The position numbers and the translations under genes are program-made. A DNA stretch of 42,641 bases from an uncultured Bacilli bacterium (GTDB lineage Bacteria > Bacillota_I > Bacilli_A > RF39 > UBA660), in contig CALVVR010000009.1 in NCBI GenBank assembly GCA_944363915.1, positions 1 to 42,641 on the forward strand, written 5' to 3'. The first letter of the stretch is position 1, and each line of letters starts with the position of its first letter. The notes beneath the pieces are model-generated. The model was not told the origin of the DNA and did no database searches. It worked only from the letters and a program-made list of their open reading frames with translations. This document shows, piece by piece, positions 1-42,641 of this stretch.

Positions 1-61
1 CATCCTCCTAGATTAATTATACCAAATTTTGTATTTTTTAACTTATCTAGTCTTTATTATA

Positions 62-290
62 AGAGTCTTTCTTTAAAAATAAAAAGCTATTAATATTTAG
101 GAGTATATAAAATACGGTACCATCCTAAACAAATAGCTTTGTTTCTTAATTGAGATAACGGTTTTACCCGGAAATGTTTACATTTCACTAAAGAAGTAGA
201 TTTCATAGATATTTATCATTAGTTTCCATCAGCCACTAACTTTCTATTAATAAATCTTCTATTACTTAGTTTCTTTTTCGCTTTATGTGT
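62..290 (-). promoter_or_regulatory. T-box riboswitch leader, probable Ile specifier, for a gene off the left edge
   Basis: Read on the minus strand, the leader contains the T-box sequence AGGATGGTACCGTA (around 112-126). A terminator follows, with arms AAAGCTATT/AATAGCTTT and TTTAGGA/TCCTAAA and then a T-rich run. Upstream is a Stem I with an AGTA S-turn-like element and a specifier loop containing GAA-ATC. Aligned with the valS leader of this window (GAA-GTA), the specifier reads AUC, isoleucine. The gene served lies left of position 1: an AGGAGG ribosome site sits at 4-9, so its start codon is at or just beyond the edge. ileS is the natural candidate, but the gene itself is not visible. 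T-boxes sense uncharged tRNA and permit read-through when it is scarce. The leader is clear; the amino acid is less certain. Confidence 0.85.
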
Positions 291-293
291 CTA

Positions 294-322
294 ATTTTAT
301 CATTTTATTCTTTAAATGTCAA
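294..322 (-). promoter_or_regulatory. Housekeeping promoter of the T-box leader
   Basis: Minus strand TTGACA (317-322), 17 bp spacer, TAAAAT (294-299). Transcription would begin near 287, just before Stem I of the T-box. Confidence 0.75.
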
Positions 323-387
323 TTATTATGTTGGTTAAATATTAATTGCCATTTTGAGCGATATATTAATATAAAATTTATAAAATG

Positions 388-1248
388 TTAAACTTGGGGT
401 TCCATATGAATATAAACATATTTTATTTTTTCATCCTTTTTCTTTAGATTATCTTCTAGATCATCAATAATATCGTGTGCTTCTTTCAACAAAATATGAT
501 CTTTCATTATAATATTAGCTAACAGTTTATAATATGGTCCATATCTTAAAATATGAAGTTCTCTAACAGAGATTATACCATCAAAAGATAAAATCATTTT
601 TTTGATTTCATCAAGATATTGTTTGTCAACAATTTGTTCTTCTAATAACATACTTATATTATCCATTAAAACACGATATCCAGTATAAATAATTAAAATA
701 GCTATTATTATCGTCCCGACTAAATCAGCATATTTAAAAAATGGAATAGTTTTTGAAAATTGCATTAAAATAATTGATATTAAAACAAAAATTGAACTAT
801 AAACATCAGTACGACTTTCTTTCCCAGATGCAATTAAAATACTGTTACCATAAGCTATTCCTTTTTTATAAATATAACTAGATACAATAAATTTGGAAAC
901 TATTGTAAAAATACTAACAAAAACAACTAATAAACTTGGAATGGTTATTTCTTTATTAAATACTTCATTAATAAGACCTAATCCCAGAATAATTATAATA
1001 ACACCAATAACCATACTAGTAATATATTCAGTTTTCCCATGCCCAAATGGGTGTTCTTGATCTGCTGGTTTTAGCGCTAATTTATTACCTAAAATAGCTA
1101 TTATATCGGTTGATAAATCGCTAAAAGAATGTATTCCATCAGCAATTAATGCACTACTTTTACCAATAATTCCAAAAATTAATTTTATTGTAGATAAAAA
1201 GATATTGGTTATTGAACTAACCAATAATACTTTTGTAATTTTATTCAT
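388..1248 (-). CDS. Cation diffusion facilitator (CDF) family metal transporter
   Basis: A 286-residue inner-membrane antiporter that would export a divalent metal (Zn, Mn, Fe or Co) in exchange for protons. The first helices contain the CDF signature around residues 33-48 with H40-x3-D44, and the loop motif HPFGHGKTEY is at 66-75. Hydrophobic segments fill the first 190 residues, and a ferredoxin-like cytoplasmic C-terminal domain ends in HMEP. In the fifth helix the metal-site pair is E144-x3-D148, where zinc transporters usually have HxxxD, so metal choice is open. The ATG has a good site (aaggtgat) that overlaps the polA stop region, so the gene is probably co-transcribed behind polA. The family call is firm; the substrate is not known. 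Confidence 0.9.
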   Translation of the reverse strand: MNKITKVLLVSSITNIFLSTIKLIFGIIGKSSALIADGIHSFSDLSTDIIAILGNKLALKPADQEHPFGHGKTEYITSMVIGVIIIILGLGLINEVFNKEITIPSLLVVFVSIFTIVSKFIVSSYIYKKGIAYGNSILIASGKESRTDVYSSIFVLISIILMQFSKTIPFFKYADLVGTIIIAILIIYTGYRVLMDNISMLLEEQIVDKQYLDEIKKMILSFDGIISVRELHILRYGPYYKLLANIIMKDHILLKEAHDIIDDLEDNLKKKDEKIKYVYIHMEPQV

Positions 1249-1259
1249 TTTCTATCACC

Positions 1260-3827
1260 TTATTTTGCTTCATACCAATTATTACCATATTCAATATCAA
1301 TTTTCAAAGGAACCTTTAGTTTGCATATATTTTCCATTACATCTTTCATGATTGTAGTTATTATCTCTTGTTCTTCTTTTAAGCAATCAAAAACTAACTC
1401 ATCATGAACTTGAATAATCATTTTTGATTTTAAATGACTTTCTTTTATTTTTTTATGTATTTCTACCATTGCTTTTTTTATTATATCTGCACTAGTTCCT
1501 TGAATTGGTGTATTCAAGGCCATTCTTTCACCTGATTGCCTAATCATATAATTAGTGTTTTTTAATTCATCAATCTTTCTTTTCCGATTAAATAATGTTT
1601 TAGCATATCCACATTCATACGCTTGTTTAATCGCATTATCCATATACTCTTTAATTCCAGGATATGTTTTTAAATACTCATCAATAAAATTTTTAGCATC
1701 TTTATTAGAAATATTTAAGTTTTCTGATAGGCCAAAGCTACTTATGCCATAAATTATTCCAAAATTAACAGCTTTAGCAATTCTTCGCATTTCTTTAGTA
1801 ACTAAACTTTGATCAACTTTAAAGATATCACTAGCTGTTTTACTGTGGATATCTAAATCATTTTTAAAAGCGTCAATTAATGTTTCTACATTGGCTATAT
1901 GCGCTAAAATGCGAAGTTCGATTTGTGAATAATCACCACTTATAATAATTGAATCTTTAGATGGAACAAAAGCTTTTCTAATCAATCTGCCATATTCAGT
2001 TCTAACAGGAATATTTTGTAAATTTGGTTCAATACTAGATAATCTACCAGTTCTTGTTAAAGTTTGGGTATAAATAGTATGGATTTTCCCATCTTCCATA
2101 ACAGCATTGATTAAACCTTCGATATAAGTGGTATATAATTTAGTTAGCATACGATATTCAATAATTAAATCTATGATTGGATGTTTTCCACTTAATTTAT
2201 TTAAGACATCAATTGCCGTGGAATAACCTGTTTTCCCTTTTTTACCATGAGGTAAATTTAACTTTTCAAATAGTACTTCACCTAATTGATTAGGCGATGA
2301 TATATTAAATTCACAACCAGCTTGGTTATAAATATCTTTACTTAATAATTCTAATTTTATTTTTATATCTTCGCCCATCTCTTTTAAAATATTTTTATCG
2401 ACATAAACACCATCATATTCCATATCACCTAAAACATAGACCAAAGGCATTTCAATATCATGATAAAGTTCTAATAATTCTTCTTCTTTTATTTTATTTA
2501 AAGTTTCTTCTTTTTTTTCATAAATAAATTTAGCTTTACTAACAACAATATTAGCTACATCTAAAGGTATAGTTTTATTAGATTTACCAAATGAAGTTTC
2601 ATAAAAAGGAATATTATAATTAAACTGATTAGCTAAATAAGCTATATCTTCTTTAGTATTATATTCTAACAAAGAAGCTGCAATCATTAAATCATCATTT
2701 ACATTATCTAAATTTAAATTATGCCACTTTAAAGCAACGTAAGCTTTTTTTAAATCATAGCTAGTAATATTAATATTTTTTAAAAAATCTAAATTAGTTA
2801 ATTTTTCAAAGGGAATGTAATAGGCAATATCATTATTATATAAACCAAGGCCAATAATTGGAGATGTGTGATAATTAGTACCTAATATTTCTAAATATAA
2901 GGCACATTCTTTATCTATTTTTATTTTATTGATATCTTCAATTATTGTGACATTTAATTTTTCTTCTTTTTTTGTTTCTTTTTTTAAAAATGAGAAAAAT
3001 TCTAATTCTTCATAAATATCGTTTAATTTATCGGTTTTACCTAAATATTTTAAATCTTCAATTTTAAAATCTAGTGGCACTTTTTTATAAATAGTGGCTA
3101 TTTCATAACTCATATAAGCATTTTCTTTATCAGCCAATAATTTTTCTTTAGTTTTTCCTGTTATTTTGTCGATATTTTCATAGATTCCATCTAAGGTTTT
3201 ATATTCTTGTAATAGTTTTAAAGCTGTTTTTTCGCCTATTCCTTTAACACCTGGTATATTATCTGAACTATCACCCATCAATGCTTTTAAATCAATAATA
3301 TTAATAGGTTTTATTCCATATTCTTCTATAAAAGTTTTTTCATTATAACGAATATATTCTTTTTGTTTTAATAACTTTATATCAATATCATGACTAATTA
3401 ACTGTAATAAATCTCTATCACTACTAATAATTGTTCCAATAAAATTAGGATCTTCATTACAATACTCAGCAAATGTTCCTATAATATCATCTGCTTCATA
3501 ATTATCTATTTCAAAATACTTAATTCCCATTGCATTTAATAATTCTTTAGCTTTAGGAAATTGTATTTTTAATTCGTTAGGCGTTTCAATTCTTCCTTGT
3601 TTGTAAAAATCATATTTATCATGTCTAAATGTTTTTCCTTTATCAAATGCCACCATTATATATGTTGGCTTTTCTTCTTCGATAATTTTATTCATCATAT
3701 TAGTAAATCCATATAAAGCATTAGTAGGAAAACCCTTACTATTTTTCATTAAGTTGCCATTATAAGCAGTGGCATAATAGCTTCTAAATAATAGATTATT
3801 GCCATCAACTAAGATTATTTTTTCCAT
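1260..3827 (-). CDS. polA: DNA polymerase I
   Basis: Family A polymerase, 855 residues, for Okazaki-primer removal and repair synthesis. The 5'-3' nuclease domain occupies about residues 1-290, with NYEADDIIG near 112 and the helix-hairpin-helix GVKGIGEKTALKLL near 195. The middle exonuclease-like domain lacks the DxE of exo motif I (YLEILG stands there), so proofreading is probably inactive as in Bacillus PolA. The C-terminal polymerase has motif A (GDYSQIELRILAH), motif B (K-x3-NFGIIYG) and motif C (QVHDELVFD). The chosen ATG follows gaaggtgatt by four bases. An in-frame TTG five codons upstream lies inside that ribosome site and is less likely. The CDF transporter follows in the same operon. 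Confidence 0.97.
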   Translation of the reverse strand: MEKIILVDGNNLLFRSYYATAYNGNLMKNSKGFPTNALYGFTNMMNKIIEEEKPTYIMVAFDKGKTFRHDKYDFYKQGRIETPNELKIQFPKAKELLNAMGIKYFEIDNYEADDIIGTFAEYCNEDPNFIGTIISSDRDLLQLISHDIDIKLLKQKEYIRYNEKTFIEEYGIKPINIIDLKALMGDSSDNIPGVKGIGEKTALKLLQEYKTLDGIYENIDKITGKTKEKLLADKENAYMSYEIATIYKKVPLDFKIEDLKYLGKTDKLNDIYEELEFFSFLKKETKKEEKLNVTIIEDINKIKIDKECALYLEILGTNYHTSPIIGLGLYNNDIAYYIPFEKLTNLDFLKNINITSYDLKKAYVALKWHNLNLDNVNDDLMIAASLLEYNTKEDIAYLANQFNYNIPFYETSFGKSNKTIPLDVANIVVSKAKFIYEKKEETLNKIKEEELLELYHDIEMPLVYVLGDMEYDGVYVDKNILKEMGEDIKIKLELLSKDIYNQAGCEFNISSPNQLGEVLFEKLNLPHGKKGKTGYSTAIDVLNKLSGKHPIIDLIIEYRMLTKLYTTYIEGLINAVMEDGKIHTIYTQTLTRTGRLSSIEPNLQNIPVRTEYGRLIRKAFVPSKDSIIISGDYSQIELRILAHIANVETLIDAFKNDLDIHSKTASDIFKVDQSLVTKEMRRIAKAVNFGIIYGISSFGLSENLNISNKDAKNFIDEYLKTYPGIKEYMDNAIKQAYECGYAKTLFNRKRKIDELKNTNYMIRQSGERMALNTPIQGTSADIIKKAMVEIHKKIKESHLKSKMIIQVHDELVFDCLKEEQEIITTIMKDVMENICKLKVPLKIDIEYGNNWYEAK

Positions 3828-3959
3828 GTTAATCACCTTCAATTATTATATCATAGATAAATTATAAAATTAAAATAATATTGCTTATCTTTCTTTTTTA
3901 CACAAAATGTGATATATTATTAATGACTAATATTGAGATAGGTCTAGGGAGGAGTACGT

Positions 3960-4481
3960 ATGAAAAAGCTATTATTAATTATGTTATGTTGTCTTTGCTT
4001 ATCAGGATGCACATCTAATAATAATGAAACACCAGATAATAATCAAACAAATGGAAATGAAAATAATAATTCAACAACTAATAATAATGAAAGCACTGAT
4101 TATTCTATAAATAAAGCTTTTATATTTGATGATTTAGAAATTACAATTAGTGATGACTATAGTTTTGATACAATCGATAATATGTTTTCTGAATATGATA
4201 ATCAAGTTGTAATTAAAGTTCCTGTAACCGTTAAGAATTTAAAAGATGAAACTCATAGTCTAAATATGTTTTATTACAGTTTTTTTGGCTCTCAAGGTAC
4301 TGAATTAAATACTGTAGCTTCATATTTTGATGATTCAATCGATTTTGCTGGTGATTTAAGGAAAGATGCATCATACACAAAATATTTCTACATATTATAT
4401 GATGGCGATGGAACATATACTATCGAATTTGATGACTGGACTGACAAAATATCAATCGACATAGAAGTAACTAGACAATAA
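3960..4481 (+). CDS. Secreted lipoprotein with DUF4352-like Ig domain
   Basis: A 173-residue exported protein. Residues 1-17 form a lipoprotein signal peptide ending in the lipobox LSGC (Cys17), which would be lipidated and anchored to the outer face of the membrane. An Asn/Thr-rich linker runs to about residue 45. The remainder is a beta-rich domain (residues 52-172) resembling DUF4352-type immunoglobulin-like domains: a short exposed segment, a DNQVVIKVPVTVKN strand and a terminal IEFDDW strand. No catalytic motif is visible. It has its own strong ribosome site (gggaggag) and a terminator immediately after the stop, so it is monocistronic. The lipoprotein call is firm, the domain call moderate, the function unknown. 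Confidence 0.75.
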   Translation: MKKLLLIMLCCLCLSGCTSNNNETPDNNQTNGNENNNSTTNNNESTDYSINKAFIFDDLEITISDDYSFDTIDNMFSEYDNQVVIKVPVTVKNLKDETHSLNMFYYSFFGSQGTELNTVASYFDDSIDFAGDLRKDASYTKYFYILYDGDGTYTIEFDDWTDKISIDIEVTRQ

Positions 4482-4504
4482 AAGCAGAATTAATTCTGCT
4501 TTTT
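4480..4504 (+). terminator. Intrinsic terminator of the lipoprotein gene
   Basis: A perfect 24-base palindrome, AAAAGCAGAATT/AATTCTGCTTTT, starts at the stop codon and runs into a T-rich tract. It could work in both directions and so also end the tRNA-Ala transcript. Confidence 0.85.
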
Positions 4505-4548
4505 ATTATATAAGAAAGTCCTTATAAAATAAGGACTAATAATCAACT

Positions 4549-4625
4549 TGGTGGAGAATAGGGGATTCGAACCCCTGACCCTCTGCGTGCAAGGCAGATG
4601 CTCTAGCCAGCTGAGCTAATTCCCC
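4549..4625 (-). tRNA. tRNA-Ala (anticodon TGC)
   Basis: Complete cloverleaf on the minus strand. The acceptor GGGGAAT pairs with ATTCTCC (one G-T), the anticodon loop CTTGCAC holds TGC, and the T-loop is TTCGAAT. The discriminator is A and the CCA end is encoded (4549-4551). Confidence 0.97.
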
Positions 4626-4635
4626 AAGTACCCAT

Positions 4636-4667
4636 ATAATATAACATATTATTATATGAGTTGTCAA
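4636..4667 (-). promoter_or_regulatory. Promoter of tRNA-Ala
   Basis: Minus strand TTGACA (4662-4667) followed 17-20 bp later by an AT-rich TTATATTAT region (-10), ending about 10 bp before the tRNA 5' end. Confidence 0.65.
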
Positions 4668-4706
4668 TAATTTTTTTGAATATTTCTAACTATTTTTTTG
4701 ACAAAA

Positions 4707-5033
4707 TTAATATATTTTAGCACCATTTTCTACTTTTTCATCTAAATTTAATAAAACAACTCCACCTTCAGTATCAGCACCTAAAACTCTTACTTCACTT
4801 TTAACTTGTGATATTTTAATTGGTTCGAAATTAATAACTGCTATAACTTGTTTGCCTATTAAATCTTCTGGTTGATATAAATCAGTTATTTGTGCTGAAG
4901 AATTTTTCACACCAAATTCTCCAAAATCTATTTTTAATTTATAAGCAGGACTTCTTGCACCTTTATTAATACTTGCATCAACTATTGTCCCTACTCTAAT
5001 ATCTATTTTATTAAAATCTTCTAAAGTTATCAT
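4707..5033 (-). CDS. csaA: CsaA-like tRNA-binding-domain protein
   Basis: A 108-residue protein made of a single OB-fold tRNA-binding domain, as in the MetRS C-terminus and Bacillus CsaA, a homodimer described as a secretion chaperone. Visible family features are DFNKIDIRVGTIVDA near the N-terminus, SPAYKLKIDFG in the middle, SSAQI, and VINFEPIKI followed by a conserved SEVRVLGA stretch. The length matches CsaA (about 110). The ATG at 5033 has the site aaggagg and was preferred over an upstream in-frame ATG that lacks one. It begins 10 bases after the XRE regulator, so the two are probably one transcript. Whether it binds tRNA or unfolded proteins cannot be read from the sequence. Confidence 0.85.
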   Translation of the reverse strand: MITLEDFNKIDIRVGTIVDASINKGARSPAYKLKIDFGEFGVKNSSAQITDLYQPEDLIGKQVIAVINFEPIKISQVKSEVRVLGADTEGGVVLLNLDEKVENGAKIY

Positions 5034-5043
5034 AAATCCTCCT

Positions 5044-5604
5044 TTATTCACAAAATCCATTTAAATCACTAAAATAAGCTTCTATTTTTTCAGAACTTGA
5101 ATTTAAATCAGAAAAATCAATTAAATTTTTAATATCTTTTTGTATTTCTTCATCACAATTTGAACAATTAAAATAACCATCATTTGCTATTGATATCATA
5201 TAGTCTTTATCGGATACTGAACAATTTAATGTCAATTCAGTAGATGTTTCTTCTTTAGTAGTATCTCTTAAAGTAGTAAAAAGAACAACTGCAACAATCA
5301 TAAATATACAATATATTATAAATAATATACCAATAAATTTTAATATTGTAATAATAATTCCCGCTAATTTTTCAACATTACTTACTTTAGTTACTAGTGT
5401 TTTTTCAATATCATTATCAACTAATTCGTCTAAACTTATTTGAAATATTTCTGATAAAATTTTAGCTTGTTTTATATCAGGAGCTGTTTCATTAAGTTCC
5501 CACTTTGATATAGTTTGCCTTGTAACATTTAACTTTTCCGCTAATTGTTCTTGTGATAATCCAATTTTTTTTCTTAATTCAAATATTTTTTTACCTAAAT
5601 CCAT
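5044..5604 (-). CDS. XRE-family transcriptional regulator with a C-terminal membrane segment
   Basis: A 186-residue protein. Residues 1-65 are a lambda-repressor-type helix-turn-helix (LSQEQLAEKLNVTRQTISKWE). A single hydrophobic helix at about 85-112 follows, then an extra-membrane tail of about 70 residues with two closely spaced Cys (CSNCDEE). This makes it a membrane-tethered DNA-binding protein, a layout common in Bacillota; its signal and targets are unknown. The ATG at 5604 has the site aaaggagaga. A TATACT -10 box with a TG extension lies at 5626-5631 on the minus strand, with a weak TCGACT -35. Autoregulation is plausible but not shown. csaA follows directly. Confidence 0.8.
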   Translation of the reverse strand: MDLGKKIFELRKKIGLSQEQLAEKLNVTRQTISKWELNETAPDIKQAKILSEIFQISLDELVDNDIEKTLVTKVSNVEKLAGIIITILKFIGILFIIYCIFMIVAVVLFTTLRDTTKEETSTELTLNCSVSDKDYMISIANDGYFNCSNCDEEIQKDIKNLIDFSDLNSSSEKIEAYFSDLNGFCE

Positions 5605-5701
5605 AATTATCTCTCCTTTAAAAAAAGTATACATATTTAAATAAAAAAAGTCGAGCAAAATTAATTGGAAAATTCGCAATTTTTCTTAACATTATAATAT
5701 T

Positions 5702-6526
5702 TTACTTGGTCTCAATCAAGGTATCAGTCAACTCAATATAATTTTGTGAAGTTACTATCGACTTTCCTAATTCATTTTCAATTTCCGACCTTGCTTTATT
5801 TAATACATTACCAGCTTTAGTAATATCTTTTTTTAATTGTTTAACTCCTTGACTATTATTATTTTTATGAAATTCAACTGCTGTAGCCTCACCTAGATTA
5901 GTTAAAGCTAATTCAATATTAGTCATTGAATCTCTTAAATTTTGACTTTCATGTAATCCTTTGATACTTTTATATTCTTTAGCATCTATTCCAAAACCGG
6001 TTTTATAAATTTCATTAGTTAAAATAGCATAATCTCTTCCTACTTTTGCTCCTCTTTCTTTCCATTCATCAGTTAAATTATGCCTTGTTATAATACCTCT
6101 TTCTCTTTGCTCAATCCAAGATTTAGAATAACCTTTTTTTTCATAAATTTGTTTCATTCTATCCATAGCAAGTTCAGGATTATTAATTTCTTCAATTCTT
6201 TCACTACCAACTTTAGCTAACCATCTTTTAAATGGTTCTGCTTTAGGTGATGGTATTGATTGAATAATACGTAATATCCCTTCAGTATCAGACATTTGAA
6301 TTTTTCTCTTTTTGCCATCTATAGCCATCATTTCTAGTAGGGTACAAATTGTACCCCAGTTATTTTGAATTTCTGTATCTCTTAATTTTAATTTCTTTAT
6401 ATATTGTTTTGGATCTTTAGAATCAGTAAGTGCGTATACTACATCTAAAATACTAAAGTACCATTTATTATTTTGCCAAGTTTTTCTAATTTCTTTTTCT
6501 TCGAAAAGCGCTAATTTATTTTCCAT
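5702..6526 (-). CDS. Bro-N domain protein, phage antirepressor/DinD-like
   Basis: A 274-residue protein. The N-terminal ~100 residues match the Bro-N (BRO family) fold found in phage antirepressors: IRKTWQNNKWYFSILDVVYALT, then a DTEGILRIIQSIPSPKAEPFKRWL segment. The C-terminal half, with YEKKGYSKSWIEQRERGI, RDYAILTNEIYKTGFG and a helical end, resembles DinD/antirepressor C-terminal regions. Its start overlaps the end of the upstream XRE gene by 11 bases, so the two are translationally linked. Such pairs occur in prophages and in toxin-antitoxin-like modules. No integrase or structural phage gene is near, so this is either a remnant or a stand-alone module. Domain call good, role uncertain. 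Confidence 0.75.
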   Translation of the reverse strand: MENKLALFEEKEIRKTWQNNKWYFSILDVVYALTDSKDPKQYIKKLKLRDTEIQNNWGTICTLLEMMAIDGKKRKIQMSDTEGILRIIQSIPSPKAEPFKRWLAKVGSERIEEINNPELAMDRMKQIYEKKGYSKSWIEQRERGIITRHNLTDEWKERGAKVGRDYAILTNEIYKTGFGIDAKEYKSIKGLHESQNLRDSMTNIELALTNLGEATAVEFHKNNNSQGVKQLKKDITKAGNVLNKARSEIENELGKSIVTSQNYIELTDTLIETK

Positions 6527-6770
6527 TTTTCTCCTCCTTTATTTTTGTAATTGATAAAGTATAACCGAATGGTTCTAATATTTTAATTAGTGTATTTATT
6601 TGTGGATGTTTTTTTCTATTTTCAATAACTGCAATCATTTCTCTTACTACACCAGACTCATTAGCCATTTGTTGTTGACTAATTCCTAGCTCATTTCTTA
6701 GTTTTATAAAATCACATATCAAATTATATTCTAAATCCATAATTCTTTTTTCGTTTATCATTTTATCCAT
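6516..6770 (-). CDS. Small XRE-type helix-turn-helix protein (antitoxin-like)
   Basis: An 84-residue protein with a helix-turn-helix at about residues 20-50 (LGISQQQMANESGVVREMIAVIE) and a short tail (PFGYTLSITKIKEE). This resembles HigA-type antitoxins and prophage Cro-like proteins. The ATG at 6770 follows aaaggtgag; a GTG three codons upstream falls inside that site. It overlaps the Bro-N gene by 11 bases and is the first gene of the pair, consistent with an autorepressor that also neutralises or controls its partner. The gene lies next to the 3' end of tRNA-Arg, a common integration side, but I found no repeated tRNA end. Confidence 0.75.
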   Translation of the reverse strand: MDKMINEKRIMDLEYNLICDFIKLRNELGISQQQMANESGVVREMIAVIENRKKHPQINTLIKILEPFGYTLSITKIKEEKNGK

Positions 6771-6835
6771 TTGTCTCACCTTTTTAAATTATATAGCATC
6801 TTATCTTTGTAGTCAATAAGTTACAACAAAATTTA

Positions 6836-6858
6836 TAATAAAACTCGAATATTCGAGT
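6836..6858 (-). terminator. Terminator downstream of tRNA-Arg
   Basis: Perfect palindrome ACTCGAAT/ATTCGAGT (6843-6858) followed on the minus strand by TTTTATT. It sits 11 bases after the tRNA CCA end. Confidence 0.7.
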
Positions 6859-6869
6859 AATAATTAATC

Positions 6870-6945
6870 TGGTGCCCACGCTAGGAGTCGAACCTACGAT
6901 CATTCCCTTCGGAGGGGAATATTCTATCCATTGAACTACGTGGAC
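6870..6945 (-). tRNA. tRNA-Arg (anticodon CCG)
   Basis: Cloverleaf on the minus strand. The acceptor GTCCACG pairs with CGTGGGC, the anticodon arm TTCCC-CTCCGAA-GGGAA gives CCG, and the T-loop TTCGACT is present. The discriminator is A and the CCA is encoded (6870-6872). A TATAAT box lies upstream at 6954-6959. CGG should be a rare codon in so AT-rich a genome. Confidence 0.95.
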
Positions 6946-6964
6946 ATATTTATATTATAACAAA

Positions 6965-7008
6965 TATAAAAACAAGAAGCTAGTTTTTAACTAATTTTTT
7001 ACTAGCTT
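6965..7008 (-). terminator. Terminator overlapping the end of the kinase-like gene
   Basis: Arms AAGCTAGT/ACTAGCTT (6977-6984 and 7001-7008) with the stop codon inside the hairpin, followed on the minus strand by CTTGTTTTT. The T-run lies immediately upstream of the tRNA-Arg promoter. Confidence 0.65.
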
Positions 7009-7684
7009 CTTCGATTGTCTTTATCTCACATCCAAAATAGTTATTTAATCGTTCTAATAAAATTTTTAAAACATAGCTTGGATTAACTAACAAATCTTTA
7101 TCTTGTCTAAAATCTTTTATTTCTGGAATTGTTTTAATAAAATCTAAAATCGATTTTGTAAACATTTTGTCATACATGTCATATAAAATATTTTTCATAT
7201 TAATATTAAAACTACCATTGATGTCACCTTCGCTTTTTTTATAATCCATCGTATCAATAAAATAAAATCTTCCTTTATTATACAACATATTAACCGGGCA
7301 AACATCAAATACAGTAATACCATAACTAGATAATTTTTTAGTTGCTATTATTAGATCATCCAAAGCTTTTATAAGATTTAAAATATTTATATTATATAAT
7401 CCTTTCTTTACATTTTTACCATTTACATAATGCATTAAAACACCAACTATTTGTTCTTTTATATAGACAAGATTCTGAACAAAAATATAATTAGGTATAT
7501 TAATATCTTTAAATTTCAATATATCCTCTTTAGATTTAGGCGTATAATATGGGCCACATAAATGTTTTAAAACAATACCTTTATCAAGCTTATAGCAGTA
7601 TCCTTCTGAACCTAAACCAATAAACTGTAAGTTTTTAATAAAACTATTAAAATGTTCTTCATTTTTAAAATGTAAATCTACCAT
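6980..7684 (-). CDS. Protein-kinase-fold protein of unknown substrate
   Basis: A 234-residue protein with the outline of a small kinase or aminoglycoside-phosphotransferase fold. It has a glycine-rich loop GLGSEG (23-28), a likely ATP lysine at K40 (IVLK), a catalytic-loop-like DVCPVNM (D127, N132) and a metal-site aspartate in FIDTMD (D144, in the DFG position). Family members phosphorylate small molecules or proteins; nothing here fixes the substrate. The ATG at 7684 follows ggtgat. Upstream in-frame starts would overlap uvrC and lack a site. It follows uvrC by about 35 bases on the same strand and ends in a terminator. The fold call is moderate, the function unknown. Confidence 0.6.
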   Translation of the reverse strand: MVDLHFKNEEHFNSFIKNLQFIGLGSEGYCYKLDKGIVLKHLCGPYYTPKSKEDILKFKDINIPNYIFVQNLVYIKEQIVGVLMHYVNGKNVKKGLYNINILNLIKALDDLIIATKKLSSYGITVFDVCPVNMLYNKGRFYFIDTMDYKKSEGDINGSFNINMKNILYDMYDKMFTKSILDFIKTIPEIKDFRQDKDLLVNPSYVLKILLERLNNYFGCEIKTIEEASKKLVKN

Positions 7685-7718
7685 AAAATCACCGGCTATA
7701 TATAATATCAAAAATAAA

Positions 7719-9485
7719 TTATTTGTCAACTTCTTTTAAATACTTGTATAAGTTATTAGCAACTTCGTTTGGTAAAATTGTTTCTAATTCTTCAAGACTT
7801 AATTCTTTTAATTTATTAAGGCTTTTATATTTTTTTAACAACATAATTCTTCTTTTTTCACCAATACCAGCAATATTACTTAAAACACTTTCTAAACTTC
7901 CTTTACTCCTTAATTGTTTATGATAATTAATAGTATAATTATGAACTTCATCTTGCATTCTCTCTAAATAATGAAATAAATTGCTATTTTTATCGACATC
8001 AATTTCAATAATTGGATCAAATGCTAATAACTTGCTAGTAGCATGTTTATCATCTTTTTTTAAACCTACTACCATAATATCTAAATTTAAACTATTTAAT
8101 ACTTCTCTTGCTACATGCATTTGCCCTATTCCACCATCGACAATTATTAAATCTGGTCGTGGAAGATTATCTTTTAAAATACGGAAATATCTGCGATAAA
8201 TAACTTCTTTCATTGTCCCATAATCATCATTTTTATCCACAGTAATTTTATATTTACGATATTCATTTTTAGCTTCTTTCCCATCGATATAAACAACCAT
8301 TCCTGAAACATTAAAATTACCAAAAAGATTAGAATTATCGAATATTTCAATGCGTTCTAATTTAGGAAGCTTTAAAACTTTTCTTAATTCTTCATTAGCT
8401 AAAGTTGTTTTTTCTTCATCTTTTTTAATTAATTCAAACTTTTCATTCAATAATATTTTCGCATTATTAATCGCCATATCAACAATTTTTTTCTTATTAC
8501 CTTTAACCGGACTTAAAACTTTTATATTTAAATATTCACCAATTAATTCAGTATCTAAACCATTAGGGATTAAAATTTCTTTTGGTTTAATAATATCTTT
8601 ATCATAAAACTTAGTTATATAACTCGTAAGACTATTTTCAACGTCATCGATTAAAGGAAATATTTTAGAATGTTTACCAATTAATTTTGAACCTCTTATG
8701 AAAAAAACTTGAATTGATAAATATCCTTTATCCGTATAATATCCAAAAACATCACGATCAATCATATCGCCCATTTCAACTTGTTGTTTAGTTAAAACGA
8801 TTTCAATATAATCTAATAATTCTTTTAGTTCTTTTGCTTTCTCATAATGCATTAATTCACTTTCTTCAAGCATTTCTTTTTTTATCTTATCCGTTATTAA
8901 ACTATGATCTCCTTTTAAAAACTTAATAATATCATTACGCATTGCTTCTATTTTTTCTTGAGGAATATTATTAGTACAATAACCTAGGCATTGATTGATG
9001 TGGTAATAAAGGCAAGGTTTTTTGTTATAAGTTGTGCATTTTCTTAAAGGATACATTCGATTTAATAAATTAACGGTATTTCTTGCTGCTGTAACATTAG
9101 GATAAGGTCCATATAAATGATTTAAATTTTTTTTACGATTAATACTTCTTACGATTGTTAATCTTGGAACACTGTCATTAGTTAACTCAATATAAGGATA
9201 GCTTTTATCATCTCTTAATAAAATATTATATTTAGGATCATATTGCTTAATCAAATTGTTTTCTAAAATCAAGGCTTCCATTTCTGTATTGACAACCATA
9301 TAATCAAAGTCAACTATTTCACTAACTAATTTAGCTGTTTTACCAAAATGAGTCCCTCTAAAATAAGAACTTAACCGGTTTTTTAATTTTTTAGCTTTTC
9401 CGACATAGATGATATTCCCGTCTTTATTTTTCATTAAATAACAACCTGGTTTTTGGGGAACTAAAGATAATTTTTCTTTAATCAT
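7719..9485 (-). CDS. uvrC: Excinuclease ABC subunit C
   Basis: A 588-residue nucleotide-excision-repair nuclease that cuts both sides of a lesion after UvrA/UvrB loading. The N-terminal GIY-YIG domain reads KPGCYLMKNKDGNIIYVGKA (residues 12-31). A Cys-rich segment (CTTYNKKPCLYYHINQCLGYC) lies near 150-170, a UVR helix pair near 195-230, and an RNase-H-like endonuclease domain with EIFDNSN and IIVDGG near 375-455. C-terminal helix-hairpin-helix motifs (LSNIAGIGEKRRIMLL) follow. The length is normal for the family. The ATG overlaps the stop of the radical SAM gene (ATGA) with the site gaaggtg, so the pair is translationally coupled. uvrA is at the far end of the window, not linked. Confidence 0.97.
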   Translation of the reverse strand: MIKEKLSLVPQKPGCYLMKNKDGNIIYVGKAKKLKNRLSSYFRGTHFGKTAKLVSEIVDFDYMVVNTEMEALILENNLIKQYDPKYNILLRDDKSYPYIELTNDSVPRLTIVRSINRKKNLNHLYGPYPNVTAARNTVNLLNRMYPLRKCTTYNKKPCLYYHINQCLGYCTNNIPQEKIEAMRNDIIKFLKGDHSLITDKIKKEMLEESELMHYEKAKELKELLDYIEIVLTKQQVEMGDMIDRDVFGYYTDKGYLSIQVFFIRGSKLIGKHSKIFPLIDDVENSLTSYITKFYDKDIIKPKEILIPNGLDTELIGEYLNIKVLSPVKGNKKKIVDMAINNAKILLNEKFELIKKDEEKTTLANEELRKVLKLPKLERIEIFDNSNLFGNFNVSGMVVYIDGKEAKNEYRKYKITVDKNDDYGTMKEVIYRRYFRILKDNLPRPDLIIVDGGIGQMHVAREVLNSLNLDIMVVGLKKDDKHATSKLLAFDPIIEIDVDKNSNLFHYLERMQDEVHNYTINYHKQLRSKGSLESVLSNIAGIGEKRRIMLLKKYKSLNKLKELSLEELETILPNEVANNLYKYLKEVDK

Positions 9486-10276
9486 TTAAACACCTTCTTT
9501 CTAAAATCACATTTTTGACATAATTCTTCAACTAATTTATTATTTTTAAAGCCACTAATAATTTGTTTTGTTTTTTCTTTTTCTAAAATATCACTTAAAT
9601 TTTCTTCATAAATATTACCTAAATTTATAATTCCACTACTATCTAAACAACAAGGAATAACTGTTCCATCAGATAAAATTCCAATATGAGTATCAAGTCC
9701 TTTGCAAAAACCATGATTAGTTATGAATTTATTATCTAAATTAGGCCAAATAAATTCAAATGATTTATTTAAATAAAGATTATCTTTTAATTTTATATTA
9801 TTAGATTTTTCTTTTTGATAATGATAATAATCTAAAATATATTTAATCAAATCACTATTGTTATCAGTCCAGAAACGATAAACAACTTGAACATTTTTCG
9901 CACTTAAATAATCGCCACATTTTAAAATATCATTCAATTTATTTTTATCGATTAAACTGTGTAAAGAAATATTGATTTGACGAACATTTTCTAAAATATT
10001 TAATTTTTGTTTTAATAAAGTTCCGTTAGTTGTTATATTAATTTGTTTATGATATTTTTGACATAAATCAATTATTTCTTTTAATTTAGAATGTAATAAT
10101 GGTTCTCCTTTAACGTGCAAATATAAATAATCAGTATAATTATTAATTTGTTTTAAAATATGTTCAAATTCTATTAAACTCATTTCTCTTTTTTCTTTAT
10201 TATCTTTTGAACAAAACGAACAATTTAAATTACAAATATTAGTTATTTCAACATAGATTTTTTTAAACTTTTTCAT
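9482..10276 (-). CDS. Radical SAM protein with SPASM-like C-terminal cluster
   Basis: A 264-residue enzyme. CNLNCSFC (residues 14-21) is the CxxxCxxC that binds the SAM-cleaving [4Fe-4S] cluster, and VKGEPLLH is the GGEP-like motif. The C-terminal region (CKGLDTHIGILSDGTVIPCC, then GNIYEENLSDIL and CQKCDF) has the spacing of a SPASM domain that binds an auxiliary cluster. SPASM proteins modify peptides, proteins or sugars; no precursor peptide is visible nearby. No clear ribosome site precedes the ATG. A TATGAT box only about 13 bases upstream suggests a leaderless or very short leader. It is coupled by ATGA overlap to uvrC. Family call firm, reaction unknown. Confidence 0.85.
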   Translation of the reverse strand: MKKFKKIYVEITNICNLNCSFCSKDNKEKREMSLIEFEHILKQINNYTDYLYLHVKGEPLLHSKLKEIIDLCQKYHKQINITTNGTLLKQKLNILENVRQINISLHSLIDKNKLNDILKCGDYLSAKNVQVVYRFWTDNNSDLIKYILDYYHYQKEKSNNIKLKDNLYLNKSFEFIWPNLDNKFITNHGFCKGLDTHIGILSDGTVIPCCLDSSGIINLGNIYEENLSDILEKEKTKQIISGFKNNKLVEELCQKCDFRKKVFK

Positions 10277-10343
10277 ACTTATTTATTTTATCATAAACTA
10301 GACTTATTTTAAATAATAAGTTATAATTAATTTGGTGAAGTAT
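10277..10343. promoter_or_regulatory. Divergent promoter region between the radical SAM gene and yigZ
   Basis: On the minus strand a TATGAT box (10290-10295) faces the radical SAM gene. On the plus strand a TATAAT box (10322-10327) faces yigZ. Neither has a strong -35 box. Both leaders would be very short. Confidence 0.5.
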
Positions 10344-10913
10344 ATGAAAACAGTTATCGATAGTAAAAATGAATTAGTTATTAATAAATCGCACTTTATC
10401 ACTTTATATTATCGAGTTGATAATTTGATTGATGTCAACGAAAAGTTAAAAAAAGTAAAATTAGAATATAAAGATGCGACTCACTATTGCTATGCTTATA
10501 TTGTGGATAATAATATTAAAGCAAGCGATGACGGTGAACCTTCAGGAACAGCTGGACTACCAATTCTAAATATTTTAAAAAAAGAAAACCTTGATCATGT
10601 TTTATGTATTGTCATCAGATACTTTGGTGGTATTAAACTAGGAGCTGGTGGTTTAGTTAGAGCTTATAGTAACGCCGCTAAAAACGGTTTAAAAATTAAA
10701 GATTTACAAAAAGGATTTTTGATTAGAATATCATTTGATTATTCTAAAATAAAAGAAATTGATTATTTATTAAATGAAAGCATTATTGTTAATAAAGATT
10801 TTTTTGAAACACCAATCTATGATATTAATATCACTATCGATAATTTTAATAAAATAAAAGATAAATTAAATAAAATCAGTAAAGTTAAAATTATTAATGA
10901 AATTTATATGTAG
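10344..10913 (+). CDS. yigZ: YigZ/IMPACT family protein (UPF0029)
   Basis: A 189-residue cytosolic protein of the YigZ/YvyE/IMPACT family. The signature block runs from DATHYCYAYIV through SDDGEPSGTAG to VIRYFGGIKLGAGGLVRAY (about residues 45-115), followed by a ferredoxin-like C-terminal domain. The biochemical role is poorly defined in bacteria; eukaryotic IMPACT acts in translation control. The ATG at 10344 is preceded by ggtgaag; a TTG four codons upstream is in frame but poorly placed. The carboxypeptidase gene follows 8 bases after the stop, so the two probably form an operon. Confidence 0.92.
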   Translation: MKTVIDSKNELVINKSHFITLYYRVDNLIDVNEKLKKVKLEYKDATHYCYAYIVDNNIKASDDGEPSGTAGLPILNILKKENLDHVLCIVIRYFGGIKLGAGGLVRAYSNAAKNGLKIKDLQKGFLIRISFDYSKIKEIDYLLNESIIVNKDFFETPIYDINITIDNFNKIKDKLNKISKVKIINEIYM

Positions 10914-10921
10914 GAGGATTC

Positions 10922-12127
10922 ATGAAATATTTAAAATATTTAGTTTTTTTGCTTTTTTTTATTCCCATTAATATTGAAGCCTTAGAAATAAATTCTGAGC
11001 ATGCTATTTTATATAATATGAATGATGATACTGTTATTTTTGAAAAAAATGCTAACGAAAGAACTTATATTGCTAGCCTAACTAAAATAATGACTACAAT
11101 TGTTGCTATTGAAAATATTGATGATATTGATGAAACTGTTACGATTCCTTATGAAGCTTTAAATGGTTTAATTGAAGCTAATGCTTCAGTAGCAGGATTC
11201 TATTCGGGTCAAAAAGTAACTTACCTAGATTTATTATACGGAGTTTTACTTCCTTCAGGAGCTGATGCAACAAGAACTTTAGCCTATTATATATCAGGAA
11301 ATGAAGATGATTTTGTTAAATTAATGAATGATAAAACGTTAGAGTTAGGACTAACTAACACCCACTTTGCTAATACATCAGGTCTTGATACTGATAACCA
11401 TTATTCAACTGTTAGAGAAATGAGTATTATTCTTAAATATGCCCTACAAAATCCTTTGTTCAAAAAAATATATACAACTAATAGTTATACAACGAGTGAT
11501 AATTCCTTAACCTTTAAAAGTGTTTTTTCTAATTATTTAAATCGTTATGAATTAACCAATAATTACATTTATGGTTCTAAAACAGGTTTTACAACTAAAG
11601 CAGGTTATTGCCTATCTAGTATTGCTAATTATGATAACGTCGAGTATTTATTAATCACTACCGAAGCCGATGGTGAAAGCAATCAGCCTCTTCATATTAT
11701 GGACGCTTTAATGCTATATGATTACTATACATCTAATTATCATTACCTAGACATTGTAACTCCAAATGATACGATTGCTACTTTAGATACTAAAAATAGT
11801 AAAGAGCAACAATTTGAAATAAAAGCTACTGAAACAGTTTCTAAATATTTAGGAAAAAGCATTAGCAAAGACGATTTTGATTTAAGATATAATGGTTTAG
11901 AAGAACTAGATTATTTTACCAAAGAAGGACAAATAGGAACTGTTGATATTTTTTTAAATGATGAACTTATTGAGACAATTCCTGTTATTTATAGTGGTGG
12001 ATTAACTTTTTCAATTATTAGTTTTCTTACCGATAATATTTTAATTGTACTATTAATAATAATCTTAATAATTGGATATAAATTAAAAAGAAAAAAATCA
12101 AGAAAATTAAAGCTTAAAAAACTTTAA
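10922..12127 (+). CDS. D-alanyl-D-alanine carboxypeptidase (peptidase S11, DacA/DacF type)
   Basis: A 401-residue low-molecular-weight penicillin-binding protein that trims the terminal D-Ala from peptidoglycan stem peptides. It has a signal peptide (1-20), the active-site SLTK box (Ser52, Lys55) and KTGFTTKAG as the KTG box. A C-terminal hydrophobic anchor (about 363-386) ends in a basic tail. The second motif reads LPSGADAT, so Ala stands where the SxN motif usually has Asn. The protein could still be active, but that residue deserves checking. The ribosome site aggagg is strong. In a sporulating cell it could serve vegetative wall or cortex maturation; nothing here decides which. Confidence 0.9.
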   Translation: MKYLKYLVFLLFFIPINIEALEINSEHAILYNMNDDTVIFEKNANERTYIASLTKIMTTIVAIENIDDIDETVTIPYEALNGLIEANASVAGFYSGQKVTYLDLLYGVLLPSGADATRTLAYYISGNEDDFVKLMNDKTLELGLTNTHFANTSGLDTDNHYSTVREMSIILKYALQNPLFKKIYTTNSYTTSDNSLTFKSVFSNYLNRYELTNNYIYGSKTGFTTKAGYCLSSIANYDNVEYLLITTEADGESNQPLHIMDALMLYDYYTSNYHYLDIVTPNDTIATLDTKNSKEQQFEIKATETVSKYLGKSISKDDFDLRYNGLEELDYFTKEGQIGTVDIFLNDELIETIPVIYSGGLTFSIISFLTDNILIVLLIIILIIGYKLKRKKSRKLKLKKL

Positions 12128-12134
12128 TTTTTTA
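12104..12134 (+). terminator. Terminator overlapping the end of the carboxypeptidase gene
   Basis: AAATTAAAG (12104-12112) pairs with CTTTAATTT (12122-12130), running into TTTTTATTT. The stop codon lies inside the 3' arm. Confidence 0.65.
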
Positions 12135-12303
12135 TTTATATTTAATTATCATACATAAAATTTAACTTTCTAACATTGTCAAATAATAATGTAAATATTG
12201 AAATTAAAACTTGCTAGCACGGAAGCTTTAAAATAGATATTAAAGGAAGACATATGTTATGAATGAATATAATGTATACATTGATAAATAATGAGTAAAA
12301 TTA

Positions 12304-12331
12304 TTGATTTATTTAGAAAAAAATATATAAT
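12304..12331 (+). promoter_or_regulatory. Promoter of the small accessory pair
   Basis: TTGATT (12304-12309), a 16 bp spacer and TATAAT (12326-12331), about 26 bases before the ATG. The 229 bp between the carboxypeptidase stop and this gene otherwise holds only an 11-codon reading frame near 12259 that I do not call. Confidence 0.55.
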
Positions 12332-12356
12332 ATATAACAAGAAAGGAGATTTGTTA

Positions 12357-12734
12357 ATGAATGAAAATAGGTTAAATGATTCAGATATTAGAGGAAAAAT
12401 TGATATAGCTTTTGCTAGATTAATTGGACCACTTGCGATTATGAATGAACTAAAATCTTATGAAAGTTCACAAGAAGAAATCCATAACTTATTAAACATC
12501 GTAACAAAATGGGGCGCAAAATTTCAAAGTGTTCAAAACCTATCTTTTATAAATTCTTATGAAATACTTAATGTATATAATAGATTGGATGCATTAAAAG
12601 ATAAGTTCTTATTTGATACTAACTTAGGATTTGAAAGCGAATTATCAGATGAAATTGTTATTTGGATGTATGAATTAATGGAATTAAGAAAAACACAAAT
12701 CGAAAGGGAGTCAAAAAATGGGCAACGAAAATGA
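12357..12734 (+). CDS. Hypothetical protein, first gene of an accessory pair
   Basis: A 125-residue, mostly helical, soluble protein that I do not recognise. It is charged throughout and has no signal peptide or metal motif. Hydrophobic heptad-like stretches are FARLIGPLAIMNELKSYES (about 20-38) and EIVIWMYELMELRKT near the end. The ATG follows gaaaggag; the longer frame starting at 12291 would put the promoter and ribosome site inside the gene. Its TGA stop (12732-12734) lies inside the next gene, which overlaps it by 17 bases, so the two are translated together and probably act together. It uses TGG for Trp and TGA as stop, which bears on the interpretation of the next gene. Confidence 0.6.
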   Translation: MNENRLNDSDIRGKIDIAFARLIGPLAIMNELKSYESSQEEIHNLLNIVTKWGAKFQSVQNLSFINSYEILNVYNRLDALKDKFLFDTNLGFESELSDEIVIWMYELMELRKTQIERESKNGQRK

Positions 12735-13293
12735 TAAAGTAATAAAAGTAACCGAATATGGGAAGAAAAAAGATAGTGAAAAAAATGGAGCAAAAATAGA
12801 TATTTATTCTGGTGATCCAAAAAATGGACCACACGATTCAATTCATATTAAAGTAGATACAGACAATAAAACATACGAAGCTGTAACAAAAATAAATGGG
12901 GAAAAAGAATCGAGTTCTGGAGGTTGTTATTTGACTTCAGCATGTATGAAATATTTCCAAGAAAAATTTTATGACGATTGTTATGAATTAAAAATATTAA
13001 GATGATTTAGAGACAATTTTGTTTCAAAGGAAGATATAGAACATTACTATGAGGTAGCCCCAATAATTGTTGAAACGATTAATAAAGATGAAAAATCTGG
13101 CATGATTTATGATTATATTTATGATAACATAGTGGATTATTGTGTTGAGCAAATTGAACAAGGAAACTATGAGGCTGCATATAACAGATATAAAAATAGT
13201 ATTTTAGTATTAGAAGAACAATTTGCAAAACCAACAATAACAAATAGATTTGTAAAAACTTTAAAATTAAAAACTAATGACCATCGTTTTTAA
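12718..13293 (+). pseudogene. CFI-box-like cysteine-motif protein interrupted by an in-frame TGA
   Basis: Translation from the ATG at 12718 (site aaagggagt) gives 95 residues up to TGA at 13003-13005. The same frame then continues open for another 95 codons to TAA at 13293. The join reads YELKILR-stop-FRDNFVSKED. The piece GGCYLTSACM (residues 68-77) together with LR-x-FRD resembles the CFI-box pattern (C[FY][IL]ATA...LRxFRD) found at protein C-termini. The stop falls exactly inside that conserved stretch, where I would expect one residue, perhaps Trp (TGG to TGA is one transition). Both halves keep good coding character, so the lesion is recent, an assembly error, or read through. The N-terminal half is Lys/Asp-rich and beta-like. 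Function unknown. Confidence 0.6.
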
Positions 13294-13470
13294 AAATTAA
13301 ATAGCAATACTTTAAATTTATAATAACCTAAAATTATAAAAAAGAGACTATTCTAAATATCTAAAATCATACGAAAAATCGTAATTAATTAAATCGGCAA
13401 AGGCTTCCTCAGCAAAATAAATTAAATATGTAAATTTTTGTAAAATTATACAAAAATTGAAAAAATACCA

Positions 13471-13502
13471 AAAACTTAACTAAAAATTTGTTAAGTTTTT
13501 TT
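13471..13502. terminator. Bidirectional terminator between the accessory pair and tsf
   Basis: AAAACTTAAC (13471-13480) pairs with GTTAAGTTTT (13490-13499), with A- and T-runs on either side. It can end both the accessory pair and the rpsB-tsf operon. The rest of 13294-13470 is AT-rich with a second weak hairpin (AATTTTTGTA/TACAAAAATT near 13433-13458). I see no gene there. Confidence 0.7.
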
Positions 13503-13526
13503 ATTCAGTCATATAAAAATGAGTGA

Positions 13527-14399
13527 TTACTCACCCATTTGTTTAGCAACTTCTTCAGCAAAGTTTTCTTCTCTTTTAGCCATACCTTCGCCTACTTCGA
13601 ATCTAACCATATTATCAATAGTACCACCATTATTTTTTACATAAGTTAAAACATTGATACTATCATCTTTAACGAAAGCTTGTTCTTCTAAGCATGATTC
13701 TTGGTAGAATTTTAATAATCTACCTTCAACCATTTTTTCAGCTATATCAGCAGGTTTACCCTCATTCATAGCTTGTTCTTTTAAGATTTCTCTTTCTTTT
13801 TCTACTTCTTCTTTAGATAATTGGTCTCTTCTTACAACACTAGGACGCATTGCTGCAGCATGCATAGCAACATCTTTAGCAACTTCTTCAGTTGTATTAG
13901 ATAAAGTAACTAATACAGCAATTTTTCCACCCATGTGAATATATGAACCAAAAACTTGATTATCAGTTTTAGTTAATTTTTCAAATCTTCTAAATGATAA
14001 TTTTTCACCAATTTTAGCTGTTTTATTTACGATAATTTCTTCGATTGTTTCACCATTAACATCTAATTTTAAAACATCTTCGTTAGTCTTAACATCATTA
14101 GTAATAATAGCTTTTAAAATTGTATTAACCAAATCTTTGAATTCTTCATTTTTAGCAACAAAGTCAGTTTCAGAATTTACTTCAACAATAACTGCATTGT
14201 TACCATCTATAAGTGTAGCGGCTAATCCTTCAGCAGCAATACGATCTGCTTTTTTAGCTGCTTTACTAATTCCTTTTTCACGTAACCAGTTGATAGCTTC
14301 ATCTATAGAACCATTAGTGGCTTCTAGGGCTTTTTTACAATCAAGCATACCAGCACCAGTTGCTTCTCTTAACTCTTTTACTAAACTAGCACTTATCAT
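13527..14399 (-). CDS. tsf: Elongation factor Ts
   Basis: A 290-residue nucleotide exchange factor for EF-Tu. The N-terminal UBA-like domain has LVKELREATGAGMLDCKKAL (6-25) and the WLREKGISKAAKKA stretch; the core carries NSETDFVAKNEEF (about 75-87). The following dimerisation subdomains include HAAAMRPSVVRRD. The length is normal. The ATG has the site aaggagag. It lies 13 bases after rpsB in the conserved rpsB-tsf order. Confidence 0.97.
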   Translation of the reverse strand: MISASLVKELREATGAGMLDCKKALEATNGSIDEAINWLREKGISKAAKKADRIAAEGLAATLIDGNNAVIVEVNSETDFVAKNEEFKDLVNTILKAIITNDVKTNEDVLKLDVNGETIEEIIVNKTAKIGEKLSFRRFEKLTKTDNQVFGSYIHMGGKIAVLVTLSNTTEEVAKDVAMHAAAMRPSVVRRDQLSKEEVEKEREILKEQAMNEGKPADIAEKMVEGRLLKFYQESCLEEQAFVKDDSINVLTYVKNNGGTIDNMVRFEVGEGMAKREENFAEEVAKQMGE

Positions 14400-14412
14400 T
14401 TTATATCTCTCC

Positions 14413-15456
14413 TTATTTTAAAGCTTCTAACAATTCAGCTTTTTTCATAGTTGAATAACCTTTGATTTCTTTTCCTTTAGCTAATTCTCTTAATTCAGCT
14501 ACAGTCATAGAATCAAGTGATTCAAGCTTAGTTTGTTTCGGTTCTTTTACTTCTTTCTTCTCTTCATATTTTTTATCTTCTTTAACAGCTTTTACTTCTT
14601 CAATTTCTTTAACTTCTTTTTTAAATTCTTTTTTGTTTTTACTGAATGGTTTTTTAAAGTTTTTATTTTCTTTTTTAGGTCTTTCTTCTTTTCTTTTTAC
14701 TGTTTCTAAAGCTTTTTGCATTACTTCAGTAGCATTTTCTTCTTTATTCTTATCACTTGAATAATCGATTATTTCTCCACCATTAGCTTCGATAATAGCA
14801 TTAGCCATAACACTTGTAATTAATTTTACTGCTCTAATAGCATCATCGTTAGCTGGAATTACATAATCAACCATATCTGGATCACAATTAGTATCGACAA
14901 TTCCAAATACTGGAATGTTTAATTTTCTTGCTTCTCTGATTGCAATTTCTTCTTTAGATGGATCAACAATATAGATAGCTTGAGGTAATTTATTCATTTC
15001 TCTAATACCACATAATAAGTTATCTAATTTAGCGTATTCTTTCTTTAAACCAATAACTTCTTTTTTAGGTAACAAATCAAATGTTCCATCAGCTTCCATT
15101 TTTTCGATTTCTTCTAATCTTCTAATTCTTCTTCTAATTGTTTTGAAATTAGTTAAAGTTCCACCTAACCATCTTTCAGTTACATAATAAGAATTTGATC
15201 TAATTGCTTCTTCTTTAATTGCTTCTTGAGCTTGTTTTCTAGTACCTACAAATAAAACTTTACCACCATTTGAAACAATTTCTTTTAAAGCTGTATAAGC
15301 TTCGTCGATTTTTTTAGCTGTTTTTTGTAAATCGATAATATAAATATCATCGCGAGAAGTATAGATGTATTCCTTCATTTTAGGATTCCATCTTTTAGTT
15401 TGATGTCCGAAATGAACACCAGCTTCAAGTAAATAACTCATTGACACAACTGCCAT
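14413..15456 (-). CDS. rpsB: Ribosomal protein S2 with a charged C-terminal extension ending in a SAP/Rho-N-like module
   Basis: A 347-residue small-subunit protein. Residues 1-230 are ordinary S2: [20 protein letters not shown] at the start, then [12 protein letters not shown] and [13 protein letters not shown]. Canonical S2 ends near residue 240-250. Here about 100 more residues follow: a Lys/Glu-rich low-complexity stretch (about 250-310), then [20 protein letters not shown] and KAELLEAL, which looks like a SAP or Rho N-terminal RNA/DNA-binding motif. The ATG at 15456 is nine bases after aaggag; the ATG three codons upstream touches the site and was rejected. Preceded by a long leader; tsf follows. 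Confidence 0.95.
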
Positions 15457-15601
15457 TTTATTCATCTCCTTTTGTTATTTCTTTCAAACATTTCAAAATC
15501 ACACCACTTTTTAAAAGCACTCGGCATAAAAATTCATGTTTGTGTTTTGTGACATTTTCTATCCTAAGCAATCCCCGAATGTCCAACGGTTTAAAAAAGC
15601 C
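15457..15601 (-). promoter_or_regulatory. Long rpsB leader, possible ribosomal-protein autoregulatory RNA
   Basis: About 145 bases lie between a TATAAT box (15608-15613, minus strand) and the rpsB ATG with no reading frame. A stem GACATT/AATGTC (15551-15556 with 15578-15583) closes a GC-richer loop that stands out from the surrounding AT. S2 binds and controls its own mRNA in other bacteria, so an S2 or ribosome-linked leader is plausible. I cannot match it to a known class by eye. Confidence 0.45.
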
Positions 15602-15647
15602 ATTAATATTATATCATATAGTTTAAAAAAATGAACACTTTTTTAAT

Positions 15648-15674
15648 AATATTTTATAATTGTCTTCATATAAT
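15648..15674 (+). promoter_or_regulatory. Candidate sigma-E promoter of spoIIIAH
   Basis: AATATT (15648-15653), 13 bp, CATATAAT (15667-15674). This fits the Bacillus sigma-E pattern (ATATT, 13-15 bp, CATACAnT) with one -10 mismatch, and spoIIIA genes are sigma-E controlled in Bacillus. Confidence 0.55.
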
Positions 15675-15698
15675 TTAATAGATTATGGAGGAATAATT

Positions 15699-16202
15699 AT
15701 GATTAATAAAAAAAGCATCTGGTTTTTAACTTTATTTAGTCTTATTTTAGTTTTAAGTGTTTATTATATTACCATGCCAAGTGAATTATTATTAAATACT
15801 AATGCGAACTATACCGATAATGAAAATAATGAAACACCCACTACCACTGTTACCGAAAGTACATTCTTAGTCGCTTTAAGAGTAGAAGCAGAAGAAGAAT
15901 TATTAAAAGAAATGGAAAATTTGCAATTAATTCTTAACAGTGGTGAAGCAACAGTTGAAGAAAAAAATGAAGCTTTTGATAAAATGAAAGAATTAAATAT
16001 CAATAAAGGCGAAGAAGAAAAATTAGAAAATAAAATTAAAGAGGTTTATCAATTAGAATCATTTGTTAAAATAAGAAATGACCAAATTGAAGTTGTTATA
16101 AATAAAGCAGAAAATGACTCTGATTTAGCTAATAAAATCATGCGAACTATTCAAGAACAATATGAAAGTCAAAAATACATAACAGTTAAATTTGCTTCAT
16201 AA
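15699..16202 (+). CDS. spoIIIAH: Stage III sporulation protein AH
   Basis: A 167-residue protein with one N-terminal membrane helix (about 5-26), a Thr/Asn-rich linker, a long Glu-rich helical region (FLVALRVEAEEELLKEMENL) and a C-terminal YscJ/FliF-like ring-building domain ending in YITVKFAS. In Bacillus, SpoIIIAH in the mother-cell membrane binds SpoIIQ across the forespore space to form the feeding channel. The ATG at 15699 follows tatggagga. Remarkably, no other spoIIIA gene (AA-AG) is adjacent, although in Bacillus AH is the last gene of an eight-gene operon. gerE and gerM follow on the same strand. Confidence 0.85.
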   Translation: MINKKSIWFLTLFSLILVLSVYYITMPSELLLNTNANYTDNENNETPTTTVTESTFLVALRVEAEEELLKEMENLQLILNSGEATVEEKNEAFDKMKELNINKGEEEKLENKIKEVYQLESFVKIRNDQIEVVINKAENDSDLANKIMRTIQEQYESQKYITVKFAS

Positions 16203-16214
16203 TTATTGCTTTTT

Positions 16215-16282
16215 CCCTCACTTATTTATGAATGGTACATAGAATAATATGAAGAAATATAAACCACCCAAGGAAGTGAGGG
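16215..16282 (+). other. Inverted repeat able to mask the gerE ribosome-binding site
   Basis: CCCTCACTT (16215-16223) is the exact complement of AAGTGAGGG (16274-16282). The second arm is the purine-rich ribosome site just before the gerE ATG. The 50-base loop contains the candidate sigma-K start, so only transcripts reading through from spoIIIAH would contain both arms. Confidence 0.55.
16220..16246 (+). promoter_or_regulatory. Candidate sigma-K promoter of gerE
   Basis: AC (16220-16221), 16 bp, CATAGAATA (16238-16246). This fits the sigma-K pattern AC-N16/17-CATAnnnTA exactly. gerE is transcribed by sigma-K in Bacillus subtilis. Confidence 0.6.
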
Positions 16283-16286
16283 AATT

Positions 16287-16493
16287 ATGTCTAAAAGTGT
16301 TTTGACTAAAAGAGAAAAACAAGTTTTTGACCTATTAGTATTAAATCGTTCCACTGAACAAATCGCACAAAAGCTAGGGATAAGTGAGAAAACAGTCAGA
16401 AATCATATTTCTAATGTTATGCAGAAATTGGGAGTTAAGGGTCGAGCTGGTGCTGTCATAGAACTTTTAAAATTAAAGGAAATTTCATTATAA
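16287..16493 (+). CDS. gerE: Spore-maturation regulator GerE (LuxR-type helix-turn-helix)
   Basis: A 68-residue protein that is nothing but a LuxR/GerE DNA-binding domain. It contains LTKREKQVFDLLVLNRSTEQ (6-25), the recognition helices in IAQKLGISEKTVRNHISNVM (26-45) and a closing QKLGVKGRAGAVIELLKL. Bacillus GerE (74 residues) acts last in the mother cell, tuning sigma-K coat genes; the same role is inferred. The neighbourhood supports it: gerM follows, and the two genes are also close neighbours in Bacillus. The ATG follows ggaagtgaggg, which can pair with an upstream repeat. A terminator-like hairpin follows. Confidence 0.88.
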   Translation: MSKSVLTKREKQVFDLLVLNRSTEQIAQKLGISEKTVRNHISNVMQKLGVKGRAGAVIELLKLKEISL

Positions 16494-16517
16494 AAAGGTA
16501 TAAACAACCTTTTTTTT
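16492..16517 (+). terminator. Hairpin between gerE and gerM
   Basis: AAAAAGGT (16492-16499) pairs with ACCTTTTTT (16507 on), followed by T's. The loop is seven bases. It would at least partly separate gerE from gerM. Confidence 0.55.
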
Positions 16518-16540
16518 CATAAAATTAAATAGGTGATTTT

Positions 16541-17500
16541 ATGTTAAAAAGAAAGATGATTAGAAAGATTATTATTGCCTCTTCAGCCCTATTTGCGCTT
16601 CTTTTAATTTATCTAATTCCAAATAATCAAAATGATAAATTAAATATTAATCAAAATTTAGAATATATCAATTTAGAAGTAGCAACAAGCAGTATTTATT
16701 TAATTGATAATTATAATTATTTGGGTAAAGCAGAAGTTGTGGTTAATAGTACTTCAACTGAAGAAAAGGTTAAAGAATTAGTCGAAATTCTGATTAGTGG
16801 TGGTGAAGGAGAAAATAAAATACCAAATGGATTTAAATCAATCCTACCAAGTGAAACCAAAATATTAAGTGTTAAATATGAAGAAGGTTTAATAAAAATT
16901 GACTTTTCTAAAGAATTGTTGAATATAAATAAAGATTTAGAAGAAAAAATGATTGAAGCAATAATTTACACTGTTACTTCTGTTGATGAAGTTGATAAAT
17001 TGATCATTTATGTTGAAGGCGATATATTGACTAAATTACCACAAACGAAAATAAACTTACCTAGCACTTTAGATCGTAATTTTGGAATTAATAAAACCTA
17101 TGACTTTACTAAAACTGATGACATAAATCAAGTTACAATTTATTATTTAAACAAACACAATGATAATTATTACTATGTGCCAGTTACTAAATACTTAAAT
17201 GATAATCGTGATAAGATAAAAATCATCATTGACGAATTAACTAGTACTAATGCTTATAATACTAATTTGTTAAGTTATCTAAATAGTAATACAGAAATCT
17301 TAGCCATCGAAGAACAACCAGATATATTAGAATTAACTTTTAACTCATATATATTTTCTGATGTTGATTCTAAAGATATTTTAGAAGAAGTAATTTATAC
17401 AATTTGTTTATCAATCAAAGATAATTATGATGTAAGTGAAGTTGTTATAAAAAATGAAAATGAAGAAGTTTATCAGGCTGTATTAAAAGAAATCGAATAA
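16541..17500 (+). CDS. gerM: Spore germination/cortex protein GerM
   Basis: A 319-residue exported protein. A basic start and hydrophobic helix (about 9-26) anchor it, with no lipobox Cys at the usual place (Bacillus GerM is a lipoprotein). Two GerMN domains follow. The first (about 40-165) has VNSTSTEEKVKELVEILISG and ILSVKYEEGLIKIDFSKELL. The second (about 190-315) has ITIDELTSTNAY-like spacing and LELTFNSYIFSD. Family members act in engulfment and cortex assembly in the mother-cell membrane or intermembrane space. The start has aggtgattttATG. It follows gerE across a hairpin and ends in a strong terminator. Confidence 0.88.
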   Translation: MLKRKMIRKIIIASSALFALLLIYLIPNNQNDKLNINQNLEYINLEVATSSIYLIDNYNYLGKAEVVVNSTSTEEKVKELVEILISGGEGENKIPNGFKSILPSETKILSVKYEEGLIKIDFSKELLNINKDLEEKMIEAIIYTVTSVDEVDKLIIYVEGDILTKLPQTKINLPSTLDRNFGINKTYDFTKTDDINQVTIYYLNKHNDNYYYVPVTKYLNDNRDKIKIIIDELTSTNAYNTNLLSYLNSNTEILAIEEQPDILELTFNSYIFSDVDSKDILEEVIYTICLSIKDNYDVSEVVIKNENEEVYQAVLKEIE

Positions 17501-17534
17501 AAAATAGTTATCATTTTTTAGATAACTATTTTTT
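17499..17534. terminator. Bidirectional terminator between gerM and the glycosyltransferase
   Basis: AAAAAATAGTTATC (17499-17512) pairs perfectly with GATAACTATTTTTT (17521-17534) around an eight-base loop. The convergent GT2 gene ends inside it. Confidence 0.9.
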
Positions 17535-18743
17535 ATTGACCTTATGTTCTATTTTATCCCATCCAACTTCTTTTTTAAACAAAGCTATTAAAGCACAGTT
17601 TACATAGGTTGTTAAATAAATTGGATTATAAAATATGGTTTTGATTTTCATCTTTTTATTTAAATCAAGCTTATCCTTTTTTATCATTTTAACAGTTATA
17701 ATCATCATAACTAAATAAGCAATTAAAATAATAAAAAACAAAAATATTAAAGCTATATAAATAGGGATATTTCGATCGAACATGCTAATAAATAATAAAA
17801 TCAAATTCTTCAAAATATACAAGCTTATCCCAATAGCTAGATAAATATAAGCTCTAACACCCAAATAAGCACTATATTTAGAACCATAATTTTTTTTGTT
17901 TTTTTTCATATCTTTAGCAATTAATGGAATATATTCTTTTCTAGAATCAAAATATCCTTTTATCCACCTAACTCTTTGTTTTACAGTTTGTTGATATTTT
18001 GTTGGTTGCTCATCATAAAAAATAGCTTTATCATTATAATAAGTTGTTAAATCATGTAGTATACTATATAAACTTAATTCATAATCTTCAGTTAGACTAT
18101 GGAAAGGATAACCATGCCATTTTTTTATCCATTTGCCTTTTATATAAAATCCAGTTCCTGATATAACAACGTTGGCATTATACTTATTTCGAAAATTATT
18201 TCCTAAAGTATTTATCATCGAAAAAGTCAAACTGGAACAAGCTGCAATAACATTATCATTACCATTTTTACAATTACGATAACCAACGCCAATATCATAA
18301 CCTTGCTTATAAGTTTCTAATATTTCTTTGAAATAATTTTTATCTAAAACATTATCAGCATCAAAAATAAAATATAAGTCATATTCTTTTTTTATTTGTT
18401 TTAACGCTTCATCTAAAGCATAACCTTTTCTTGGCCTTTTAGTAGTTCTTATAATAACTGTTGCATCATATTTTTGACATATTTCAACTGTTTTATCCTC
18501 TTTAGTTTCGACAATAACATAAACATCTTGCATAGAAAATTTAATAGTTTGTACTTTTAAACTTTTAAGTAACCCTTCAATAACTAAACTTTCATCACGG
18601 GCAGGAATTAAAACAGCAAAATTAGCATTAGTAACCTTATCATTTTTTAACAAATTTTTATTTTTTCTAATATTAATATTGCCAACGATTAATAACAATA
18701 TCCCCATAAAAATAAAACATAAACAAATTAAATCAAGCAACAT
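17526..18743 (-). CDS. Membrane glycosyltransferase family 2 (processive, BcsA/IcaA-like)
   Basis: A 405-residue membrane enzyme. One helix lies at about 2-22 and three near the C-terminus (about 290-385) around a cytosolic GT-A domain. Catalytic features are VLIPARDESLVIEGLL (about 44-59), the DxD in FDADNVLD, the TED of SLTEDYELSLYSI, and QRVRWIKGY as the Q(Q/R)xRW motif of processive enzymes. These make polysaccharides such as poly-GlcNAc or transfer single sugars to lipids; the acceptor is unknown. The ATG directly follows the stop of the upstream CmpB-type gene (TAAATG), showing tight coupling. The C-terminus is short for a cellulose synthase. Confidence 0.82.
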   Translation of the reverse strand: MLLDLICLCFIFMGILLLIVGNINIRKNKNLLKNDKVTNANFAVLIPARDESLVIEGLLKSLKVQTIKFSMQDVYVIVETKEDKTVEICQKYDATVIIRTTKRPRKGYALDEALKQIKKEYDLYFIFDADNVLDKNYFKEILETYKQGYDIGVGYRNCKNGNDNVIAACSSLTFSMINTLGNNFRNKYNANVVISGTGFYIKGKWIKKWHGYPFHSLTEDYELSLYSILHDLTTYYNDKAIFYDEQPTKYQQTVKQRVRWIKGYFDSRKEYIPLIAKDMKKNKKNYGSKYSAYLGVRAYIYLAIGISLYILKNLILLFISMFDRNIPIYIALIFLFFIILIAYLVMMIITVKMIKKDKLDLNKKMKIKTIFYNPIYLTTYVNCALIALFKKEVGWDKIEHKVNKK

Positions 18744-19442
18744 TTATTCACCACCAGAATATGACATATTAGGAAAATATTTAGCTAAAAATTCATCGTT
18801 ATAGTGTTTATCAAAAAATTCACCAACTGGAGTAAAAGCTGGGATATTGTTTCTTCTAAAAGATTGTCTAATAATTGCTCCCCAAGAAATAAGTATATTA
18901 ATTATCATAAAAATAAACAAAATTCGTGTTAAAAGGTAACCTAAATTATAAGGTATTTTTTCAATTATTTTAGAAAGGAATGGATATAAATATCGTACTA
19001 ATAAAAAAGATAATATTCCCCACAAAAGCATATATTCTAAAGTAATTCTTCCATTAATATTTAATAATTTATGAGAATAATCCCAAGAAATCGTTTGCGT
19101 AAATGTTTCTTGTAAAAAACCAATTAAGTATTCGATTCCACCACCCAATAGTGAACCATAAAGAATAGTTTCATACCATTTGTGCTTTTTATCAGCTAAT
19201 AAACAAATAATTAAAACTGCACCAAAGCCATATATCACATTAAATGGTCCATATATAACTCCTTGGCGACATTCCCAAACAATTTCACCAGTTCGTGAAT
19301 AAATTAAAAGTAAGTTTAAAACCTGTTCATATAGTGAACCAATAACTGAGGCTATAAGAAATATAATAAATAACTTTTCAAAACATATTCCCTTCGCAAA
19401 AACTTTATCCTTTTTAAAAAGTTTTTTTAACTTTTCTTTCAT
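18744..19442 (-). CDS. Multi-pass membrane protein, ABC_trans_CmpB family
   Basis: A 232-residue protein with about six hydrophobic segments. It has the conserved blocks IGSLYEQ, GVIYGPFNVIYGFGA, GSLLGGGIEYLIGFLQE and NINGRITLEYMLLWGILSFL, typical of the family named putative ABC transporter type IV (CmpB). Despite the name the family has no proven transport role. The ATG at 19442 follows aagtgg; a TTG three codons earlier is in frame but abuts that site. Its stop touches the start of the glycosyltransferase, so a joint role in envelope glycan assembly is a reasonable inference. Confidence 0.75.
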   Translation of the reverse strand: MKEKLKKLFKKDKVFAKGICFEKLFIIFLIASVIGSLYEQVLNLLLIYSRTGEIVWECRQGVIYGPFNVIYGFGAVLIICLLADKKHKWYETILYGSLLGGGIEYLIGFLQETFTQTISWDYSHKLLNINGRITLEYMLLWGILSFLLVRYLYPFLSKIIEKIPYNLGYLLTRILFIFMIINILISWGAIIRQSFRRNNIPAFTPVGEFFDKHYNDEFLAKYFPNMSYSGGE

Positions 19443-19523
19443 ACTATCCAACCACTTCTAAAAACTATAGCTTTATTATACTATAAATTTTCTTAAATAA
19501 CAAATAATTACAAAATTGTAATA

Positions 19524-19775
19524 CTATTTAGTATATTTTCTTTTTGTAGCTTCGCCACCTCTAATATGGCGCAATGCTTTGTTTGTTTCAAAAACGCCTG
19601 TAACTTTATTACTCATTATCGAATTATATCGTGGTAATAACTTGCTTAAATCATGATGAACACAAGATTTAGAAACACCAAATACTTTGGCTGTTTGTCT
19701 AACAGTTGCATTATTAACAATCAAATAATTTGCTTCTTGTAAAACTCTTTCATAAATTTCTAAATTTTTAATCAT
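19524..19775 (-). CDS. spoIIID: Sporulation transcriptional regulator SpoIIID
   Basis: An 83-residue DNA-binding protein. It has a helix-turn-helix (NATVRQTAKVFGVSKSCVHH, residues 22-41), the LPRYNSIMSNKV stretch and the basic C-terminal helix with HIRGGEATKRKYTK, all hallmarks of SpoIIID. The Bacillus protein has 93 residues. In the mother cell it tunes sigma-E genes and sigK. The ATG at 19775 has aaggagggt; a longer upstream frame would cover the promoter. It is preceded not by a sigma-E motif but by a near-perfect housekeeping promoter, which is unusual. Confidence 0.93.
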   Translation of the reverse strand: MIKNLEIYERVLQEANYLIVNNATVRQTAKVFGVSKSCVHHDLSKLLPRYNSIMSNKVTGVFETNKALRHIRGGEATKRKYTK

Positions 19776-19800
19776 AACAAACCCTCCTTGACAAATGGAT

Positions 19801-19829
19801 ATTATATTTGATTTTTTTTTAAATGTCAA
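19801..19829 (-). promoter_or_regulatory. Consensus housekeeping promoter of spoIIID
   Basis: Minus strand TTGACA (19824-19829), exactly 17 bp, TATAAT (19801-19806). It fills the 57 bp between the lepA stop and spoIIID. Confidence 0.85.
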
Positions 19830-19831
19830 TT

Positions 19832-21631
19832 TTATTCTTCATCAACCTTTAATACAGCTAGGAAAGCTTCTTCTGGTATTTCAACTCTCCCTACCATTTT
19901 CATTCTTTTTTTACCTTCTTTTTGTTTTTCTAATAACTTTCTTTTTCTTGAAACATCGCCACCATAACATTTAGCTAAAACATCTTTCCTAACTGCTTTA
20001 ATCGTTTCTCTAGCAATTACTTTATTTCCAATACTAGCTTGAACAGGCACTTCAAATTGTTGTCTTGGAATCATCTTCCTTAAAGTTTCAACAATAGTTT
20101 TACCTCGTTTATAAGCAAAATCTTTATGAACAATAACACTTAAAGCGTCGACTGCTTCACCATTTAATAAGATATCCATTTTGACTAAATCACTTGATTT
20201 ATAGCCAATTAAATCATAATCAAAGGAAGCATATCCTTTAGAAATACTTTTTAAGCGGTCGAAAAAGTCATAAACTATTTCTGATAAAGGTATTTCATAA
20301 TGAATATTTACTCTTGTTTTATCTAAATATTCCATTGAGATATAATTACCTCTTTTATCTTGACATAATTCCATAATTGGACCAATATAATCACTCGGTA
20401 CGAAAATAGAAGTTTTAATATATGGTTCTTTAATATCTTTTATTTTAACTTTATCAGGCATTTTACTAGGACTATCAATGTTAATTATTGTATTATCAGT
20501 TAAGGTTACTTCATAAATAACCGATGGACTAGTGACAATTAAATTAATATTAAATTCTCTTTCAATTCTCTCTTTAATAATTTCTAAATGTAACAAACCT
20601 AAAAATCCACACCTAAATCCAAATCCTAAAGCATTGGATGTTTCAGGCGTAAATTCTAGCGAAGCATCATTTAACTTTAGTTTTTCTAACGCTTCTCTTA
20701 AATCAGAATACTTAGATGTTTCAATTGGATAAATTCCTGAAAAAACCATCGGTTTCATCGGTTTATATCCAGGTAAAATGTCGGATGCTGGATTGTCATT
20801 TAATGTAATAGTATCTCCAACTTTGATATCAGAAATATTTTTGATAGAAGCACACAAGTATCCTACTTCACCAGCCACTAATTCATCTTTTTTTATTTCT
20901 TTAGGTGAATTTATTCCTAACTCAACAACTTCTTCGATTTTTTTTGTGGCCATTAATTTTATTTTATCGCCTACTTTTACCTTACCATTAACAACTCTAA
21001 TTAAAGCAACGACTCCACGATATGAATCATAAAAGCTGTCAAATATTAAAGCTTGTAATGGTTTATTTAGATCACCTTTAGGAGCAGGTATTTTTTCAAT
21101 TATGGCTTTAACTAACTCTTTAATACCAATGCCATTTTTAGCTGATGTTAAAATAATTTCATCTTTTGTAAAGCCAAATGTATCTTCTAATTCTTTAGTC
21201 ACTTTATCAATATCAGCATTAGGTAAATCTATTTTATTAATAACGGGAATAATAGTTAAATTATTATCCAAAGCTAAATATAGATTAGCTAATGTTTGAG
21301 CTTCAATTCCTTGAGCGGCATCGACAACTAAAATAGCTCCTTCACAAGCAGCTAAAGATCTACTTACTTCATAATTAAAATCAACATGACCTGGTGTATC
21401 GATTAAATGTAATATATAATCTTCGTTGTTATAATGATACTTAAGTTGAACAGCATTTAATTTAATCGTAATACCACGTTCTCTTTCAATATCCATATTA
21501 TCTAATAATTGGTCTTGCTTTTCTCTTTCAGTGATAGCTCCTGTTTCCTCTAATATTCGGTCAGCTAAAGTACTTTTACCGTGATCGATATGTGCTATAA
21601 TCGAAAAGTTTCTGATGTTTTTTTGTTTCAT
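19832..21631 (-). CDS. lepA: Elongation factor 4 (LepA)
   Basis: A 599-residue ribosome-associated GTPase that back-translocates or remodels stalled ribosomes. G1 is AHIDHGKST (13-21), the switch region is [10 protein letters not shown]3 is DTPGHVDF and G4 is NKIDLP. The LepA-specific C-terminal domain includes [20 protein letters not shown] and [18 protein letters not shown] near the end. The length is standard. The ATG has the site aggtgat. spoIIID follows but has its own promoter. Confidence 0.98.
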
Positions 21632-21674
21632 GTCAAATCACCTGTTATTATTATATATTAAATTATATTTGTTG

Positions 21675-21707
21675 ACAAGAAAAACACTTTTATAAGTGCT
21701 TTCTTGT
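21675..21707 (-). terminator. Terminator of yfhO
   Basis: Minus strand ACAAGAAA-CACTT pairs with AAGTG-TTTCTTGT around the stop codon. It is followed by an AT-rich run. Confidence 0.7.
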
Positions 21708-24083
21708 ATAAATTATAAATAAAAAGAAAGAAGTCAAACTAATGATTAATCCTAGTTTTAAACCTTTTACTTCATAAATTATTTCAATATCATGATTTCC
21801 CTTTTCTAGATCTAGGCCAATAAAATTGTTTATTACTTTATAGTATTCAGTTTCCTGACCATCAACTAATATTTTAAAGTTATCATTATAAGGTATTGAT
21901 AAAAATAAAGATTGTTCATCTGAAACATTAATATTTCCTTTGATATGATTTTCTTTAAAATCAGTTATATTTAATTGATTATCAGCCAATTTATCATACA
22001 CTTCTTGAAACTTTTCAAAATCGAAATAAGCTAGATAAATATTTTTCAAATAACCGTTACCATTAATTTTTATATCAATTTCATCGCCTATTTCAAAATT
22101 GTTTTTAATATAAATATTTTTGCCAGAAAGAGAATTAAATCCATAACACTCATTATTAAGACAAATATTATAATTTTCGGTTGTATCAATCTTATCTTCC
22201 ACTAGTAACAAATAAAAATCTTTGTTACTAGTAATAGTTATTTTATCACTTACCTCTTCTATTTCATAAACACCATCATAATTTGTCATTTGTTTTACCA
22301 TTTCATTTTGACAATCAAATGCATTATCACAATAAAAATTATTCTTTATATCGTCATCAACCATATAACCTAAACTTAAAGCATAAGGATTTTTATAAAG
22401 ATAACTATCGGTATAAAATGCACCATATAACATTTCACCATAACTAGATATCTGATTGACACTCAATAATTCATAATAATCAATTTTATTTAAAGATTCA
22501 TAATATTTTATTCCAAATAAACTATCTAATAGTAAATAATGACTATACAACAAGAAATTATTATAACTATAATAACCGATGTTGTTGTGGAAATCACTAT
22601 TAATTAAATTTGAAGATAGCCATCCAGTGACACCGTAATAGCCATAATTTAAAGGATCATTTAAAGCTGTCCGATCAGAAAACTCCATTCGGTAAAAATC
22701 ATCATCATTAATTTCTTGAATGATTGATATCTTTTCATTATATCTTCCATTTAAATAATTACGATAAGAAAAAACATTAGCATATAAAGTTATATAACTG
22801 TTGAAAAATAATTCAGCTAAAGCTAAAATCGTAAATAAAATTTTAGCATCTTTAGATTTCGTTTTAAAAATAAATAAATAAATTATAAATAAAACTACAC
22901 TAACATAAATAAATACTAAACTAATACTTTTTTTTATTATAAATAAATTAGCTAAGAATAAAAATACTATCAAAACTAAATAATAATATGTTTTATCAAC
23001 ATATTTTATATTTATTAATGATTTTAAACATAAACTTATAAAGAAAATATTAAATAAAAATATATATCGATAATTAAAACCAATTGGATCACTTAAAGCA
23101 TGCCAAAAATTATTTATCGGAGTTATTAATACACTTATTATTAATATAAATACAAATGCAAAAGACAATATTTTTTCTTTTTTAGTTATTTTTTTATTTA
23201 CAAAATAGAAAATTAATAAAATAATATTAAATATTCCAATATATAAGTAAGGATAATATTCATTATTTATCTTACCATCATGAGTACCAATAAAAATACG
23301 CGCTAAAGCACCGATAAGATCATGATTAAACAAATAATTGCGGGAGCTAGTTCGATTAAATTGTAATATATCTAATAAATTAGGTAAATGAATAAATAAA
23401 GTCATTAAACCTGCTAATAAAGAAACAATAAAAAACATCTTAATGATTTCTTTATCTTTTTTTTCTCTTAATAAATACTTATAAAAGAAATATAACACAC
23501 TAAATATACAACACATATATCCCATATAATAACTAGTTAATATAATTATAAATAAAACGATACCATATAATAAAGGCTTTTTATCTTTAATCAATTTATC
23601 AATAGATAATAATAATAAAGGAGCTAGATAATAAGCATCGAGCCACATCATTTGAAAATAATTGGCTATTATATAATACGATAAAGCATAAGCTGTAGAA
23701 AAAACTAATGTATACCTACTTTTGTAATTATAATTTAAATAAGTATACATAGTAAGTCCACATAAGCTTATCTTTAATAAAATAATTAACATAAAGCAAT
23801 ATTCAATGTTGCTATAGCTAAATAAATTAACTAAAATATTAAATGGACTTATTAAATAATAAGCAAATGTAGCAATCATCGGTGTTCCAAACCCTATTTG
23901 AAAAGAATAAAAAGGATTTGATATTCCTTCAAATATTTGTTTTAAATATATTAATAACTGCTGATATTGATACTGTGCATCACTATATAAAATTGAATAA
24001 TCACCAAATAAAATATTTTTTAATATTAAAATTATTAAAAAAGAAAAAAAAGGTATTAAAAACGATAAAACATATTTCTTCAT
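21690..24083 (-). CDS. yfhO: YfhO-family membrane glycosyltransferase (GT-C fold)
   Basis: A 797-residue protein with about 12-13 membrane helices over the first 430 residues and a final one at the C-terminus, and a large extracytoplasmic beta-rich region between. Family features are SDAQYQYQQ in the first outside loop (an Asp-containing GT-C-type catalytic loop), MMWLDAYYLAPL, and NFGYYGVTGWLSS-like text in the soluble part. Bacillus YfhO decorates lipoteichoic acid with sugars using a lipid-linked donor; that role is inferred. The ATG at 24083 follows ggtgga, chosen over a longer frame. It is monocistronic, between the pilin-like gene and lepA. Confidence 0.85.
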   Translation of the reverse strand: MKKYVLSFLIPFFSFLIILILKNILFGDYSILYSDAQYQYQQLLIYLKQIFEGISNPFYSFQIGFGTPMIATFAYYLISPFNILVNLFSYSNIEYCFMLIILLKISLCGLTMYTYLNYNYKSRYTLVFSTAYALSYYIIANYFQMMWLDAYYLAPLLLLSIDKLIKDKKPLLYGIVLFIIILTSYYMGYMCCIFSVLYFFYKYLLREKKDKEIIKMFFIVSLLAGLMTLFIHLPNLLDILQFNRTSSRNYLFNHDLIGALARIFIGTHDGKINNEYYPYLYIGIFNIILLIFYFVNKKITKKEKILSFAFVFILIISVLITPINNFWHALSDPIGFNYRYIFLFNIFFISLCLKSLINIKYVDKTYYYLVLIVFLFLANLFIIKKSISLVFIYVSVVLFIIYLFIFKTKSKDAKILFTILALAELFFNSYITLYANVFSYRNYLNGRYNEKISIIQEINDDDFYRMEFSDRTALNDPLNYGYYGVTGWLSSNLINSDFHNNIGYYSYNNFLLYSHYLLLDSLFGIKYYESLNKIDYYELLSVNQISSYGEMLYGAFYTDSYLYKNPYALSLGYMVDDDIKNNFYCDNAFDCQNEMVKQMTNYDGVYEIEEVSDKITITSNKDFYLLLVEDKIDTTENYNICLNNECYGFNSLSGKNIYIKNNFEIGDEIDIKINGNGYLKNIYLAYFDFEKFQEVYDKLADNQLNITDFKENHIKGNINVSDEQSLFLSIPYNDNFKILVDGQETEYYKVINNFIGLDLEKGNHDIEIIYEVKGLKLGLIISLTSFFLFIIYTRKHL

Positions 24084-24130
24084 ATTTCCACCATAATAAT
24101 CATAACATATTTTAATATTTTTAGTCAAAA

Positions 24131-24158
24131 AAACTATTATAATTGCTTATAATAGTTT
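24131..24158 (-). terminator. Terminator of the pilin-like gene
   Basis: Perfect 12-base arms AAACTATTATAA/TTATAATAGTTT with a four-base loop, followed on the minus strand by a run of seven T's. Confidence 0.85.
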
Positions 24159-24169
24159 AATTAGTAATT

Positions 24170-24559
24170 TTAGGATACTTTTGATGGGTCAGCCCAACTA
24201 CCACCAGTCATAGTAACATTATAACCATTACTTATAACTGTAATAGCAGTAACTTGTCCACCTGAGAATGTAGCACTTCCACTAATAGAAGCACTTCCTA
24301 AATTAACCATGGCTTTAATATCATCTACGTCTAAAGTAGCACCACATGCACTAGCACTAGTAACACCCATTTGAACTTGCATATCTTTAATAGCACAGTT
24401 AGTGTTGATTCCACTTACGATCATATTAGCTTCTGATTCAGCAGCGCTCTTTCTTGCATCTTCAATAACGTTTAAAATAATAGGTGTTGCAATTAAAGCT
24501 ACTATAGCTAAAATGATGATTACAGCTAATAATTCAATTAATGTAAAACCTTTTTTCAC
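24170..24559 (-). CDS. Type IV pilin-like protein with class III signal
   Basis: A 129-residue prepilin-type protein. A short basic leader MKKG is followed by FTLIELLAVIIILAIVALIA, with prepilin-peptidase cleavage expected after Gly4 and Glu at mature position 5. The globular part has two Cys (about 55 and 72), possibly a disulfide, and a Gly/Ser-rich beta end. The start is a GTG with ggtggtga. Ala, Gly and Ser are unusually frequent for this genome. No pilus ATPase, platform or prepilin peptidase gene lies in the window, so its assembly machinery must be elsewhere. It could be a ComGC-like DNA-uptake pilin or an adhesion pilin. Confidence 0.8.
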   Translation of the reverse strand: MKKGFTLIELLAVIIILAIVALIATPIILNVIEDARKSAAESEANMIVSGINTNCAIKDMQVQMGVTSASACGATLDVDDIKAMVNLGSASISGSATFSGGQVTAITVISNGYNVTMTGGSWADPSKVS

Positions 24560-24596
24560 TTAATCTCACCACCTTTACTTTTCTATTTCTAAGTTA

Positions 24597-24625
24597 ATTA
24601 TACATATTTTTTAAAAATAAGTCAA
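24597..24625 (-). promoter_or_regulatory. Strong promoter of the pilin-like gene
   Basis: Minus strand TTGACT (24620-24625), 17 bp, TATAAT (24597-24602). Confidence 0.8.
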
Positions 24626-24719
24626 GAAAAAATGATATTATTTGTCAAAAAAAATTAAGCAAATGTATTCCAATTTTTTTACCGACTAATCATATTATTT
24701 GTATAATTAGAAGTATGTG

Positions 24720-27245
24720 TTATTTTAATTTATCAATAATAAGTTCTAATTCTTGTTTATCTTTAATTAGACTATTTTTTTCATTTTCCACTATTTCTTT
24801 TGGTGCTTTATTAATATAACCAACATTTGCTAATAATTTTTCTCTTCTTGCTATAGAACTAATTAATCTTTCTTTTTCTTTTAATAATTTTTCTTTTTCT
24901 TCATTCGTTAATCTACCATCATAATATAAAGAGATTATATCATTGTTAAAATTAATATCAATTTTATTAAATTCACCATCATATTCCATTAAAATATTAT
25001 CATTTTTTAATATTTTACTGATTAAATTTTTATTTTGCAATATTAATTTATTATTAGTGACAATTAAATAGTCTTTTCCTAAATTATTTTCTAATTTAAT
25101 TTTTCTAATTTTTTTAATTAATTCAATCAATAAATCTAATGTATTATCTTTAAAAATAAATTGTTTGTTATATTTCGGATAATCACTTACCATGATAGAT
25201 TCATCATGAATTGGTAACATTAGATAAATTTCTTCTGTTACATAAGGCATAAATGGGTGTAATAACTTTAAAATATTAGTTAAAACTATTAATAATACAG
25301 TCTTAGTTGTATCATTCATATCAGTTTTAGAAAGTTCAATATACCAATCACAGAAATCATCCCAAATAAAACTATATAATTCTTTACCAACAACATTAAA
25401 TTCATATTTGTCCATATGTTTTGTAACATTTCCTATCAAACTATTCATTTTATCTAAGATCCACTTATCACTAATTGATAAATTATCTAAAGTATAATTG
25501 AATTTTTCGATATTCATCAATACAAAACGTGAGGCATTCCACAATTTATTAATAAAATTCCAAGTTGCTTTAACTTTTTCTTCATCATATCTTAAATCAG
25601 TTCCACTAGCTGTAGTTGTTGCTAAAAAGAATCTTAATGAATCGCAACCATATTCTTCTATAATATCCATCGGATCTACACCATTACCTAATGATTTACT
25701 CATTTTTCTTCCTATTTTGTCTCTAATCAAACCATGAATCAAACAATCTTTAAAAGGTCTTTGATTAGTAAAATGTAACCCTTGAAAAGTCATACGGTTA
25801 ACCCAAAATGGAATAATGTCATATCCAGTTACTAGGCAATTATTAGGATAATATCTATCTAATAAAGAAGTGTTATCTGGCCATCCTAAAGTTGAAAATG
25901 GCCATAAAGCGCTTGAAAACCAAGTGTCTAAAACATCAGGATCTTGTATCCAATCTTCACCTGGTGATTCATATCCTACATATATTTCATCACCCTTATA
26001 CCAAGCTGGTATTTGATGTCCCCACCACAATTGTCTTGATATGCACCAATCATAAGTTATTTCCATCCAATGATTCATAATTTTTTCATATCTAGCTGGA
26101 ATAAAATTAACTTTTGTATTTTTATTTTTTTGATTTTCTAAAACGTGGTCGGCCAAAGGTCGCATTTTAACAAACCATTGTTTAGATAAATATGGTTCAA
26201 CCATAACATCGGTTCTTTCTGAATGGCCTACTGCATGAGTTATTTTTTCAACTTTAATTAATAAGTTTTCTTTTTCTAGGTCTTCTACTAATTGTTTACG
26301 ACATTCAAAACGATCTAAGCCATTATATTTAAAAGCGTTTTCATTCATTGTTCCATCAGGATTAATAACGATTATTCTTTCCAAATTATGCCTATTTCCT
26401 ACTTCAAAGTCATTAGGATCATGTGCAGGAGTTATTTTAACAACACCTGTTCCGAATTCAGGATCAGCATGTTCATCAGCAATAATTGGTATTTTTTTAT
26501 TAACTATTGGTAAAATAGCATTTTTGCCAATATATTTTTGATATCTTTTATCATCAGGATTAACTGCTACCGCTGTATCACCAAATAATGTTTCTGGTCT
26601 AGTTGTTGCAACCTCTAAATATTCATCACTATCTTCAATATGATATTTAATATGGTAAAAAGCTCCTTCGACATCTTTATAAATAACTTCTTCATTTGAT
26701 AAAGCCGTCATAGCTTTTGGATCCCAATTAATAATTCTTTCGCCACGATAAATTAAACCTTCATTATATAAATCGATAAATACTTTTTTTACAGCATGTG
26801 ATAAGCCTTCATCTAAAGTAAATCTTTCTTTAGTATAATCTAATGATAAGCCTAATTTAGCCCATTGTTCATGAATATTATTAGCATACTCTTCTTTCCA
26901 TTCCCAAGCATATTTAAGCCATTCTTCTCTTTTTAAACTACGAGGATTAATGCCCATTTCTTTTAATTTAGCATCAACTTTAGCTTGAGTAGCAATTCCA
27001 GCATGATCCATTCCTGGTAACCATAAAGCATCGTATCCTTGCATTCTTTTATAGCGAATAATAATATCTTGTAACGTTGTATCCCAAGCATGTCCTAAAT
27101 GTAATTTACCGGTTACATTAGGTGGGGGAATAACGATACAATAAGGTTTTTTAGATAAATCACCACTAGTGAAATAACCTTTTTCTTTCCAATTTTCATA
27201 TTTATTTTTCTCAACTTCTAAATGATTATACTTAGTTTCTAACAT
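24720..27245 (-). CDS. valS: Valyl-tRNA synthetase
   Basis: An 841-residue class I synthetase charging tRNA-Val. It has the HIGH-type motif in [15 protein letters not shown] (about 36-50) and a CP1 editing domain with [17 protein letters not shown] and [19 protein letters not shown]. The KMSKS loop [10 protein letters not shown] lies near 515. A C-terminal coiled-coil arm (about 785-841) has the usual [14 protein letters not shown]-type end. The ATG at 27245 follows taggaggaa; reading further upstream would run into the T-box. Regulated by the T-box leader. Confidence 0.98.
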
Positions 27246-27255
27246 AAAATTCCTC

Positions 27256-27449
27256 CTAAAAAAATCACATCCTAATAAGGACGTGATTATACGTGGTACC
27301 ACCTTAATTTATAGACTAAGTCTACCTTAAAGACTATAACGCGTCACCTTTTGCTCCAAAGACTACTTCATTAAAGATTATCAAATGTTTCCACCAACCA
27401 CATTTTCTCTATTAATAACTACTTTAACTACTCCTTCTTCATCACAGCT
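27256..27449 (-). promoter_or_regulatory. T-box riboswitch leader of valS (Val specifier)
   Basis: Minus strand T-box AAGGTGGTACCACG (about 27292-27305). A terminator ATCAC-TCCT/AGGA-GTGAT (27264-27287) with a T8 tract follows. Upstream is Stem I with an AGTAG S-turn and a specifier loop reading TGAA-GTA. GTA, or the adjacent GTC, encodes valine, which agrees with the gene downstream. Confidence 0.93.
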
Positions 27450-27455
27450 AGCAAT

Positions 27456-27484
27456 ATAATAACACATTTTTTAAATTCAAACAA
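27456..27484 (-). promoter_or_regulatory. Promoter of the valS leader
   Basis: Minus strand TTGTTT (27479-27484), 17 bp, TATTAT (27456-27461), directly after the recO stop. Confidence 0.55.
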
Positions 27485-27487
27485 TAT

Positions 27488-28219
27488 TTAAATGTTCAAT
27501 TTATTTAAATTGTTGATAAAATTTTTACTTTTCAAATATAAGCCTGTATACCGATCATAATATTCATTTAAAAAACTATTTATTTCGTTTTTTGCTTCTT
27601 TACTAACTTCTAGTTTAGTTATTTTAGATATATCAACATAATAATACATTCTAATTAATTTAATTGTTTTATCACTAACAATTCTTTCATTTGTATAACA
27701 TTTGCTACAAATAAATCCTCCGGCATCACTTGATAAAGTTTTAATGGCAGTACTGCCACATTTAGAACAACTATCAATAATCGGCATAACGCCTAAATAA
27801 TCTAGGTATTTAAGTTCTAAAATATTCATGATAACTAAAGGATCATAATTTTCGTTTATTTTAATTAAAGAACTAATTAATAAATCAAATATTTCTAATT
27901 TTAAACTATGTTTAATTACTTGTCCTGTTAAATCTAAAAGATAAGTTGCATAACTTATTTTAGTAATATCTTTTTTGATATTTTTAAAATTGTCGATAAT
28001 ATCAACATTAGATAAAATAGATAATTTATCTTTTTTATAATAAATATAAAATTTACCATAAGTGAGTTTATCAGTTGTACTTCTTAAATTACTTTTAATA
28101 TTTCTAGCACCTTTAGCAATCATGCCAATAATGCCATATTCTTTAGTAATAACATTGATAATTTTACTAGTTTCACCGTAATCTTGACTAGTTAAGATAA
28201 TTCCTTCCACTTCAATCAT
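27488..28219 (-). CDS. recO: DNA repair protein RecO
   Basis: A 243-residue recombination mediator that helps load RecA at gaps. An N-terminal OB-fold begins VEGIILTSQDYGETSKIINV (3-22), with GMIAKGARN after it. A helical middle follows, and a zinc-finger-like CSKCG (about 150-154) with a second CSKCY pair near 172. The length is typical. The ATG overlaps the end of the DUF1653 gene by 8 bases. It is the last gene of the yqfC-era cluster, in the same relative place as in Bacillus. Confidence 0.95.
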   Translation of the reverse strand: MIEVEGIILTSQDYGETSKIINVITKEYGIIGMIAKGARNIKSNLRSTTDKLTYGKFYIYYKKDKLSILSNVDIIDNFKNIKKDITKISYATYLLDLTGQVIKHSLKLEIFDLLISSLIKINENYDPLVIMNILELKYLDYLGVMPIIDSCSKCGSTAIKTLSSDAGGFICSKCYTNERIVSDKTIKLIRMYYYVDISKITKLEVSKEAKNEINSFLNEYYDRYTGLYLKSKNFINNLNKLNI

Positions 28220-28442
28220 TTTTAATCAACTCAAATCGATATTCTTGTTTTATATTAGGATATTTTTCTTTATCAATTTTTGATATAAACATATCATAAG
28301 GTCTAACCCATACTTTATGGTCATCATATAAGGATTCATATATGACTAATTTATCGGTTGTTTCGGAATCATAACCAATATACAACACTTTATATAAATT
28401 ACCTTTAAAATGTTTATATATACCGCCAACTACAACTTCCAA
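28212..28442 (-). CDS. DUF1653 domain protein
   Basis: A 76-residue cytosolic protein with the DUF1653 signature: GGIYKHFKGNLYKVLYIGYDSE, LVIYESLYDD and VWVRPYDMF. The function is unknown. Likely start: TTG at 28442, six bases after aaggtga and one base after the yqzL stop. A GTG three codons upstream lies inside the ribosome site and would overlap yqzL. Stop is TGA, overlapping recO. Sitting between yqzL and recO is not the Bacillus arrangement. Confidence 0.8.
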   Translation of the reverse strand: MEVVVGGIYKHFKGNLYKVLYIGYDSETTDKLVIYESLYDDHKVWVRPYDMFISKIDKEKYPNIKQEYRFELIKND

Positions 28443-28443
28443 A

Positions 28444-28527
28444 TTATTCACCTTCTTTTTTATACCTTAAATAATATTCGATTTTTCCTGTTTTTTTAAA
28501 TAATTGCCACAATATTTCTTTTTTCAT
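28444..28527 (-). CDS. yqzL: YqzL-like microprotein
   Basis: A 27-residue reading frame with its own ribosome site (ggag, eight bases before the ATG at 28527). The sequence MKKEILWQLFKKTGKIEYYL has the pattern of Bacillus YqzL (W-x2-F-x3-G-x-I-x2-YL). It sits in exactly the YqzL place, between era and recO. The C-terminus is Lys-rich. Function unknown. Small size limits certainty, but position, ribosome site and pattern agree. Confidence 0.7.
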   Translation of the reverse strand: MKKEILWQLFKKTGKIEYYLRYKKEGE

Positions 28528-28577
28528 ATTCTCATCTCCATTAATATTGTGTTGCAAGAAATAAAATTTTATGCAAA

Positions 28578-29465
28578 CTATTCTAAAAAATCTTTAAATC
28601 CAAATTCTTGTAAATATTTTTCTTTATCACGCCAATCTTTAATCGTCTTAACAAACAAATCTAGATAAACTTTATTCTCTAACAAATCTTCCAAATCTTT
28701 TCTTGCTTCGATTCCTATCTCTTTAATCATATTACCTTGTTTACCAATGATAATTTTTTTAAGCGAATCACGATCAACAATTATGGACACATTAATACTA
28801 TAATTATTTTTTTCTTTTTTGATTCTTTCGACAACACAAGTAACTGAATGAGGAACTTCTTCATTAGTTAAGTTAAAAACTTTTTCACGAACAATTTCAG
28901 CAATTAAAAATTCTATTTGTTTATTAGTATAAATATTATCGTCAAAATACTTGATATTATCTGGTAAATATTTTTTTAAAACATCAACTAAGGTTTTAAT
29001 ATTATCTTTTTTTAAAGCAGATAAAGGAACTATTTCTTTAAAAGGATACAAATCCTTATATTCAGCTATTTTTAATAATATTTCTTCTTTTTTTACTTTA
29101 TCTATTTTGTTAATTACTAAAATAACCGGTTTATCTATTTCTTTTAATTTATCGATAATATATAAATCGCCTTTACCTAACTCTTCGCTACCATCAACTA
29201 ATAAAACAATGATATCGACATCACTAATACTATAATAAGCTTGTCTATTTAAATATTTTCCTAATTTATATTTAGGTTTATGAATACCAGGTGTATCGAC
29301 AAAAACAATTTGGGTATCATTATCGTTATAAATTCCTTCAATAATATTTCTTGTTGTTTGTGGTTTATTAGAAGTGATAGCTACTTTTTTACCAATAATA
29401 TTATTTAATAAAGTACTTTTACCAACATTAGGTCTTCCTACTAAACTAACAAATCCACTTTTCAA
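28578..29465 (-). CDS. era: GTPase Era
   Basis: A 295-residue GTPase that binds the 3' end of 16S rRNA during 30S maturation. G1 is GRPNVGKST (10-18), the switch region is TSNKPQTTRN, G3 is DTPGIH and G4 is NKIDKV. The C-terminal KH domain has IIGKQGNMIKEIGIEARKDL. The start is TTG (29465) after gaggtgatt. It lies in the same frame as ybeY, separated by the ybeY TGA and two sense codons, so TGA must be read as a stop here. Confidence 0.97.
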   Translation of the reverse strand: MKSGFVSLVGRPNVGKSTLLNNIIGKKVAITSNKPQTTRNIIEGIYNDNDTQIVFVDTPGIHKPKYKLGKYLNRQAYYSISDVDIIVLLVDGSEELGKGDLYIIDKLKEIDKPVILVINKIDKVKKEEILLKIAEYKDLYPFKEIVPLSALKKDNIKTLVDVLKKYLPDNIKYFDDNIYTNKQIEFLIAEIVREKVFNLTNEEVPHSVTCVVERIKKEKNNYSINVSIIVDRDSLKKIIIGKQGNMIKEIGIEARKDLEDLLENKVYLDLFVKTIKDWRDKEKYLQEFGFKDFLE

Positions 29466-29471
29466 TTTTAA

Positions 29472-29912
29472 TCACCTCACAATTCCAAATTCACTTAATA
29501 ATTGTTCTTGTTTTTTAAACATAACTTCTTCTTCTTCTTTAGTCATATGATCATATCCTAATAAATGAAGTAAACCATGAATAGTTAAAAAGGCAAATTC
29601 TCTTAAAAATGAGTGACCATATTCTAAAGCTTGTTCTTTTGCTTTATCAATTGATATATAAATATCACCTAATACTCTAAAATCTAATTTTATTTCATCT
29701 TGACTATCTTCTAAAGCGAAACTAATGACATCAGTTACTTTATCAATGCCCCGATATTCTTTATTTAGTTTGTGAATATATTCATTATCTACTAGAATAA
29801 TATTAAAAAGACAATTATCTAAATTCTCTTTTTTAACGACATAATTTAAAAAATCATTAATTTTTTCACTTTCAGTTATTTCTTCGTCTAATTCATTGAT
29901 AATTTCAAACAT
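29472..29912 (-). CDS. ybeY: Endoribonuclease YbeY
   Basis: A 146-residue metal-dependent RNase for rRNA maturation and quality control. The zinc site HGLLHLLGYDH is intact near residue 112, and the upstream block LNKEYRGIDKVTDVISFAL (about 54-72) is typical. The ATG at 29912 follows ggggtg and overlaps the vanZ stop by 8 bases. Stop TGA, six bases before the era TTG. Confidence 0.95.
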   Translation of the reverse strand: MFEIINELDEEITESEKINDFLNYVVKKENLDNCLFNIILVDNEYIHKLNKEYRGIDKVTDVISFALEDSQDEIKLDFRVLGDIYISIDKAKEQALEYGHSFLREFAFLTIHGLLHLLGYDHMTKEEEEVMFKKQEQLLSEFGIVR

Positions 29913-30507
29913 AAAACACCCCACATAAATATAAAACAATTATTAATAATATTATCACCATTATTATATTATAAATATATTGTTTTTGCAATAAACCGAT
30001 TTTACTTTTTATTTTAACAAATAAATAATATAAAATAAAACCTAATAGACCACCAACAATATTAAGCATGATATCATCAATATCAAAAACACGACCAATT
30101 AATAATTGAGTAATTTCAATAGTAATTGAAACTAAAGTAGTTAGAAAAAGAACTAACCATGGTTTTTTTATTTTTAAAAAGTAAGAAATAAAGAAACCAT
30201 AAGGAATAAACATTAACATATTACCAACGACATTTTTATAAAATAATTTTGTTCCAAATTCATAACGGAACATCTCTTCAAAAGGAATAAAATTAGAGCT
30301 TGACCAACTGACATCTTGAAAAGTTACAACTCTAAATAAAGCCATAACATAAATAATAAATCCTAACATTAACATTTCTTTATAAAAAATAAATTTACCT
30401 TTATTTTTTATTAAATAAATTAAACGCATGGAAATGATAATCACACAACATATAAATAACATTGGCCAAATATCTTCAAAAATATTTAAAATGGTTTCAC
30501 GAAACAT
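29905..30507 (-). CDS. VanZ-like membrane protein
   Basis: A 200-residue protein with five or six hydrophobic helices. It has the VanZ-family pattern NMLMFIPYGFF, SITIEITQLLIGR, FDIDDIMLNIVGGLLGF. VanZ confers low teicoplanin resistance in enterococci; most relatives have no assigned role. The ATG at 30507 follows aaggtgaag and overlaps the yqfD stop by 11 bases; its end overlaps ybeY. In Bacillus phoH and yqfF stand at this place in the cluster, so vanZ is an insertion or replacement here. Confidence 0.88.
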   Translation of the reverse strand: MFRETILNIFEDIWPMLFICCVIIISMRLIYLIKNKGKFIFYKEMLMLGFIIYVMALFRVVTFQDVSWSSSNFIPFEEMFRYEFGTKLFYKNVVGNMLMFIPYGFFISYFLKIKKPWLVLFLTTLVSITIEITQLLIGRVFDIDDIMLNIVGGLLGFILYYLFVKIKSKIGLLQKQYIYNIIMVIILLIIVLYLCGVFYV

Positions 30508-31675
30508 TTTCTTCACCTTCAATCTTGCTATAACTAGTAATATTTTCATAAACTGTAAAAAATATATCTAAAACGACTTTATCTTCTTTAATATTTTCTT
30601 TTAAAATTTGATAATCAATTACTTTTTCATCTTCATCTAATTGTTCTTCCATTTTTTTTATAGCTTCCTCAATTGCTTTATCTTTAGCCTCATCACTAGT
30701 TAAAACTAAAGAAATTGTTTCGATTTCTTTTTGCTTTTGTTTAACTAAAGAAATAGGTAAAAAAGGATGAAACAATATTTTTTCCTCTTCGATTTTTTTA
30801 TCTTTAAATTTATTGAAAGTTAATTCTAAATCATTATCAAATAACTTTAAAACATAAATTTCTTGGTAATTATCCAACTCTTTTATTTCACTATAAATGT
30901 AAGGATAACTAACATTAACATTATACCAAACTTCGCCATAAATCTTTCCTTCAGCTTTTACTGTATCTTTTACCTCATCATTAAGATAAATATTGCCTGA
31001 TATAACAATATCACCCTTGTTAACATAACTATTGATATTTTTTACTATCTCGCCATTTTCAGCAATTATTTTTTTGATAACTGCACTTTTACTAGCAACA
31101 ACATTCTGTTTATTATTATTTACTTCGTTATTAGGTATTATTCTACTTTCTAATCTAACAATATAACTGGTTCCGCTTTCCTCAATTTCTAACCATTCAA
31201 TTTTATCTTTATACTCATTAAGAATATTGTTTTTAATTTCTTGAATTTCCTGATAGTTTTTCTTGAACCGATATTTTTTTAAGCCATATTTTTCTAATTC
31301 ATTTAATAAGAAGTTTCTAATTTCACTATCATTATGAATAATTTGAACATTAAAAATAATGTTTGATAAAAAAATAATTAAAAGAATTCCTAAGGCAATG
31401 AAAATTAAAATATATTTATAAGTATTAATAACTTTCTTAATTTTAATTATACCATAAATGTCTACTTTATCCATCTCATAAATTGTTTTTAGCTCTAAAA
31501 CTTTATCATAATCTTTTTGATAAATTGTAATATTAATTTCATTATATTTTATATATTCAATTTTTAATAAATCTATTTTGTTTGTTTTTAATCTTTTAAT
31601 AAAACGTTCGATATTTTTTCCTTTAATATTTAACTTTACTTTATTTTGTAATTTATCAGTTAAACTGTTTTTCAT
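30497..31675 (-). CDS. yqfD: Sporulation protein YqfD
   Basis: A 392-residue membrane protein of the YqfD/SpoIV family. It has a cytosolic N-terminus (1-85), a hydrophobic helix at about 88-110, and a long outside domain with GTSYIVRLESR and the SKSAVIKKIIAENGEIV / VNKGDIVISG block, which resembles a lipoyl-like hairpin. The terminal helical region is charged. Mother-cell (sigma-E) genes yqfC-yqfD belong to the core sporulation set in Bacilli; the molecular role is not established. It starts four bases after yqfC. Stop TGA, overlapping vanZ. Confidence 0.9.
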   Translation of the reverse strand: MKNSLTDKLQNKVKLNIKGKNIERFIKRLKTNKIDLLKIEYIKYNEINITIYQKDYDKVLELKTIYEMDKVDIYGIIKIKKVINTYKYILIFIALGILLIIFLSNIIFNVQIIHNDSEIRNFLLNELEKYGLKKYRFKKNYQEIQEIKNNILNEYKDKIEWLEIEESGTSYIVRLESRIIPNNEVNNNKQNVVASKSAVIKKIIAENGEIVKNINSYVNKGDIVISGNIYLNDEVKDTVKAEGKIYGEVWYNVNVSYPYIYSEIKELDNYQEIYVLKLFDNDLELTFNKFKDKKIEEEKILFHPFLPISLVKQKQKEIETISLVLTSDEAKDKAIEEAIKKMEEQLDEDEKVIDYQILKENIKEDKVVLDIFFTVYENITSYSKIEGEENVS

Positions 31676-31678
31676 AAA

Positions 31679-31918
31679 TCACCTAAATTCTATTTTTTCA
31701 ATACTTCCCTCAATCAATAATTCATCTTTAATTAACTTTGAAACAACTAAATTCTTGCCACTTACCAAAATACTTCCTTCTTTATAATTAATAATTATTT
31801 TGTTACTGTCAAAATGACTTATATCTAAATAATTAGTTATTCCTAATTTATCTTTAATATAATTTATTTTAAATTCTTCTTCAAATACTAAATTTTTTAA
31901 ATTATCGACTAAGTTCAA
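31679..31918 (-). CDS. yqfC: Sporulation protein YqfC (YabP family)
   Basis: A 79-residue small protein of the YabP/YqfC family. Beta-rich core: INYIKDKLGITNYLDISHFD, then IINYKEGSILVSGKNLVVSK and LLIEGSIEKIEF. Most likely start is TTG at 31918, five bases after aggtgg. A GTG three codons upstream lies within that site. First gene of the yqfCD-vanZ-ybeY-era set. No clear sigma-E box is visible in the short upstream region shared with the divergent small gene. Confidence 0.87.
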   Translation of the reverse strand: MNLVDNLKNLVFEEEFKINYIKDKLGITNYLDISHFDSNKIIINYKEGSILVSGKNLVVSKLIKDELLIEGSIEKIEFR

Positions 31919-31970
31919 TTTAACCACCTATTTAATTTTATTATTTTAAATAACTATTTAGTCTTTAAAT

Positions 31971-31999
31971 TTGACAAAAAGAAAAAGATGTGTTAGGAT
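31971..31999 (+). promoter_or_regulatory. Promoter of the small acidic protein gene, overlapping a Spo0A-box-like site
   Basis: TTGACA (31971-31976), 17 bp, TAGGAT (31994-31999). The same bases read on the minus strand as TTTGTCAAA, which fits the Spo0A box TTTGTCRAA. A -35 box easily produces such a match, so binding is only a possibility. Confidence 0.5.
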
Positions 32000-32033
32000 A
32001 AACGGCATCTTTAAAAAAGGTGGGGGAAAATTA

Positions 32034-32195
32034 ATGCAAGAAACTGATTTTCAATTTAACTTAGATGTTGATTCGGCTATTATTTTAGCTAATATAAAAA
32101 AAGAGGATAAAGTAATTCAAGAACAATATGAAAGTGAAGATGAATATATTTATTTAGAAAGTCCAATTCAAAGAATCAACGATACTAATTACTAA
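32034..32195 (+). CDS. Small acidic hypothetical protein
   Basis: A 53-residue acidic protein (many Asp/Glu, few Lys) with no membrane segment, not recognised. A middle helix IILANIKKEDKVIQEQYES is followed by DEYIYLESPIQRI. The ATG at 32034 has a strong site (aaggtggggg), a promoter about 35 bases upstream and a terminator at its stop, so it is a genuine monocistronic gene. It diverges from yqfC and converges on ylbE, i.e. sits among sporulation genes, which only hints at a role. Confidence 0.6.
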   Translation: MQETDFQFNLDVDSAIILANIKKEDKVIQEQYESEDEYIYLESPIQRINDTNY

Positions 32196-32216
32196 AAGCT
32201 TTAAAGCTTTTTTTTA
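32194..32216 (+). terminator. Terminator between the small acidic gene and ylbE
   Basis: An 18-base palindrome AAAAGCTTT/AAAGCTTTT followed by T's on the plus strand and A's on its other side. Probably used by both convergent transcripts. Confidence 0.75.
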
Positions 32217-32438
32217 TTGTTTTAAAGTTGTTAAAATAGTTTGGATCATATCAAAAGTATCGATTGCTTTGTTTATTCGATCTGTCGGCCTTAATTTATA
32301 AGTTGTTTTCATTTCATTTTCAAAATCTTTAAAAAATTGATTACTTCTATTTAAATACTTATACCAATGGGAATTTTCTCTTAAAAATTTTATATAGTTA
32401 ATATTGCTTTTTAATTTTATTTGGGTTTCAATACTCAT
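32214..32438 (-). CDS. ylbE: YlbE-like protein
   Basis: A 74-residue protein with the YlbE signature: KLKSNINYIKFLRENSHWYKYLNR (a Pro-poor variant of the usual form), then a helical end. Function unknown; it is regularly paired with YlbD in Bacilli. Its ATG overlaps the ylbD stop (TAATG), so it is translationally coupled. Confidence 0.82.
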   Translation of the reverse strand: MSIETQIKLKSNINYIKFLRENSHWYKYLNRSNQFFKDFENEMKTTYKLRPTDRINKAIDTFDMIQTILTTLKQ

Positions 32439-32797
32439 TAGTCTTCAAAATGTTTATACATTGGTCTTGGTTTATACTCTTTCGTTGGTTTATTATCATC
32501 TTTACTAGATAAATCTTGAACCATGCCAATAACTCTTTGTAAATTACTAACACCACTTTGAACACTATCTAAATTGATGTTTTTTAACCAATTGAACACT
32601 TCATTTACTCCTACTGCAGCAGTTGTTGCAGCAGCTACTGTCTCGACATTTAAATAATCTTTCCACGCTTCCTTATCCTCACCATATAAATCATATATTT
32701 CATAAAATTTTTGCCAATTACTTTCCCCTGTTTTAACATATTTGACTAATTTAGGATTCTTTTTAACAAATTCTTTAAATTCATCGATTTTAGCCAT
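32438..32797 (-). CDS. ylbD: YlbD-like putative spore coat protein
   Basis: A 119-residue protein. The N-terminus FKEFVKKNPKLVKYVKTGES, the W-x2-FYEIYDLYGED-x2-W pattern and the helical LKNINLDSVQSGVSNLQRVI match YlbD, annotated as a putative coat protein in Bacillus. An Ala/Thr-rich patch lies at about 52-66. The ATG at 32797 follows aggtgatt. A sigma-E-like promoter lies upstream. ylbE follows in the same operon, as in Bacillus. Confidence 0.8.
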   Translation of the reverse strand: MAKIDEFKEFVKKNPKLVKYVKTGESNWQKFYEIYDLYGEDKEAWKDYLNVETVAAATTAAVGVNEVFNWLKNINLDSVQSGVSNLQRVIGMVQDLSSKDDNKPTKEYKPRPMYKHFED

Positions 32798-32813
32798 GAC
32801 AATCACCTAATAC

Positions 32814-32842
32814 ATTTTATGCGAAATGTTTTAAAAATGTAC
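32814..32842 (-). promoter_or_regulatory. Possible sigma-E promoter of ylbD-ylbE
   Basis: Minus strand GTACATT (32836-32842), 14 bp, CATAAAAT (32814-32821). The -10 fits CATACAnT in seven of eight positions; the -35 fit is weaker. Confidence 0.4.
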
Positions 32843-32884
32843 ATATAAACTAAATTCATGATATAATAATTAAGAGGTGGCGTT

Positions 32885-34156
32885 ATGAATAAAGTTAGTG
32901 AAATGTTTTCCAATTTTAAAATTAGTAATTTAAATAAAAAAAATATTAAAGGAATACTGATTATTATTTTTGTTATTTTAGTTTTATATTTTATTATATC
33001 TAGTGTAATAACAGGAAATCGAAATAGAACTTGTAAAGATTTAAGAGATGAAGTATTATTAGTTACTGATACTTATGTTTCTGATAACAATTTACTTCCT
33101 ACTTTAAACGGAACAAGCACAACTGTTTATTTAAATGATTTATATGATAGTATTATTTTTAAAGATTATGCTGTTACTGGTAAAGTTACCTATACTAAAT
33201 ATAATGATGAATATATTAAAACGGTTGAATTAGAAAATGCTGATTATTGTACAACGAAAGATTTTAATAAAGAGTCAACTGAATATGATAGCACTAAAAA
33301 TATGAAGGTTGAAGTAACATTTAATTATGTAACCGTTAATTCCTATAATTCAAAATGGACTAGCTGGTATCCTAGTGAATATATTAGTGAAGAAGAAACT
33401 AATGGCGTATTACTTCCATTAGACGAAGATCGTTTGCCAGATGTTCCTAGCAACGCGATAATAACGGAATATGTAAGAGAAACTAAAACTTATTATAGTT
33501 ATCGTGATAAAAGATGGCGTTGGTATAGAAATAACGTTAAATATAGTGATTTCAGTTCGGAAAAACCTAATGGCTATACTACTAAAGATACTTCATTTTC
33601 AATGTCTACCGAAGCTACAGAATGGAGCCTAGATTATCCAGAAGAAAAAGATTATCGTCATATTAGAAGTACGACAGGTTATCGTTGGTATTATTTAAAT
33701 GACGAAGAAGAAAAAGTATATTGGAACAATGGTGAATATAGCCCTGATTCTCCAGGTGAACAATATGTAAAAGATACTGAATTTAAGGCACCAATGTATT
33801 CCTACACAGATGATACTTGGCGTTGGTATAATGGTGATACAAGACGAATTTATAGTAGTTATAGTTCTACTAAACCTAATAACTACAATTATAAAGATGA
33901 GGAAACATTAACTTATACTAATTGGTCTAGATTTGATGATGAAAGTACACTGAATAGTTCTAATAAAAGTTATCGTGAAGAAAGGACAGATACTTATTCT
34001 CGTTATTTGATTAAATATGATATCTATGATTATCCGGTATTAGATAATTATGTATCATTAGATGAATTAGAATCAATATTAGGTAAATCTTATGAAGAAA
34101 TAAATGAAGATAAATCTATTAAAGTTCAAGCTAATTTTAAATTTTATTATGAATAA
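32885..34156 (+). CDS. Membrane-anchored protein with three Trp/Tyr/Arg-rich repeat modules
   Basis: A 423-residue protein, not recognised. One membrane helix (22-41) follows a short cytosolic tail; the rest should be outside. Residues 45-155 form a first domain with two Cys (50 and 122). Then come modules of about 40 residues at 196-236, 254-299 and 303-342. Each has a YSYR/GYRWYY or TWRWY core, a Tyr-Ser stretch and a K-P-x2-Y-x3-KD end (YSDFSSEKPNGYTTKD; YSSYSSTKPNNYNYKD). A partial fourth unit lies at 363-390. A related stretch occurs in the coiled-coil protein at 37825-39717, suggesting a shared wall or glycan-binding element. The site gaggtggcg precedes the ATG; a TATAAT box lies upstream at about 32862. 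Function unknown. Confidence 0.7.
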   Translation: MNKVSEMFSNFKISNLNKKNIKGILIIIFVILVLYFIISSVITGNRNRTCKDLRDEVLLVTDTYVSDNNLLPTLNGTSTTVYLNDLYDSIIFKDYAVTGKVTYTKYNDEYIKTVELENADYCTTKDFNKESTEYDSTKNMKVEVTFNYVTVNSYNSKWTSWYPSEYISEEETNGVLLPLDEDRLPDVPSNAIITEYVRETKTYYSYRDKRWRWYRNNVKYSDFSSEKPNGYTTKDTSFSMSTEATEWSLDYPEEKDYRHIRSTTGYRWYYLNDEEEKVYWNNGEYSPDSPGEQYVKDTEFKAPMYSYTDDTWRWYNGDTRRIYSSYSSTKPNNYNYKDEETLTYTNWSRFDDESTLNSSNKSYREERTDTYSRYLIKYDIYDYPVLDNYVSLDELESILGKSYEEINEDKSIKVQANFKFYYE

Positions 34157-34182
34157 ATCGAGTTAATTTAAACTCGATTTTA
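34155..34182. terminator. Bidirectional terminator
   Basis: AAATCGAGTT (34155-34164) pairs perfectly with AACTCGATTT (34171-34180) and is flanked by T/A runs. It includes the ends of both convergent genes. Confidence 0.8.
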
Positions 34183-34645
34183 TTTGTTCTACTACATCAA
34201 CATATTCATTATTATTATATTCTTCAATAATTCTTTCTTTTATATAATTATCTTTATTATTGTTATATCCAACAATAACTTCATCACCAATAACTAAAAA
34301 TGGAACTGCGAAATAGGTTTGATTTAATTTATTTCCTACCTCATGCATTAAATTACTATTTTCTTCATTATACCAAACTTCATATTTAATTAAATTATAG
34401 TAATTACCATATTCTTTTTCTAACTCTTCAAAATAATTCATTAAGTTTTCGCAAATATGACATCCATTACCCCAAAATAGATAAACATTAATTGCTTCTT
34501 TATTTTCATCAATTATTTCTTCTTCGGTTTCTTCTGAAAAATTCGGTTGACTAGGAGTTGGTTCTAATGAATCAACATTTTGATTGTTACATCCTACTAA
34601 AATTATACAACCAATGATAATTAATAATCTTGCTAAAATCTTCAT
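34163..34645 (-). CDS. Thioredoxin-fold lipoprotein
   Basis: A 160-residue exported protein. The signal peptide ends in the lipobox LVGC (Cys19), followed by a Pro/Glu-rich linker and, from about residue 50, a thioredoxin-like domain. The domain starts INVYLFWGNGCHICENLMNY (CHIC as the CxxC at about 62-65) and has the cis-proline loop AVPFLVIGDEVIVGY. It would act as a membrane-tethered thiol oxidoreductase outside the cell. The partner is not known. The ATG has aaggaagg. Its end is inside the bidirectional terminator. Confidence 0.82.
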   Translation of the reverse strand: MKILARLLIIIGCIILVGCNNQNVDSLEPTPSQPNFSEETEEEIIDENKEAINVYLFWGNGCHICENLMNYFEELEKEYGNYYNLIKYEVWYNEENSNLMHEVGNKLNQTYFAVPFLVIGDEVIVGYNNNKDNYIKERIIEEYNNNEYVDVVEQIKSSLN

Positions 34646-34702
34646 ACATACCTTCCTTTTATAGTCTAAATCAGAGATAAATAAGTGACAAATATAATAA
34701 AA

Positions 34703-34719
34703 CCCTTATATAATAAGGG
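34703..34719 (-). terminator. Terminator of tRNA-Ser
   Basis: Minus strand CCCTTAT-TAT-ATAAGGG followed by TTTTATTAT, about 12 bases after the tRNA end. Confidence 0.75.
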
Positions 34720-34731
34720 ATATTTTTATAA

Positions 34732-34822
34732 TGGCGGAGTAGAAAGGATTTGAACCTTCGCGCCGGTTACCCGACCTACACCCTTAGCAGGGGCGCCTCT
34801 TCAGCCTCTTGAGTACTACTCC
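34732..34822 (-). tRNA. tRNA-Ser (anticodon GCT)
   Basis: A class II cloverleaf. The acceptor GGAGTAG pairs with CTACTCC, the anticodon loop CTGCTAA gives GCT, and the long variable arm GTCGGGTAACCGGC is typical of tRNA-Ser. The T-loop is TTCAAAT. The discriminator is G and the CCA is encoded (34732-34734). Confidence 0.97.
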
Positions 34823-34840
34823 AAAAAACGCTACATATAA

Positions 34841-34869
34841 ATTGTACTATATTTTTTTAAATAACGCAA
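34841..34869 (-). promoter_or_regulatory. Promoter of tRNA-Ser
   Basis: Minus strand TTGCGT (34864-34869), 17 bp, TACAAT (34841-34846). Confidence 0.65.
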
Positions 34870-34888
34870 CTATTTTTTAGAAAATTAG

Positions 34889-34912
34889 AAAAAAACTCTT
34901 GTTGGAGTTTTT
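34889..34912 (-). terminator. Terminator of the spoVA operon
   Basis: AAAAACTC/GAGTTTTT (34891-34898 and 34905-34912) with a six-base loop, directly after the spoVAE stop and followed by T's on the minus strand. Confidence 0.75.
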
Positions 34913-34914
34913 AA

Positions 34915-35265
34915 TTAATCTTTAGGTTTAAAAATAAGGGATAAAAAGAAAGAAAAAACAATTGCGGCAGTAATACCTGATGCCGTTAAATTAAACATAC
35001 CACTCATTAACCCCATAATGCCAACATCAACAGTAGTTGCCATCGCACCATGAATTAACAAGTGTCCAAAACTAGTAATTGGAACCATGGCTCCACCACC
35101 AGCCCATAAAATAATCTTATCATAAATACCAAAAACATCTAAAAAAGCTCCTAAAACAACAAAAATTGTAGTAATATGACCAGGGGTTAATTTAGTGTTA
35201 TCTAAAATTAATTGGGCTATTAAACATACTAAACCACAAAAGATAAAAGAATTTAAATAAATCAT
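34915..35265 (-). CDS. spoVAE: Stage V sporulation protein AE
   Basis: A 116-residue membrane protein (SpoVAEB type) with four hydrophobic segments. Signature text is KLTPGHITTIFVVLGAFLDVFG and GGGAMVPITSFGHLLIHGAM. With SpoVAC and SpoVAD it forms the spore channel for dipicolinic acid uptake and release. The ATG overlaps the spoVAD stop (ATGA). It is the last gene of the operon; spoVAF and gerA-like genes do not follow. Confidence 0.95.
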   Translation of the reverse strand: MIYLNSFIFCGLVCLIAQLILDNTKLTPGHITTIFVVLGAFLDVFGIYDKIILWAGGGAMVPITSFGHLLIHGAMATTVDVGIMGLMSGMFNLTASGITAAIVFSFFLSLIFKPKD

Positions 35266-36251
35266 TCAACCACCTCCAAACTAATAGCATGAGCAATAGC
35301 AGGAATTGTACTTTTATTATTAACCATAGTTGTATTCATTAAAGCACCAGTTGCTACTAATAAAACTCTTCTAATATCTTTTTTCTTCATTTGATCAAAT
35401 ATATAACCATATGTAACTAACGGTAAACAAGCTGGTCCACTAGCTCCCGCATAAACTGATTGATTTTCAACATCATAAATCATCGAGCCACAATCATCAT
35501 AATTTTTTAATTCAATGCTATATTCAGTTTGCATATAGTCTTTTAAAATGTCTTTACCATAAATACCTAAATCACCGGTTAAGATTAAATCATAATAACC
35601 AATTTCTCTTTTTGTTTCTCTTAAATGATCATAAATCGTTTTAGCAGCAGCTGGAGCCATAACAGCTCCCATATGATAAACATCGGTTATTCCTAAATCA
35701 ACTACCGTCCCTAAAGTAGCACTTTCAACTTTAATTCCTTTTTTATCTCTAGATAGATAAGCACTAGCTCCCCCTGTAGAAGTAAAAGTAGTTGTTTTTC
35801 TTTTAGGTCCGCCATATTCCACAGGATATCTAAATTGTTTTTCTGCCGCATTATTATGTGAAGAAGTAGATGTAACCGCATTTTTTACTTGTTTTGCTTC
35901 CACCATATTAGAAGCAATGATTAAACCCAAAACACTTGTTGAACAAGCACCATATATTCCTATTAAAGGTATTCCTAGACTAGATGCTGCATAATTAGTT
36001 GCGACAATTTGATTTAATAAATCTCCTGATATTAATACATCGACATCAAATTTAGTTATTTCTAATTTATTTAATAATATATCGATTGATTCTTCAATTA
36101 ATTTTACTTCTGCTAATTCCCAAGTTTTAGTTCCAAAATATAAATCATTATAACTTTTATCAAAATATTTAGATAATGGTCCTTTACTTTCATAAGGTCC
36201 GGTTATTGTAGATGTATCATTAATATAAACATTATTATATTTAAAAGTCAT
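35262..36251 (-). CDS. spoVAD: Stage V sporulation protein AD
   Basis: A 329-residue soluble protein with a thiolase-like fold that binds dipicolinic acid in the spore membrane complex. Conserved stretches are GPYESKGPLSKYFDKSYND near 18-36, GIPLIGIYGACSTS (the thiolase active-site-like Cys region), TTFTSTGGASAYLS, and YDDCGSMIYD near 235. The length is close to Bacillus (338). The ATG lies two bases after the spoVAC stop with ggagg. Stop TGA, overlapping spoVAE. Confidence 0.96.
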   Translation of the reverse strand: MTFKYNNVYINDTSTITGPYESKGPLSKYFDKSYNDLYFGTKTWELAEVKLIEESIDILLNKLEITKFDVDVLISGDLLNQIVATNYAASSLGIPLIGIYGACSTSVLGLIIASNMVEAKQVKNAVTSTSSHNNAAEKQFRYPVEYGGPKRKTTTFTSTGGASAYLSRDKKGIKVESATLGTVVDLGITDVYHMGAVMAPAAAKTIYDHLRETKREIGYYDLILTGDLGIYGKDILKDYMQTEYSIELKNYDDCGSMIYDVENQSVYAGASGPACLPLVTYGYIFDQMKKKDIRRVLLVATGALMNTTMVNNKSTIPAIAHAISLEVVE

Positions 36252-36252
36252 T

Positions 36253-36693
36253 TTATCCTCCCATAATTATTAATCTAAGTAAACCAAATATATAAGCACT
36301 AACCACACCAAAAATAATAACTGAACCAGCTAATTTAAACATGTTAGCACCGATTCCCGTAATGAAACCTTCTTTGCGATATTCTAAAGCAGCACTCATC
36401 ATAGCATGAGCAAATCCAGTTATTGGTATAATCAAACCACATCTTGTAATATGAACTAATTTATCAAAAAATCCTAAGCAAGTAAAAAGGCAACCTAAAA
36501 AAACTAAAGTCACAATCATCAACATAGCCGCATCGCTGGTTGAAATATTAAAAAAATAAGAATATACATCAATTAAACCTTGTCCTAGTACACCCATTAG
36601 TCCTCCTACTACAAAAGCAACAAGACCATTACATAAAATATTTTCTTTAGGTGTATGTTTCGCTACTAAGTTTTTATATTTATTTTTTTCCAT
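36253..36693 (-). CDS. spoVAC: Stage V sporulation protein AC
   Basis: A 146-residue membrane protein with three or four helices and the motifs VGGLMGVLGQG, GFFDKLVHITRCGLIIPITGFAHAM (a long conserved loop) and GFITGIGANMFKLAGSVI. In Bacillus it behaves as a mechanosensitive channel for dipicolinate release. The ATG at 36693 follows attaggaggaa. It is the first gene of the spoVA operon, behind a sigma-G-type promoter and separated from the sigma gene by a terminator. SpoVAA and SpoVAB, present in Bacillus, are absent here. Confidence 0.95.
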   Translation of the reverse strand: MEKNKYKNLVAKHTPKENILCNGLVAFVVGGLMGVLGQGLIDVYSYFFNISTSDAAMLMIVTLVFLGCLFTCLGFFDKLVHITRCGLIIPITGFAHAMMSAALEYRKEGFITGIGANMFKLAGSVIIFGVVSAYIFGLLRLIIMGG

Positions 36694-36710
36694 AACTTTC
36701 CTCCTAATCT

Positions 36711-36740
36711 TATTATGAGAAAATATTATTTTTTTATACA
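36711..36740 (-). promoter_or_regulatory. Sigma-G-type forespore promoter of spoVAC-AD-AE
   Basis: Minus strand TGTATA (36735-36740), 17 bp, CATAATA (36711-36717). This fits the Bacillus sigma-G pattern TGnATA-N17/18-CATnnTA; spoVA is a classic sigma-G operon. Confidence 0.65.
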
Positions 36741-36742
36741 AA

Positions 36743-36767
36743 AAAACTAGTTTAGGCAACTAGTTTT
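36743..36767 (-). terminator. Terminator between the sigma gene and spoVAC
   Basis: Perfect 10-base arms AAAACTAGTT/AACTAGTTTT with a five-base loop and a T-run on the minus strand. It contains the sigma stop codon and abuts the -35 box of the spoVA promoter. Confidence 0.8.
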
Positions 36768-37399
36768 GATTTTAATTTGGTTAATATTTTTTGTTCGCCA
36801 CGTGAAACTTGTACTTGCGTCATACCTAATTCATTAGCTGTCTGTTGTTGGGTTAAGTCGTTCATATAACGTTTGACAATTATTTCTCTTTCAAATGGCG
36901 TTAAGTTAGTTAAAGCTTCTTTTAAAATTAATAAATCATCAATATTATCAGTTTTACCAATTGTATCTTGTAATGTCATTTCTTTACCCGCATCATTTAA
37001 TGGTTCATCAATACTATAAATTGGTCTAACGCTATTAATTGCTTCGGTAATCAAATGAAGTGGTAATTCTAAAAACTCTGCTAGTTCATCGTTAGTTGGT
37101 TCTCGCATTAATTTCTGATTTAAAATAATTCGGGCTTTTTCAATTTTTAAATTAAGTAATTGTATATTACGACTAACCTTAATACTTTTATCATTAGAAA
37201 CTAATTTTTTCATTTCACCTAAAATATAAGGATATGCATAAGTTGTGAATTTCACATTCATACTAGCATCATAATTTTTATAAGCCATAATCATTCCAAT
37301 ACATCCAGCTTGAAACAAATCTTCTTTATTAGAATACTTCTCAAAATACCTTGTAATCGAATAAATCAAATTTTTATTTTCAAGAATTAGTTCTTCCAT
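36752..37399 (-). CDS. Forespore-type sigma factor (SigF/SigG family)
   Basis: A 215-residue sigma-70 family protein. Region 2 has KEDLFQAGCIGMIMAYKNYD and FTTYAYPYILGEMKKLV; region 3 is KIEKARIILNQKLMREPT; region 4 is LTPFEREIIVKRYMNDLTQQ and GMTQVQVSRGEQKIL. It aligns with Bacillus SigF (255 residues) but lacks about the first 35 residues, beginning at the equivalent of its LIEKNMRLV. The site aggaggtttaa fixes the ATG. The upstream neighbour nine bases away is a SpoIIAA homologue and no spoIIAB lies between. The spoIIA-like order favours SigF; sequence alone cannot exclude SigG. A terminator overlaps its end. Confidence 0.85.
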   Translation of the reverse strand: MEELILENKNLIYSITRYFEKYSNKEDLFQAGCIGMIMAYKNYDASMNVKFTTYAYPYILGEMKKLVSNDKSIKVSRNIQLLNLKIEKARIILNQKLMREPTNDELAEFLELPLHLITEAINSVRPIYSIDEPLNDAGKEMTLQDTIGKTDNIDDLLILKEALTNLTPFEREIIVKRYMNDLTQQQTANELGMTQVQVSRGEQKILTKLKSKLVA

Positions 37400-37408
37400 T
37401 TAAACCTC

Positions 37409-37756
37409 CTATAAATTTATAATATTAATAGCACTTAATTCATCAGAAGCTTCATACATATATTTTAATAAACGACTATTATTAATTCGATGTTTAACTA
37501 AATTATTAGTTAAGCCACATAATAAACTTTTACCATGATTGTTTTTACATAATTCATAATTATTTAATAAGGTATTAATACCATAGCAGTCGATTGAATT
37601 TAATCCACTTATATTAAATACAGTATTTCTAATACCATTTTCTTCAACTAAATTATTTACTTCTTCTTTTAACTTAGAAACAGTATTTTTATTTAATACT
37701 CCATTTAATCTTATAAATAATATTCCTTTGAAAAACTCAATATTTATATCTAACAA
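37409..37756 (-). CDS. SpoIIAA-like STAS protein lacking the phospho-Ser
   Basis: A 115-residue single STAS domain. It aligns along its length with SpoIIAA (117 residues): LFIRLNGVLNKNTVSKLKEE, GIRNTVFNI, and HGKSLLCGL. At the regulatory site Bacillus has DSSG with Ser58 phosphorylated by SpoIIAB. Here the text is SIDCYGIN, so Cys57 replaces the Ser and Tyr the next residue. No spoIIAB gene follows. The likely start is TTG at 37756, after aaggtgatta. Canonically SpoIIAA frees SigF by binding the anti-sigma; here it may act constitutively, act redox-wise, or have another partner. It is the first gene of the operon, behind a Spo0A box. Confidence 0.8.
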   Translation of the reverse strand: MLDINIEFFKGILFIRLNGVLNKNTVSKLKEEVNNLVEENGIRNTVFNISGLNSIDCYGINTLLNNYELCKNNHGKSLLCGLTNNLVKHRINNSRLLKYMYEASDELSAINIINL

Positions 37757-37787
37757 GCTAATCACCTTCCATAATAATTTAGCACAT

Positions 37788-37817
37788 ATTTTAACTTTTT
37801 TATACCGATTCGACAAA
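37788..37817 (-). promoter_or_regulatory. Spo0A box and promoter of the spoIIA-like operon
   Basis: Minus strand TTTGTCGAA (37809-37817), identical to the Spo0A box TTTGTCRAA. It overlaps a -35-like TTGTCG (37811-37816), 17 bp before TAAAAT (37788-37793). The overlap resembles the sigma-A/Spo0A promoters spoIIG and spoIIE rather than the sigma-H spoIIA promoter of Bacillus. Confidence 0.7.
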
Positions 37818-37824
37818 ACTAGAC

Positions 37825-39717
37825 TTATTTTTTAAATTTTTGGTTTTTATAAATAATATAGATTAAAAATAGTAATAATAAAATAATTATAGTTATACCA
37901 AAAAGACGATTACCATTTATTTTTAAAATATAATTATTTAATTTGCTATTTAAATTTTCATTAACTTTTTGTTCGCTTTTTAAGGTGTTTAAACATTCAT
38001 TTTCTTGTTTTAATTTATTTTCTAATTCAGTAATTGTATTTTTGTATTCAGCAATCAAATTATTCTTATATGTTAAATTTTGATTTGCATTTTCATTTAA
38101 TAATTTTACATCTTCTCTTAATTCATCAATTTTCTGACGATAAAAATTATTAAGATTGATTAAATCAGAAACCTTATTGTTATATTCTATTAATACATCT
38201 TGATTTAAATTAAAAGAATTATTTTGCAATTGATTTATTTGTTCATTTAACTTACTAATTTTATTTTGTAATGATTCGTTATTTTGATTTAAATAAATTA
38301 TTTGATCAGACTTGTCATTTAATTTAACCTGCAAAGCATTGATTTCATCAATCAAATTAAGCAACGACTCTTCTTGATTTTTAATTATTAATTCTTTTTC
38401 TTCTAATTTTTTTTGTAAACAGTCATTATCTAATTGACATTTAGCTAATTTAGTTTCTAAATTATTTAGTTGTTCTTCATAATCTTTTTGTCTTTCTAAT
38501 AATTCTTCCTGTAGATTAGATAACTGTTTTTTTAAATCAAATATTTCTTTTTCTAAGTCAACAATTGTATTAGCAGCAATATTTAACGTTACATTTTTAG
38601 TTACTTCTAAATCATTTAGCGTAAAAACAATTTCATAGTTGCCATTTTTATTCCAGTCAATATTACTTTTTATCAAAACTTTATCAGTACTATTAATAAC
38701 AAAATTATTTAAATCAAAATCTTTATCTGTTATATCATGAATATCAATTTCTAATTTATCACGATTTCGATATCGATAAAATGTTTTTTTGCTATTATCA
38801 TCACGATAAATATAATCATCGATAGATGAAACAGTATACTCAGAATAATATTCCTTTTCATTTTGATAAACCTTACACCACTTTTCCTGATAACGATATT
38901 GTATAGTAGTTTTGGTATCAACGATACTATCATCATTGCTTACCTCATATGATGTTTCATTAGTTGTCCATTCTTCAAGAGCAATATTTAAATCGGTCAC
39001 TTTTTTAACAACTTTTAAAGCATTATCCCAATATTCATCAGCAAAATCTAAGATATATCCTTGGGCGATGAAGATATCTTTTTTATCTTTGGAATAGCCA
39101 ATTGTATAAAGTTTCTCACTTGGACCTAAATCAAAAATATAAAAAATAACTTCGATTTGATTAAGAGGATATTCTTTCCCTAAATCGATAATTAAAGATC
39201 CGCCATTATTTATATAGGATTTATTTTCGTCATATATTCCATTATTGATGTAATCATCAAAACCAGAAAGGCAACCATTACAGGTGTAGTCATAATCGAT
39301 TTCTTTATTATTAACTTTAATTGTTAATTCGGTCATCCTAAAAGCACCATAACTACCTTGTAAATTATATAGATGAATATATCTAACTGATTTGGCTTTA
39401 GTATATTGATATTTATTTCTTGTCTCATAAATATATCCAGGATTATCTATTTTTTCATTCTGCCAATTTGAATAACTAGTGAAATAACAATCATCACTAA
39501 AATTATCTTCTAAATTATAAAGTTGATATTCACCTAAAACTTGGTTATTTTTATACCAAAGATATCTTTCTTCCGTATCAACATCAATAATATCAGAATT
39601 AAGAACTTCCTCTTGTTGAAATTCACTATAATCCGAATAATTAGAATAATAAACTTCTTTTGCTTCAACCTTAATACCTAAAACTAATAAAAATATTAAC
39701 CATAAAATTTTTTTCAT
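37825..39717 (-). CDS. Large surface protein: beta domain, aromatic module, coiled coil, C-terminal membrane anchor
   Basis: A 630-residue exported protein, not recognised. It has a signal peptide (1-19) and a Tyr-rich segment. A possible galactose-binding-like (F5/8 C-type) domain at about 105-220 has SVRYIHLYNL, RMTELTIKVNNKEID and SLIIDLGKEYPLNQIEVI. An aromatic module at 271-307 (TIQYRYQEKWCKVYQ, EYYSEY) resembles the repeats of the protein at 32885-34156. A short Ig-like stretch (about 322-383) precedes a long coiled coil (about 385-600, heptads of Leu/Ile/Asn/Glu). A final helix (about 605-622) carries a basic tail. The layout is that of a stalked surface receptor or wall spacer. The ATG has aggaggtgaa. 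The spoIIA promoter begins just beyond its stop. Confidence 0.65.
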   Translation of the reverse strand: MKKILWLIFLLVLGIKVEAKEVYYSNYSDYSEFQQEEVLNSDIIDVDTEERYLWYKNNQVLGEYQLYNLEDNFSDDCYFTSYSNWQNEKIDNPGYIYETRNKYQYTKAKSVRYIHLYNLQGSYGAFRMTELTIKVNNKEIDYDYTCNGCLSGFDDYINNGIYDENKSYINNGGSLIIDLGKEYPLNQIEVIFYIFDLGPSEKLYTIGYSKDKKDIFIAQGYILDFADEYWDNALKVVKKVTDLNIALEEWTTNETSYEVSNDDSIVDTKTTIQYRYQEKWCKVYQNEKEYYSEYTVSSIDDYIYRDDNSKKTFYRYRNRDKLEIDIHDITDKDFDLNNFVINSTDKVLIKSNIDWNKNGNYEIVFTLNDLEVTKNVTLNIAANTIVDLEKEIFDLKKQLSNLQEELLERQKDYEEQLNNLETKLAKCQLDNDCLQKKLEEKELIIKNQEESLLNLIDEINALQVKLNDKSDQIIYLNQNNESLQNKISKLNEQINQLQNNSFNLNQDVLIEYNNKVSDLINLNNFYRQKIDELREDVKLLNENANQNLTYKNNLIAEYKNTITELENKLKQENECLNTLKSEQKVNENLNSKLNNYILKINGNRLFGITIIILLLLFLIYIIYKNQKFKK

Positions 39718-39775
39718 ATTTCACCTCCTCATTAGTTATATTGGAAAAAAATCGATGATTTCCTTTTTATAATCA

Positions 39776-39812
39776 AAAAAAAATCAAAAAAACATTAATT
39801 TCTTTGATTTTT
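39776..39812 (-). terminator. Terminator of the ECF/anti-sigma operon
   Basis: AAATCAAA/TTTGATTT (39781-39788 and 39803-39810) with a run of T's on the minus strand. It lies about 60 bases after the stop. Confidence 0.6.
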
Positions 39813-39873
39813 TAACAAAAAGTAAATAAACATTATTACTTAAAAATTAGTTAATTTTTTTTTTGGATCTTTC

Positions 39874-40470
39874 TCATTCAAATTTAGTATCAAATTTAAT
39901 GATAGCATTAAGATCATTAATTTCAATCTGGCTATCTTGTGAAACAAATCTAAAAGCATAACCATATTTATCGTTTGGCTCGAAATTATCTAACTCTTCA
40001 TCAGTAAATAATCCAATTATAACAGTATCAAATTCATCAGTTAATAAGTAAACATCATAACCTTCATTAGATAATCTTTGATATTCTTCTACTATTTCAT
40101 CTTTTGTTATTTCCCTATAATCATTATTAAATTCAGAAAAAAGGTGGATAATAAGTAAATATTTAACATTTTGACTAGCATAATATTCTCGTGCTTCTAT
40201 TACATCATTAAAGCAATAAAATTGACCATTTTTAGGAGCTAAATACATATGAATTACATTAGTTGGATATCCAGTTATTATTTTTGGGTAATTTTCTTTA
40301 AGTGTTTTGTCATTTAAATCACTTTTATTGAATAGTAACATTTGAAAGACAAAAGTTAATAAGAAAATACTAATAATCGAGGTAATAAAATATGTAATTT
40401 TTCTTCTTTTTTGGTTATGTTTTTTTATTCGTTCTAACGCACTATCAGCCATTTCTTTATAAGTCTTCAT
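39874..40470 (-). CDS. Putative anti-sigma factor for the adjacent ECF sigma
   Basis: A 198-residue protein with a 26-residue basic cytosolic start, one membrane helix (about 27-47) and an outside domain of about 150 residues, mixed alpha/beta. Sequence family not recognised; no zinc-binding HxxxCxxC is visible, so it is not a ZAS-type anti-sigma. The call rests on context: its start overlaps the sigma gene by 14 bases, and its topology (short cytosolic tail, single helix, sensor domain) suits an ECF partner. The ATG follows aaaaggagggg. The signal sensed is unknown. Confidence 0.55.
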   Translation of the reverse strand: MKTYKEMADSALERIKKHNQKRRKITYFITSIISIFLLTFVFQMLLFNKSDLNDKTLKENYPKIITGYPTNVIHMYLAPKNGQFYCFNDVIEAREYYASQNVKYLLIIHLFSEFNNDYREITKDEIVEEYQRLSNEGYDVYLLTDEFDTVIIGLFTDEELDNFEPNDKYGYAFRFVSQDSQIEINDLNAIIKFDTKFE

Positions 40471-41005
40471 AACTAAACCCCTCCTTTTCTAATTCTGATT
40501 TAAGTGATAATCTTGCTCGATAAACAAGGGTTTCTATATTATGAAGATTTTTTTTCATTATTTTAGCTATTTCTTTGTTTGTAAAGCCTTCAAAATAAGT
40601 AAGCCATAAGACTTGCTTATATTCTAATTTTAATTTTCGCATTACTTTATGAATAAGCAACTTGTTTTCTTCTTTTATATAAGATTGTTCAATTGATTCT
40701 TGTTCAAATATCATATTGTCATTAATTGGTATCTCTTTTGATTTAGATTTTTTCCTTAAATAGTCGATGGCAATATTTCTTCCGATTACATATAACCATG
40801 TTTTAAAAGATGATTTTTCAGTATTCCTAGGTTTTTTTATTCCTAACTTTACAAATGTATCTTCTGCCAATTCTTCAGCAATATGAATATTATTAGTAAA
40901 ATTATTTAAATAAATAATGAGACCATCTTTATATTCTTTTACAATTTCAATGAAAGCTTCATCATCACCAGCAAGATATCGGCGATAATTAATTGTACCA
41001 TTCAT
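40457..41005 (-). CDS. ECF sigma factor
   Basis: A 182-residue sigma factor with only regions 2 and 4. Region 2 has AEELAEDTFVKLGIKKPR and SFKTWLYVIGRNIAIDYLRK; region 4 has LEYKQVLWLTYFEGFTNKEI followed by AKIMKKNLHNIETLVYRAR. Region 1 and region 3 are absent, as expected for ECF proteins, which answer envelope or stress signals. The ATG at 41005 follows agaaaggaa. It is coupled to the downstream membrane protein. An inverted repeat upstream may be its own promoter. Confidence 0.92.
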   Translation of the reverse strand: MNGTINYRRYLAGDDEAFIEIVKEYKDGLIIYLNNFTNNIHIAEELAEDTFVKLGIKKPRNTEKSSFKTWLYVIGRNIAIDYLRKKSKSKEIPINDNMIFEQESIEQSYIKEENKLLIHKVMRKLKLEYKQVLWLTYFEGFTNKEIAKIMKKNLHNIETLVYRARLSLKSELEKEGFSYEDL

Positions 41006-41039
41006 CAGCTTTTTCCTTTCTAGAAAGATAAATTACTCT

Positions 41040-41056
41040 TTCGTATATTACACGAA
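41040..41056 (-). promoter_or_regulatory. Inverted repeat upstream of the ECF sigma, possible autoregulatory promoter
   Basis: TTCGT-GTAATAT-ACGAA on the minus strand, 35 bases before the sigma start. ECF operons are commonly autoregulated, and a CGTA-type -10 is common for them. The 80 bp between uvrA and the sigma gene also has a small TGAG-T6-CTCA hairpin. Confidence 0.4.
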
Positions 41057-41084
41057 GGAATGAGAAAAAACTCACACTTTTAAA

Positions 41085-42641
41085 TTATTTTAAATAAGGT
41101 TTTAAAAACTGACCGGTATAACTTTCTTTAACTTTAACTACTTCTTCTGGTGTTCCGCAAGCGACTACTTTACCGCCTTCGTCGCCACCTTCTGGACCTA
41201 AATCGATAATATAATCGGCGACTTTAATGATATCTAAATTATGTTCGATAACTAAGACTGTGTCACCATTATCGACAATTTTTTGTAAAATCTGTAGCAG
41301 CTTTTTAATGTCATAGCTATGTAAACCAGTACTTGGTTCATCTAAGATGAATAAACTTTTACCAGTGGGCTTTTTTTGCAATTCTTTAGCCAATTTTACT
41401 CTAGCGGCTTCCCCACCAGATAGTGTTGGTGCACTTTGACCTAATTTAATATAAGATAGGCCAACATCCATCAACATTTGTAATTTACTCTTAACTTTAG
41501 GAACATTTTCAAAAAATTCAATAGCTTCTTCAACTCGCATTTCTAAAACATCATAGATACTTTTACCCTTATATTTAATTTGTAAAGTTTCTTGATTATA
41601 TCTTGTTCCATGACATACTTCACAAGGAACATAAACATCAGGTAAGAAATGCATTTCGATTTTTTTAACGCCGTCTCCCCAACAAGCTTCACATCTTCCA
41701 CCTTTGACATTAAATGAGAATCTTCCTTTATCATAACCTTTTATTTTAGCTTCTTTAGTACTTGCAAAAACTTCTCTTATATCATCAAAGACACCTGTAT
41801 AAGTAGCTGGATTAGATCTTGGAGTACGACCAATTGGGGTTTGGGATATATCAATTACTTTATCAACATTTTCTAATCCTTTTATTTGTTTGTATAAACC
41901 TGGTTTTTCTTTAAATTTATATAAATTACTAGCAACTGCTTTATATAAGATTTCATTAATTAAAGTAGACTTCCCACTACCTGATACACCAGTTACACAA
42001 GTAAAAGTATTTAACGGTATTTTAACATTGATATTTTTTAAATTATTTTCTTTAGCACCAATTATTTCTAGTTTTTTACCATTACCTTTTCTTCTTTTGG
42101 CTGGAACTTCAATTTTATCAATACCAGCTAAAAATCTTCCGGTGATACTATTAGGATTAGCCATTACTTCTTTTGGTGTACCACATGCTACAACTTCTCC
42201 TCCATGTAATCCGGCAAGAGGTCCGATATCAACTAAATAATCACTGGCTAACATTGTATCAGTATCGTGTTCGACAACGATTAAAGTGTTACCTAAATCA
42301 CGCATTTCCAATAAAGAATTAATTAAACGGTTGTTGTCTCTTTGATGCAAGCCAATACTTGGTTCATCTAAAACATATAAAACCCCGGTTAATCTTGAAC
42401 CGATTTGAGTAGCTAATCTAATTCTTCCCGCTTCACCACCTGATAAAGTACCAGCACTTCTATTTAAAGTTAAATATTCTAATCCAACATTAATTAAAAA
42501 TGAAAGACGCGCTAATATTTCTTTAATAATTAACTCTGAAATACTTTGTTGTTCTTTAGTTAATTTTAAATTAGATAAAAAATCTTTTAATTCTTTAATA
42601 CTTAATTTAGTTACTTCATAAATATTTTTTTTATTTATTAA
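41085..42641 (-). CDS. uvrA: Excinuclease ABC subunit A (5' end beyond the window)
   Basis: The last 518 residues of UvrA, the lesion-recognition ATPase of nucleotide excision repair; the frame is open to the right edge and the start is outside. Visible features are the first ABC signature [16 protein letters not shown] with [13 protein letters not shown], and the second Walker [16 protein letters not shown]. The zinc finger CEACWGDG followed by CEVCHGTRY is intact, as is the second signature [15 protein letters not shown] with [11 protein letters not shown]. The C-terminus [20 protein letters not shown] is standard. uvrB is not in the window. About 80 bases separate it from the ECF sigma gene on the same strand. 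Confidence 0.97.

Follow-up and report, generated by a model that had tools for sequence, protein, structure and literature searches.

We propose that the spoIIA-spoVA operon of the bacterial order RF39 has come through a complete loss of sigma-F partner switching, and that it now probably works by Spo0A-driven synthesis of sigma-F together with a repurposed STAS protein descended from SpoIIAA; among the explanations considered, this one accounts best for the evidence below. The window, meaning the whole stretch of DNA analyzed, is a contig of 42,641 nucleotides from Candidatus Faecisoma, a genus of the order RF39 that corresponds to CAG-878 in GTDB (PMC8035907), and its genome is 1.14 Mb in size and ~92% complete. 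The family tested (f1) comprised 145 genomes from 144 genera, 113 of them of high quality. These genomes are drafts, almost all metagenome-assembled from uncultured gut bacteria, and their kinship makes them non-independent data points; RF39 endospores are predicted from genes.

The genes of the operon run in the order STAS, sigF, spoVAC, spoVAD, spoVAE on the minus strand of the window. The STAS-domain gene (37409..37756, 115 aa) lies upstream of sigF (36752..37399, 215 aa, ATG start), and the two are separated by 9 bases, which leaves no space for spoIIAB and bears out the earlier note, in which the anti-sigma kinase gene was described as physically absent from the locus. Downstream are spoVAC (36253..36693; TIGR02838 over cut-off, start at 36693 set by homology), spoVAD (35262..36251; PF07451 at 411 bits, NF006160 over cut-off), and a spoVAE of the spoVAEB type (34915..35265; TIGR02839 over cut-off), all on the same strand. 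The STAS reading frame extends at its longest over 37409-37816, so that its 5' part overlaps the promoter; because the conserved promoter occupies 37757-37820, the TTG at 37756, served by the Shine-Dalgarno sequence GGAAGGTGA, is almost certainly the true start. Chance or an assembly gap can be set aside as the source of this arrangement, since the same spoIIAB-less pair recurs in 103 of the 120 sigF-bearing family genomes; of the 80 named loci taken from GTDB genomes, 77-78 have it too. In one genus metK sits between STAS and sigF (L052 6266-8763, G018:C28), and in two other loci it lies just upstream of STAS (L025/L101). A sigma-K gene adjoins the STAS-sigF locus in several genera; it carries a pro-sequence and lies divergently just upstream (L075, L077, L088, L121, L129), forming a small sporulation cluster.

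Directly upstream of STAS in the window is a gene for a 630-aa surface protein (37825..39717, minus strand) with a signal peptide, a coiled coil, and a C-terminal membrane anchor, which is probably a neighbor with its own promoter, outside the switch. Among 75 loci, about half, from many genera, have a similar membrane-anchored frame that terminates 63-80 bp short of STAS, and the others lack it; the proteins of the window and of related loci share a YSDYS-type motif. Farther upstream, an ECF sigma factor gene of a SigM-like subfamily (40457-41005, minus strand) is overlapped by a downstream gene (39874-40470, minus strand) whose product has a predicted membrane segment and matches no family, and the two are likely to be an ECF sigma/anti-sigma pair.

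Sequence relationships identify the sigma factor of the window as sigma-F and not SigG. It scored 178.8 bits against TIGR02885 (sigF) versus 133 to 141 for the sigG models, with SigBFG/sigF as its best curated families, and its best match among solved structures was sigma-F in the SpoIIAB:sigma-F complex (1l0o). The score is below the TIGR02885 equivalog cut-off of 321.45 bits, and the protein is a divergent, short member of its family. Synteny with spoVA agrees with this identification, as does a separate full-length SigG, with region 1.2, on contig 31 of the same genome (L049). The earlier note had allowed that the sigma gene might be SigG and a full spoIIA operon might lie elsewhere; with a separate SigG present and no second spoIIA operon in the genome of the window, this turns out not to be the case.

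The sigma factor lacks region 1.2: 26 residues precede its D-L-F-Q anchor versus 46 in full-length sister sigF, a late start amounting to about 20-35 residues. The gene has a GGAGG Shine-Dalgarno sequence, and because an in-frame TAA directly precedes the ATG, the short N-terminus reported earlier is not a mis-called start. We rejected the shortening as an adaptation to SpoIIAB loss, however, since it is also present in sisters that have SpoIIAB: sister families f3, f5, f8, and f16, which keep both SpoIIAB and the Ser site, include sigF with 27-37 residues before D-L-x-Q (46 in f11 and f13), and the absence of region 1.2 is thus unconnected with that of the kinase. The earlier proposal that three changes together fit the loss of the switch thus holds for the missing kinase and the missing Ser, and fails for the short sigma factor.

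The STAS protein matches PF01740 (E 1e-13) and, over cut-off, TIGR00377, and it reaches 47 bits against the SpoIIAA equivalog TIGR02886, below the cut-off of 114.75. The solved structures closest to its profile are those of SpoIIAA (1tid/1th8/1auz, E ~3e-20), with the next STAS proteins at 4e-7, and STAS-like strands and helices are seen in an AlphaFold2 model. Structure matches, synteny, and modeled fold together establish it as a SpoIIAA descendant. In alignments its I-D-C-Y-G falls on D-S-S-G of SpoIIAA, which confirms the earlier placement of Cys57 (codon TGC, 37586..37588, minus strand) at the position of phospho-Ser58. The Ser site is intact as D-S-[SAT]-G in 30/30 sister operons that have SpoIIAB, whereas the Ser has been replaced throughout the family: the 81 RF39 alignment rows, which count one locus twice, hold Ile (25), Cys (14), Leu (14), Met (8), Gln (4), Val (3), Ser (3), Thr (1), or a further residue, Glu among them, at this position. 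Around it, the preceding Asp is kept in 80/81 rows and the following Gly in 81/81. By its sequence, the SpoIIAA descendant cannot accept a phosphate on Ser58.

The replacement pattern also bears on the earlier suggestion that cysteine chemistry, by redox or thiol modification of the STAS protein, takes the place of Ser phosphorylation. Cys57 is found in most members of the window's genus, as such a mechanism would have it, but Tyr stands in its place in one member and Asn in a second, and the relatives have mostly Ile, Leu, or Met, along with Val, Gln, and Glu. Because Cys is confined to a single genus (14/81 rows), we rejected it as a conserved functional residue and regard this mechanism as extremely improbable.

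Absence claims in this study rest on profile searches of the genomes, for which a B. subtilis positive control was matched for SpoIIAB, SpoIIE, SpoIIR, SpoIIGA, Spo0A, and Fin, and was not matched for Gin. With the SpoIIAB profile (TIGR01925), none of the 145 family genomes exceeded the cut-off of 135 bits. The top sub-threshold matches scored 30-49 bits and were almost all in frames of 300-700 aa, the size of histidine kinases; two matches to HATPases in short frames (G068:C10 and G156:C79; L050, L051) proved to be split histidine kinases and were rejected as SpoIIAB. The SpoIIE-type phosphatase domain (PF07228) was absent from 141/145 family genomes, including that of the window, so that profile searches located neither partner elsewhere in this genome and the loss of the kinase partner switch suggested in the earlier note is upheld. 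Three of the four domain matches (G161, G138, G166) were rejected as SpoIIE, being RsbU-type or hydrogenase-linked with none adjoining sigF, and the fourth (G092) was weak. The G138 phosphatase frame also matches a SpoIIAB-type ATPase profile, which suggests a phosphatase-kinase fusion. In two genera an RsbU-type phosphatase lies beside a STAS protein that keeps the Ser site (YISSAGLR; L053 4586-6780, L054 2261-5350).

Incomplete drafts could in principle hide a canonical partner switch whose SpoIIAB and SpoIIE are highly diverged or unassembled. We consider this very unlikely, because the 145 genomes that yielded no SpoIIAB include the 113 of high quality, the phospho-Ser and kinase-contact residues are gone from the STAS protein, and the same profile reaches 155-186 bits in sister families, where it exceeded the cut-off in 32/149 genomes of the rest of the class, all of them in other families. 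Eight sister families retain the full spoIIA operon with its Ser. On the profile evidence the kinase-phosphatase partner switch is absent across the order RF39, and the best reading of this distribution is that the common ancestor of RF39 had already lost partner switching.

Relative to the sisters, the RF39 STAS proteins have lost the columns corresponding to SpoIIAA Glu21, Asp23, Ser58, Ser59, Gly62, and the G-R-Y motif; Glu21 and Asp23 are conserved in 90% and 97% of sister SpoIIAA proteins, respectively. In the homologous RsbV-RsbW structure, Glu21 is described as clashing with the sigma factor, and RsbV contacts the kinase through Asp23 and Ser56 (PMC7340262), which indicates that the residues for SpoIIAB binding have been lost from the RF39 protein. 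Conserved columns were also gained (E7, F8, G11, K23/24, V33/34, G41/42, E68/69, Y99/100, and E102/103, in approximate numbering). Because E-F-x-K-G was part of the search pattern used to gather loci, its conservation is partly selection bias; E7 and G11 are invariant in an independently gathered set (A1). Within the genus, median dN/dS is 0.10 for STAS and 0.12 for sigF, so that purifying selection on the STAS gene is strong. Strong selection, lost SpoIIAB contacts, and newly conserved residues together imply a new partner of the STAS protein, and the pattern reads as that of a protein whose former partner is gone and which now serves a different one, rather than as that of a relic. A second, shorter STAS protein of ~80-105 aa occurs in several genomes (G018:C43, G033:C6:22235, G132:C4, G123:C9, G177:C11, G023:C30).

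Much of the early sporulation pathway persists around this altered core. sigF, in its short form, was found in 120/145 family genomes and a relative of the STAS gene in 110/145. Spo0A was present in 53/58 family genomes, the window's own among them, and SpoIIR and SpoIIGA in 51/58 each, with the same 7 genomes lacking both and the window's genome having both. The input of sigma-F (Spo0A) and its output (SpoIIR to SpoIIGA to sigma-E) are thus kept, and the switch between them is missing. These data weigh against the idea that the STAS-sigF locus is a relic in decay, left over in bacteria that have given up sporulation, an improbable one in our judgment: genomes of ~1.1 Mb and the 17/145 family genomes in which sigF and sigG are both missing would be compatible with it, but the dN/dS values near 0.1, the joint retention of SpoIIR, SpoIIGA, and Spo0A, and a promoter conserved across genera argue against it.

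That promoter lies between the upstream gene and STAS in the form TCTAGTTTTGTCGAAT...GTATAA...TGTGCTAAATTA. In the window, a predicted Spo0A box, TGTCGAA (37809..37815, minus strand), is found inside the conserved element TCTAGTTTTGTCGAAT, and a probable extended -10 element, TGCTAAATT, of the pattern TGnTAnAnT is at 37776..37784 on the same strand. An exact TGTCGAA stands 55-65 nt ahead of STAS in 67/80 family loci, where 1.6 would be expected (as background, 3.4% of windows of 150 nt from these loci contain it), and the shorter TGTCG precedes STAS in 79/80. TGnTAnAnT follows at a constant distance from the first T of the box, 30-31 nt, in 67/79 loci. This spacing would put the box at roughly -46 to -40, which, we infer, would suit the activation of a sigma-A promoter. 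In genera without STAS, TGTCGA stands directly 5' of sigF in about 11/15. The operon thus appears to carry an almost invariant Spo0A-box promoter, which would tie the synthesis of sigma-F to Spo0A and not, by itself, to the forespore: because expression under Spo0A~P before septation would fill both compartments, transcription alone is insufficient for forespore specificity. Promoter timing, one of the mechanisms put forward earlier, therefore gains support from the conserved box and does not provide compartment specificity on its own. Control by another anti-sigma factor, also put forward, did not hold for Fin, for which no match exceeded the cut-off in 98 genomes. The B. subtilis sigma-F promoter pattern was found 5' of spoIIR in 0/18 stretches, about half of them centered on spoIIR, and no Spo0A box was found upstream of spoIIGA of the window's genome within the stretch read.

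With the switch gone, the phosphorylation site lost, and the STAS protein conserved, the distinction between forespore and mother cell must come about in some other way. The chief competing possibility, which we view with some doubt, is that the STAS protein is itself the direct regulator and, with no kinase involved, acts as an anti-sigma factor or activator by binding to sigma-F or to the sigma-F holoenzyme. Its position immediately upstream of sigF in the same operon in the 103 genomes, its new conserved surface, and its strong purifying selection are what such a role would predict, and its presence goes together with that of the sporulation pathway (Fisher p 4.5e-4, in related and thus non-independent genomes). 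We know of no precedent, however, for a STAS domain acting as a direct anti-sigma factor. When STAS and sigma were modeled with AlphaFold2 as one artificial chain, with stop codons read through for docking only, both proteins folded (mean pLDDT 74) but were not docked with confidence (pTM 0.37, from a shallow alignment of 24), a result that weighs little either way. Moreover, sigF persists in ~15 genera without a recognizable STAS, as does SpoIIR in those of them that were sampled; because these genera dispense with it, the STAS protein is not the sole control in the order, nor is it strictly required for sigma-F.

In the explanation that we favor, sigma-F activity would be set mainly by the amount produced under Spo0A~P and no longer by freeing the protein from an anti-sigma kinase, and the STAS protein, now repurposed and freed of SpoIIAB, would have acquired another partner, for which sigma-F/RNA polymerase itself or a protein of the septum or forespore are candidates. 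It would then modulate sigma-F function without being strictly needed, and a forespore bias could arise from the timing of transcription, from trans-septal SpoIIR-SpoIIGA signaling, or through the newly acquired partner of STAS. Whether these elements (a former SpoIIAA whose phospho-site has been permanently replaced, its new binding surface, another partner for it, and control exerted directly by Spo0A) amount to an order-wide, kinase-independent restriction of sigma-F to the forespore is a proposition on which we consider the balance to be even.

Partner switching is the textbook account of how a genetically identical forespore diverges from the mother cell. An order in which sigma-F, SpoIIR, and SpoIIGA persist without the switch would mean either that forespore fate can be set without it or that evolution has found a second solution. 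The Ser-less STAS protein and the defined promoter are testable targets, and the RF39 STAS protein offers a clean natural case of a signaling domain that has lost its kinase and is still under selection. SpoIIAA, SpoIIAB, and SpoIIE have been listed as present in all spore-forming bacilli and clostridia sequenced by 2012 (Galperin 2012, PMC3533761, Table 3). For RF39, spores with markedly different regulation have been predicted and spoIIAB and spoIIE have been described as reduced or absent (Field et al. 2024, PMC10868615), in a text that does not use the names spoIIAA and sigF and leaves aside the STAS site and how far it is conserved, as well as the promoter of the operon and the N-terminus of the sigma factor. 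The reduction or absence of spoIIAB and spoIIE was thus already known, and what is new here is the family-wide replacement of the Ser site, the selection on STAS with its exchange of SpoIIAB-contact residues for other conserved ones, the Spo0A-box promoter, and the sigma shortening unrelated to the loss. The locus resembles the RsbV/RsbW/RsbU module in having a STAS protein beside a gene for a SigB/F/G-family sigma factor, but it has neither RsbW nor RsbU, and the structures closest to its STAS protein are by far those of SpoIIAA, not RsbV. With the spoIIA-spoVA arrangement of B. subtilis and the sister families it shares STAS, sigF, the order spoVAC-D-E, the Spo0A box, and the SpoIIR-SpoIIGA pathway, whereas it differs from their partner switch in lacking SpoIIAB, SpoIIE, the phospho-Ser, and the residues that contact the kinase.
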